From a virus: 35,518 bases of DNA. This document shows, piece after piece, positions 1-35,518 of the stretch (its first letter is position 1; the number at the start of each line of letters is the position of its first letter). The position numbers were made by a program, and so were the translations under genes. The notes beneath the pieces are model-generated. The model was not told the DNA's origin, ran no database searches, and saw nothing but the letters and a program-made list of their open reading frames with translations. Location of the stretch: IMG/VR virus record IMGVR_UViG_3300018083_000077, positions 1 through 35,518 of that record; one strand, 5' to 3'.

Positions 1-345
1 CATGTGGCGGAACGTGTTGATGCGGGCCTTGCGGGCGTCGTCCGTTGCCCACTGAGCCTTGGTCTGCCACTCAACCGCGTGCTTCAGGTTGGTGGTTGAC
101 ACGAGGGCCTTGTCGAACTCTGGGCCTTCACCGCGACCGAGGTCGCCGCCCGCTGGTTCGAAATGCCCAAACAAGCCACCGGGGGAAATCTCCAGGGGCA
201 CCCGCATGTCCCGAGCCGAGACCTTGTCGACCGGCCTCTTCTCGATTTGCGAGTAGAAGGTTGCTTCCCGCTCGAACAGAACGGGGACCTTCTCCTGGAC
301 GTTTTCCAGCTCGGTGGCGTTGACCTGCAGTTCAGTCTGCGCCAT
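1..345 (-). CDS. Major capsid protein, N-terminal part (cut by window edge)
   Basis: The first 115 codons of a leftward gene that runs off the window at base 1. The ATG lies at 345-343 behind GAGGAAG, and that Shine-Dalgarno sequence overlaps the stop of the upstream gene (351-353). The protein starts MAQTELQVNATELENV and contains a Gly/Pro-rich stretch (FGHFEPAGGDLGRG, residues about 59-72) of the kind I associate with capsid proteins of marine-type podoviruses. The order portal, acidic scaffold-like protein, this gene is the classical head-gene order. The capsid assignment rests mainly on position. The C-terminal fold region is not in the window. Confidence 0.65.
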   Translation of the reverse strand, partial: MAQTELQVNATELENVQEKVPVLFEREATFYSQIEKRPVDKVSARDMRVPLEISPGGLFGHFEPAGGDLGRGEGPEFDKALVSTTNLKHAVEWQTKAQWATDDARKARINTFRHM

Positions 346-350
346 GATTG

Positions 351-1583
351 TTACTTCCTCGTCGTGACCTTGCCAGCGAGAATGTCCTCGTCGGAGGTCT
401 TGGACCAGTCGATCGTTCGCGGATTGATTCGACCCATCCTGTTACCTCCGGCGGCTCCACGCCCACCGGACGGAATGTCACGCTTCTGCCGTTGTTGTCC
501 GTTCTTGGCCACCTTCTGACCAAGAGCCTCTGCCACCATCCGATTTCGGATGCCGGGAAGGAGCTGCTTTGCACGCGAGAGGTGCGCGTTGAGAATCGCC
601 TCTTTGTGCTCCTTCGTAAACCCGCCGACGGTCGCGCGCTTCCACAGCTGGCGCAGTGTCTGGTTGAGTTGCTGATCCTCCCCCAACCGTTCGTCGAGTT
701 CGGCCAATGCCTCTTTCGCGATGGCCTTACGTGTGAACCCGTTCAGCTTGCTTTCCGGGTCGTTGATGCCCCGGTCTGCAATCCTCTCCAGACGAGTGTA
801 TGACTCGGTCGCGAGTTCGTAATTGAACGTGCCATACCGCTCGTTGAAGTGCCGGTTCCGTTCCTCCCTGAGCTGGACCTCCGCCGGATGAGGTCCCGAT
901 GATTGTGTCCGGGGCTCAGGTATCCTTGCCTCTCCGAAGACGTGCTTGGCGATGTGCCCAGCAGCATACATCAGATTCTTGTCGTTCAACCGCTTCCCAT
1001 CGTTGTAGGTAATGCGGATGAGGTCTTCCAATACAGGCATCGTAGCCCGCACGTAGAGGTCCTTGCTCAACCTCTGGATGGCGGGCAAGAAGTTGTCCAC
1101 CAGCAGGGGCACCGACTGTGGTGCGTTGCGCGCGAGCTGCTGGAACACCAGGCTCGGGTCGCCGTTCAAGAGACTCGCCTCGATGACGTCGAAGTCCTCC
1201 GACTTGCGCGCCGCAACCTGAGCTTCCTCGACGGTCGCGAACGTCTCCGAGAACTTCTGCTCCCTGAAGAAGATGTCCTTCAGTCCCGGCACCTTCTTGA
1301 AGATTTCCGGGTCCGCCTTCTTCAGCTCTTGATAGGTGGGACGACCTTCGACGGCTGGGTCCGCACGAGGCTTTTCCTCATCGGTTTTCCCTTCGCCTTC
1401 AGGTGTTTCGTCCTCTTCTTCACCCTCATCCTCGTCACCTTCGTCCTCGTCCTCGGTGCCTTCGTCGTCGACTTCTCCGTCGTCAACATCAGGCTCGTCT
1501 GCGGAGTCACTGGTGCCCTGGTCACCAGAATTGGCAGGGTCTCCGACGTCATTCAAGACGTCGAGGTCGGTATCGTCACTCAT
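351..1583 (-). CDS. Acidic scaffold-like head assembly protein
   Basis: 410 residues. The first ~75 are extremely acidic (runs of D and E with G/S/P). A mostly helical middle follows (about 90-330), and the tail is basic with a Gly/Arg-rich patch (SGGRGAAGGNRMGR, around 376-389). It lies between portal (ends 1593) and capsid (starts 345), the usual place of the scaffolding protein. No protease catalytic motif is obvious, so a fused maturation protease is not supported. Scaffolds are poorly conserved in sequence, so the call rests on position, acidity and predicted helicity. It could instead be another internal head protein. Confidence 0.5.
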   Translation of the reverse strand: MSDDTDLDVLNDVGDPANSGDQGTSDSADEPDVDDGEVDDEGTEDEDEGDEDEGEEEDETPEGEGKTDEEKPRADPAVEGRPTYQELKKADPEIFKKVPGLKDIFFREQKFSETFATVEEAQVAARKSEDFDVIEASLLNGDPSLVFQQLARNAPQSVPLLVDNFLPAIQRLSKDLYVRATMPVLEDLIRITYNDGKRLNDKNLMYAAGHIAKHVFGEARIPEPRTQSSGPHPAEVQLREERNRHFNERYGTFNYELATESYTRLERIADRGINDPESKLNGFTRKAIAKEALAELDERLGEDQQLNQTLRQLWKRATVGGFTKEHKEAILNAHLSRAKQLLPGIRNRMVAEALGQKVAKNGQQRQKRDIPSGGRGAAGGNRMGRINPRTIDWSKTSDEDILAGKVTTRK

Positions 1584-1592
1584 CTGTGTCTC

Positions 1593-3950
1593 CTACTGCG
1601 GCGGTTCCACGTCGCCTTCTTCGCCACCTGGTGCTTGAGCAGCTGCTTGCTGCTGTTGCATCATCTGCATTTGGACGATAGCAACATGCTCCATGTAATG
1701 AGCACGCACGTTCATCCACGCCGCCGGATTCGACTCCTTCGTATCCATCCCTACTGGCGACTTCAGCCAAGAAAGACAGATTTCCGATTCCACCTCGTGG
1801 CGGTCAACGTCTTGGTCAACCGGAACCGAGGACTGGAATTGCTCCTGGCCCGTCATCGGATCGATTCCCATTACTGTGGGCTGACCCTGGATGAGCTGGG
1901 CAATCTCTATGAGCTGCTTGTTGCGGTCGTCGTCGCCGGGAATGTAGAGGTCTTCCATCCCGATGAGCTCAGCTACAAAGCTCGTGTTCTCGGGATGCAT
2001 GAAGATGGCCCCAATCTGGGGGTCTTGCATCTGGATGAGTTGCAGGAGAACATCGCGCTTCTGTGCCCACGAGATTGGAAATGCCTCGGAAGTCTCTGGC
2101 TCGATCTCGCCCACCTTGCCCTGAAGTTCCGCTTTACGAATCCAAGTGTTGACAAAGCTTTGCCCCTGCTCCTTGACGAACTTCTCATCCTGAATCATGT
2201 TCTTGGCGAAGGACCTGACGGATTTGCTCATGACCTGGGACCACCAGATCTTGAGGACGGTCCACGTGCCAGACAGACGCTGGAGAGCCTGTGCGCGGCT
2301 CAGTTCGTATTCACGAGCAGTTCCGGAGCCGCCTTCAATAGCACCGCCATAGATAGTAGGAAAGGTGCCCACCACGAACTGTGCGTTCCCATCCAGACGG
2401 TCAGCGAACATCTCCACTTCCTGACTGAGCGACGCAGCCTTGATGTCATGGAAGCCTGCCGAGAGGTTCTGCCCTGAAGGAGCCTTCGCTTGATTAACCA
2501 TGCCCGGTCTTGCTTCTGACTTGGAGTAATTCTCGAAGTCAAGAACAGATGGGTCAGCGAACGTTTCTGGTATGCCGAACTCGACCGTCTCCAGCGTGAT
2601 GTTTGCGAGTTCATTCGTCATGTCCTGAATCGGGACCAGAGATTGGCCCTCGGGTTCAGCATGGATATGCTCTGAGAACGGAGACAGCGTAGCCGTCCAA
2701 TGGTCGTCGAGCACGTCCGGGAGAATCTCGACAATCAGGTCGTTGTTGACGATGACAACGTAGCAGCCCTCGGGATACTCTTTCTTGAGGCGAAGGACAA
2801 TTTCGTTCTTGGTGTCGCCCCACGCGTTGAACGCCCAAGGCCGATACCACATGCGAGCGACGGTTACGACGTTGTCCTGCCACTCGCCAGCGTATCGACG
2901 GTCGTTGCGCGCCCACCGCTCGATTTCGTCCGTGTCGTAGCTCGCCTTGATCAGATGGGCGAATTCAGGATAGGTCTCCTGGATGAGTCCAACAGGCTCC
3001 TCTGTTACGAAACGGAGGTAGGGAGTCTCGTCTAATTTGGAAATGTAGTGCGGGACCTCCACGTGCAGGGGTCCAAATACACGAAGGACTTCGCGACTCT
3101 TCGGCCGGTCGTTATAGCCGACAATCGTGTCAAACGTTTCTTCCTGGTCTTGGACTTCAGGAGGAGCGACGACCCCGCAGCTTTGGCACTGCTGCTCCGG
3201 AGGAGGCATTGCTGCCTTTGGGTCGATTGCTGGTTCTTCGCCTGCGGGTGCGCCGCACGCCGGACAGAAGTAAGTGCGATTGACAAGCGTTTCTTGACCA
3301 GGGATTGGCTCACGGAATGTGCCAAACTCCTTGCGGGTCTTGAGCTCGTTGTAGGCAAAGACGACTCCGGTGTTGAAGAGGAGGTAAAGGGCACGTAGAA
3401 AGAGAATCTCTGACTGATTGTGCCGCTGTATCAGCTCGGAGATTTTGGAGTAGGCCTTGGCTGTCTGGACGTCGCTGGCGTTATCCGCATCGTCAGGGAA
3501 GAATCTGACGTAAGGAATGCCCGCAGCAATCGCCGAAATCCACGCCTGTCCGTGGGCTTTGTAGATATTGATAACCTTTGCGATAGCTTGAACATCCGTG
3601 TCACCCTGTGGGTCCTCGAAGGCGACGTTCGTGCGGTCCTGATAGTCACGATAATCGCGTGCGATGGCATCCCAATAGATGTATTGCAGGTTGTTCCAGT
3701 AGCACTCCAGCTTCTTCAGGCGCTTGATGTAGGCTTCACGAACCGTCCGTTCCGGAATGGTCAGGTGGTCCTTGATTCGGAGGAGAGCGTCCGTAATCTC
3801 CTTCGGATAGATGTCCTCCGGGTTGACTTCCTGCTCCTCTTCCACGAGGGAAGTATCCTCCTGCGGAACGAGACCCATCTCGTCCGGGGGAAACATCTCC
3901 TCAGGTGGAAGCATCGCCGGGTCCATCTGGTCTTCAGTTGGAGGATACAT
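1593..3950 (-). CDS. Portal protein with an embedded zinc-ribbon insertion
   Basis: 785 residues, within the size range of large P22-type portals. The dodecameric portal forms the DNA entry vertex of the head. The N-terminal ~45 residues are acidic and Pro/Met-rich. A long mixed helical region follows (60-200), with aromatic-rich segments (ECYWNNLQYIYWDAIARDY around 82-100). The C-terminus is Gln/Met/Ala-rich (MQMMQQQQAAAQAPGGEE). An unusual insertion carries two CxxC pairs (C229/C232 and C255/C258). The gene follows 3952-5682 by one base and precedes the scaffold-like gene. It is identified by size, position between TerL and scaffold, and overall character; I did not see a single diagnostic motif. 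Confidence 0.7.
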   Translation of the reverse strand: MYPPTEDQMDPAMLPPEEMFPPDEMGLVPQEDTSLVEEEQEVNPEDIYPKEITDALLRIKDHLTIPERTVREAYIKRLKKLECYWNNLQYIYWDAIARDYRDYQDRTNVAFEDPQGDTDVQAIAKVINIYKAHGQAWISAIAAGIPYVRFFPDDADNASDVQTAKAYSKISELIQRHNQSEILFLRALYLLFNTGVVFAYNELKTRKEFGTFREPIPGQETLVNRTYFCPACGAPAGEEPAIDPKAAMPPPEQQCQSCGVVAPPEVQDQEETFDTIVGYNDRPKSREVLRVFGPLHVEVPHYISKLDETPYLRFVTEEPVGLIQETYPEFAHLIKASYDTDEIERWARNDRRYAGEWQDNVVTVARMWYRPWAFNAWGDTKNEIVLRLKKEYPEGCYVVIVNNDLIVEILPDVLDDHWTATLSPFSEHIHAEPEGQSLVPIQDMTNELANITLETVEFGIPETFADPSVLDFENYSKSEARPGMVNQAKAPSGQNLSAGFHDIKAASLSQEVEMFADRLDGNAQFVVGTFPTIYGGAIEGGSGTAREYELSRAQALQRLSGTWTVLKIWWSQVMSKSVRSFAKNMIQDEKFVKEQGQSFVNTWIRKAELQGKVGEIEPETSEAFPISWAQKRDVLLQLIQMQDPQIGAIFMHPENTSFVAELIGMEDLYIPGDDDRNKQLIEIAQLIQGQPTVMGIDPMTGQEQFQSSVPVDQDVDRHEVESEICLSWLKSPVGMDTKESNPAAWMNVRAHYMEHVAIVQMQMMQQQQAAAQAPGGEEGDVEPPQ

Positions 3951-3951
3951 G

Positions 3952-5682
3952 TTAGGGCTTCACAAAGTTGCGATAGTATTTGTCGAGGTGTGCAGGCATA
4001 CCCTGAATGCTCTGCATGAAGTTCCGCATCGCTGCGTCCTTACGTGATGGCTGTCTGATACCATGAGCTTCCATGAGGGGCTCCAGCACCTGTCGCCACT
4101 CAGGTTCAGGAATTGACAGCCCAAGAGCAGCCATGCGCTGGTAGGTATCAGGGTCCACCATACCAGCCAAATCACCAGTCTTGGCAATCGCACCGTATGG
4201 GTCCATGCTGGCGTATACTGAATCAGGCGGCATCAGGCGACCTTGAAAGCCAAATGCGTCCAGAGAGCCAAATCCCTTATCTACCCCAACCACCTTCCTC
4301 GCTGCCGGATCGAGCATGAACTGTCCAGTGTGCCTGTCTGTGACTGCACCAAAGATGTCACGCGCCTGCTCAGCAGCTAATTGATTGGCTATCTCAGGAG
4401 TTCTGAGGTTGTTGGGTATCCTGTATGGAAACGGCTCGTATGTGTGGGGTAGGAACAGCTGTGCCGTCCCGCCTCCTTCAATCTCATGAGCTACAGGGGT
4501 GGTCCCGTGAAGTAGCTCCATGATCTTCGTTTGAGCCGACTCCATTTGGGATTCACTTCGGCCTGTTGACATGCCTGCAACTGAATTATCCCCATAGCGT
4601 CCGAGTTCACTACCCTTTTCCAGTATCCTCCGGCCACCCGGACCCTCACCCATTCGCTTTTGGATGATGCCCCTCAGACCAGACCTACCGTAGTCGATGA
4701 TTGGGCCACCAGCAACATCTTCCTTCGTCTTCATCCCCGATGCGCTTCGTGGAGTCACAGCCTCAGTAGTAGCTAGGCCAGGGAATGACCCTCTCCTCGG
4801 CGGCGCCAAAGCACCAGCGTGCATCCCTTGGTTGGTATACAAGGCCATCTGCCGTGCTATTTCGTCGGTGATATCTTCCTCTGGATGAGACAGGTCTGAC
4901 AAATCCACTATTTGCTGGAGCTTGGCTTGAGCATCGGGCTGATGAGTCGTGTCAGTAAACTTCTTGAGGAAATCGTCAGGACCTGCCAGCTCCACGTGCC
5001 TTATTAGCTTTTCGAGCTCTGGCGTATCAATCTGGAATCGGCGATTCATGATATCGCCAAGCCTCAGAGCTTCTTGTCTGTAGCCAGAGGTCGGGAGGAT
5101 ACCTGCGAGAGTCGCTCCAGCACCACCGACGCTTTTCATCCCGAGCGCGGCCTTGCCACCAAGCAATGCAGCTTTGCCACCGGCCAGTCCAGCCTTGAGT
5201 TCCTCCGGAATGGCTCCAGCGACACTGCCCATCAGTCGGGTTGGCGACCTGTCCTTCAATCTGTTGTAGAGATTCGAGCCGGACTGCTTAAGAACGTCCC
5301 ACTCGTTCCCCGAACCATGACTTGCATCGGCATCGATGGCACTGCCAGCAACGTCACCGAACAAATCGTCCTCGAGGAAGCCCTTCGCCAGCTCACTGTC
5401 CGGGAGAGACTCATACATCTCTCCAAGAGCCTTACCACCACCGCTAAGACTCTCCCAGAAGCCTGGAGTCGGGGGTGGCCGATTCGGACTCTGCTTGAAC
5501 TCGAATTCTGGCCGAGGATTCGGCTCCCACATCTCGCGCTTGCGCCGCTGACCGGCGGACAACGCATCGTCCATCGCCCGGCCATCGCGCATGAAGTCGA
5601 ATTGGGCTGGCTCAACGTCAAACGGACGAGTAGACTGGTAAGGGTCTACCGACCGGAATTGAGCACTAGTCCGTGGTGGCAT
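3952..5682 (-). CDS. Unknown structural-module protein (576 aa)
   Basis: Not recognised. The N-terminus (1-80) is Arg/Pro-rich and probably disordered. Residues about 130-190 are Ala/Gly/Leu-rich (LAGGKAALLGGKAALG) and could contact membrane or pack into a core. The C-terminal 200 residues look globular. In that part LLHGTTP (around residue 390) and VYASMDPYGA (around 495) loosely recall the HGT and Y/S-x-D-P-x-x-A segments of ADP-ribosyltransferase folds, but spacing and a catalytic Glu are not secure. Its start overlaps the small gene upstream by 17 bases and its stop lies one base before the portal ATG, so it is translationally coupled within the head operon. A virion-carried protein is plausible. 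Confidence 0.6.
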   Translation of the reverse strand: MPPRTSAQFRSVDPYQSTRPFDVEPAQFDFMRDGRAMDDALSAGQRRKREMWEPNPRPEFEFKQSPNRPPPTPGFWESLSGGGKALGEMYESLPDSELAKGFLEDDLFGDVAGSAIDADASHGSGNEWDVLKQSGSNLYNRLKDRSPTRLMGSVAGAIPEELKAGLAGGKAALLGGKAALGMKSVGGAGATLAGILPTSGYRQEALRLGDIMNRRFQIDTPELEKLIRHVELAGPDDFLKKFTDTTHQPDAQAKLQQIVDLSDLSHPEEDITDEIARQMALYTNQGMHAGALAPPRRGSFPGLATTEAVTPRSASGMKTKEDVAGGPIIDYGRSGLRGIIQKRMGEGPGGRRILEKGSELGRYGDNSVAGMSTGRSESQMESAQTKIMELLHGTTPVAHEIEGGGTAQLFLPHTYEPFPYRIPNNLRTPEIANQLAAEQARDIFGAVTDRHTGQFMLDPAARKVVGVDKGFGSLDAFGFQGRLMPPDSVYASMDPYGAIAKTGDLAGMVDPDTYQRMAALGLSIPEPEWRQVLEPLMEAHGIRQPSRKDAAMRNFMQSIQGMPAHLDKYYRNFVKP

Positions 5683-5992
5683 GTGGTATCTCTACCGCCT
5701 CTGCGCGCTTCTTCCACCGCTCTTTTTCTTCGAGTGCGGCCTCTCGTGCGGACCTTGTTTCGAGTTCTGCTTGCTTTCTCGACCAAGGAACTCGACTTTT
5801 TCGGATATTTCCCTCAAATCCGGGCTTTATCGCTTGTGCCTGAGGAGCTGGACGCTGTTTATCTCGTTCCTCATCGAGAAGTCCCCTCAAATACTCGATT
5901 TCCTCGTTCTGGAGGGTTATCGTATACTTGAGAGCTTGGCACGTTTCACACGAATATGTTCTCCGGGTGAACAAATCAGCGAAGAAGCCCAC
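5666..5992 (-). CDS. Small coiled-coil protein with a CxxC pair
   Basis: 108 residues from a GTG at 5992 preceded by GGAGG at short spacing, a pattern seen at several GTG starts here. The N-terminus (GFFADLFTRRTYSCETCQ) has an amphipathic start and a C15/C18 pair. Residues 25-45 and 70-100 are strongly charged and heptad-like (LQNEEIEYLRGLLDEERDK, EAALEEKERWKKRAE). It overlaps the end of TerL by 17 bases and the start of the next gene by 17 bases, so it is embedded in the packaging operon. Such small coiled-coil proteins near terminase are common in phages. No function can be assigned. Confidence 0.65.
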   Translation of the reverse strand: MGFFADLFTRRTYSCETCQALKYTITLQNEEIEYLRGLLDEERDKQRPAPQAQAIKPGFEGNIRKSRVPWSRKQAELETRSAREAALEEKERWKKRAEAVEIPHATTD

Positions 5993-7601
5993 GAAACCTC
6001 CGATGCCGTTGAACCGACGTTACGACTTTGCTCTTCGACTCCAGAACTTCCATCTGTCGGTGGAGTCGAGTCCAATCTCCGGTTTCGGAAAAGCTGGAAA
6101 TCACTTTTCCGAGCGTTTGGATGCGCTGGTCTCGTGACCAAACGAGGCGGATATACTGGTCCACCTCTTTAATCAGGTAACGGCCACCATCGTAGGGGTC
6201 GTCACCGTTAAACTCAGCTACGTCCTCGGCTACTTCCCCATCTTTGGAGTCGTAAATGCAGATGGGTATGGTCTTGATGAACTCCTTGCACGTATCGAAC
6301 ACCTGCAACTTCGGTAAATTGGTCTCCAGCGGCTCGGGAATGAAGGCTTCCTGATACTTCTGGAAGGCCGCGGCACCCCAATTCCGATAGACGTAAGCTG
6401 CCTTTTCCTCCGAATAACCCTCTGCAGGGATATACTTCGGTGGTTTTGGCTCCCAACGTAGAAACGAGTGCATGAGCATCTTGCCGCCGAGTCTATCGTT
6501 ATCCGCTTGTGCGGGTCGAAACCCAGAGGCCTTCGTAAACTGCTCAGCTATGGTCTCTTTGTCTCCTCGCTTGGCCCAGGCGCTTGGGTCCAAGACGACA
6601 GAGTGTATCTCGTGCCGCTCATTCTGCGAAAGCCGGGCGACGTCCGCACCCCAAGTCTCAATGTTCTGCTTATCCTTCGCATACTCGCGATACATGAAGA
6701 CACGAGCGTCAGGAGAAACAGCAGCCCACCCAGCCCACGTCTTTGCCGTGTAGCCCCAGTCAATCGCGAGGATTCTCGGCCACCAATCGGGGACTTCGAA
6801 AGGTTTGACGACGTGACATGCGTGTGCAGGCTCTCCGGCTCTCTGGAAGTCCCGCCACTCCGCGAAGACTTGACCGGAGAAGACATACCAATCTCCGTCT
6901 TTCTTGGCTCGTCGCTCGGCCTCGGGAAGAATTTCGAGGCGCCAAGCATATCCGGGGTCCGCCTCATTGAGGTAGGGGTTATCGTCCAGCTTCGCCGGGA
7001 TATAGATGCGAGTAGTTCTGCTTGAGCGGTCGTGTATGATTTTGTAGCCCGTTCGTGCGGGGTCCACGAATCGCTCCCGGACCCACACATGACCTTGATT
7101 CCCTGGATTACTAGCGGACCTAACGACGGGCGGTAAGTCCGGTTCGGATGATCGAACACGACTGGTGACAAAGGAATAGACGAACCACTTGAAGCTCGTG
7201 AGCTCATCGAACGCGGCGTAGTGGTATTCCGTAGTGTCATGGCGCCGTGCGTGCTTTTCCTTTTCGAGGTAGCTCGCCCTGATAATGGCCCCTGAAGGCC
7301 ACTTCCAGAAGTGCTTCGCTTCGTTGAAGACAGCGCCGGTTAGTTTGTAGAACCTATCCGCGCGAGGGATGATGCTTTCCTCAAGCTGCGGGAAGGTCTC
7401 GCGAAAGATGATACCGTGAAACTTCGGATGAAGATGCCAGCCACGAAGTATGGGCAGCATGATGAGGAGCTCCGACTTGCCCCCACCAGCTGCCCCACCG
7501 TAGAGCGCCTCGAATATGGAATCCGGAATCTCGAGAAACTTCTGTTGCTTCTCGTGCGGCTTCCATATTCGAGTGAAATTGTCGACGACGTGTATGCCCA
7601 C
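5976..7601 (-). CDS. terL: Terminase large subunit
   Basis: 541 residues. This is the ATP-driven DNA packaging motor with a headful or site-specific nuclease. The N-terminal ATPase has Walker A GGAAGGGKS (35-43) and Walker B YHYAAFDE (D132, E133). The C-terminal RNase H-like nuclease shows its first acidic residue in ILAIDWGYT (D281) and a second in SVVLDPSAW (D338), with a D-rich stretch (FNGDDPYDGGRYL) near the end as the probable third site. It starts at GTG (7601), three bases after the upstream stop; the local Shine-Dalgarno is weak, suggesting translational coupling. Length and motif order fit a complete TerL. Confidence 0.95.
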   Translation of the reverse strand: MGIHVVDNFTRIWKPHEKQQKFLEIPDSIFEALYGGAAGGGKSELLIMLPILRGWHLHPKFHGIIFRETFPQLEESIIPRADRFYKLTGAVFNEAKHFWKWPSGAIIRASYLEKEKHARRHDTTEYHYAAFDELTSFKWFVYSFVTSRVRSSEPDLPPVVRSASNPGNQGHVWVRERFVDPARTGYKIIHDRSSRTTRIYIPAKLDDNPYLNEADPGYAWRLEILPEAERRAKKDGDWYVFSGQVFAEWRDFQRAGEPAHACHVVKPFEVPDWWPRILAIDWGYTAKTWAGWAAVSPDARVFMYREYAKDKQNIETWGADVARLSQNERHEIHSVVLDPSAWAKRGDKETIAEQFTKASGFRPAQADNDRLGGKMLMHSFLRWEPKPPKYIPAEGYSEEKAAYVYRNWGAAAFQKYQEAFIPEPLETNLPKLQVFDTCKEFIKTIPICIYDSKDGEVAEDVAEFNGDDPYDGGRYLIKEVDQYIRLVWSRDQRIQTLGKVISSFSETGDWTRLHRQMEVLESKSKVVTSVQRHRRFRGLLR

Positions 7602-7604
7602 GGC

Positions 7605-8051
7605 CTACTTGAAGTCGTCGGTCTTTGGCTTCAGCTCCGGCCGCTTCGCCTGTGCAGCCGGTGCCTCGACGACTTCCTCGGGAGGCAGACCGGCCTGCTC
7701 ACGAATCGCCGCCATCTCGACTGGGTCCGGATCGGGGATGACGATGCCGAGAGCCTCGGCGAGGTTGTGCGGGAGCACGTATTGACCACCGTCCGACAGC
7801 TCGTAGAGGCCGTCGTCCGCGTGGCATTTGAACGTCCCACGGCCCTCGATGTCGTTGATGGCCAGGGGGCCACCGTAGCCGAGGAACTTGCGTCCCGTGA
7901 CGACGGTGCAGAGCTGCGTCGGTTCGAGCTTCGTGTCGACGTGGACGATTCCCTCGGGGTTTCGTCGGAGGTCGCCAAGCTCGATTGGACGGTCGATGAC
8001 TCCTGCCGCAACTGCGTCCTTCATGTATTCCTTCTCTTTCTTGTTCGACAT
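7605..8051 (-). CDS. Conserved-looking small protein upstream of TerL
   Basis: 148 residues, unrecognised. The ATG at 8051 has AGGAG seven bases upstream, shared with the stop codon of the preceding gene. The middle (30-110) looks like a compact beta-rich domain with several glycines (RKFLGYGGPLAINDIEGRG, DGGQYVLP). The tail is Pro/Ala/Lys-rich and probably disordered (VVEAPAAQAKRPELKPKTDDFK). A single Cys lies in TFKCHADDG. Its position directly before TerL would suit a packaging or head accessory role, but nothing in the sequence demonstrates it. Confidence 0.65.
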   Translation of the reverse strand: MSNKKEKEYMKDAVAAGVIDRPIELGDLRRNPEGIVHVDTKLEPTQLCTVVTGRKFLGYGGPLAINDIEGRGTFKCHADDGLYELSDGGQYVLPHNLAEALGIVIPDPDPVEMAAIREQAGLPPEEVVEAPAAQAKRPELKPKTDDFK

Positions 8052-8060
8052 CTCGAACTC

Positions 8061-8786
8061 CTAGAACTGAGGTTGTCCGCCGCCGCGAGCCGCCATCATC
8101 TGCTGGTAGGCTCCTGCCATGTCCGGCGCCTGTCGGCCAGCAGGAAGCTGGTTCATGGCCGGGTTGGGGTTCTGCTGACGCCACTGGTCACGCTGCTGGT
8201 TGGCCTGCTGCATGGCGCCCTGCAGGTCGAAGCCACCCGGACCCATACCGCCGCCAGGTCCCGGAGGAGGTCCGACAGAACCCATCATTCCCGGTGGCTT
8301 CTGCATCTGGCCCATGCGAGCCTGAGCTTGCTGCATCTGAGCCATCATGGCCTGACGGGGGTCGCCCATCGGAGGAGCCCCGCCCATCTGAGGCATCGGA
8401 GGCTTGTCGAAGACACCGGCTGCACGCTGAACGTCCATCCGATTCTGGAAGTCCTGTGGTCCGCCCATGTTTCCTCCACCCATCATTGGAGGAGGCCCCA
8501 TCGGTCCACCCGTCGGAGACTGACCCATTGGTGGTCCGGGACGCATGGGAGGCGTCATCGGGGGCATGCCTGGTCTTGGCGCGGCGCTCGGCGGGAGAGG
8601 CATCGGTGGCCGCATTGGAGGACCGAATCCTGAGGTGCCCGGTCCGGGCTGTTGAGCGAAGCCGCCTCCCGCGCCGCCCGAGATCGGACCCTGCATCCGA
8701 GGAGCAGTGCTGCGCATCCCCATCGCCTTCTTCTTCGCCTTGGCTGCAGGCGCCTTGTATCCTTGAGCCGATGGTGCTGTTGGCAT
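8061..8786 (-). CDS. Pro/Gly/Met/Gln-rich low-complexity protein
   Basis: 241 residues from the ATG at 8786, which has GAGG seven bases upstream; a TTG six bases earlier is a weaker choice. Most of the protein is repetitive Pro, Gly, Met and Gln (for example PPMTPPMRPGPPMGQSP and MGGAPPMGDPRQAMMAQMQ), with a short basic segment near the N-terminus (KAKKKAMGMRS). The C-terminal ~60 residues are Gln/Asn/Ala-rich (MQQANQQRDQWRQQNPN). It is almost certainly intrinsically disordered. It belongs to the leftward head operon. Function unknown; disordered virion or assembly proteins of this kind occur in other podoviruses. Confidence 0.65.
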   Translation of the reverse strand: MPTAPSAQGYKAPAAKAKKKAMGMRSTAPRMQGPISGGAGGGFAQQPGPGTSGFGPPMRPPMPLPPSAAPRPGMPPMTPPMRPGPPMGQSPTGGPMGPPPMMGGGNMGGPQDFQNRMDVQRAAGVFDKPPMPQMGGAPPMGDPRQAMMAQMQQAQARMGQMQKPPGMMGSVGPPPGPGGGMGPGGFDLQGAMQQANQQRDQWRQQNPNPAMNQLPAGRQAPDMAGAYQQMMAARGGGQPQF

Positions 8787-8845
8787 AACCAATCCTCGAA
8801 TGCAGAGTTACCGAGCGCGCGCCGCGACTCCGATGTGCTGACGAG

Positions 8846-9313
8846 CTACCGCTTCTTCGGCTGTGCGCCGCTGGAGGGCAGCGAGTTGTCCAGGTAGTTG
8901 ACCGGGACGAGAACCCAGCCGTAGACCGGCGTCCACTTCAGCTCGAACAGGTTGTCCCTGTCGACGGTCGGAAGCGTGTTGTCCGGACGGCCCGGAGGCT
9001 TCGGAAGGCCCTGGTCCGGCTTCGGCTGAGAACCGGGCAGACCCTGATCGGGCTTCGGCTGCGAGCCGGGCAGGCTGTTGTCGGGGCCGACGGGAGGAAA
9101 CACCGGCAGGTGCACCGGGAATCCGGGAGGCGGCTCGGGCAACGTGTTGTCGGGTCCGGGAGGATTGACCGGCGGCCAGATGACATCCGGTCCTGACGGA
9201 ATGTGAATCGGGTGGGTTGGGACTCCGGGCTGACCGGGGAGGGTGTTGTCGGGTCTGTCCCCACCATCCCTCTTTTCGAGGAAGGTGATGATTGCGAGCT
9301 TCGTAGTCGACAT
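8846..9313 (-). CDS. Proline-rich repeat protein with PDNTLP/PDNSLP units
   Basis: 155 residues from the ATG at 9313, chosen because AAAGGAG precedes it at good spacing. The frame is open further upstream, and an ATG at 9391 (MTRERELIELDAIV) is a possible alternative. The short N-terminal part (MSTTKLAIITFLEKRDG) is followed by at least six variations on PDN[TS]LP / PDQGLP separated by Pro/Gly spacers, including a duplicated SQPKPDQGLPG unit. It ends with LKWTPVYGWVLVPV and another LDNSLP. The repeats suggest an extended polyproline-type structure. Unknown function; head decoration or a particle-associated linker are guesses from its place in the head operon. Confidence 0.65.
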   Translation of the reverse strand: MSTTKLAIITFLEKRDGGDRPDNTLPGQPGVPTHPIHIPSGPDVIWPPVNPPGPDNTLPEPPPGFPVHLPVFPPVGPDNSLPGSQPKPDQGLPGSQPKPDQGLPKPPGRPDNTLPTVDRDNLFELKWTPVYGWVLVPVNYLDNSLPSSGAQPKKR

Positions 9314-9398
9314 CGTTGGCTTCTCCTTTGACTTTCGTTGACGGTTGCGGACGATAGCGTCAAGTTCGATGAGTTCACGTTCGCGAGTCATCCGAGAC

Positions 9399-9665
9399 TC
9401 AAACACGTCGAATCTCGATTGCTCGTGGCCCTTTCGGCGCCTCCAGGCAGAGGAACTCGACGCGGTCGCCGATTTCCAGGTCACTGAATTCCACGCCCTG
9501 CGACTTCTGGAGTGCAGTGTAGTGGAAAAAGTAATCCTGTCCATCGTTGCCAGCGATGAACCCGAAACCTTCCTTGAGCTTGCGAACGACGCCAGTCTCA
9601 CTCTGCGCGGCGTTGCGTGTCTCGGCTGCTGGTCCTGACTCTCTTGGCAATTCTCCGTTACGCAT
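9399..9665 (-). CDS. Cold-shock domain protein
   Basis: 88 residues. After a ~23-residue polar leader, the sequence GVVRKLKEGFGFIAGNDGQDYFFHYTAL (25-52) reproduces the RNP1 (GFGFI) and RNP2 (YFFHY) motifs of the cold-shock domain, an OB-fold that binds single-stranded RNA and DNA. The rest (EIGDRVEFLCLEAPKGPRAIEIRRV) matches the later strands. The ATG at 9665 has GGAG upstream and overlaps the end of the previous gene as ATGCGTAA. The open frame extends to 9809, but only the downstream start avoids a long overlap. A role as RNA chaperone or regulator during late expression is plausible from the family. Confidence 0.85.
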   Translation of the reverse strand: MRNGELPRESGPAAETRNAAQSETGVVRKLKEGFGFIAGNDGQDYFFHYTALQKSQGVEFSDLEIGDRVEFLCLEAPKGPRAIEIRRV

Positions 9666-10350
9666 CCTTCGACTCCGTTCCTGTTTCCGAAATGGCTCCC
9701 TCCAGATACTTCTGCGGGACACGTTCCTCTCCCACGCTGACGGCCTCGTAGTCAGATTCCTTCTTGACCTCGGGCCGATACATATGGAAGTGAACGGTCT
9801 GCTCGGCACTCATCTCCTTCGGGAGCATCTTCTCGGAGATGATTGCGAGTTGTGAGCCGACCTGAGCCAGCTCTCGTGCTTTCTCGATCTTCTTTATCTT
9901 TTGGTCATCGAGGCATTCGAGCACGGTGTTCAGACGCTTGAACGCGAGGTCGCGAATCTTCGTCCGCTGACCTTCGATAATCGAGATGAGGTTGTTGTTG
10001 GGTTGGTCGAGATTGACGTGACCCTGCTTGCCGTGGTCGGTCATCAACCGGATGTGGTCGTCGTTGACGTTGAACAAGCCAGCTGCATTGGACCGACTGG
10101 TCAGCTGGCCCACAATGACGGCATCAGCTGCTTCCTTGGGAGTCAGCTTTGGCTTGGGCAGGGATGCTCTGAGCGCGCGTTCTACGTGCTTGACGACCTC
10201 TGGGTCGAGCATTGAGGGAGGTGCGGGTGCGAAGGGTTCCAGCGGCGGAGGGCCAGGGTCGCCCGTTGGAACAGAGTCCCGGTCGATGCGGTTCAAGATG
10301 TTGCTATGGGACCCGAGACGAATACTCGCCTCTTCTTCGCTAATCCACAT
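9658..10350 (-). CDS. Candidate small terminase subunit (first gene of late operon)
   Basis: 230 residues from the ATG at 10350. The open frame extends to 10449, but a near-perfect promoter (10394-10422) lies inside that extension, so the short start is preferred. Residues 1-20 could form a helix-turn-helix (EEEASIRLGSHSNILNRI). A Pro-rich linker follows (27-47). The centre is helical, with a KIEKARELAQVGSQLAIISEKM segment near 160-182 resembling the helix of TerS-like proteins that precedes the oligomerisation core. As first gene of the packaging operon upstream of TerL it is a reasonable TerS candidate, but no decisive motif is visible. The upstream promoters drive it with a short leader. 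Confidence 0.5.
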   Translation of the reverse strand: MWISEEEASIRLGSHSNILNRIDRDSVPTGDPGPPPLEPFAPAPPSMLDPEVVKHVERALRASLPKPKLTPKEAADAVIVGQLTSRSNAAGLFNVNDDHIRLMTDHGKQGHVNLDQPNNNLISIIEGQRTKIRDLAFKRLNTVLECLDDQKIKKIEKARELAQVGSQLAIISEKMLPKEMSAEQTVHFHMYRPEVKKESDYEAVSVGEERVPQKYLEGAISETGTESKDA

Positions 10351-10393
10351 GATTTCGGTTCCGATACGCGTAGATGTCCGTCGCCCTTGCGCG

Positions 10394-10422
10394 ATTATAC
10401 CATGTTCTGCAAAACTTGTCAA
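10394..10422 (-). promoter_or_regulatory. Perfect-consensus leftward sigma70 promoter
   Basis: On the minus strand TTGACA (10422-10417), a 17-base spacer and TATAAT (10399-10394). Both hexamers match the consensus exactly. The predicted start near 10387 gives a leader of about 37 bases to the ATG at 10350. It is the proximal promoter of the leftward head/packaging operon. Confidence 0.9.
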
Positions 10423-10442
10423 ATCGGCAAATGTTGGCGCGA

Positions 10443-10473
10443 TGAACATTGTTCCTGGGAGTGAACATTTTGG
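10443..10473. promoter_or_regulatory. TGAACA-type operator-like pair
   Basis: A compact palindrome GAACATTGTTC (10444-10454) followed by TGAACATTTTG (10462-10472), between the two leftward promoters and about 20 bases upstream of the proximal -35. The second motif recurs at 11892 and, inverted, at 11982-11991. Probable protein-binding sites; the binder is unknown. Confidence 0.45.
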
Positions 10474-10588
10474 TGAGTCCCGTATCGAAAGGGGTATAGC
10501 CTCTATGGGACCCGATAATATGAAGTAGGTCGAGAGACTTTATGTTGGCTACCACCCCCCGGAGCGAGGTCATGGGACCCGCTGCGAC

Positions 10589-10618
10589 AGTATAGCACAC
10601 CTCGTGGGGGCATGTCAA
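10589..10618 (-). promoter_or_regulatory. Second leftward promoter with extended -10
   Basis: On the minus strand TTGACA (10618-10613), an 18-base spacer and TATACT (10594-10589), with TGC directly before the -10 (extended -10). The predicted start near 10582 coincides with one copy of a repeated 10-mer (10572-10581). It would give a ~230-base leader upstream of the first late gene. Confidence 0.8.
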
Positions 10619-10750
10619 CAACAAAGTGCTCTGTATCACAAAGAACTCTATGCATAAATATGCAGGCATCTATGAATAATCATCCAAGTCAAGTGTAAAG
10701 ATTACACAGTCGATACTTCCACTTTGTTTGATAAAGTGCTGGTGATACGC

Positions 10751-10779
10751 TTGACTTCCTGATCGCCATCGCTTATACT
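10751..10779 (+). promoter_or_regulatory. Rightward early promoter
   Basis: TTGACT (10751-10756), 17-base spacer, TATACT (10774-10779). The predicted start near 10786 gives a ~64-base leader to the ATG at 10850, with GAGGA as ribosome binding site. It drives the short operon 10850-11694 ending at the terminator 11710-11746. Confidence 0.85.
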
Positions 10780-10849
10780 TGTCTTCGTTGGGGGGCGGCA
10801 AGCAAGCGGTTCACCAGCGGGGCCAATCAAGGCCAGAGGATACAGCATC

Positions 10850-11197
10850 ATGGAAAAGGTCATTGTCAAGCTCGAACTGCCGATCGAAGGCAAGCCCGCC
10901 TTCATTTGGGAATACTCCAAGGACAAGGCGGAGTCCATCGAAGACGCCAAGGTGATCGCCAAGGCGATGGCGTCGGGCGACGAGACGCCTTCGGACTACC
11001 TCGTCAAGGCCTTCAACTACGGCCACGATTTGCTGCTTCGTGCGGCGGAGCGTTCCAAGGCGAACAAGGCGTCGCAGGGACCGGAGAAGGAAATCGCCAA
11101 GGCCATCAAGATGATGGTCGAGACGGTCGGCTTCACCGAGGAGGCGGCCCGCGAGATTGTCATCAACCAGCGCAAGGCGGCTGGCAAGCCCGTCTAG
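10850..11197 (+). CDS. Small early protein of unknown function (115 aa)
   Basis: 115 residues and the first gene after the rightward promoter. The N-terminus is beta-like (MEKVIVKLELPIEGKPAFIWEY) and the rest is helical and Lys/Glu-rich. The final ~20 residues (GFTEEAAREIVINQRKAAG) resemble a segment of the protein encoded at 11539-11694 (GLTEAQARELVLAQRAAA), so the two genes flanking the ribozyme-led gene share a module. A stable GC hairpin and a hammerhead ribozyme follow the stop codon directly, so the mRNA end of this gene is probably made by ribozyme cleavage. A strong promoter and first position suggest abundant early expression. Function unknown. Confidence 0.8.
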   Translation: MEKVIVKLELPIEGKPAFIWEYSKDKAESIEDAKVIAKAMASGDETPSDYLVKAFNYGHDLLLRAAERSKANKASQGPEKEIAKAIKMMVETVGFTEEAAREIVINQRKAAGKPV

Positions 11198-11206
11198 GGC
11201 ACGATG

Positions 11207-11230
11207 CGGGGGGCAGAACATCGCCCCCCG
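11207..11230 (+). other. GC-rich hairpin before the ribozyme
   Basis: An 8-bp perfect stem CGGGGGGC/GCCCCCCG with loop AGAACATC, ten bases after the stop codon of the preceding gene and two bases before stem III of the hammerhead. There is no T-tract, so it is not an intrinsic terminator. It would become the 3' end hairpin of the upstream RNA after ribozyme cleavage at 11237/11238. Confidence 0.75.
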
Positions 11231-11232
11231 TC

Positions 11233-11278
11233 CGGTCGCGGAATCTTCCGCCTGATGAGTCCCGAAAGGACGAAACCG
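11233..11278 (+). ncRNA. Type III hammerhead ribozyme
   Basis: All conserved hammerhead positions are present in order: CGGT (11233-11236, stem III), C17 at 11237, stem I GCGGA/TCCGC (11238-11242/11247-11251) closed by ATCT, core CTGATGA (11252-11258), stem II GTCC/GGAC (11259-11262/11268-11271) with loop CGAAA, core GAA (11272-11274), and ACCG (11275-11278) pairing back to CGGT. A15.1-U16.1 and G10.1-C11.1 are correct. Cleavage is predicted between 11237 and 11238. The ATG of the next gene starts at 11279, directly after stem III, and its Shine-Dalgarno (GAAAGGA) lies in loop and stem II. The ribozyme can therefore both process the mRNA and occlude the ribosome binding site. Confidence 0.93.
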
Positions 11279-11542
11279 ATGAAACAGATGAAGCGTTACC
11301 TTGTCGTTCGCAAGCCCGGAGAAGACGACTCCATCGTCGAGTATACCACGCCGCGCGTGGCTGGATGGGCGGACGCGGTTGACCTCTACGGCGAGGTCGA
11401 GGCCATCCGAATCCTGCAGGACCACGCCGAGGCCCGCTACCGCGCAGGCGCTCGTGCCGAGGCCTCATACAAGGCCCGACAGGCTGCGGCTGGCCTGGCC
11501 ATCGCCTCCGAGGGTCACGTCCGAAAGGTGGTGGCGCGATGA
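11279..11542 (+). CDS. Small protein led by the hammerhead ribozyme (87 aa)
   Basis: 87 residues starting at the ATG next to the ribozyme; the longer open frame from 11204 would run through the GC hairpin and ribozyme and is rejected. The N-terminal half (MKQMKRYLVVRKPGEDDSI) looks like a beta-hairpin. The C-terminal half is a long Ala/Arg/Glu helix (AEARYRAGARAEASYKARQAA). Not recognised. Its ribosome binding site is inside stem-loop II of the hammerhead, so translation should depend on RNA folding or cleavage. The stop overlaps the next ATG by four bases (ATGA). Confidence 0.8.
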   Translation: MKQMKRYLVVRKPGEDDSIVEYTTPRVAGWADAVDLYGEVEAIRILQDHAEARYRAGARAEASYKARQAAAGLAIASEGHVRKVVAR

Positions 11543-11694
11543 CCACCATACAGAAGGCCATCGACGCGACCGTCGCGGTCCTCGTTGCCAAGACCGGCCT
11601 CACCGAGGCGCAGGCTCGCGAGCTTGTCCTCGCACAGCGCGCTGCCGCCTACGTGCCGCCTCCGGTGTGGCGCAACGCTCCCCGACTCCGCTAG
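11539..11694 (+). CDS. 51-residue protein sharing a motif with the 10850 gene
   Basis: Short gene coupled to the previous one by an ATGA overlap. MTTIQKAIDATVAVLVAKTG leads into GLTEAQARELVLAQRAAA, which resembles the C-terminal GFTEEAAREIVINQRKAAG of the 115-residue protein at 10850. It is followed within 16 bases by a strong terminator, so it is the last gene of this operon. A one-domain helical protein of unknown role. Confidence 0.75.
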   Translation: MTTIQKAIDATVAVLVAKTGLTEAQARELVLAQRAAAYVPPPVWRNAPRLR

Positions 11695-11709
11695 GCTCCC
11701 GCCTGGCCC

Positions 11710-11746
11710 GAGGCCATCCCGAGAAATTGGGATGGCCTCTTTTTTT
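11710..11746 (+). terminator. Strong intrinsic terminator of the ribozyme operon
   Basis: Perfect 11-bp stem GAGGCCATCCC/GGGATGGCCTC (11710-11720/11729-11739), loop GAGAAATT, followed by seven T. It closes the operon that starts at the 10751 promoter and insulates the repeat-rich region that follows. Confidence 0.95.
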
Positions 11747-11758
11747 GCCCAAACGTCT

Positions 11759-11792
11759 ATTATGAATGCTTAGACGATTATGAATGCTTAGA
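11759..11792 (+). repeat. Tandem 16-bp direct repeat
   Basis: ATTATGAATGCTTAGA occurs at 11759-11774 and again at 11777-11792 (18-base period), directly after the terminator and just before the 11799 palindrome. A possible binding site in the origin-like region. Confidence 0.7.
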
Positions 11793-11798
11793 GCTTTA

Positions 11799-11815
11799 TG
11801 TTCAGCCCGTGAACA
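11799..11815. promoter_or_regulatory. TGTTCA-N5-TGAACA operator-like palindrome
   Basis: Inverted hexamers separated by five bases (17 bp overall). The same architecture and spacing recur at 14144-14160, and half-sites occur at 10443, 10462, 11892 and 11986. Not the usual proteobacterial or Gram-positive LexA box spacing. Confidence 0.5.
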
Positions 11816-11891
11816 ATACCAGCCGCCACATCGGTCCCGACTCTCAGTCTACACGCCGCGCCTGACTCCCAGCTTTGCCGACAATAGGCTC

Positions 11892-11991
11892 TGAACATTT
11901 TGTGCGGCCCTGTGATCAATTCTCCCCCCTGACCTCGTGCGCCAGCCCGGTCCCTGCCGAAGATTGATCAGGCGGCTTTGTAAAATGTTCA
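11892..11991. repeat. 100-bp nested dyad symmetry element
   Basis: Outer arms TGAACATTTT (11892-11901) and AAAATGTTCA (11982-11991) and inner arms TGATCAAT (11913-11920) and ATTGATCA (11963-11970) share exactly the same centre (11941.5). The intervening sequence shows further partial dyad matches. It borders the left 11-bp repeat array. Confidence 0.7.
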
Positions 11992-12010
11992 GCCGCTCGA
12001 CACCTGATAT

Positions 12011-12076
12011 CTCTCGTGCATGTCTCGGGTATGTCTCGGGTATTTCTCGGGTTAGTCTCGGGTATCTCTCGGGTAT
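12011..12076 (+). repeat. Left array of 11-bp repeats
   Basis: Six head-to-tail 11-mers starting at 12011, 12022, 12033, 12044, 12055 and 12066 with consensus GTCTCGGGTAT. The first unit is degenerate; the others differ at one to three positions. The unit is the reverse complement of the right-array unit, so the two arrays face each other. Confidence 0.92.
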
Positions 12077-12123
12077 CTTTTTGACGGGGTAAGTCCTTTA
12101 TTATCAATGAGTTACGCGATCAA

Positions 12124-12142
12124 CCCCCCCTCTCCCCCACCC
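12124..12142 (-). other. C-rich tract (G-quadruplex potential on minus strand)
   Basis: C7-TCT-C5-A-C3 on the plus strand. Mirrored by a G-rich tract at 12327-12343 at the same distance from the centre of the repeat arrays. Confidence 0.6.
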
Positions 12143-12198
12143 TCATGGTCGGGTATCCGATGTCCGGGTCGTATCGAACTTGTGGGCTGGAGGCCACA

Positions 12199-12251
12199 CT
12201 TTTTCATGATGTGATTTTTTTCTTATCTATATACAATTTATATATAAAAAA
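12199..12251. other. AT-rich core between the repeat arrays
   Basis: About 53 bases, almost only A and T in an otherwise GC-rich genome (for example TATCTATATACAATTTATAT), lying close to the midpoint between the two 11-bp repeat arrays. It resembles a DNA unwinding element. Confidence 0.75.
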
Positions 12252-12326
12252 GCGAAAGGAAAGCGAAATACCCATATCCAGCCCGGATTTTCGATGAAAT
12301 CTGGAAAGCCGAGGGTGGCCTCGAAA

Positions 12327-12343
12327 GGGAGGGGGGAGGGGGG
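12327..12343 (+). other. G-rich tract (G-quadruplex potential)
   Basis: GGG-A-G6-A-G6 on the plus strand, the mirror of the C tract at 12124-12142. Flanking bases also partly match in inverted orientation (GCCGATTACC read on the minus strand versus GCGATCAACC). Confidence 0.6.
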
Positions 12344-12388
12344 TAATCGGCTAAGTCCTTGCGGGTCAACAACTTAGGGCCGATCCAG

Positions 12389-12443
12389 ATACCCGACACA
12401 TACCCGAGACTTACCCGACACTAGCCCGACACTTACCCGAGAG
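12389..12443 (+). repeat. Right array of 11-bp repeats
   Basis: Five head-to-tail 11-mers starting at 12389, 12400, 12411, 12422 and 12433, consensus WTACCCGASAC. Unit 2 (ATACCCGAGAC) is the exact reverse complement of left-array units. The array ends 48 bases before the -35 of the 12491 promoter. Confidence 0.92.
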
Positions 12444-12490
12444 ATGCACCGCCAAATCCATGTCGAAATGCAATCAAGCCACAGAACCGC

Positions 12491-12519
12491 TTGACATCTA
12501 AAACTAGCTGGGGTATAAT
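12491..12519 (+). promoter_or_regulatory. Perfect-consensus rightward promoter
   Basis: TTGACA (12491-12496), 17-base spacer, TATAAT (12514-12519): exact consensus. It faces the small-gene operon from 12579 and sits beside the right 11-bp repeat array, so a repeat-binding protein could control it. Confidence 0.93.
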
Positions 12520-12522
12520 GTA

Positions 12523-12551
12523 TTTGCGCCCGCGGCCTGCAGAGGCGCAAA
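12523..12551 (+). other. Leader hairpin at the 12491 promoter transcript start
   Basis: TTTGCGCC/GGCGCAAA (12523-12530/12544-12551), 8-bp perfect stem with a 13-base loop, at or next to the predicted transcript 5' end (about 12526). It may protect the 5' end of the RNA. Confidence 0.6.
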
Positions 12552-12578
12552 CCACGAAAGCAGGCAAAGGAGATAGCG

Positions 12579-12839
12579 ATGGCAAAGACGAAGGAATCGT
12601 TGAAGGTAGGCAAGAAGATGAGGGTCGTAGAAATCCCTCGCGCCAAGGGCAAGTCGTATCCCCGCACCACCCCACAGCGTCAGGCCTCGACCGAGGCAGT
12701 CAACCGCACCGTCGAGTTCCTCATGGGAGTGGGATTCGATCGTGAGTCAGCCCTCCTCAGCATCGCCGCCCAGCTGCACGAGTCGCTGGTCGCGGTGAAG
12801 CTCTACAACGACAACAAGCGCTCGAAGGGAGGCAAGTAG
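12579..12839 (+). CDS. Small basic protein (86 aa)
   Basis: First gene behind the perfect promoter at 12491; AAAGGAG six bases before the ATG. The N-terminal 45 residues are Lys/Arg-rich (ESLKVGKKMRVVEIPRAKGK, YPRTTPQRQ). The C-terminal half is a helical domain (TEAVNRTVEFLMGVGFDRESALLSIAAQL) with a basic tail. Not recognised. Basic charge and position beside the repeat arrays would suit a DNA-binding role, but no fold is evident. Confidence 0.75.
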   Translation: MAKTKESLKVGKKMRVVEIPRAKGKSYPRTTPQRQASTEAVNRTVEFLMGVGFDRESALLSIAAQLHESLVAVKLYNDNKRSKGGK

Positions 12840-13001
12840 ATGTTCGCTCGATACCGCATCCTCTGGACCTCAGGCGAGCAGAAGGTCAACCGAGACTTTC
12901 ACAACCGCCAGCAGGCCATCCTGTTCCTCAATCATCTGATTCTGGACTGTGGGGCGCACGACGCTCGGCTGCGAGTCCTCCGACCGAAAGGAGGCAAGTG
13001 A
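12840..13001 (+). CDS. 53-residue protein of unknown function
   Basis: Starts immediately after the previous stop. The sequence MFARYRILWTSGEQKVNRDF, then HNRQQAILFLNHLILDCG and a basic tail, reads as a beta-alpha mini-domain. Its end (AAAGGAGGCAAG) doubles as the Shine-Dalgarno for the next gene and its TGA overlaps the next ATG by one base. Too small to classify; included because of tight packing and protein-like composition. Confidence 0.65.
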   Translation: MFARYRILWTSGEQKVNRDFHNRQQAILFLNHLILDCGAHDARLRVLRPKGGK

Positions 13002-13267
13002 TGAAGCACCTCACAGACGAACGCATCATCAAGAACAACCGCATCGTCAAGCGCGTGTGGGTGAGGGGGCTGGATGGCAAACGAGTCATCCTCTCCCAGG
13101 GCAAGCGGGTTCCGAAGGACTTCCCCCTGAGTCAGCTGGCCCGTATCGCGTATGTCAAGCGTGGTGCAATCGGGTGCGCGGTTCAGATTCGGAAAGAGCA
13201 GCCCGAACTGAGCCTCCGCCAGATTGTGGACCTCATCAAGAGCGCCACGGGAACGGGTGGCCTCTGA
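13001..13267 (+). CDS. Small basic protein (88 aa)
   Basis: 88 residues; the ATG at 13001 follows AAAGGAGG at ideal spacing. Very basic N-terminal half (IIKNNRIVKRVWVRGLDGKRVILSQGKRVPK in two blocks), then a helical part (LSQLARIAYVKRGAIGCAVQIRKEQPELSLRQIVDLIKSA). Unknown; a nucleic-acid binder is a fair guess from charge. Coupled by a one-base overlap to the genes on both sides. Confidence 0.7.
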   Translation: MKHLTDERIIKNNRIVKRVWVRGLDGKRVILSQGKRVPKDFPLSQLARIAYVKRGAIGCAVQIRKEQPELSLRQIVDLIKSATGTGGL

Positions 13268-13413
13268 TGACCATCACCCTCAAGGACGGTAGTAAGGTCG
13301 AGTGTGGACGCACGCTCATGTTCACGGGGACGAATGCAGTTATCCTCGGGCCAGACAAGACCTGGACTCGGATTCCAACCTCAGAGATTGCCAATATCAC
13401 GGAGAGCAAATAA
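13267..13413 (+). CDS. 48-residue beta-rich protein
   Basis: MTITLKDGSKVECGRTLMF, then TGTNAVILGPDKTWTRIPTSEIANITESK: alternating strands like a small SH3- or Sm-like barrel (compare the ITLKDG...IPxSEI pattern). Stop and start overlap the neighbours (ATGA at 13267, TAATG at 13413). A longer open frame from 12949 is a shadow of upstream genes. Function unknown. Confidence 0.65.
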   Translation: MTITLKDGSKVECGRTLMFTGTNAVILGPDKTWTRIPTSEIANITESK

Positions 13414-13562
13414 TGACACAGAGTGCATACATCGACGTTCGCGGTCCTCACCCGGTCTACGTGAAGGGGATGACGGCCATCCTCCTCGAAGGCCACGCGA
13501 GGACCATCACGGTTGCCGTCGCCGAAGACCTCATCAAGTTCGGCTTTCTGAGGCAGCGATGA
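13413..13562 (+). CDS. 49-residue protein
   Basis: MTQSAYIDVRGPHPVYVKGM, then TAILLEGHARTITVAVAEDLIKFGFLRQR: probable beta sheet plus one helix, resembling a small DNA-modulating or barrel-type protein. Starts by TAATG overlap with the previous gene and ends overlapping the next ATG (GATGAG). Not recognised. Confidence 0.6.
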   Translation: MTQSAYIDVRGPHPVYVKGMTAILLEGHARTITVAVAEDLIKFGFLRQR

Positions 13563-13789
13563 GTAACCGAAGCATCTACGTCAAGGCCAAGGACGAGGCC
13601 GTCTGGAACGCTGCCAAGGCCAAGGCCAAGCTCCTCGGAGTCTCCATGAGCAAGGTTATCGAAACCGGCCTCAGGGAGTGGGTCAAGAAGCGCGAGAGGG
13701 ATATGGCGCTGGGCCTGTGGGCACCTCCGAACGAGGCACAGGCCGAGGGTCGTCTGAAGCGCATCGGCTCCAAGACGGAGATTGAGTAA
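13559..13789 (+). CDS. Ribbon-helix-helix-like DNA-binding protein
   Basis: 76 residues. RSIYVKAKDEAVWNAAKAKA followed by KLLGVSMSKVIETGLREWVKKRER fits a ribbon-helix-helix (Arc/CopG/ParR) domain: one strand (SIYVKA), helix A (AVWNAAKAKAKLLG), a GVS turn and helix B (MSKVIETGLREWV). Such dimers insert a beta-ribbon into the DNA major groove and often bind tandem ~10-11 bp repeats cooperatively. The gene lies in the operon immediately downstream of the 11-bp repeat arrays, which makes it the prime candidate for their binder. The C-terminal 25 residues are polar. Confidence 0.7.
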   Translation: MSNRSIYVKAKDEAVWNAAKAKAKLLGVSMSKVIETGLREWVKKRERDMALGLWAPPNEAQAEGRLKRIGSKTEIE

Positions 13790-13983
13790 TGGGCCGCTAC
13801 GATGTTCGGCCATGCCCATGTGGTTCGGGGCATGTATCAAGTTGGCTTTTTGACTGCAAAGGAATCCCGGTTGCTCGGGTGTGCGACATCTGCGAAAGTG
13901 CCACCGTGAAGAAATACAATCCCATCATCTTCACAGGCTACACGCAGGCCGACATCGACGAGCAGATTGAGGAAGACGAGTAG
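13789..13983 (+). CDS. Zinc-binding phage protein with CxCGSG and CxxC
   Basis: 64 residues: MGRYDVRPCPCGSGHVSSW, then FDCKGIPVARVCDICESATV, ending in IIFTGYTQADIDEQIEEDE. The CxCGSG...CDIC arrangement is a probable single zinc site. I recognise the overall pattern (CxCGSG, GIPxxRVCxxC, TGYTQADIDE) as a small protein recurring in phages of proteobacteria, function unknown. The start overlaps the previous stop by one base (TAATG). Confidence 0.75.
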   Translation: MGRYDVRPCPCGSGHVSSWLFDCKGIPVARVCDICESATVKKYNPIIFTGYTQADIDEQIEEDE

Positions 13984-13997
13984 TCAGGAAGCCGTCG

Positions 13998-14030
13998 ACC
14001 GAGCGACGTTAAATAGCCGTTAGGCTCGGT
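13998..14030 (+). other. Intergenic hairpin
   Basis: ACCGAGC/GCTCGGT (13998-14004/14024-14030), 7 bp with a 19-base loop, in the 98-base gap between two small genes. A second weak stem (CCCTTGAG/CTCAGGGG) follows near 14035-14063. No T-tract, so it may act as an RNA processing or stability element. Confidence 0.4.
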
Positions 14031-14081
14031 GCGTCCCTTGAGAACCAGATGGGGTCTCAGGGGAGTCGGAAAGGAGACAAG

Positions 14082-14165
14082 ATGCTGAAGTGTCCACGGT
14101 GCGGCAGATACCTTCCGGTCTGCACGTGCAAAAAGGTCAAGATTGTTCAGGCGCTGAACAAATAG
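14082..14165 (+). CDS. 27-residue zinc-knuckle peptide
   Basis: MLKCPRCGRYLPVCTCKKVK and seven more residues: CPRC plus CTC could bind one zinc ion. AAAGGAG sits five bases before the ATG, which is the main reason for calling so short a gene. Its last codons contain the 14144-14160 palindrome. Confidence 0.5.
   Translation: MLKCPRCGRYLPVCTCKKVKIVQALNK
14144..14160. promoter_or_regulatory. Second TGTTCA-N5-TGAACA palindrome
   Basis: TGTTCA and TGAACA separated by five bases, extendable to 8-bp arms (TTGTTCAG/CTGAACAA, 14143-14150/14154-14161). Same spacing as the 11799-11815 site. It lies over the end of a tiny gene and 17 bases before the next ATG. Confidence 0.5.
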
Positions 14166-14177
14166 GAGATGTGAGAG

Positions 14178-15083
14178 ATGACACAGAGATTCTGCGAAGT
14201 GTGTAACGACGAGTTGCCCCTCGATTCCGAGGAAACCATGTGCGACTCGTGCCTCGAAGCTATTGATGCCGAGGTTGAAATCATGTCGGATGCGATTGAT
14301 GCCGAGGAGGCAAAGTGCCAGACACCTGTAGCAAGTGCGGAGGCTACCTCATCGAGCGCAACGCCCGACGAGACAAGCACCACGGACAAGAGCACGTCAG
14401 AGAACTCCGATGCTCCCGCTGTGGCAAGCGATTCGGGGTCAGAAAGCCTGGACTCAGCGATTCCGAGTTCAGAAGCTTCCCCGAAGCCGACAAAGCCAAA
14501 GAAGACTGAGGCTTGCGAGGCTTGCGGGACGCTGGTCGAGACGCTCAAAGCTCTCAAGCATGTCCATGCCAAGGAGCCGTTGATGCTCTGCGAGACATGC
14601 CACGCCAGCGAGACTGCTCTGCTCGAACACGCTAACGACCCGATGCAGGGCAAGGTGGTGCATCCTGATGAGGCAGCTCGCGAAGAGCTGATGACGATGG
14701 ATGACGCCGACCGCATCCTCTACAACGAGGAAGTCATGTTGAGCGTCGAGTCCCCGATTGAGCAGGTCTACAATCGCATCGCTCTGCTCGAAGGCCGGCT
14801 CCAGCGGGCGAAACTGCTCTTGAAGGCATCCAAGACCACGCTGTTCATGCGCATCGAGCACATGAAGAAGGACGAACGGGAGGCAGAGTATCGCCGCCTG
14901 AACGAGCGTGACGCTACCAAGCGGCGTCGGACGGCTGCGACATCGGCACCGGGTGTCCCAGGTGAGAAGAAGAAAGCTGCACCGCGCAAGACCAAGGCGG
15001 CAGCTTTCAGGACGCTCATGTCCGCGCAGGGCTTTCCTGATTCGTGGATTGACGAGCAGATTAACAAGATGGGCCTCGAGTAA
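14178..15083 (+). CDS. Multi-zinc-ribbon protein (301 aa) with a nested gene
   Basis: The N-terminus (MTQRFCEVCNDELP, then MCDSC) is a CxxC...CxxC site, and a second pair follows at about 113-116 (CEAC) and 138-141 (CETC). Between them, residues 48-110 are a Ser/Thr/Ala/Glu/Pro-rich linker, and exactly this stretch is overprinted by the out-of-frame gene 14315-14509. The C-terminal half is helical and coiled-coil-like (IEQVYNRIALLEGRLQRAKLLL), then basic (RRRTAATSAPGVPGEKKKAA), and ends in a short helical segment (GFPDSWIDEQINKMGLE). Unknown function; a nucleic-acid or protein adaptor is likely. The start has GGAGATGTGAG upstream. Confidence 0.75.
   Translation: MTQRFCEVCNDELPLDSEETMCDSCLEAIDAEVEIMSDAIDAEEAKCQTPVASAEATSSSATPDETSTTDKSTSENSDAPAVASDSGSESLDSAIPSSEASPKPTKPKKTEACEACGTLVETLKALKHVHAKEPLMLCETCHASETALLEHANDPMQGKVVHPDEAAREELMTMDDADRILYNEEVMLSVESPIEQVYNRIALLEGRLQRAKLLLKASKTTLFMRIEHMKKDEREAEYRRLNERDATKRRRTAATSAPGVPGEKKKAAPRKTKAAAFRTLMSAQGFPDSWIDEQINKMGLE
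14315..14509 (+). CDS. Nested out-of-frame zinc-ribbon protein (64 aa)
   Basis: Read in a different frame inside the 301-residue gene. It starts at GTG 14315 behind GAGGAGG (14304-14310), the same GGAGG-short-spacer-GTG layout seen at other starts here. MPDTCSKCGGYLIERNAR...LRCSRCGKRFGVRKPG is a textbook CxxC...CxxC zinc ribbon, not a random shadow. The host frame is low-complexity over the same bases, which would tolerate overprinting. Both frames look functional, so dual coding is the simplest reading. Confidence 0.65.
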   Translation: MPDTCSKCGGYLIERNARRDKHHGQEHVRELRCSRCGKRFGVRKPGLSDSEFRSFPEADKAKED

Positions 15084-15214
15084 TGCGATACATCAGCATG
15101 TGGCTAGGCTTGCAATCTCAAGTCTCCAGAAGTGGAGGCAAACTACATAGATTCGGTTTGCCTTACTTCTGGTTTTGGGTCCAGAGGCCAATCACGTGGT
15201 GGAAGCTTCGGTGA
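15083..15214 (+). CDS. 43-residue Trp/Arg-rich peptide
   Basis: Starts by TAATG overlap with the previous gene and ends by GTGA overlap with the next. MRYISMWLGLQSQVSRSGGK, then LHRFGLPYFWFWVQRPITWWKLR: aromatic and basic, possibly membrane-interacting. The tight overlaps at both ends are the main support; composition is unusual and it may not be a stable protein. Confidence 0.4.
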   Translation: MRYISMWLGLQSQVSRSGGKLHRFGLPYFWFWVQRPITWWKLR

Positions 15215-15444
15215 AGACTGAGGTCCATGAGCACGAGTGGCACGACATCGCGTTTGTCGCCAACGTGCCCACTGACAATGGAGATAGGCTCGGGTATCAC
15301 ATCCGGGCCTGTCGAGGATGTGGGTGGGCTGCTCCAGACCCAATGGAGAACTACCTCATGGCGACAGACGACCACAAGAGTATGGTGGAGCACGAGCTGG
15401 CCAGTATTGGTATCAGGATGTGCTTCACGGGAGAAGAATCATGA
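15211..15444 (+). CDS. Small His/Cys protein (77 aa)
   Basis: 77 residues from GTG 15211 (GGAAG upstream; GTGA overlap with the previous stop). HEHEWHDIAFVANVPTDNGD is followed by YHIRACRGCGWAAPDP, a CxxC plus nearby histidines that may form a zinc site, then a helical acidic/His region (YLMATDDHKSMVEHELASIG). Not recognised. The stop overlaps the next ATG (ATGA). Confidence 0.6.
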   Translation: MKTEVHEHEWHDIAFVANVPTDNGDRLGYHIRACRGCGWAAPDPMENYLMATDDHKSMVEHELASIGIRMCFTGEES

Positions 15445-15632
15445 CAAGAAAGGAAAGCCATCGACTGATGGAAATCGTCCACAGGCTACAGGACCTCAAG
15501 GTAGCCACGAGCAGAGATGCCGAGCGTCGGCAAGTGCGGGTCAACGTTCACGAGATTCCTGCGCTGAACATGGGTGACGCTGACTTCCTGCTTGACATCA
15601 TCCATCGCGAGGTAGCAGACCAAACCTCATAA
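15441..15632 (+). CDS. Small helical protein (63 aa)
   Basis: MTRKESHRLMEIVHRLQDLK, then a charged region and ADFLLDIIHREVADQTS: predicted mostly helical. Coupled to the gene before by ATGA and last before the promoter at 15637. Longer open frames over this stretch are shadows. Unknown function. Confidence 0.6.
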   Translation: MTRKESHRLMEIVHRLQDLKVATSRDAERRQVRVNVHEIPALNMGDADFLLDIIHREVADQTS

Positions 15633-15636
15633 CTAC

Positions 15637-15666
15637 TTGACATCGGGCAAACGGATGTGCTATGAT
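15637..15666 (+). promoter_or_regulatory. Promoter of the helicase operon with extended -10
   Basis: TTGACA (15637-15642), 18-base spacer, TATGAT (15661-15666) preceded by TGC (extended -10). A 10-bp inverted repeat GGGCAAACGG/CCGTTTGCCC (15645-15654/15679-15688) has one arm in the spacer and the other at about +6 to +15, an arrangement expected for repressor control. Confidence 0.8.
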
Positions 15667-15688
15667 AACTACTGGCAGCCGTTTGCCC
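15645..15688. repeat. Perfect inverted repeat bracketing the -10 of the 15637 promoter
   Basis: GGGCAAACGG (15645-15654) and CCGTTTGCCC (15679-15688), 24 bases apart. In DNA they would be two operator half-sites spaced about three helical turns centre to centre. Confidence 0.75.
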
Positions 15689-15721
15689 ACCCCCTCCACA
15701 AGAAAGGCAGAATGACATAGA

Positions 15722-17314
15722 ATGGCTACGATTCACAAGAAATGCGAGGAGTGCGGCAAAGTCGCCAAGGTTAGCTTCGAGATGCAGCTTGCCTTCGGTC
15801 GACTGACCACGTTCGAGTGTGGGCACACTGTCATCGTCAAGGGCATCGAGAACAACGATGTCATCTATCTCAAGTCCCGGACGGGCAAGGAACTCTTCCC
15901 GTTTCAGGCTGAGACCATCAAGTTCATGGAGGAGGCCGCTGGTGTCTGCCTCGTTGGACACGAGATGGCGCTCGGCAAGACGGTGTGCGCTGCTGGATTC
16001 GTAGCGCGCAACAAGGAAGACGCTCTCCCGCTCCTTTATCTCTGCAAGTCGAGCACGAAGATTCAGGTGCTCCGTGAGATGATCGATTGGGCTGGTATCG
16101 TTGGTCAGGTCATCGACGGCAGCGTTCAGCGTCCTCATCTCGACATCTTCCCCATCACCATCATGAGCATCGACATGCTCGCTCGGGTAACGGCTAAGAC
16201 GATCACCAAGAACGGTGTCGCAGGAACGCCCAACCCGGAGTGCTGGCCTGAGGAAATCTGGGCCAACTACAAGACGGTCGTTGTCGACGAGTGCCAGAGC
16301 ATCAAGAACCCTGATTCCCAGCGTTCGCAGGCTCTCAAGAAGCATCTCGCCCACGTCAAGTATCGGCTCCCCATGAGCGGCACCGCAATCATGAACGCGG
16401 CGCACGAATACTTCCCGGTCCTGAACTTCATTCGACCAGATGTCTTTTCGAGCTACGCCGGCTTCATCAATCACGAAACCTACGGGCGGCGACTCGCGAA
16501 CCCGGAGCGCTTCCACGAAAAGACAAAGAACTTCATCATTCGCAAGACTCGCGCCGAGGTTCTCCCGGACCTGCCGAAGATCATGCGGACGTTCCGTCCA
16601 ATTCAGATGGACGACGAGGTTCTGATTCGGAAGTATCAGGAGACAGTCGACGAGTTCTCGAAGTGGATGGACGAGAACGAGGACAAGATGTCGCCTGCGG
16701 GCTACACCAACCTCCTCGCGTTCTTCGCGAAGATGCGGAAGATTACAGGAGTCGCCAAGGTTCCTGCCGCAATCGACTACGTCGAGGAGTTCCTGCTGGA
16801 GTGCGACCGGAAGCTGGTCGTTTTCCTTCACCACAAGGACGTTGCCACCCTCCTGACCAATCGTCTCAACAAGACGATGCGGGAGATGGGGCGCGGCCCG
16901 GTCCTGAGCTTCCACTCTGGCCTCGACTCCACCCAGCGCCAGATGGTCATCGACGACTTCCACAAGCCCGAGCATCGCATCATGATAGCCTCCACGCTTG
17001 CGGCTGGTGAGGGCATCAACCTTCAGTGCTGCTCTGACTGCCTTATGTTGGAGCGTCAGTGGAACCCGGCCAAAGAGGAACAGGCTGAAGCCAGGTTCCC
17101 TCGGCCCGGTCAGAAGGCTGATAAGATCAACGCCACCTACCTCACGGCGCTCGGCACGATTGACGAGTTCCTCGGGGAGATGGTCGAGGGCAAGCGAGCT
17201 GCGAACAAGAGCACCTTGGATAACAAGGAGCTGGATTGGGACGAGTCTTCTCTGATGCGCGCTCTCGCCGATGCCATCTGGAAGGCTGGCAACAAGCGTT
17301 GGAACTACAAATGA
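15722..17314 (+). CDS. SNF2-like superfamily 2 helicase/translocase
   Basis: 530 residues. An N-terminal zinc-type segment (C8, C11, C33, H35) precedes the two RecA-like lobes. Motif I is GHEMALGKT (79-87), motif II DECQ (189-192, SNF2-type VVVDECQSIKN), motif III LPMSGTA (216-222). In lobe 2, AGEGINLQ and QWNPAKEEQAEARFPRPGQ match SNF2 motifs V and VI including QxxxRxxRxGQ. SNF2-type proteins translocate on duplex DNA; in phages they act in replication, recombination or fork regression. A two-codon open frame (ATGACATAG at 15713) precedes the ATG, and the best Shine-Dalgarno (AAAGG) serves that, so translation of the helicase may be coupled to it. First gene behind the 15637 promoter. Confidence 0.9.
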   Translation: MATIHKKCEECGKVAKVSFEMQLAFGRLTTFECGHTVIVKGIENNDVIYLKSRTGKELFPFQAETIKFMEEAAGVCLVGHEMALGKTVCAAGFVARNKEDALPLLYLCKSSTKIQVLREMIDWAGIVGQVIDGSVQRPHLDIFPITIMSIDMLARVTAKTITKNGVAGTPNPECWPEEIWANYKTVVVDECQSIKNPDSQRSQALKKHLAHVKYRLPMSGTAIMNAAHEYFPVLNFIRPDVFSSYAGFINHETYGRRLANPERFHEKTKNFIIRKTRAEVLPDLPKIMRTFRPIQMDDEVLIRKYQETVDEFSKWMDENEDKMSPAGYTNLLAFFAKMRKITGVAKVPAAIDYVEEFLLECDRKLVVFLHHKDVATLLTNRLNKTMREMGRGPVLSFHSGLDSTQRQMVIDDFHKPEHRIMIASTLAAGEGINLQCCSDCLMLERQWNPAKEEQAEARFPRPGQKADKINATYLTALGTIDEFLGEMVEGKRAANKSTLDNKELDWDESSLMRALADAIWKAGNKRWNYK

Positions 17315-17460
17315 GCAAGGTGCTCATGAGCCTGGGTGCCGGTGGTCTGATAGCGGGGTTCACGTGTGTGGACTCCGTTAACAGTCTTGCCACCATCACG
17401 GCGGCGGCGTTCGCGTTGGGTGTGGGTTTCATCCTGCCCATATTCAAGGAGAAGAAATGA
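17311..17460 (+). CDS. Small two-helix membrane protein (49 aa)
   Basis: Two hydrophobic stretches, VLMSLGAGGLIAGFTCV (4-20) and LATITAAAFALGVGFILPIF (26-45), joined by a short polar turn, with a KEKK tail: a hairpin inner-membrane protein. Coupled by ATGA overlaps to the helicase and the next gene. It could be a small holin-like or exclusion protein, but its place among replication genes argues against lysis. Unknown. Confidence 0.65.
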   Translation: MSKVLMSLGAGGLIAGFTCVDSVNSLATITAAAFALGVGFILPIFKEKK

Positions 17461-17699
17461 TAAAGGGGGTCACGCTCAACGAGGAACTGACCGGCATCAT
17501 GGAGAAGAATGGCATGAACATGAAGTTCTATGACATCCTTTGTCCAGTCTGTGGGAAGAAAACCGACTTGATGGTCGGCCCCACGGAAGACCTCGCGGTG
17601 CGGGTCGAGATTCACCTCGCAGAGCTTCAGGAGTATCACAATCCAGTCGAGTGGGATGACCATCCTGACCAGACCAGCCCGGAGGACGCTTCGGGATAG
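17457..17699 (+). CDS. Small CxxC protein (80 aa)
   Basis: 80 residues. MIKGVTLNEELTGIMEKNGM is followed by FYDILCPVCGKKTDLMVG (CPVC, a zinc-knuckle half-site) and an acidic His-containing helix (RVEIHLAELQEYHNPVEWDDHP) that may supply the other ligands. Last gene before a 113-base gap. Unknown function. Confidence 0.65.
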   Translation: MIKGVTLNEELTGIMEKNGMNMKFYDILCPVCGKKTDLMVGPTEDLAVRVEIHLAELQEYHNPVEWDDHPDQTSPEDASG

Positions 17700-17733
17700 A
17701 GGGTGCGGGGGGTTGATGGGGAGGCTTAGGCCG

Positions 17734-17762
17734 TTGAACTGTCATCACTCCGTGGATAGAAC
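17734..17762 (+). promoter_or_regulatory. Possible weak promoter
   Basis: TTGAAC (17734-17739), 17-base spacer, TAGAAC (17757-17762): four of six consensus matches in each hexamer. Located in the gap before 17813; tentative. Confidence 0.25.
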
Positions 17763-17771
17763 ACCCTTGAC

Positions 17772-17792
17772 GGGGAGTCGCTGACACTCCCC
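17772..17792 (+). terminator. Hairpin, possible attenuator
   Basis: GGGGAGT/ACTCCCC (17772-17778/17786-17792), 7-bp stem, 7-base loop, followed by ACTTCTTTT. The T-rich end suggests partial termination between the helicase operon and the genes from 17813. Confidence 0.6.
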
Positions 17793-17812
17793 ACTTCTTT
17801 TAGGAGGTAACG

Positions 17813-17980
17813 GTGCCGATGACGTTCTTTCAGAATGCTGGCGCGTGGTATGTCCAGACGGACAAAGGAATCTGGCGAGTGAAGGAAGGCGAGGGTAAGA
17901 GGTTTGCTCTGGTCGTCGAACCCTTCCACAAGTTCAAGGAGGCGCACGGTGGCGGCACGAAGAAGTCAACCAAGAATTAA
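17813..17980 (+). CDS. 55-residue protein behind a strong ribosome binding site
   Basis: GTG at 17813 lies five bases after AGGAGGT; an in-frame ATG at 17819 is the alternative start (53 residues). TFFQNAGAWYVQTDKGIWRV and RFALVVEPFHKFKEAHGG form a likely small beta sheet with a basic Gly/Lys tail. Its last codons contain the Shine-Dalgarno and start of the next gene (32-base overlap). Unknown. Confidence 0.6.
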   Translation: MPMTFFQNAGAWYVQTDKGIWRVKEGEGKRFALVVEPFHKFKEAHGGGTKKSTKN

Positions 17981-18206
17981 GGGCACCTGTCGGCTACAGA
18001 AGCCGTCGGGATTGCTCCCAGTCGTAGAACACGGCTTGCAGACAATCGCGCGCCTCGAACAGAAGTCTGTCTCGTGGGTCATCGCTGAGATTGTCTCTGC
18101 CTACTTCAACCTCGACTCGGCGACTGGACTGCCCATCACTGAGCGGCTGGCCCGTATGAATCTTACGGGGACGATTCGCAAGCGGCGTAAGGCAAAGGTT
18201 CGATAA
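17949..18206 (+). CDS. Second ribbon-helix-helix-like small protein
   Basis: 85 residues from GTG 17949, six bases after a perfect AAGGAGG (17936-17942). VVEHGLQTIARLEQKSVSWVIAEIVSAYFNLD resembles helix A, turn and helix B of CopG-type regulators, with a preceding basic arm (MAARRSQPRIKGTCRLQKPS) and a basic tail (RKRRKAKVR). A DNA-binding role is likely. The strand that should precede helix A is less clear than in the 13559 protein. Confidence 0.55.
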   Translation: MAARRSQPRIKGTCRLQKPSGLLPVVEHGLQTIARLEQKSVSWVIAEIVSAYFNLDSATGLPITERLARMNLTGTIRKRRKAKVR

Positions 18207-18451
18207 TGCCAACGAGGCTCGGACCTTTCCAGTTCGTCTACACGGAGCGTGAGCAGAAGATGCGGGACACAATCGCGCACCTGATCAACAGGCATGGCCT
18301 GGCGCGCGCTCGTATCATCGTGAACAACGAATACCACCGGGCAGCATTGCTCAAGGCAGACAGTGAGCCTGCAATCTGGTGGAACGACGTTCGTTGGCAC
18401 ATTCACGACATTACCTCGAACCTCCGGTGGGGTCAGGAGCGGGGACTGTGA
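18206..18451 (+). CDS. Small protein (81 aa)
   Basis: Starts by TAATG overlap with the preceding gene. MPTRLGPFQFVYTEREQKMR, then TIAHLINRHGLARARIIVNNEYHRAALL and a Trp-rich end (PAIWWNDVRWHIHDITSNLRWG). Compact alpha/beta character, not recognised. The stop overlaps the next GTG start (GTGA). Confidence 0.65.
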   Translation: MPTRLGPFQFVYTEREQKMRDTIAHLINRHGLARARIIVNNEYHRAALLKADSEPAIWWNDVRWHIHDITSNLRWGQERGL

Positions 18452-18951
18452 TTCATCGACCGATGGAGACTCCTGGGGCGGGGACGGTGCACTTCATCGA
18501 GCTGACCTGCGCCGACTTCGACTGTGAGATTGGAGTCCGATACAGTAACAAATGCAGTGAAGGGTGTGCGGACGGCATCAAGCTGTTCTTCACGCCCTCA
18601 CTGCGTGGCTCGACTATCCACGCCAACGTCTGTGCTGGTCGGTGGGAGTTCGTCAACAAGCTCTCAAAGGAATGGTGGGCACGTAAGGCAGCCTCCGTTC
18701 TCGGATGGGACGAGTCGAAGATTCGTGAACAGACGGATGCGGCATGGGCTATAAAAGTTCACAACGCGAACATTATGGCGAACTGGAAACCATCTGGTCG
18801 AGGTGCCTCACGCAAGCGTGGCGGTCCCTCCTGCATGGTTTGTGGTAAGAGTGTAGACAGAGGCGTCGATATCTGCACCGCCTGCGTAGCCGAGAATGAG
18901 GGCAAGCCCAAGGTGGATGCTGGCTCTCTCGACGACTTGGACAACTGGTAG
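18448..18951 (+). CDS. Zinc-ribbon protein (167 aa)
   Basis: GTG 18448 with AGGAG nine bases upstream. The N-terminal domain (about 15-75) contains several cysteines (LTCADFDCEIGVRY, KCSEGCADG). The middle is helical with many Trp (KLSKEWWARKAASVLGWDES). The C-terminus holds CMVCGKSVDRGVDICTACV, a CxxC...CxxC zinc ribbon, followed by an acidic end (DAGSLDDLDNW). The acidic, aromatic tail resembles protein-interaction tails of SSB-like proteins. Function unknown; probably nucleic-acid associated from context. Confidence 0.65.
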   Translation: MIHRPMETPGAGTVHFIELTCADFDCEIGVRYSNKCSEGCADGIKLFFTPSLRGSTIHANVCAGRWEFVNKLSKEWWARKAASVLGWDESKIREQTDAAWAIKVHNANIMANWKPSGRGASRKRGGPSCMVCGKSVDRGVDICTACVAENEGKPKVDAGSLDDLDNW

Positions 18952-18959
18952 GAGATAAC

Positions 18960-19421
18960 ATGGAACGTAGAGCTTTTCTCGTGAGCCTCGTGCCTCTAGC
19001 GGCATGTGCATGCGCCGACAGTTTCGACTGTGGGTCGGAGCCAAAGAATGCCGAGGACAAGAGACTTCAGATGCTGGAGTGCGAGGCACCGTCACCTGCA
19101 CCGACACCCATTCCACCGGCACAGGTTGCCAACACCATCGAGTTCCGTGTGTTGGGTGATGTCCTGTTCGACCCCGGCACGAACGGTGCGGAGATTCAGT
19201 TCGGCTCCACTCAGGAAGGCACGGCTCGGTTGCTCTCGACTCTGCCGTGGTTCTCGCAGACGAAGACGTTCAAGGACAGCCTGTTCATCGTCCTCAATGC
19301 TCAGGCATCTGGCTTCGGCGTGTTGCAGGCTCAGATAATTGTCAACGGGGAACTGTTCAGGGAGGCGAGTGCGTCCGGGTTCAACCCCAAGGTGGCGTTG
19401 TCCGGTCTATTCGTGAAGTGA
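18960..19421 (+). CDS. Exported lipoprotein with MmpS-like beta domain
   Basis: 153 residues, GGAGATAAC before the ATG. MERRAFLVSLVPLAAC is a signal peptide with adjacent arginines and a lipobox-like LAAC, predicting lipidation at Cys16. A Pro-rich spacer (45-55) leads to a beta-sandwich-like domain (about 58-153): IEFRVLGD, STLPWFSQTKTFKDSLFIVL, AQASGFGVLQAQIIVNGELF, REASASGFNPKVALSGLF. The LPW, AQxxG, I.VNG and C-terminal xSG elements match what I know of MmpS-like small accessory proteins. Outer or inner membrane anchoring is expected. In a phage replication module this is a moron-type gene, perhaps altering the host envelope or excluding superinfection. Confidence 0.65.
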   Translation: MERRAFLVSLVPLAACACADSFDCGSEPKNAEDKRLQMLECEAPSPAPTPIPPAQVANTIEFRVLGDVLFDPGTNGAEIQFGSTQEGTARLLSTLPWFSQTKTFKDSLFIVLNAQASGFGVLQAQIIVNGELFREASASGFNPKVALSGLFVK

Positions 19422-19603
19422 TGGAACACGGCTTAGTCTTCAGCAGCGAGGAGATTCTCGCACTCGATCACTACTTCATGCACCGTGCCGGGTGGATTGG
19501 CCACGAAGACCCGGCTGACGAAGCGGCGCACGGCTTGGCAAACCTCGTATCAGAGATAGCGGAGGAGATTAGAAAGAAAGATGCGAACGATAGCCCTCGA
19601 TAG
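19421..19603 (+). CDS. Small acidic/His-rich protein (60 aa)
   Basis: Starts by TGATG overlap with the lipoprotein gene. MEHGLVFSSEEILALDHYFM, then HRAGWIGHEDPADEAAHGLANLVSEIAEEIRKKD: two helices. It overlaps the exonuclease start by 23 bases and its end supplies the GGAGGAG stretch upstream of it. Not recognised. Confidence 0.6.
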   Translation: MEHGLVFSSEEILALDHYFMHRAGWIGHEDPADEAAHGLANLVSEIAEEIRKKDANDSPR

Positions 19604-20417
19604 CCAAGTGCTCAACGATGTGATGGCCTGTGGATACAAGGCCTATCTACGTTTCGTTCGGCACAAGCAACCGGAGCACAAGGCGGAAGCCCTAGAGAAG
19701 GGCGACCTCATGCACCGGATGCTGAAGCATCACTACACGCAGATTCGTGCGGGACGGAAGGCAGAATACGGGGCCATCGTCAACGAGGCGGTGCAGGTCG
19801 GACTCAAGGCGGCGTCGGACATGGACCTCTCTCAGGGCGATGTTGCAGAGAACATCACGCAATATCGTGCCTACTCACTCTACTATCAGCAGGATGGTTG
19901 GGTGCCGATTGAGGTCGAACAGGTGTTTTCCAAGGTGCTCTATGAATCCGAAGAGAAGCAGATTCGTATCATCTACGAAGGCATCATCGACATGGTGGCC
20001 CAGACGCCGGGTGGCACTGCCATCATCGATCACAAGACGAGCAGGATGAGGAAGCAGCCCTTCCTGCTTTCGACCCAGTTCATGGGTTACTCGTGGGCAA
20101 TGAATGTCCCGCACGTCGTCGTCAACAAGATTGGGTTCCAGAAAACTCTGGCACCCAAGGAACGGTTCAATCGGTATCGGATGCCGTATCAGAAGGCGCA
20201 CCTTGAACAGTGGAAGAAGGACGCCATCTACTACGCACATCTGCTCATCTCGTGGATGGATCAGGGATACTTCCCGATGAACTACACGAGCTGCGACAAG
20301 TATGGCGGCTGCATCTTCCAGCCTGTGTGTGGTTCGATTCCCGAGGTCCGGGAGCACAAGCTGTCGATGCTGTTCAAGGAAGGCAAGCCCTGGTCTCCGC
20401 ACACTAGGGACGAGTAA
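19581..20417 (+). CDS. Cas4/RecB-like PD-(D/E)XK exonuclease with Fe-S cysteines
   Basis: 278 residues. H45 lies in KGDLMHRM. The core reads YEGIIDMVA (E133, D137), AIIDHKTS (D150, K152) and QFMGYSWAM (Q166, Y170), matching RecB-family nuclease motifs. C17 together with C238, C244 and C250 (TSCDKYGGCIFQPVC) is the four-cysteine pattern of Cas4/AddB-type 4Fe-4S clusters. It probably resects DNA ends for the Sak4-like recombinase and SSB encoded just downstream. Confidence 0.88.
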   Translation: MRTIALDSQVLNDVMACGYKAYLRFVRHKQPEHKAEALEKGDLMHRMLKHHYTQIRAGRKAEYGAIVNEAVQVGLKAASDMDLSQGDVAENITQYRAYSLYYQQDGWVPIEVEQVFSKVLYESEEKQIRIIYEGIIDMVAQTPGGTAIIDHKTSRMRKQPFLLSTQFMGYSWAMNVPHVVVNKIGFQKTLAPKERFNRYRMPYQKAHLEQWKKDAIYYAHLLISWMDQGYFPMNYTSCDKYGGCIFQPVCGSIPEVREHKLSMLFKEGKPWSPHTRDE

Positions 20418-20435
20418 CGGTAACGGAGGCGAACG

Positions 20436-20801
20436 ATGGCGAAGAAAAGACCACAAAATCACGTTCACAAATACATCCTGAAGGTGATGCAGCCGAGTGG
20501 CTACAAGGTGTATATGTGTGCGCTCGAAGATTGCAGCCACTACATCGAAGCCATGCTGGCTCAGGGCAAACAGTCCATTTGCTGGCGATGCGGTGAAGTG
20601 TGCTACGTTGCGCTCACGAGGACTGGCAGGGAGATCAAGCGGCCACACTGCCTGACCTGCGTCAAGGTCTACAACAAGAGGGACGTCGCGGGCAAGCCTG
20701 TGATTGACGTGAAAAAGATCGCGGAAATGTCATGGGACGATTTGCTCGGCGGCGACCAGAGATTCGTCCCCAACAGCAAGAAGAAAAAGGACGAGGACTG
20801 A
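20436..20801 (+). CDS. Basic zinc-ribbon protein (121 aa)
   Basis: KKRPQNHVHKYILKVMQPSG starts a domain with CALEDCSHY (30-38), CWRCGEVC (49-56) and HCLTC (71-75), so up to two zinc sites. The tail is very basic and then acidic (NSKKKKDED). I know this arrangement (HKY-Y-CxxxxC, CWRCG, KPHCxxC) as a recurring uncharacterised phage protein near recombination genes. GGAGGCGAACG precedes the ATG. Confidence 0.7.
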   Translation: MAKKRPQNHVHKYILKVMQPSGYKVYMCALEDCSHYIEAMLAQGKQSICWRCGEVCYVALTRTGREIKRPHCLTCVKVYNKRDVAGKPVIDVKKIAEMSWDDLLGGDQRFVPNSKKKKDED

Positions 20802-20802
20802 G

Positions 20803-20898
20803 ATGTTCCGAATCCCCGTCGTCTCGTGGCTCATTGAGCACATTCGGTGGGCCATCTCGGAGTGGAAGTATCAGCGTTGGCTGAGGAGGTATGAGTAG
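20803..20898 (+). CDS. 31-residue Trp-rich peptide
   Basis: MFRIPVVSWLIEHIRWAISE and eleven more residues: an amphipathic helix with five Trp that could lie on a membrane. GAGGAC is upstream; the stop overlaps the GTG of the next gene, whose Shine-Dalgarno (GAGGAGG) lies in its last codons. It may mainly serve translational coupling. Confidence 0.45.
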   Translation: MFRIPVVSWLIEHIRWAISEWKYQRWLRRYE

Positions 20899-21710
20899 TG
20901 CCGAACACGAAGGACATCGACCTAGGGCAGCGCATCATGGCGTTGTTCATGGGTTCGACCGGCGACGGCAAGTCCGTTGCTGCAGCGAGCTTCCCGAAGC
21001 CCATCAAGTTCTTCGACTTCGATGGTCGGATGAAGCCAATCAAGCTCTTCTATCCCAACGATGACATTAGCTACGTCACCGTCGGGCCGAAGGCTATCCC
21101 TGCGAAGGGCATCATCGACTTCCTTGAGTTCTGTCAGGAGTTCGAGAACCTGCAGGACAAGTGCCCCTGGGCCACCGTGGTGCTCGACAGCTTCACGAAC
21201 ATGTCGAACACCGCCATCACCTACCAACTTCGGGTGCGTGGTGGCTTCGACGACTTCAAGGGCAAGAAGACTTTGAGCGGCCTCCCCATTCCCGGCTTCG
21301 ACGAATACAACGGCGAGACGACGAGCCTGTCTCAGATTCTCGACGTGGCGAAGATTCTGCCCTGCAACATGATTGTGACCGCGCACCCCATCCAGAAGAT
21401 GATGGATGAAGGTGGCAAGACCAAGCGATACACGAGCATGGCGTCATACGGGAACAAGATCGCCAGCATCGCACCGTCATACTTTGACGAAATCTGGGCG
21501 TTCGAGCGTGACGGTGAGCAGCTTGACTCGAAGCGACTGGTCTGGACTGGTGGACGAGCCATGACCAAGACCGCGCTCCCTGTCCCCGGAGTCTTTGACA
21601 TTACCAACCGCCGTCTGTATCCTCTGGTCAAACAGGCTATCGAGGCACACGGCATCAAGCTCGCTGAGAAAGCAGCCTCAGCAGACACGGAGGTCGCACA
21701 ACCAGCATAA
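20898..21710 (+). CDS. Sak4-like RecA-fold ATPase (phage recombinase)
   Basis: 270 residues from a GTG with GAGGAGGT seven bases upstream. Walker A GSTGDGKS (19-26) and Walker B TVVLDS (93-98) define a short RecA-core ATPase without RecA's N- and C-terminal domains; length and motif spacing fit the Sak4-like single-strand annealing/recombinase family often annotated as phage nucleotide-binding protein. VTAHP (motif after the second catalytic region) and SYFDEIWAFE are also typical. It sits between exonuclease and SSB-like genes, a classical phage recombination set. Confidence 0.85.
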   Translation: MPNTKDIDLGQRIMALFMGSTGDGKSVAAASFPKPIKFFDFDGRMKPIKLFYPNDDISYVTVGPKAIPAKGIIDFLEFCQEFENLQDKCPWATVVLDSFTNMSNTAITYQLRVRGGFDDFKGKKTLSGLPIPGFDEYNGETTSLSQILDVAKILPCNMIVTAHPIQKMMDEGGKTKRYTSMASYGNKIASIAPSYFDEIWAFERDGEQLDSKRLVWTGGRAMTKTALPVPGVFDITNRRLYPLVKQAIEAHGIKLAEKAASADTEVAQPA

Positions 21711-21763
21711 GGCTGCGGTAACGGGTCAACAAGACGAAACCTCTAACTCGTAGGAGAAGAACA

Positions 21764-22204
21764 GTGGCTGAATCTCTTCGCATGACAATCACGCCAGCCG
21801 ACGTGAAGCGCAACAAGATTGTGCAGGGTGGCTGGTATCAGAGCAAGGTCGTCGACGTGTCCATCGAGAAGTCCAAGAAGGACCCCTCCTCGAACAACGT
21901 CGTCCTCGACGTGGAGGGCATGGAGGGTGCGTCGGAAGGTGCGCGCGCCACCACCTGGTTCCCGGAGAAGTATCCGGCGATGGCCCAGACGTTCGTGGAA
22001 GCGATCACCGGCGCCAAGCTGGACGAGAACTCCGGCGCTGACTTCGTGTTCGGTCCGAACCTCAAGGGCAAGATGGTTCTCGCCCTCTGGGAGCCGGGCG
22101 AATACAACGGCCGCAAGACGAACAACATCCGCGACTGGGCGCCGGTCACTGACCTCGCCGCTGCGGCTGCACAGGCGTCCAACGTGCCGGACGCCGAGTT
22201 CTAG
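21764..22204 (+). CDS. Single-stranded DNA-binding-like protein
   Basis: 146 residues from GTG 21764 (TAGGAGA eight bases upstream); an ATG at 21782 is a weaker option. Beta-rich domain (GGWYQSKVVDVSIEKSKKD, NNVVLDVEG, ATTWFPEKY, LKGKMVLALWEPGEYNG) of the kind seen in phage DUF669-like SSBs, and an acidic C-terminal tip (NVPDAEF) like the protein-interaction tail of SSBs. Immediate neighbour of the Sak4-like ATPase, which usually works with an SSB. Confidence 0.75.
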   Translation: MAESLRMTITPADVKRNKIVQGGWYQSKVVDVSIEKSKKDPSSNNVVLDVEGMEGASEGARATTWFPEKYPAMAQTFVEAITGAKLDENSGADFVFGPNLKGKMVLALWEPGEYNGRKTNNIRDWAPVTDLAAAAAQASNVPDAEF

Positions 22205-22212
22205 ACCTCTCA

Positions 22213-22241
22213 GACTCTCTTGGGTTCCCCTTGGGAGAGTC
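22213..22241 (+). other. Intergenic hairpin after the SSB-like gene
   Basis: GACTCTC/GAGAGTC (22213-22219/22235-22241) with a 15-base G/C/T-rich loop. No T-tract; possible processing or stability hairpin. Confidence 0.45.
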
Positions 22242-22306
22242 GGCGCGGTGTGGTCCCGAGCCGTGGGAGAAATCGGGGCATCTCTCTAACCTTTCAGGAG
22301 CGTGTG

Positions 22307-22489
22307 ATGAAGTATCTGATGAGCGGCGTGGACAACGATGAGGCGGAAGTGGACGAGCAGGACTTGGCTGAGGCGAACGCGGACCTCACCGACGACGACG
22401 AGGACGCCAGCGAGGAGGCCAGCGAGGAGACCCAGGAAGACGACCTCGACAGCCTCGACGAGCTGAACGACATCCCCGCCAAGCAGTAG
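22307..22489 (+). CDS. Extremely acidic small protein (60 aa)
   Basis: ATG 22307 with AGGAG six bases upstream. Of 60 residues 25 are Asp or Glu and only two are Lys, with no Arg (for example DLTDDDEDASEEASEETQED). Such proteins may mimic DNA and block nucleases, restriction enzymes or DNA-binding proteins; alternatively it is a disordered partner of the SSB system. It is followed by a terminator, so it ends the recombination operon. Confidence 0.7.
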   Translation: MKYLMSGVDNDEAEVDEQDLAEANADLTDDDEDASEEASEETQEDDLDSLDELNDIPAKQ

Positions 22490-22509
22490 GGCGAGGGCAC
22501 GAGGGGACG

Positions 22510-22542
22510 GGGGGTAGCCTTGACCGGGGCTATCCCCTTTTT
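22510..22542 (+). terminator. Intrinsic terminator after the recombination operon
   Basis: GGGGGTAGCC/GGCTATCCCC (22510-22519/22528-22537), 10-bp stem with one G-T pair, 8-base loop, then five T. Confidence 0.88.
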
Positions 22543-22608
22543 CCATTGGAGGTGATGAAACAAGATAAAGTGTGGGTGTAGATTAATCCGAGCATAGGAG
22601 AGATAGAC

Positions 22609-23265
22609 ATGAGACTCGCGCGCATTGGAGTTGCCCTTGTGGCAGCTCTGCTCCTCAGCACCGTGGCCCGCGCTGACCAGATTGTCGGCTTCGGGCAGCT
22701 TGGCTCTCTCAACACGTTCACCTCGACGAACAACGGGGATGGGACGACTTCGCTCGACGTCTTCACCGGCGTTTCGATCACGAACATCATCTCGGGCGCG
22801 ACGGACCCGAATGCGTTGTTCTTTTTCGAGGCCGAGAGCGTCGGTGCGGCCAACGTGGGGCTGCTTATCTCACAGGAGTTTGAAGGGACATTCAACCTCA
22901 CGAACTTCGACGGGAGTATCAGCTACTTGTCTGGTGTCTTCGGTGGCGCACTGACGCTCGGAGGGGATGGTGGAACAAGCGCACTGTTCACTGCCAACAC
23001 CTCACCGTTTGGTCCTTTGACGTTCGCAACGGACCTGCCGGTAATCCTCGGTGACCCGCTGGCCTTCAGCTTGTCACTGTCCAACGTCGCACCGCCACTG
23101 AGTGTGGTAGGCGGCAGTTTGGGGACGTTCTCCGCGAGCTTCACCGGCACTGCGTCGGCGGATACTCCGGACGTTCCCGTTCCCGAACCGGCGACTTTGA
23201 CGATGCTCGGGATGGGCCTCGTCGGGTTGGCTGGTGCAGCACGTCGGCGTCTGTTCCGTAGTTAG
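22609..23265 (+). CDS. PEP-CTERM exported protein
   Basis: 218 residues. Sec signal peptide (RLARIGVALVAALLLSTVARA, cleavage likely after residue 22). A Gly/Ser/Thr/Phe-rich beta-type middle contains almost no Lys, Arg or Cys. The C-terminus (188-218) is a complete PEP-CTERM signal: VPVPEPATL, a hydrophobic helix (TMLGMGLVGLAGAA) and the basic end RRRLFRS. In bacteria with exosortase this tail anchors and processes proteins for surface or exopolysaccharide association. The gene stands alone between a terminator and a 3' hairpin, like a moron. No convincing promoter was found in the 66-base leader; GGAGAG lies before the ATG. Confidence 0.88.
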   Translation: MRLARIGVALVAALLLSTVARADQIVGFGQLGSLNTFTSTNNGDGTTSLDVFTGVSITNIISGATDPNALFFFEAESVGAANVGLLISQEFEGTFNLTNFDGSISYLSGVFGGALTLGGDGGTSALFTANTSPFGPLTFATDLPVILGDPLAFSLSLSNVAPPLSVVGGSLGTFSASFTGTASADTPDVPVPEPATLTMLGMGLVGLAGAARRRLFRS

Positions 23266-23273
23266 TCGAGGGT

Positions 23274-23306
23274 TGGGGCCGGGAGACATAACGAATCCTG
23301 GCCCCA
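23274..23306 (+). terminator. Hairpin after the PEP-CTERM gene
   Basis: TGGGGCC/GGCCCCA (23274-23280/23300-23306), 7-bp stem with a 19-base loop, then TCACTTT. Weak T-tract; possible terminator just before the next gene's ribosome binding site (GGAGAG). Confidence 0.5.
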
Positions 23307-23322
23307 TCACTTTGGAGAGAAC

Positions 23323-24618
23323 ATGCAGATACCTGTAGAGCGTATTACGAACAACATCTCAGTGTCGTGGGAAAGCGACAAGGAACGTGACGAGTTCCTC
23401 GAATCGCTCCGTGAGCAGGGCCAGCTCCACGCCATTATTGTTCGTCCGCTGAACAATATCTTGGATGGCTACGAGGTGGTCACCGGGGCCAAGAGATACG
23501 AAGCAGCCAAGCTACTCGGCTGGACCGAGATGGACGCTGAGGTCAAGGAACCGAACGACGTCGACGCCAAGATTATGAGGGTTCACGAAAACCTCCACAG
23601 ACATAATCTTCCCTGGTATGAAGCTGTCGTGCTAGTTCAGCAGTTGCACGAGCTTCGTCAGCAGCAGCATGGCAAGAAGGAAGGCGTCGGACGTCCGAAG
23701 AAGGATGAGAAGGTGTGGGGCGTTCGAGAAACGGCTTCGGAGCTGAGCCTCTCCATCGGCGGGGTCAGCGAGGACTTGAGCCTTGCTCGGGCGGTGCAAT
23801 ACGACCCATCCCTCAAGAACATCAAGGACCGCAAGACAGCTATCAAGCTCGTCCGTTCCGCGGCGCGTCGGATGCAGAACGAGACGATGGCAGCGATGAC
23901 GGACATCGAAGTTGGCTTCAACGAGGTTTACCTCGGGGACAGCGCGGAGGTCCTGAGCCACTTCCCCGATGAGACATTCGATGTCTGCATCACCGACCCA
24001 CCGTGGTTGAACTTCTTCGACCCCAGCTTGACGGTGGACAAGCGAACCCTTCCAGTCTTCGAGCAGCTGTGGCGGGTTCTCAAGAGCGACGCTTTCCTGT
24101 TTGTAATCGTTTCGGTGGACGACTTCGTCTACTATGGTGGTTACGACTACCTCAACGATTCCGGCCAGAAAGTCCACCGGCTCGGCGCGCTGGAGAAGCT
24201 CGGATTCAAGATTGCCAAGACACCTGTCTTCTGGCAGAAGCAGAACAGCCTCTCTCGACGCGGCGTCAAAACCTGGGAGTATGACCGTGACTTCGAGTTC
24301 GTTCTGGTTGCGGCGAAGGGTTCTCCAGTTCTTGCTCGGACTGGTAACATCTCGGCTTTCAAACCTTTCCCGCAGGTGCCCCCCGCGCACCTCATCCACC
24401 CCAACGAGAAGCCCATCGGACTCATCACCGACCTTCTCGAAGATTGCTGCTTCAAAGGAAGCATTGTCGTCGACCCATTCGGAGGTAGTGGTGTCACTGC
24501 TGCTGCCTGTGCGCTATCCGAAAGACGTTATGTGGCTATCGAGCGAGACAAACAATTCTACGACGGAATCGTAGGACGGCTCGCCAAGATCAAGGAAGCG
24601 AAGGAGAAGGTGTCGTGA
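23323..24618 (+). CDS. ParB-like domain fused to a DNA methyltransferase
   Basis: 431 residues. The N-terminal ParB/Sulfiredoxin-type domain has GYEVVTGAKRYEAAKLLGW (49-67, the GxxRxxA box) and HENLHRHNLPWYEAV (88-102, the ENxxR box). A linker with a possible helix-turn-helix (VRETASELSLSIGGVSEDLSLAR, 134-156) follows. The methyltransferase half carries ITDPPW (223-228, motif IV) before HPNEKP (359-364) and VDPFGGSG (383-390, motif I): the beta-class order of N4-cytosine/N6-adenine enzymes. No restriction partner is present, so it is an orphan methylase that may mark phage DNA. The HTH and ParB box may guide it to specific sites. Confidence 0.88.
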   Translation: MQIPVERITNNISVSWESDKERDEFLESLREQGQLHAIIVRPLNNILDGYEVVTGAKRYEAAKLLGWTEMDAEVKEPNDVDAKIMRVHENLHRHNLPWYEAVVLVQQLHELRQQQHGKKEGVGRPKKDEKVWGVRETASELSLSIGGVSEDLSLARAVQYDPSLKNIKDRKTAIKLVRSAARRMQNETMAAMTDIEVGFNEVYLGDSAEVLSHFPDETFDVCITDPPWLNFFDPSLTVDKRTLPVFEQLWRVLKSDAFLFVIVSVDDFVYYGGYDYLNDSGQKVHRLGALEKLGFKIAKTPVFWQKQNSLSRRGVKTWEYDRDFEFVLVAAKGSPVLARTGNISAFKPFPQVPPAHLIHPNEKPIGLITDLLEDCCFKGSIVVDPFGGSGVTAAACALSERRYVAIERDKQFYDGIVGRLAKIKEAKEKVS

Positions 24619-25343
24619 CGCTGAAAGATGAACTTCAACGACAGTGGGACCGTCAAGGCGGGCCACAACAGGGAGGACAGCCCAAAATGAAGGTATACGT
24701 TGCCGGGTCATACCAGTTCCGCCAAGACATCGACCGTCTGGTGGACAAGATTCAACAGAAGGTTCCCTTCGAGTGCACGAGCACTTGGATTCGTCAGGGC
24801 GAAGAAGATGACTTGCTGAAAGAGAAGGGGCATCAGCACTTCATCGACCTCGACAGGCAGGATATCGCGCGCGCCGACGTGTTCCTGCTCATCAACACCT
24901 ACCAACTGTCCAAGCACTCGACAGGGAAATGGGTTGAGCTCGGCATGGCGATGGAGCTGGGACTTCAGATTGTCATCTGGGGCACCCTGCAGGATTCGCT
25001 GTTCATTCACGGGACCGACACCATCGTCGTCGATGGTTCTGATGAGGAAGCTCTCATCGCGGCCCTCGACATCATCCACAAAGTCACAAGGAAAGCGGAA
25101 CAGGACGTTTACGATGCGTATCGAACAGTCGGCGGAGCACAGAGTGGAGTCGTTGGAATCGGAACTACGCCAGGCCTCCCTGAAGATAGAGGTGAAGACC
25201 GCGGTCTTGGAGTTCGCCACCGAGAAGGCAGCGCACTACATGACCTTGACCGAGCGTTTGCGAGTCGAACTCAGGGACTTGGCGCAGGTCAAATCCGAGC
25301 TGGAGAGGCGACTCCGCCTCATGGACCGTCAGTAGTCAAATGA
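24615..25343 (+). CDS. Nucleoside 2-deoxyribosyltransferase-like protein, tail overprinted
   Basis: GTG 24615 overlaps the previous stop (GTGA); an ATG at 24687 would give a protein starting MKVYVAGSYQF. Residues 25-160 form a Rossmann-like deoxyribosyltransferase fold: KVYVAGSYQ, RQDIARADVFLLI, then STGKWVELGMAMELGLQIVIWG with a conserved Glu (E108). Family members exchange or cleave nucleoside bases, or sense nucleotides. After about residue 165 the translation (GGAQSGVVGIGTTPGLPEDRG and onward) no longer looks like a fold, and these bases encode another protein in a different frame (25114-25335). The stop forms ATGA with the polymerase start. Confidence 0.75.
   Translation: MTLKDELQRQWDRQGGPQQGGQPKMKVYVAGSYQFRQDIDRLVDKIQQKVPFECTSTWIRQGEEDDLLKEKGHQHFIDLDRQDIARADVFLLINTYQLSKHSTGKWVELGMAMELGLQIVIWGTLQDSLFIHGTDTIVVDGSDEEALIAALDIIHKVTRKAEQDVYDAYRTVGGAQSGVVGIGTTPGLPEDRGEDRGLGVRHREGSALHDLDRAFASRTQGLGAGQIRAGEATPPHGPSVVK
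25114..25335 (+). CDS. Coiled-coil protein in an overlapping frame (73 aa)
   Basis: ATG 25114 with AGGA upstream. MRIEQSAEHRVESLESELRQ, then EVKTAVLEFATEKAAHYMTL and RLRVELRDLAQVKSELERRL: long amphipathic helices with heptads of Leu/Val. It lies fully inside the C-terminal part of the 24615 frame and ends four bases before the polymerase ATG. Its coding character is better than that of the enclosing frame here. Confidence 0.65.
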   Translation: MRIEQSAEHRVESLESELRQASLKIEVKTAVLEFATEKAAHYMTLTERLRVELRDLAQVKSELERRLRLMDRQ

Positions 25344-27862
25344 GTAACTACGTCCCAGGCGAGGGGCGTGGTGAAAATGGACTCGTGCTTGTCGGTGAGG
25401 CTCCGGGAGCGCACGAAGACAGAATAGGTCGGCCCTTCGTAGGACCATCCGGCGACCTATTGGACGAGTTCCTCGCGGAGGCTGGTATTCATCGTTCGGA
25501 AGTCTACATCACGAACGTCGTGAAATACCAGCCTCCGATGAACGACATCAAGAAGATAGGCATGATGGGCCTCGACCTTGACCAATGCATCAAGGAGCTA
25601 TGGGTCGAGATAGAGGCTATCAAGCCTAACTGCATTCTCGCATTAGGCAACACAGCGCTGAAGGCGGTTGCAGGCAAGGACGGAATACAGAAGTGGCGTG
25701 GTTCTGTAATCCTCGGTAAGGACGCTAAGACCAAGGTCATCGGCACCATCCATCCCGCGGCTCTCCTGCACGGAGAAGGCGAAGGGTCGGGCGGAGCTAT
25801 GAACTTTTCTGCCCGCGTCTACATCCAGCACGATTTCAAGCGGGCCGTATCGCACAGTAGGTATCCTGATTACCGGCCCCCGAGGCGACGACTGGAGATC
25901 ATCCGGTCAGCCGTCGCTCTGGCTAGATTCTTCGAGTTCTACCGAGGACACTCTACCCTCTCGGTCGACATCGAGGTAATCAGGGCGATACCTGTCTGTA
26001 TTGGTCTATCGTTCCACCCGAACCATGGCATCTCTGTTCCGCTGCTGGACGTGTTCTCTCTGCAGAATAAGACAGGTATCGTCCAGCATGAACTAGCACA
26101 GATGTGGCGCATCCTGCTGGGTGCTCTGGCACGGAAGGACTTGAAGATCATAGGCCAGAACTTCAAGTTCGACCACGACAAGCTAGAACGGCCTTGCGGA
26201 TTCGTTATCGGTAACGTGCGCGCTGACCTGATGCTCATGATGCATACCCTGTATCCTGAGCTTCCGAAAGCACTGGGGTTCAGCACGTCCATCTACACCG
26301 AAGAACCATACTACAAGGACGAGGGTAAGGACTTTAACTTCGCCAAGCAGAAGATTGATGACCTTCTTATCTACAATGCGCGAGATGCTGCGGTTACTTT
26401 GGAGGCAGCGAAAGCCTGTCTTGCGGAAGCGCGCACTGTCGAAGTCCCCGGATTTCCGGACTGGTTCAACAACTTCTACTTTGGTTTTGTTAATCGTCTA
26501 CATCATTTCTACAAGGACATGGAGAGAGTCGGTCTTCCAATCAATAAAGAGAAGCGAGCGACTCTCGTCAAGGAATACCAGGGAAAGGTCGATGCTGCAG
26601 AGAAGCGGATGGAGGAGCTTGCCGGATTCAAGCTCAACGTCAACAGTCCAAAGCAAGTCGCTATCTTCCTCTATAAGGAGCTACGATTCCCTGAACGAGG
26701 GGAATGGATGATCGGTAAGAATGGCAACAGATACTTTAAGTATGCCACGGATGAGGAAACGATTATCGCCCTTGCAGCGAATCACGCCAAGAAGGACGTT
26801 AGGAAACGTTCATCCTGCGAACAAATCCTGTATACCCGTCGACTCAAGAAGGCCCTTGGGACCTACTTCCTGGCTGTGCCAGACTTCGACGGACGCATGA
26901 GAACGTCGGTCCGCATTGCAGGTGCAGAGACAGGCCGCACCAGCAACTCCCTCCTGAAGTCTCCCGTTAGACCCACCATCAGTGTCAAGATAGGCAAGAA
27001 GACCAAGAAGAAGTCTATCGGGCTAGCCTTCCAGACGTTAACGAAGTATGGAGACGGAGCCGAAGTCCGTGAAATCTTTGAAGCAAACGAAGACGAAGAG
27101 TTCATCGAAATCGACCAGTCTCAAGCCGAAGCGAGAGTTGTTGCTCTCCTTGGACGAGACGTCGAGACTCTTAACATGTTTGGCCGAGTGGATATTCACA
27201 AGCTTACGGCATCGTGGATATTCGGCATCCCGCCTGACAAAATTAGCAAGGAGCTACGGTTTATCGGCAAAACTACGCGCCACGCTGGCAACTATGGCAT
27301 GCGCAAGCGGAGGCTCATGTTCCTTGTCAACACGGATGCGAAGCGGTATGGCATTGACATTGAGATTTCAGAGTGGCGTGCCGGTGAAATACTCGACGCG
27401 TTCCACCAGCACAACCCGAGCATCCGGGACGTCTTCCACGTCGAAGTCGAGCAGGCGCTCCTCAACAACATGATGACCCTCGTCAATCCATTCGGGCGGC
27501 GTCGACAGTTTCTGTCCAGATGGAATGACGAACTTCTCAGGGAAGGATTCGCCCAGATACCACAGTCCACCGTCGCTGACCAGACCAAGAAGGCGGGATT
27601 GGAGATTGTCGATACGTTACCAGAGGCGAAGAAGTGGATCTGTTTGGAGGCACACGATGCTTTGGTAGCTATCGTCCCCAAAGTCCGACGTCACGACTAT
27701 CTGAAGGTAGCCATTCCGGCCTTTGAGCGGGCTATCGATTTCACTTTCTGCACCCTCTCGCGTGACAAGCTCGTGATTCCATGCGAGGTAAAGGTAGGCC
27801 AAAACTATGGACAGCTAAAGGAACTAGACACCGGAGGATACCGTGTTAAGTCCGTGGCTTGA
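25340..27862 (+). CDS. Uracil-DNA glycosylase domain fused to family A DNA polymerase
   Basis: 840 residues. Residues 1-165 are a UDG-superfamily domain: GEAPGAHEDRIGRPFVGPSG (19-38), TNVVKYQPP (58-66) and HPAAL (138-142), like family 4/5 or SPO1-type polymerases. The 3'-5' exonuclease follows: VDIE (D210, E212), GQNFKFDHD (D278), YNARD (D349). The polymerase has motif A IDQSQAEARV (D592), motif B R640, K644, H648, Y652-G653, and motif C AHDALV (H772, D773). Two departures from the norm: the position equivalent to E. coli Phe762 is His648, and the residue after the catalytic Asp of motif C is Ala instead of Glu. It is the replicative polymerase of the phage. The UDG part may read uracil or remove it. 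Confidence 0.93.
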   Translation: MSNYVPGEGRGENGLVLVGEAPGAHEDRIGRPFVGPSGDLLDEFLAEAGIHRSEVYITNVVKYQPPMNDIKKIGMMGLDLDQCIKELWVEIEAIKPNCILALGNTALKAVAGKDGIQKWRGSVILGKDAKTKVIGTIHPAALLHGEGEGSGGAMNFSARVYIQHDFKRAVSHSRYPDYRPPRRRLEIIRSAVALARFFEFYRGHSTLSVDIEVIRAIPVCIGLSFHPNHGISVPLLDVFSLQNKTGIVQHELAQMWRILLGALARKDLKIIGQNFKFDHDKLERPCGFVIGNVRADLMLMMHTLYPELPKALGFSTSIYTEEPYYKDEGKDFNFAKQKIDDLLIYNARDAAVTLEAAKACLAEARTVEVPGFPDWFNNFYFGFVNRLHHFYKDMERVGLPINKEKRATLVKEYQGKVDAAEKRMEELAGFKLNVNSPKQVAIFLYKELRFPERGEWMIGKNGNRYFKYATDEETIIALAANHAKKDVRKRSSCEQILYTRRLKKALGTYFLAVPDFDGRMRTSVRIAGAETGRTSNSLLKSPVRPTISVKIGKKTKKKSIGLAFQTLTKYGDGAEVREIFEANEDEEFIEIDQSQAEARVVALLGRDVETLNMFGRVDIHKLTASWIFGIPPDKISKELRFIGKTTRHAGNYGMRKRRLMFLVNTDAKRYGIDIEISEWRAGEILDAFHQHNPSIRDVFHVEVEQALLNNMMTLVNPFGRRRQFLSRWNDELLREGFAQIPQSTVADQTKKAGLEIVDTLPEAKKWICLEAHDALVAIVPKVRRHDYLKVAIPAFERAIDFTFCTLSRDKLVIPCEVKVGQNYGQLKELDTGGYRVKSVA

Positions 27863-29024
27863 AAAAGTCCTGGACTACTCTAAGGAGTCTGAGTCACCCA
27901 AACAATACTTCTACTGGGCAGGTTTGGCGGCGCTCTCTGGAGTCGTCCGGAATAAAGTGTTCCTTGACAAGTTCTACTACAAGCTCTATCCGAATCTCTA
28001 CATCCTCCTCATCGGAAAGTCGGGGATACGTAAAGGGATTCCGGTGGCGCTCGCAAAGGAGCTTGTCAACAGTGCGAAGATAACGAGGGTAATCTCGGGT
28101 CGTGCGTCCATTCAGAAAATCATCAGCGAGCTGGCGACGGCTCACTCGATTCCTGGGGGCGCGCCGCTGTTGGATTCAGTAGGATATTTCAGCAGTTCCG
28201 AGTTCGCATCGTTCATCATACAAGACCAGCAGGCTCTAACCATCCTGACAGACTTGTATGACGGGCACTACCACCCCGATGGCTGGTCGAACATGACCAA
28301 GGTCAGTGGTAACGAAAAGCTGAAGAACGTGTGCTTGACGATGTTCGGCGCGAGTAACGAGGTCCACTTCAAGGAGGCAGTGCCAGACAATGCACTTGGC
28401 GGTGGTTTCGTAGCGCGCACGGTAATCGTCTACGCTGACAAGAAGAACGGAGTCAATTCACTCACGAGGCGGCCAATAGGCTCACTGGACATAACACTTC
28501 TCACAGACCACATCCAGAAAGTCAAGGAGGTGGAGGGTGAGTTCACTTGGTCAGACGAGGGCCGAGACCTTTACGATGCGTGGTATAACGATTTCAACTC
28601 GCGCGCGTCTGATGACGATACAGGGACTCTGGAGCGAATCCATGATACCGTCCTCAAGATAGCGATGCTGATTTCGTTGAGCCGGAAGCTCGATCTAGTC
28701 TTGGAAAAGGAGGACATCGAAGAAGCGTTGGACCAAGCTCGGAAGACGGTTCCGGGTCTCAGACGTGTAGTGATGGGAGCGGGTAAGAATCCACTCGGCC
28801 CTCAGACAGCGATGATTCTCAAGGAGTTGTTGACACGACCTCCCTCCTATTCTGCGTCGAAGTCGGAGATACTGTCCAAGTACTGGGGACACCTTGACAG
28901 TTACGACCTAGACCGAATCTCAGAGTCGTTACAACAACAGAAAGCCATCAAGGTCACAGAGGGTGGCGGGGACACTTACTACATTCTCAGTCCGAAAGTT
29001 GTGGAAGCCTTTTTCAAGGGGTAG
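27843..29024 (+). CDS. DUF3987-like primase/helicase-associated ATPase
   Basis: 393 residues from GTG 27843 (GGAGG five to six bases upstream), overlapping the polymerase end by 20 bases. The N-terminal part (YFYWAGLAALSGVVRNKVFL) is typical of DUF3987 proteins. The P-loop reads GKSGIRKG (58-65), with Gly where Ser/Thr normally follows the Lys. FSSSEFASFI (116-125) is in the Walker B-like place and TMFGASNEVHF in the sensor place. The C-terminus is helical and may include a winged helix (QTAMILKELLTRPPSYSASKSEIL). These proteins accompany phage polymerases and probably act as helicase loaders or helicases. Confidence 0.8.
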   Translation: MLSPWLEKVLDYSKESESPKQYFYWAGLAALSGVVRNKVFLDKFYYKLYPNLYILLIGKSGIRKGIPVALAKELVNSAKITRVISGRASIQKIISELATAHSIPGGAPLLDSVGYFSSSEFASFIIQDQQALTILTDLYDGHYHPDGWSNMTKVSGNEKLKNVCLTMFGASNEVHFKEAVPDNALGGGFVARTVIVYADKKNGVNSLTRRPIGSLDITLLTDHIQKVKEVEGEFTWSDEGRDLYDAWYNDFNSRASDDDTGTLERIHDTVLKIAMLISLSRKLDLVLEKEDIEEALDQARKTVPGLRRVVMGAGKNPLGPQTAMILKELLTRPPSYSASKSEILSKYWGHLDSYDLDRISESLQQQKAIKVTEGGGDTYYILSPKVVEAFFKG

Positions 29025-29028
29025 CAGT

Positions 29029-29256
29029 ATGGTCACCAACGATGACATCAGAGAGCGGTTCATGCACCACCCTCCGTCCACCGAGCGTATCGTGGCAGCT
29101 CACGAGATGATTCGAGCGGAGTTTCTTGACATCGCTCTGAAGGCTCAGGAGTTCCTCCCCGAGTGCCGTGAGAAAGCACTGGTCCTCACGAAACTCGAGG
29201 AGGCGATGTTCTGGGCGAACGCAGCTGTCGCTCGAACGCAATCGGTCCAGATTTAG
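29029..29256 (+). CDS. Acb2/Tad1 hairpin-domain-like protein (candidate anti-defence)
   Basis: 75 residues from ATG 29029, four bases after the previous stop. RERFMHHPPSTERIVAAHEM, RAEFLDIALKAQEFLPECRE and KALVLTKLEEAMFWANAAVAR match the signature I know for the Acb2/Tad1 hairpin family (F-x-H-x-P...R-x-x-A...LP-x-x-R-E-x-x-L-x-L-T-K-L-E-E-x-x-W-A-N-A-A-x-A-R). Acb2 sequesters cyclic nucleotides of CBASS defence; Tad1 binds the Thoeris signal. It is the last gene of the rightward module, where accessory genes tend to sit. Which nucleotide, if any, it binds is not visible from sequence. Many members of this family are uncharacterised. Confidence 0.65.
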   Translation: MVTNDDIRERFMHHPPSTERIVAAHEMIRAEFLDIALKAQEFLPECREKALVLTKLEEAMFWANAAVARTQSVQI

Positions 29257-29261
29257 TAGGT

Positions 29262-29301
29262 CGAGGGGGGCGGCGTTACTGAGCTTCCGCCGCTTCCCTC
29301 G
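29262..29301 (+). terminator. Large hairpin between convergent genes
   Basis: 14-bp stem with two G-T pairs (29262-29275/29288-29301), 12-base loop, over the stop codon of the convergent minus-strand gene. No T-tract follows, so it is a hairpin-type end and not a standard intrinsic terminator. Confidence 0.5.
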
Positions 29302-32300
29302 CAGCCCTCCGCTTTGCTCGACGACGCTCAAGAGATTCTACTCGCTTCTCTTCCTTGGCCTCCGCACCGAATCCTACACCAGGTCGGAACCACCGCTTTC
29401 CTGGAGAATCCGTGATGAGCTTGAACGGGTTCGAGAGGGTGTTCTGAATCGTCTTCGTGATGCCCCAGTCTGGGATGGGTGAGATACCACCGAGTATCTC
29501 AGCATTCTTACGTCCACTCCCTACATATGCACCGACCAAGAACGGAAGTGCGTATGGACCGGCAAAGGCCGATACCATAGCGAGAGTTTCCCTATCTTCG
29601 ACCTTCGTTCCAGCCAGTGCTCCAAGTAGTGCTGCAGCAGCATACACTTCAGGGTGCTTCTTCCACCTCGTGAGACCCTGTGCGAGCTGATTGAAGGGCG
29701 TCGTGCGGAATGGCACCAGGAACTTCCCAGCTCGACCCTGCAACGGCCACCATGCGGACACTGCGTTGGCACCAGTCAGCATGAGTTCCTTGGCCTCTTT
29801 CTCACTGAGACCAGCCCGCATGAGAGACTCGATTCCAGCATAGTCAAACGCACCCATCGCACGGCCAGGAAGATTGAACTTGTTGAATCCCTGAACCAGA
29901 GCTGGATTTGCGTGTGACTGCCATCCGACCTTGAGGTCTCGTTTGATGGCCTTCATGTTGGCAAGCACCTTGAGGGGCTTCAGTGTCCGACCCTCCAGTG
30001 CAGCGGCGAAATGCGCTCCTATGTTGCCTGCAAGAGACTTCGGAAAAGCGAGGCCAGAGAGCATCGACGCCATGCGAACTGAGTTGGCTGCGTCAAACGA
30101 CTTCTCGAAGCCTTCAACTAGGTCCTTCTTCGATGGGAGCCTGACGTTCAGGGCGCCAGTCTCAGAGCCACCTGCCTTCTTGAACCACTCCTGGAGAGCA
30201 GACTTGAGCGTGTCCGGCTTGATACCAGCAGCCTTTGCAGCCGAGCGAAGGCGGGCTGGGTCATTGGAGATGTCCTGCATCGTAGCGGTCCCGAGAGTCG
30301 TCAGCTCGTCCATGACCCGCTTGACACGAGCGTTCTTGCTCTTGGGCAGTGCTGGCGCAGGAAGGGCTGGTGCTGCAACAGCCGCTGCTGGTTCAGACTT
30401 TGGTTGAGGTGGTGCGAGGTCGACGAATTCCTCACCCTTCAATTCGGCCAATCTCCTGAACGACTCAGGATCAGCTGCCTGACGTCGGAGCGTATGTATC
30501 TCTGACATTGTTGGTCCACCGGGGCCGAACCTGTCGGTGAACTCGACGTCGTTAATCCAAACTCGATTGTTGCCCTTGATATCAGTAGCACTCCTGATGA
30601 CTGGCTTTGCTTTGGGAGGCGGAATCGGAGCCACAGCAGAAGCCGGTGGTGCAGCAGCGACTGGAGGTGGAGCCGGGGGTGGAGTCGGGACCATCTCAGC
30701 AGGCTTGCCACCCCAGTGTGGGGCCTCCATGTCGATAGTATCGAACCCCTCCGGGGCGTATTCGGGAAGTGCCTTCGCCTGCTGCAGCACCTTCAGACGA
30801 TACTCGCTGGCGATGCGCTGCACGTCCTTGACGGACACGCCCATCTGCTTGGCAAGACCCTCGTAATCCGGTGGAATTGCACTACGCTCACCACGCATGA
30901 TTTTGCGCGCCCGTCCGAAGGCGGAGAAGAGGTCAGCGTGAAGCTTGTCAGGGAAGATGGCCCTGACGGTATCGTGCGCTCCTCGGCCAATCCGCAGTGT
31001 CCGGTCAGGCGTTGGACCCTTGGGCTTTGCTGGACGGACAAGTGGAGCTGCTGGAGCCGGTTCAGGCATGACAGCTACACGAGATGCTGCATCCCTGACC
31101 GGAGCTACTGGAGCAGGCAAAGCCGCTGCTGGAGCCATACGTGTAGCTGCAGGACCAGCATCGATGTTAGCAGGGCCAGGTAGGCCAGTCCCTCCAACAT
31201 TCTGAGGTGACTCAATCGGAATGTCCATCGGACGCGCCGTGCCCATCTGTTCTGCTTGCATCTGAGCCGCAGTTGCAGCATGGTCTGCCATCTTCGGGCC
31301 GGGCGTTGCGTCGTCGATGGCCGAGACGAGTTCGTCCAAGTCACTATAGTCGGCTACGTCAATACCAACTTCATCGGCTTGGCGGAAGATGTCGTCCAGA
31401 AGCTCTGGATCTTTTTCGAGAGCCTTATACCACTCAGGATGGACAGGCTCGAACTGTGACAGAGCGTCAGGGATTATCGGTCGCCCGACGTCAGGCACGC
31501 TCTCAGGGATATTCGGCCCCTCGATGCCCCGCGCAGAGACGGGGTTAATCGTCGGCGGGAGTTGACCCTCAGCTACCACCGTTCGCCAGAAGTCGCTGGC
31601 TGGACGAGAGGTTCCAGGACCGTCCATCGTCGTGTTGGGGACCACCGGATCTTGAATCTGATGTGCAGCAAGGTCGATGGGCTCGCCGCCCGGTCCTTGA
31701 CGCATCTGTTGCCAGATACTAGGATCCTGCTCGAATGGCATCCCTGCAGAAGGCCCACGAGGGTTGACCGGAGGCTGCAGTGGCAAATCTGCCGGAGGTG
31801 CGACATCGCCCAGTCCAGCAATCTCGATTCCACCAGCAGGCCCAGCACCAGCAGGCCCGTTAGGTCCAATATACGGGTCCGTCAGGTCTTGGATTCCACC
31901 TGAGAACTGTGCTCCTGGTGGCCTTGGTGAGGCTTGTGCAGCCTGCTGTGAAAGAACATCAGCACGTGGCGTAATCTCGGCTTGTCGACCGGGTGACAGA
32001 GGACCATATAGGTCTTCAACACCTTCAGCACCACCATAGAACCGCGCCCCAGGTGTAACAGGTGGAGCCTCAGGACCGGGGCCGAGGAGACGCCTTGGAT
32101 TGGTGATGACTCCCGGCTTGGGAGCGAATGGGTCGGTCATAGGCTTTGGACCACCACCGAAGGCATCCAAGTCGCTCTTGCCACCCCACATGCCGAACGC
32201 ACCGAGACCCATCTGAAGTGCTGCGTTGCCGTAGTCTCCCCACGTCGAGTCGTCGCGAGTCATGGCATCGGCCATGTTGACGCCACCAGCGCCTAGGCCG

Positions 32301-32803
32301 ATACCACCCTGTGCCATCTGGCCAAGACCACCGACCTTGCCGAGTGTTTGCAGACCACCCTTGGCCATACCACCGAGGCCCGAGAGACCAGCATAGCCAC
32401 CGAGAGTCGCTGCGTTCAGGGCGAGGTTGACGTCACTCGTTTGGTCGTCAAGCATACTTCCAGCGAATTCGCCCATTCCTTGCGGGATGGGAATGCTGAA
32501 GTTGCCCAACGGCGACGGGATAGAGATGGGTCGACCACCGGAAGCCTTGTAGCCTTCCTTGATTTGGTCACCCATGAAGGTGGAGTGGGGCTTGTTCCGC
32601 TCGGTCCACCAGTCCTCTACTTCGTCGGGTATGAAGCTCTTAGCCCAGCCTCGTATACCACCGTTCTCGATTCGGTATTTCTCACGAGCACGGTAGGAGT
32701 CGATTTCGTAATCCGTGGGGTCGCGTTCCTGCTCCCACGGCATGACTCCCGTCTCGCCGGTCTCGTAGTCTTCCCATCGCCAGTTCGAACCTGGAGGCGG
32801 CAT
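29276..32803 (-). CDS. Large internal virion/ejection-type protein (1175 aa)
   Basis: ATG 32803 with GGAGGGAGG before it. Residues 1-65 are charged and aromatic. 120-330 are Gly/Ala-rich (LALNAATLGGYAGLSGLGG). About 330-830 are long Pro/Ala-rich spacers (APPSASAVAPIPPPKAKP) with a short helix-turn-helix-like block (YEGLAKQMGVSVKDVQRIAS). The C-terminal 300 residues are helical, with hydrophobic stretches (VYAAAALLGALAGT, LAMVSAFAGPYALPFLVGAYV) that could form a membrane channel, and a basic end (RRRAKRRAAREAAEAQ). Large multi-part proteins with hydrophobic C-terminal helices are typical of podovirus ejection proteins. Nothing enzymatic was seen. Confidence 0.6.
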   Translation of the reverse strand: MPPPGSNWRWEDYETGETGVMPWEQERDPTDYEIDSYRAREKYRIENGGIRGWAKSFIPDEVEDWWTERNKPHSTFMGDQIKEGYKASGGRPISIPSPLGNFSIPIPQGMGEFAGSMLDDQTSDVNLALNAATLGGYAGLSGLGGMAKGGLQTLGKVGGLGQMAQGGIGLGAGGVNMADAMTRDDSTWGDYGNAALQMGLGAFGMWGGKSDLDAFGGGPKPMTDPFAPKPGVITNPRRLLGPGPEAPPVTPGARFYGGAEGVEDLYGPLSPGRQAEITPRADVLSQQAAQASPRPPGAQFSGGIQDLTDPYIGPNGPAGAGPAGGIEIAGLGDVAPPADLPLQPPVNPRGPSAGMPFEQDPSIWQQMRQGPGGEPIDLAAHQIQDPVVPNTTMDGPGTSRPASDFWRTVVAEGQLPPTINPVSARGIEGPNIPESVPDVGRPIIPDALSQFEPVHPEWYKALEKDPELLDDIFRQADEVGIDVADYSDLDELVSAIDDATPGPKMADHAATAAQMQAEQMGTARPMDIPIESPQNVGGTGLPGPANIDAGPAATRMAPAAALPAPVAPVRDAASRVAVMPEPAPAAPLVRPAKPKGPTPDRTLRIGRGAHDTVRAIFPDKLHADLFSAFGRARKIMRGERSAIPPDYEGLAKQMGVSVKDVQRIASEYRLKVLQQAKALPEYAPEGFDTIDMEAPHWGGKPAEMVPTPPPAPPPVAAAPPASAVAPIPPPKAKPVIRSATDIKGNNRVWINDVEFTDRFGPGGPTMSEIHTLRRQAADPESFRRLAELKGEEFVDLAPPQPKSEPAAAVAAPALPAPALPKSKNARVKRVMDELTTLGTATMQDISNDPARLRSAAKAAGIKPDTLKSALQEWFKKAGGSETGALNVRLPSKKDLVEGFEKSFDAANSVRMASMLSGLAFPKSLAGNIGAHFAAALEGRTLKPLKVLANMKAIKRDLKVGWQSHANPALVQGFNKFNLPGRAMGAFDYAGIESLMRAGLSEKEAKELMLTGANAVSAWWPLQGRAGKFLVPFRTTPFNQLAQGLTRWKKHPEVYAAAALLGALAGTKVEDRETLAMVSAFAGPYALPFLVGAYVGSGRKNAEILGGISPIPDWGITKTIQNTLSNPFKLITDSPGKRWFRPGVGFGAEAKEEKRVESLERRRAKRRAAREAAEAQ

Positions 32804-32805
32804 GA

Positions 32806-33942
32806 CTACTCCCTCCCTCCACCGTATCGACCTGTGCCGCCTCTACGGTTGTTCTGTGACGGCCCGAAGTTCGGGAGGCTTGGCGGATTCGGGTTGTAGG
32901 TGCCTCCGAAGTTCATCGGTCCACCTCCGCCACCACTGAGACGCCCTTGAGTTCGAGCGCTGACTCGCTTCTCGACTTCAGCCTGAATCGTCGCGCGAGT
33001 GTTCGGGTCTACGCCGCGACCGATCTGCCACTGGTCAGCGTCGGCGTCGTATTCGATGGTGTGCGGTGGATAGTCCTTTGCCATCGAACCGAGGGCATCC
33101 TTCTCGGCCCTGTAGACATCACTAGCAGACACGGTGTCAGTCTTGTTCAGACCCATGTTGTCGAAGAAGGTCTGGTCCGCCCGACGCCCGATGAGCGAGT
33201 CGGTATCGCGGCGATTGGTTTCCGCGTTGTAGCGTCCGAGGCCAAGCTGTCCGCCTCGGTATTGATTGAGCGAGTTGGCTTTGAAGACGTCGAGCTTGTA
33301 GTCTCGATCGCCACTCGTCTTGTCGTAGCCGAACTTGTCCTCGTTCAGCTTGAGCTGGCCTTGGTCGACCTTTAGCTTGCCCGTCGCAATCAGGTAGTCT
33401 TGGTCATCTTTGTTCAGATTGCGAACATAGTCCATGTAGTCTTGTCTGGACTTCTGAGCGTCGATGACAGCCTTATAGCGGTCCTGCTGACTCTCTCGCT
33501 CGATGCCGGCCGCTTCCTTGAGAGGCCCTGCCTGAGCATAGTAGTTTTTCAGGGCATTGTCATACTTCGACCTGTTCATGCCCATTGCAGTCTCGACACC
33601 TTTGGCTGGGTCGCGATACCCAACCGAGGCACCAGCAAGGCCGGATGCTATACGCTCCAGCCAATTCGGTTTGTAGTCCGCCGCTTGAGGCGACGTCTTC
33701 AGGTAGCTCCTGTATTCGTCCAGTGCAGGAGTCCTCCCGTAGGCCCCACGGAGACTATCCATGAAGCCTGACATCGGGTCCCGACGAGGCTCTGCCTGAC
33801 TAGCTTGCTGCCGCCAGCTGTCCAGCGAACCTCCACCGTAGTCGTCCTGAGCACCGAAGTTGATGGAGCCGAAGCCTTCCTCCTCTACCCTGCTACGACG
33901 CTGGGGAAAGAAGGAGTCCTGTTCATAGTATTGTCCAGGCAT
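32806..33942 (-). CDS. Virion protein, charged helical core with Gly/Pro/Asn ends
   Basis: 378 residues; ATG overlaps the previous stop (TAATG) and GGAG precedes it. The N-terminus is polar and aromatic (MPGQYYEQDSFFPQRR). 115-260 are a long charged helix (ERESQQDRYKAVIDAQKSRQ, then LKVDQGQLKLNEDKFGYDK), likely coiled coil. The C-terminus is Gly/Asn/Pro-rich (GGGGGPMNFGGTYNPNPPS). Probably an internal or tail-associated structural protein by position beside the two other large virion genes. Not recognised. Confidence 0.55.
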   Translation of the reverse strand: MPGQYYEQDSFFPQRRSRVEEEGFGSINFGAQDDYGGGSLDSWRQQASQAEPRRDPMSGFMDSLRGAYGRTPALDEYRSYLKTSPQAADYKPNWLERIASGLAGASVGYRDPAKGVETAMGMNRSKYDNALKNYYAQAGPLKEAAGIERESQQDRYKAVIDAQKSRQDYMDYVRNLNKDDQDYLIATGKLKVDQGQLKLNEDKFGYDKTSGDRDYKLDVFKANSLNQYRGGQLGLGRYNAETNRRDTDSLIGRRADQTFFDNMGLNKTDTVSASDVYRAEKDALGSMAKDYPPHTIEYDADADQWQIGRGVDPNTRATIQAEVEKRVSARTQGRLSGGGGGPMNFGGTYNPNPPSLPNFGPSQNNRRGGTGRYGGGRE

Positions 33943-35375
33943 TATTTGCTCCCGAAGTAGGTGCCCATGTTGTTCCAGCCCTGTTGGCCTGAGACACCAC
34001 CCAGAGCACCAGTGGCAGCCTTAGCGCCCATACCCATCGCCCCGAGGCCGGTCATGCCGCCTGCAACCATACCAGCGACTCCGCTGATATTCTGCAGGGC
34101 GCTGCTATACGGGTTGTTCTGCATGTGCTGTTGAGCAGACTGACCCTGCTCGTTCATGCTCATGCCACGATTGCCCAGCAGAGCTTGATTCCACATGTTG
34201 ACTTCGCCTGGGGTCGAGCGGTAGAGGTCCGCCATCCCACCACCGGCATCCATCGTGTTGCCCGACTCGAAGTTCGCAAGCCACTGGAGGCCGCGAGTCT
34301 GGTCTGCTTGCGACGCCGCGCCACGTGCCGCCGCTGCGTTGGCTGCTGCCTGCTCGGAATCGGCAACACCCTTGAGGCCCGAAGTTCCGTAGAACCGGCC
34401 CTGCTGGATGAGGCCACCGAGGCCAAGTTCGCCCTGAGTCCAGCCCTGTGAGGCAGCAGTGCGATTCTGGGCGATGCTGTTGAGCATGTTGCCACGAGTG
34501 TCGCCAGCGCCCCTCAGGCCGGAGAGCATGTTGCCAGTGCGAAGTGACTGGAGCGCGCCCTCAGCTTGGGCACCACCCTCAGCACCCCACTGCTGACCCT
34601 GCCGCACTCTGTCGGACAGGCCCAGCTCGGTGTCGAGAGTCTGCTCGCGCATCCCCTTGGCCTGCTCACGAGCCAGCCGAGCACCCATCGCCGCCGATGC
34701 AGCGGGATTGCCTCCCTGAATGCTCGCCATACGATTCTGCCCTTGTCGGACGGTATCGTAGAAGGCTGGCAGAGTGCTGTTGGCGCGCGCTCGGATGTCG
34801 CCGAGTTGCTCCGGTGTGTAGCCGCCTGTCTTCTGATAATCCTCGAAGACTCCGCCGCCACGCATCCGATTCATGTCTTCGGCGGAGAGGCCACCCGTCT
34901 TGCCCATCTCCTCGAACTGTGCGATAACGGCATCCTGCTTCGCACGGTCAGCTGGAGACCAGCCACCGGAGCCTGCGATGTCCCGCATCCCGGCCATTGC
35001 CGCACGGATGGGTCCAGCATCGACTCCACCTGTCTGACTGGCGAACTCGTTGTAGAGGCCCTTCACCTGGCCGTAGGGGTTCGCAGCAGCACCGCCGCCA
35101 CCACCCCCACCACCTCCACTGCCGCTGCCTCCCGGACCCACCCCGATGGAGTTCAGGTATGCAGTGCGCATGTTGGGGTCGATCCAGCCGGCACCCTGAC
35201 CAACCCTGTTGAAGTTGTCAAAGGCCGCCTGCTGGATGTTGTTCGCAGCATTCACAGCGCCCTGTTGCTGTGGCTGTGCGATAGCATTGAAAGCGTCTGA
35301 GCCCTTTCGAGCCCAGCTGCTCTGCTCCTGAATCATCTTGTTCGTTTGGGCTTTTTCCTTGCCACCACTCGACAT
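33942..35375 (-). CDS. Ala/Gly/Gln-rich virion protein (477 aa)
   Basis: ATG 35375 with AGGAG six bases upstream. The N-terminus is Gln/Asn/Ala-rich (AIAQPQQQGAVNAANNIQQA). A nine-glycine run lies near residue 85-95 (GSGSGGGGGGGGG). 100-300 are helical. The C-terminus has Ala/Gly/Met-rich hydrophobic segments (AGMVAGGMTGLGAMGMGAKAATGALGG) that could insert in a membrane. This composition is typical of internal ejection proteins carried in the capsid of podoviruses. First complete gene of this leftward block. Confidence 0.6.
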   Translation of the reverse strand: MSSGGKEKAQTNKMIQEQSSWARKGSDAFNAIAQPQQQGAVNAANNIQQAAFDNFNRVGQGAGWIDPNMRTAYLNSIGVGPGGSGSGGGGGGGGGAAANPYGQVKGLYNEFASQTGGVDAGPIRAAMAGMRDIAGSGGWSPADRAKQDAVIAQFEEMGKTGGLSAEDMNRMRGGGVFEDYQKTGGYTPEQLGDIRARANSTLPAFYDTVRQGQNRMASIQGGNPAASAAMGARLAREQAKGMREQTLDTELGLSDRVRQGQQWGAEGGAQAEGALQSLRTGNMLSGLRGAGDTRGNMLNSIAQNRTAASQGWTQGELGLGGLIQQGRFYGTSGLKGVADSEQAAANAAAARGAASQADQTRGLQWLANFESGNTMDAGGGMADLYRSTPGEVNMWNQALLGNRGMSMNEQGQSAQQHMQNNPYSSALQNISGVAGMVAGGMTGLGAMGMGAKAATGALGGVSGQQGWNNMGTYFGSK

Positions 35376-35384
35376 GTCACTCTC

Positions 35385-35518
35385 CTACTTGATCGGCAGT
35401 GCGGAAACGAGGAATGCAACAATCACGAACAGAAGCGCAATCCAGAGCGGGACTGTGGGCTTGAGAACGTGAGCAAGAAGTGCGAAGATCGCGCAGAGAA
35501 GCAGGAGGACTGTTATGG
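35385..35518 (-). CDS. C-terminal part of a small two-helix membrane protein (cut by window edge)
   Basis: The last 43 codons of a leftward gene, reading ITVLLLLCAIFALLAHVLKP and PLWIALLFVIVAFLVSALPIK: two hydrophobic helices joined by a short turn. Its stop (35387-35385) overlaps the Shine-Dalgarno of the next gene. Holin-like hairpin topology, but the start lies outside the window and no lysis gene is seen beside it. Confidence 0.6.
   Translation of the reverse strand, partial: ITVLLLLCAIFALLAHVLKPTVPLWIALLFVIVAFLVSALPIK

Follow-up and report, generated by a model that had tools for sequence, protein, structure and literature searches.

A predicted type III hammerhead ribozyme abutting a start codon at a gene junction of a phage operon

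Genomic context

The window (the whole stretch of DNA analysed, 35,518 nucleotides) is a 35.5 kb virus record that carries terminase, polymerase, primase and helicase genes. Named phages showed no match to its DNA or to the 115-residue protein discussed below, and the terminase matched at only about 33%. The hammerhead sits between same-strand genes of one predicted transcript, a short rightward operon consisting of a promoter, a 115-residue gene, a hairpin with the ribozyme, an 87-residue gene, a 51-residue gene and a terminator (Table 1). The promoters and terminators were identified by consensus and do not represent mapped transcript ends. No significant functional assignment for the proteins encoded in the operon came from Pfam or PHROGs. 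The preliminary description had called the genes early, a label that is plausible and fits the sigma-70-like promoter. The 51-residue and 115-residue proteins resemble each other (36% for the copy in relative L509), such that small paralogues flank the ribozyme junction.

Table 1. Features of the operon and of the adjacent pistol ribozyme (window coordinates)
Feature	Positions	Strand	Basis
Sigma-70-like promoter, TTGACT-17-TATACT	10751–10779	+	10/12 consensus matches
Upstream gene, 115 residues, conserved anchor of the locus	10850–11197	+	Homologues 58–100% identical
GC hairpin (9 bp, one G-U)	11206–11231	+	Fold; kept in all five lineages
Type III hammerhead ribozyme, predicted cleavage 11237/11238	11233–11278	+	Sequence, covariance match, predicted fold
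Putative Shine–Dalgarno AAAGGA (loop II and stem II 3' strand)	11265–11270	+	Sequence
Downstream gene, 87 residues, AUG abutting stem III	11279–11542	+	49% identical L511 homologue (MKQVKRFLVV)
51-residue gene, paralogue of the C-terminal part of the 115-residue protein	11539–11694	+	Protein similarity
Intrinsic terminator, 13-bp stem and T run, closing the operon	11710–11739	+	Consensus match
Pistol ribozyme (predicted), second self-cleaving ribozyme	13993–14059	+	Rfam 40.4 bits, above cut-off

The next operon starts with a perfect promoter match (TTGACA-17-TATAAT, 12491–12519); TTGACA...TATAAT is also present downstream of the junction in relatives L505 and L506. The pistol ribozyme lies in this operon, 23 nt 5' of a 28-codon ORF at 14083 that has its own Shine–Dalgarno (SD) sequence and CxxC-type motifs, and it is kept in L505, L506 and L509–L511. 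An Rfam scan of the window gave no family matches besides the hammerhead and the pistol ribozyme. Between the two operons, the non-coding stretch 12024–12073 contains repeated short hairpins (CTCGGGTATGTCTCGGG / CTCGGGTATCTCTCGGG). Elsewhere, ORF 22609–23265 encodes a secreted-protein-like product whose end (VPEPATLTMLGMGLVGLAGAARRRLFRS) resembles a PEP-CTERM sorting signal, which is unusual for a phage, and positions 8938–9378 on the minus strand encode a proline-rich repeat protein with PDNTLP / PDQGLP units in an overlapping ORF (8846–9601).

Structure of the hammerhead and its start-codon junction

A complete type III hammerhead can be read directly from the sequence at 11230–11281 on the plus strand, with all core positions matching. 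The core segments are CUGAUGA (11252–11258) and GAA (11272–11274). Stem III pairs CGGU (11233–11236) with ACCG (11275–11278) and is only 4 bp long. It is followed by C17 (11237) at the predicted cleavage site and by stem I (11238–11242/11247–11251, within 11238–11251), and stem II pairs GUCC (11259–11262) with GGAC (11268–11271) around the loop CGAAA. The type III core pattern (CUGANGA ... GAA, A15.1–U16.1 and H17) is thus present at 11233–11278. In the predicted fold, stems I and II are closed by loops (AUCU and CGAAA, respectively) and stem III is open. The GC hairpin (strands 11206–11214/11223–11231) follows the stop codon of the 115-residue gene and ends 1 nt 5' of stem III. The minimum-energy fold consists of exactly this hairpin and the hammerhead (z = −2.8).

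The element was matched by cmscan to RF00008 (Hammerhead_3) with 39.5 bits over the whole length of the model; the E-value is 2.6e-6 for a search of 3.6 kb against 4227 families and 6e-9 when scored against its own record alone. This lies below the Rfam gathering score of 48.5 bits, so the covariance check proposed in the preliminary description fails as it was worded. The cut-off is a curated search threshold, not a structural feature, and we judge it to be too strict here because, of 18 comparable phage records that contain hammerheads, 17 score below it as well and only one passes.

The AUG (11279–11281) lies directly 3' of the stem III 3' strand, ACCG, and the putative SD sequence lies inside stem-loop II, both as the preliminary description had it. 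The duplex energy of the SD segment with the anti-SD is −5.3 kcal/mol and the spacer to the AUG is 8 nt (CGAAACCG). An in-frame ATG at 11204, which would place the ribozyme within the coding region, was considered as the start and rejected, as it is absent in L508–L510 and the L511 homologue begins at the MKQ codon.

Relatives at the same locus

Relatives were selected by similarity to the 115-residue protein and not by the ribozyme. Their homologues are identical in L504, 94% identical in L505 and in L506/L507, 91% in L508–L510 and 58% in L511. The GC hairpin directly follows the stop codon in all five lineages and the hammerhead architecture is present in four, while the downstream genes differ among lineages that share the 115-residue gene. 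In L508–L510 the gene joined at its start to the hammerhead is a homologue of the 51-residue gene (74% identical). Compared with the window, a G-C pair of stem I is replaced by C-G, and stem III is extended into the AUG, which lies within the stem (CGUUCGGU/ACCGAAUG). L505 has the core CUGACGA and the stem III CCCU/AGGG, with a weak cmscan match (29.2 bits). In L511 a similar architecture precedes a homologue of the 87-residue gene and was missed by cmscan; its activity is doubtful because an extra U separates the core from stem II. The likely SD sequence of both L505 and L511 (AAAGGG) is a strand of stem III. In L506/L507 no ribozyme is present; after the hairpin come CTTTTCTC, with a short U-tract, and an ordinary GAGGAG SD sequence, as if a terminator-like 3' end had replaced the ribozyme.

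MAFFT misaligned the stems, and stem pairs were compared on segments placed by hand. Only standard pairs occur in the stems of the four hammerheads, and stems I and III both show double changes, although the sequences are few; compensatory changes are also found in the GC hairpin across lineages. The conserved core bases are all kept in the window and in L508–L510, and also in L505 except at position 7, which is variable. Since relatives found through protein homology keep the hammerhead with compensatory changes, it is, on this comparative evidence, not a chance match. The claim of a complete ribozyme with all conserved bases and three pairing stems is confirmed by sequence, cmscan, fold and relatives, which together support a genuine type III hammerhead sited between two genes of one operon.

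Type III hammerheads in phages

Three pattern scans that did not require an ATG gave at least 167 non-redundant phage type III hammerheads. Among the matches listed, 155 of 167 (93%) lie no more than 80 nt upstream of the ATG of a same-strand ORF, counting ORFs of 30 codons or more, compared with 45% of random positions, and 137 of 161 come after the end of a same-strand ORF. A stable hairpin ends at most 3 nt from stem III at 115 of 164 listed sites (70%) and at 30 of 164 control positions 200 nt further upstream (18%; p ~1e-21). The proposal that the upstream GC hairpin would form an mRNA 3' end is therefore supported, and it generalizes. Type I hammerheads show such junction features far less often (16 of 96, compared with 42 of 54 for type III, by a separate criterion among the matches listed). 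On the strength of these ORF-end, hairpin and ATG counts, hairpin, type III hammerhead and start codon, in this order, make up a standard junction in phages. L518 and L521, two pattern matches without a proper stem II, were left out of the ribozyme count. Fusions of a type III hammerhead to a start codon also occur in contigs of a Shapirobacteria (Patescibacteria) bin and of another bacterial bin (L490, L501 and L502).

The distance from A15.1 to the ATG falls into two groups among the matches listed: 3–7 nt (nine cases on five contigs) and 12 nt or more, with no ATG at 8–11 nt among the 167. The fused share (9 of 167 listed, 5.4%) equals the chance rate, as 4.9% of random positions have an ATG-ORF 3–8 nt on, and thus the fused class shows no overall enrichment over random positions among these 167. 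Distances within a phage are consistent (7, 5 and 5 in L005; 5 and 5 in L002; 6 and 6 in L041), those of the non-fused L414 are likewise uniform (25, 26 and 25) and L016 is the one mixed case (6 and 25). The start codons of the 87-residue and 51-residue genes are backed by protein homology. The consistency within phages and these two confirmed starts speak in favour of a real fusion. The preliminary description had called the fusion unusual; it is a minority form (nine of the 167 listed), but one that recurs in several unrelated phages.

Among the matches listed, hammerheads with the stem III 3' strand AGG (GAAAGG) have an ATG 8–14 nt on in five of nine cases, compared with 13 of 232 for strands starting with AC (p 1.4e-4). 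Given this association, ribozyme strands seem to act as SD sequences, from stem III or, in the window, from stem II. Fused and non-fused hammerheads do not differ significantly in how strongly their stem II strand would pair with the anti-SD (p = 0.14), and its SD-like character may be a side effect of forming stem II.

Proposed role and alternatives

The junction is probably a constitutive intercistronic RNA-processing site that leaves a hairpin-capped upstream mRNA and a ribosome site in the ribozyme remnant. This reading is based on the sequence, the conservation of structure, the position and the context; from there we infer cleavage in vivo, stabilization of the products and use of the AAAGGA sequence. 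Transcription would start near 10787 and run through the 115-residue gene, the hairpin and then the ribozyme. The hammerhead would probably cut itself at 11237/11238 in a constitutive manner, shortly after being transcribed. The upstream product would be monocistronic; its 3' end would consist of the GC hairpin and 6 further nt carrying a 2',3'-cyclic phosphate, and the hairpin would help it to resist 3' exonucleases. The downstream product would carry a 5'-OH, followed by the hairpin of stem I, and both would shape its 5' end. Stem III would fall apart because its 5' strand departs with the upstream product, freeing the AUG region. The ribosome-binding site (RBS) of the 87-residue gene would be the AAAGGA of the stem II 3' strand, which is rich in purines, together with the spacer CGAAACCG. 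One ribozyme could in this way provide a 3' end, a 5' end and a ribosome site in about 80 nt. A tertiary contact between loops I and II is a trait of type III hammerheads tied to fast cleavage; no such contact was assigned here, which counts against the processing reading, as do the 4-bp stem III, the chance-level share of fused hammerheads, the similar anti-SD strength of fused and non-fused cases and the extra U of L511.

The preliminary description had proposed a self-processing switch that controls translation of the second gene. A processing site between the two genes is predicted and that part stands; a switch is not supported, as the predicted cost of opening the SD–AUG region falls on cleavage only from 6.2 to 5.0 kcal/mol, a relief of ~1.2 kcal/mol (0.2 in L508, 1.1 in L505 and 1.0 in L511). 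No sensor or ligand domain or alternative fold was seen in the predicted fold, and the sole Rfam match at the junction is the hammerhead. Constitutive processing explains everything. These values also weigh on a model in which stem III blocks the start until it is cut, so that the second gene is read only from cut RNA, which we consider to be rather unlikely. The AUG abuts stem III in the window and is inside it in L508–L510, the SD sequence sits in stem III in L505 and L511, and its predicted exposure rises on cleavage from 0.31 to 0.84 in L505 and from 0.40 to 0.66 in L511; in a variant, the AUG or SD sequence would be paired directly in the relatives, with regulation possibly by a protein, a small molecule or ribosome traffic. 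However, the predicted relief is just 0.2–1.2 kcal/mol in all four hammerheads, no sensor domain is seen, and in most listed phage type III hammerheads the start codon is farther downstream, with room for a separate SD sequence.

One upstream gene is followed by four gene arrangements 3' of the hairpin, and similar terminators follow the cassette in several relatives. Both observations would suit a ribozyme that marks the edge of an exchangeable cassette and mainly makes inserted genes translatable and their transcript separate. The relatives are few, however, and the pattern is compatible with processing and could be its consequence; we regard this explanation as improbable. A relic, in which the fold is inherited, cutting has been lost and only the hairpin and the RBS matter, would agree with the 39.5-bit score below the Rfam cut-off, the lineage without a ribozyme (L506/L507) and the core insertion in L511, but it is made highly improbable by a conserved core that stays intact in the window, L508–L510 and L505 (position 7 changed) while the stems co-vary. 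A composite of these ideas, a cut-and-translate module in which the hammerhead gives the 3' end, the 5' end and the RBS, stem III holds the start or SD sequence and cleavage licenses exchangeable genes, is somewhat speculative and on balance unlikely. Returning to the processing site, the RBS-fused hammerhead seems from its sequence context to be a minority version of a cut-and-translate junction common in phages.

Comparison with known systems

The element shares with the type III hammerhead of RF00008 the common core, the permutation, the C17 cleavage site and the three stems. It differs in scoring under the curated cut-off, in its short stems II and III, and in 3' strands that double as the SD sequence and the AUG-adjacent leader. 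Phage and prophage hammerheads that flank genes have been proposed to process long transcripts to gene-length mRNAs (Perreault et al., 2011; PMC3088659). Like those, the present hammerhead lies between same-strand genes of one transcript; fusion to an RBS and AUG and an abutting upstream hairpin are not described in the available part of that report. The same source places the HHphage of haloviruses HF1/HF2 shortly 5' of the start codon of an early gene, with a mapped transcript 5' end at most 3 nt from the cleavage site (PMC3088659). The HF1/HF2 element differs in that it lies 13 nt from the start codon, has a variant core and is found with an archaeal host, and an SD sequence within the ribozyme is not reported in that part of the text (PMC3088659).

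Phage hammerheads, hammerheads near start codons and hammerheads as processing sites are therefore already known. No report of a phage hammerhead fused to an RBS was found in the open literature (subscription papers were outside coverage), nor were the recurring abutting hairpin, the RBS-in-ribozyme forms or the comparison with and without a ribozyme at one locus found described there. The role of the abundant phage and bacterial hammerheads has been open since their discovery, and this locus offers natural variants with and without the ribozyme. The common build of gene end, hairpin, type III hammerhead and start codon makes a processing role directly testable, and the RBS-fused form offers a natural design for coupling RNA cutting to translation. 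Cuts by RNase III or RNase E between phage genes, of the T7 type, give stable products with end hairpins, as proposed here; unlike in those systems, the hammerhead RNA would cut itself, leaving a 5'-OH and a cyclic phosphate.
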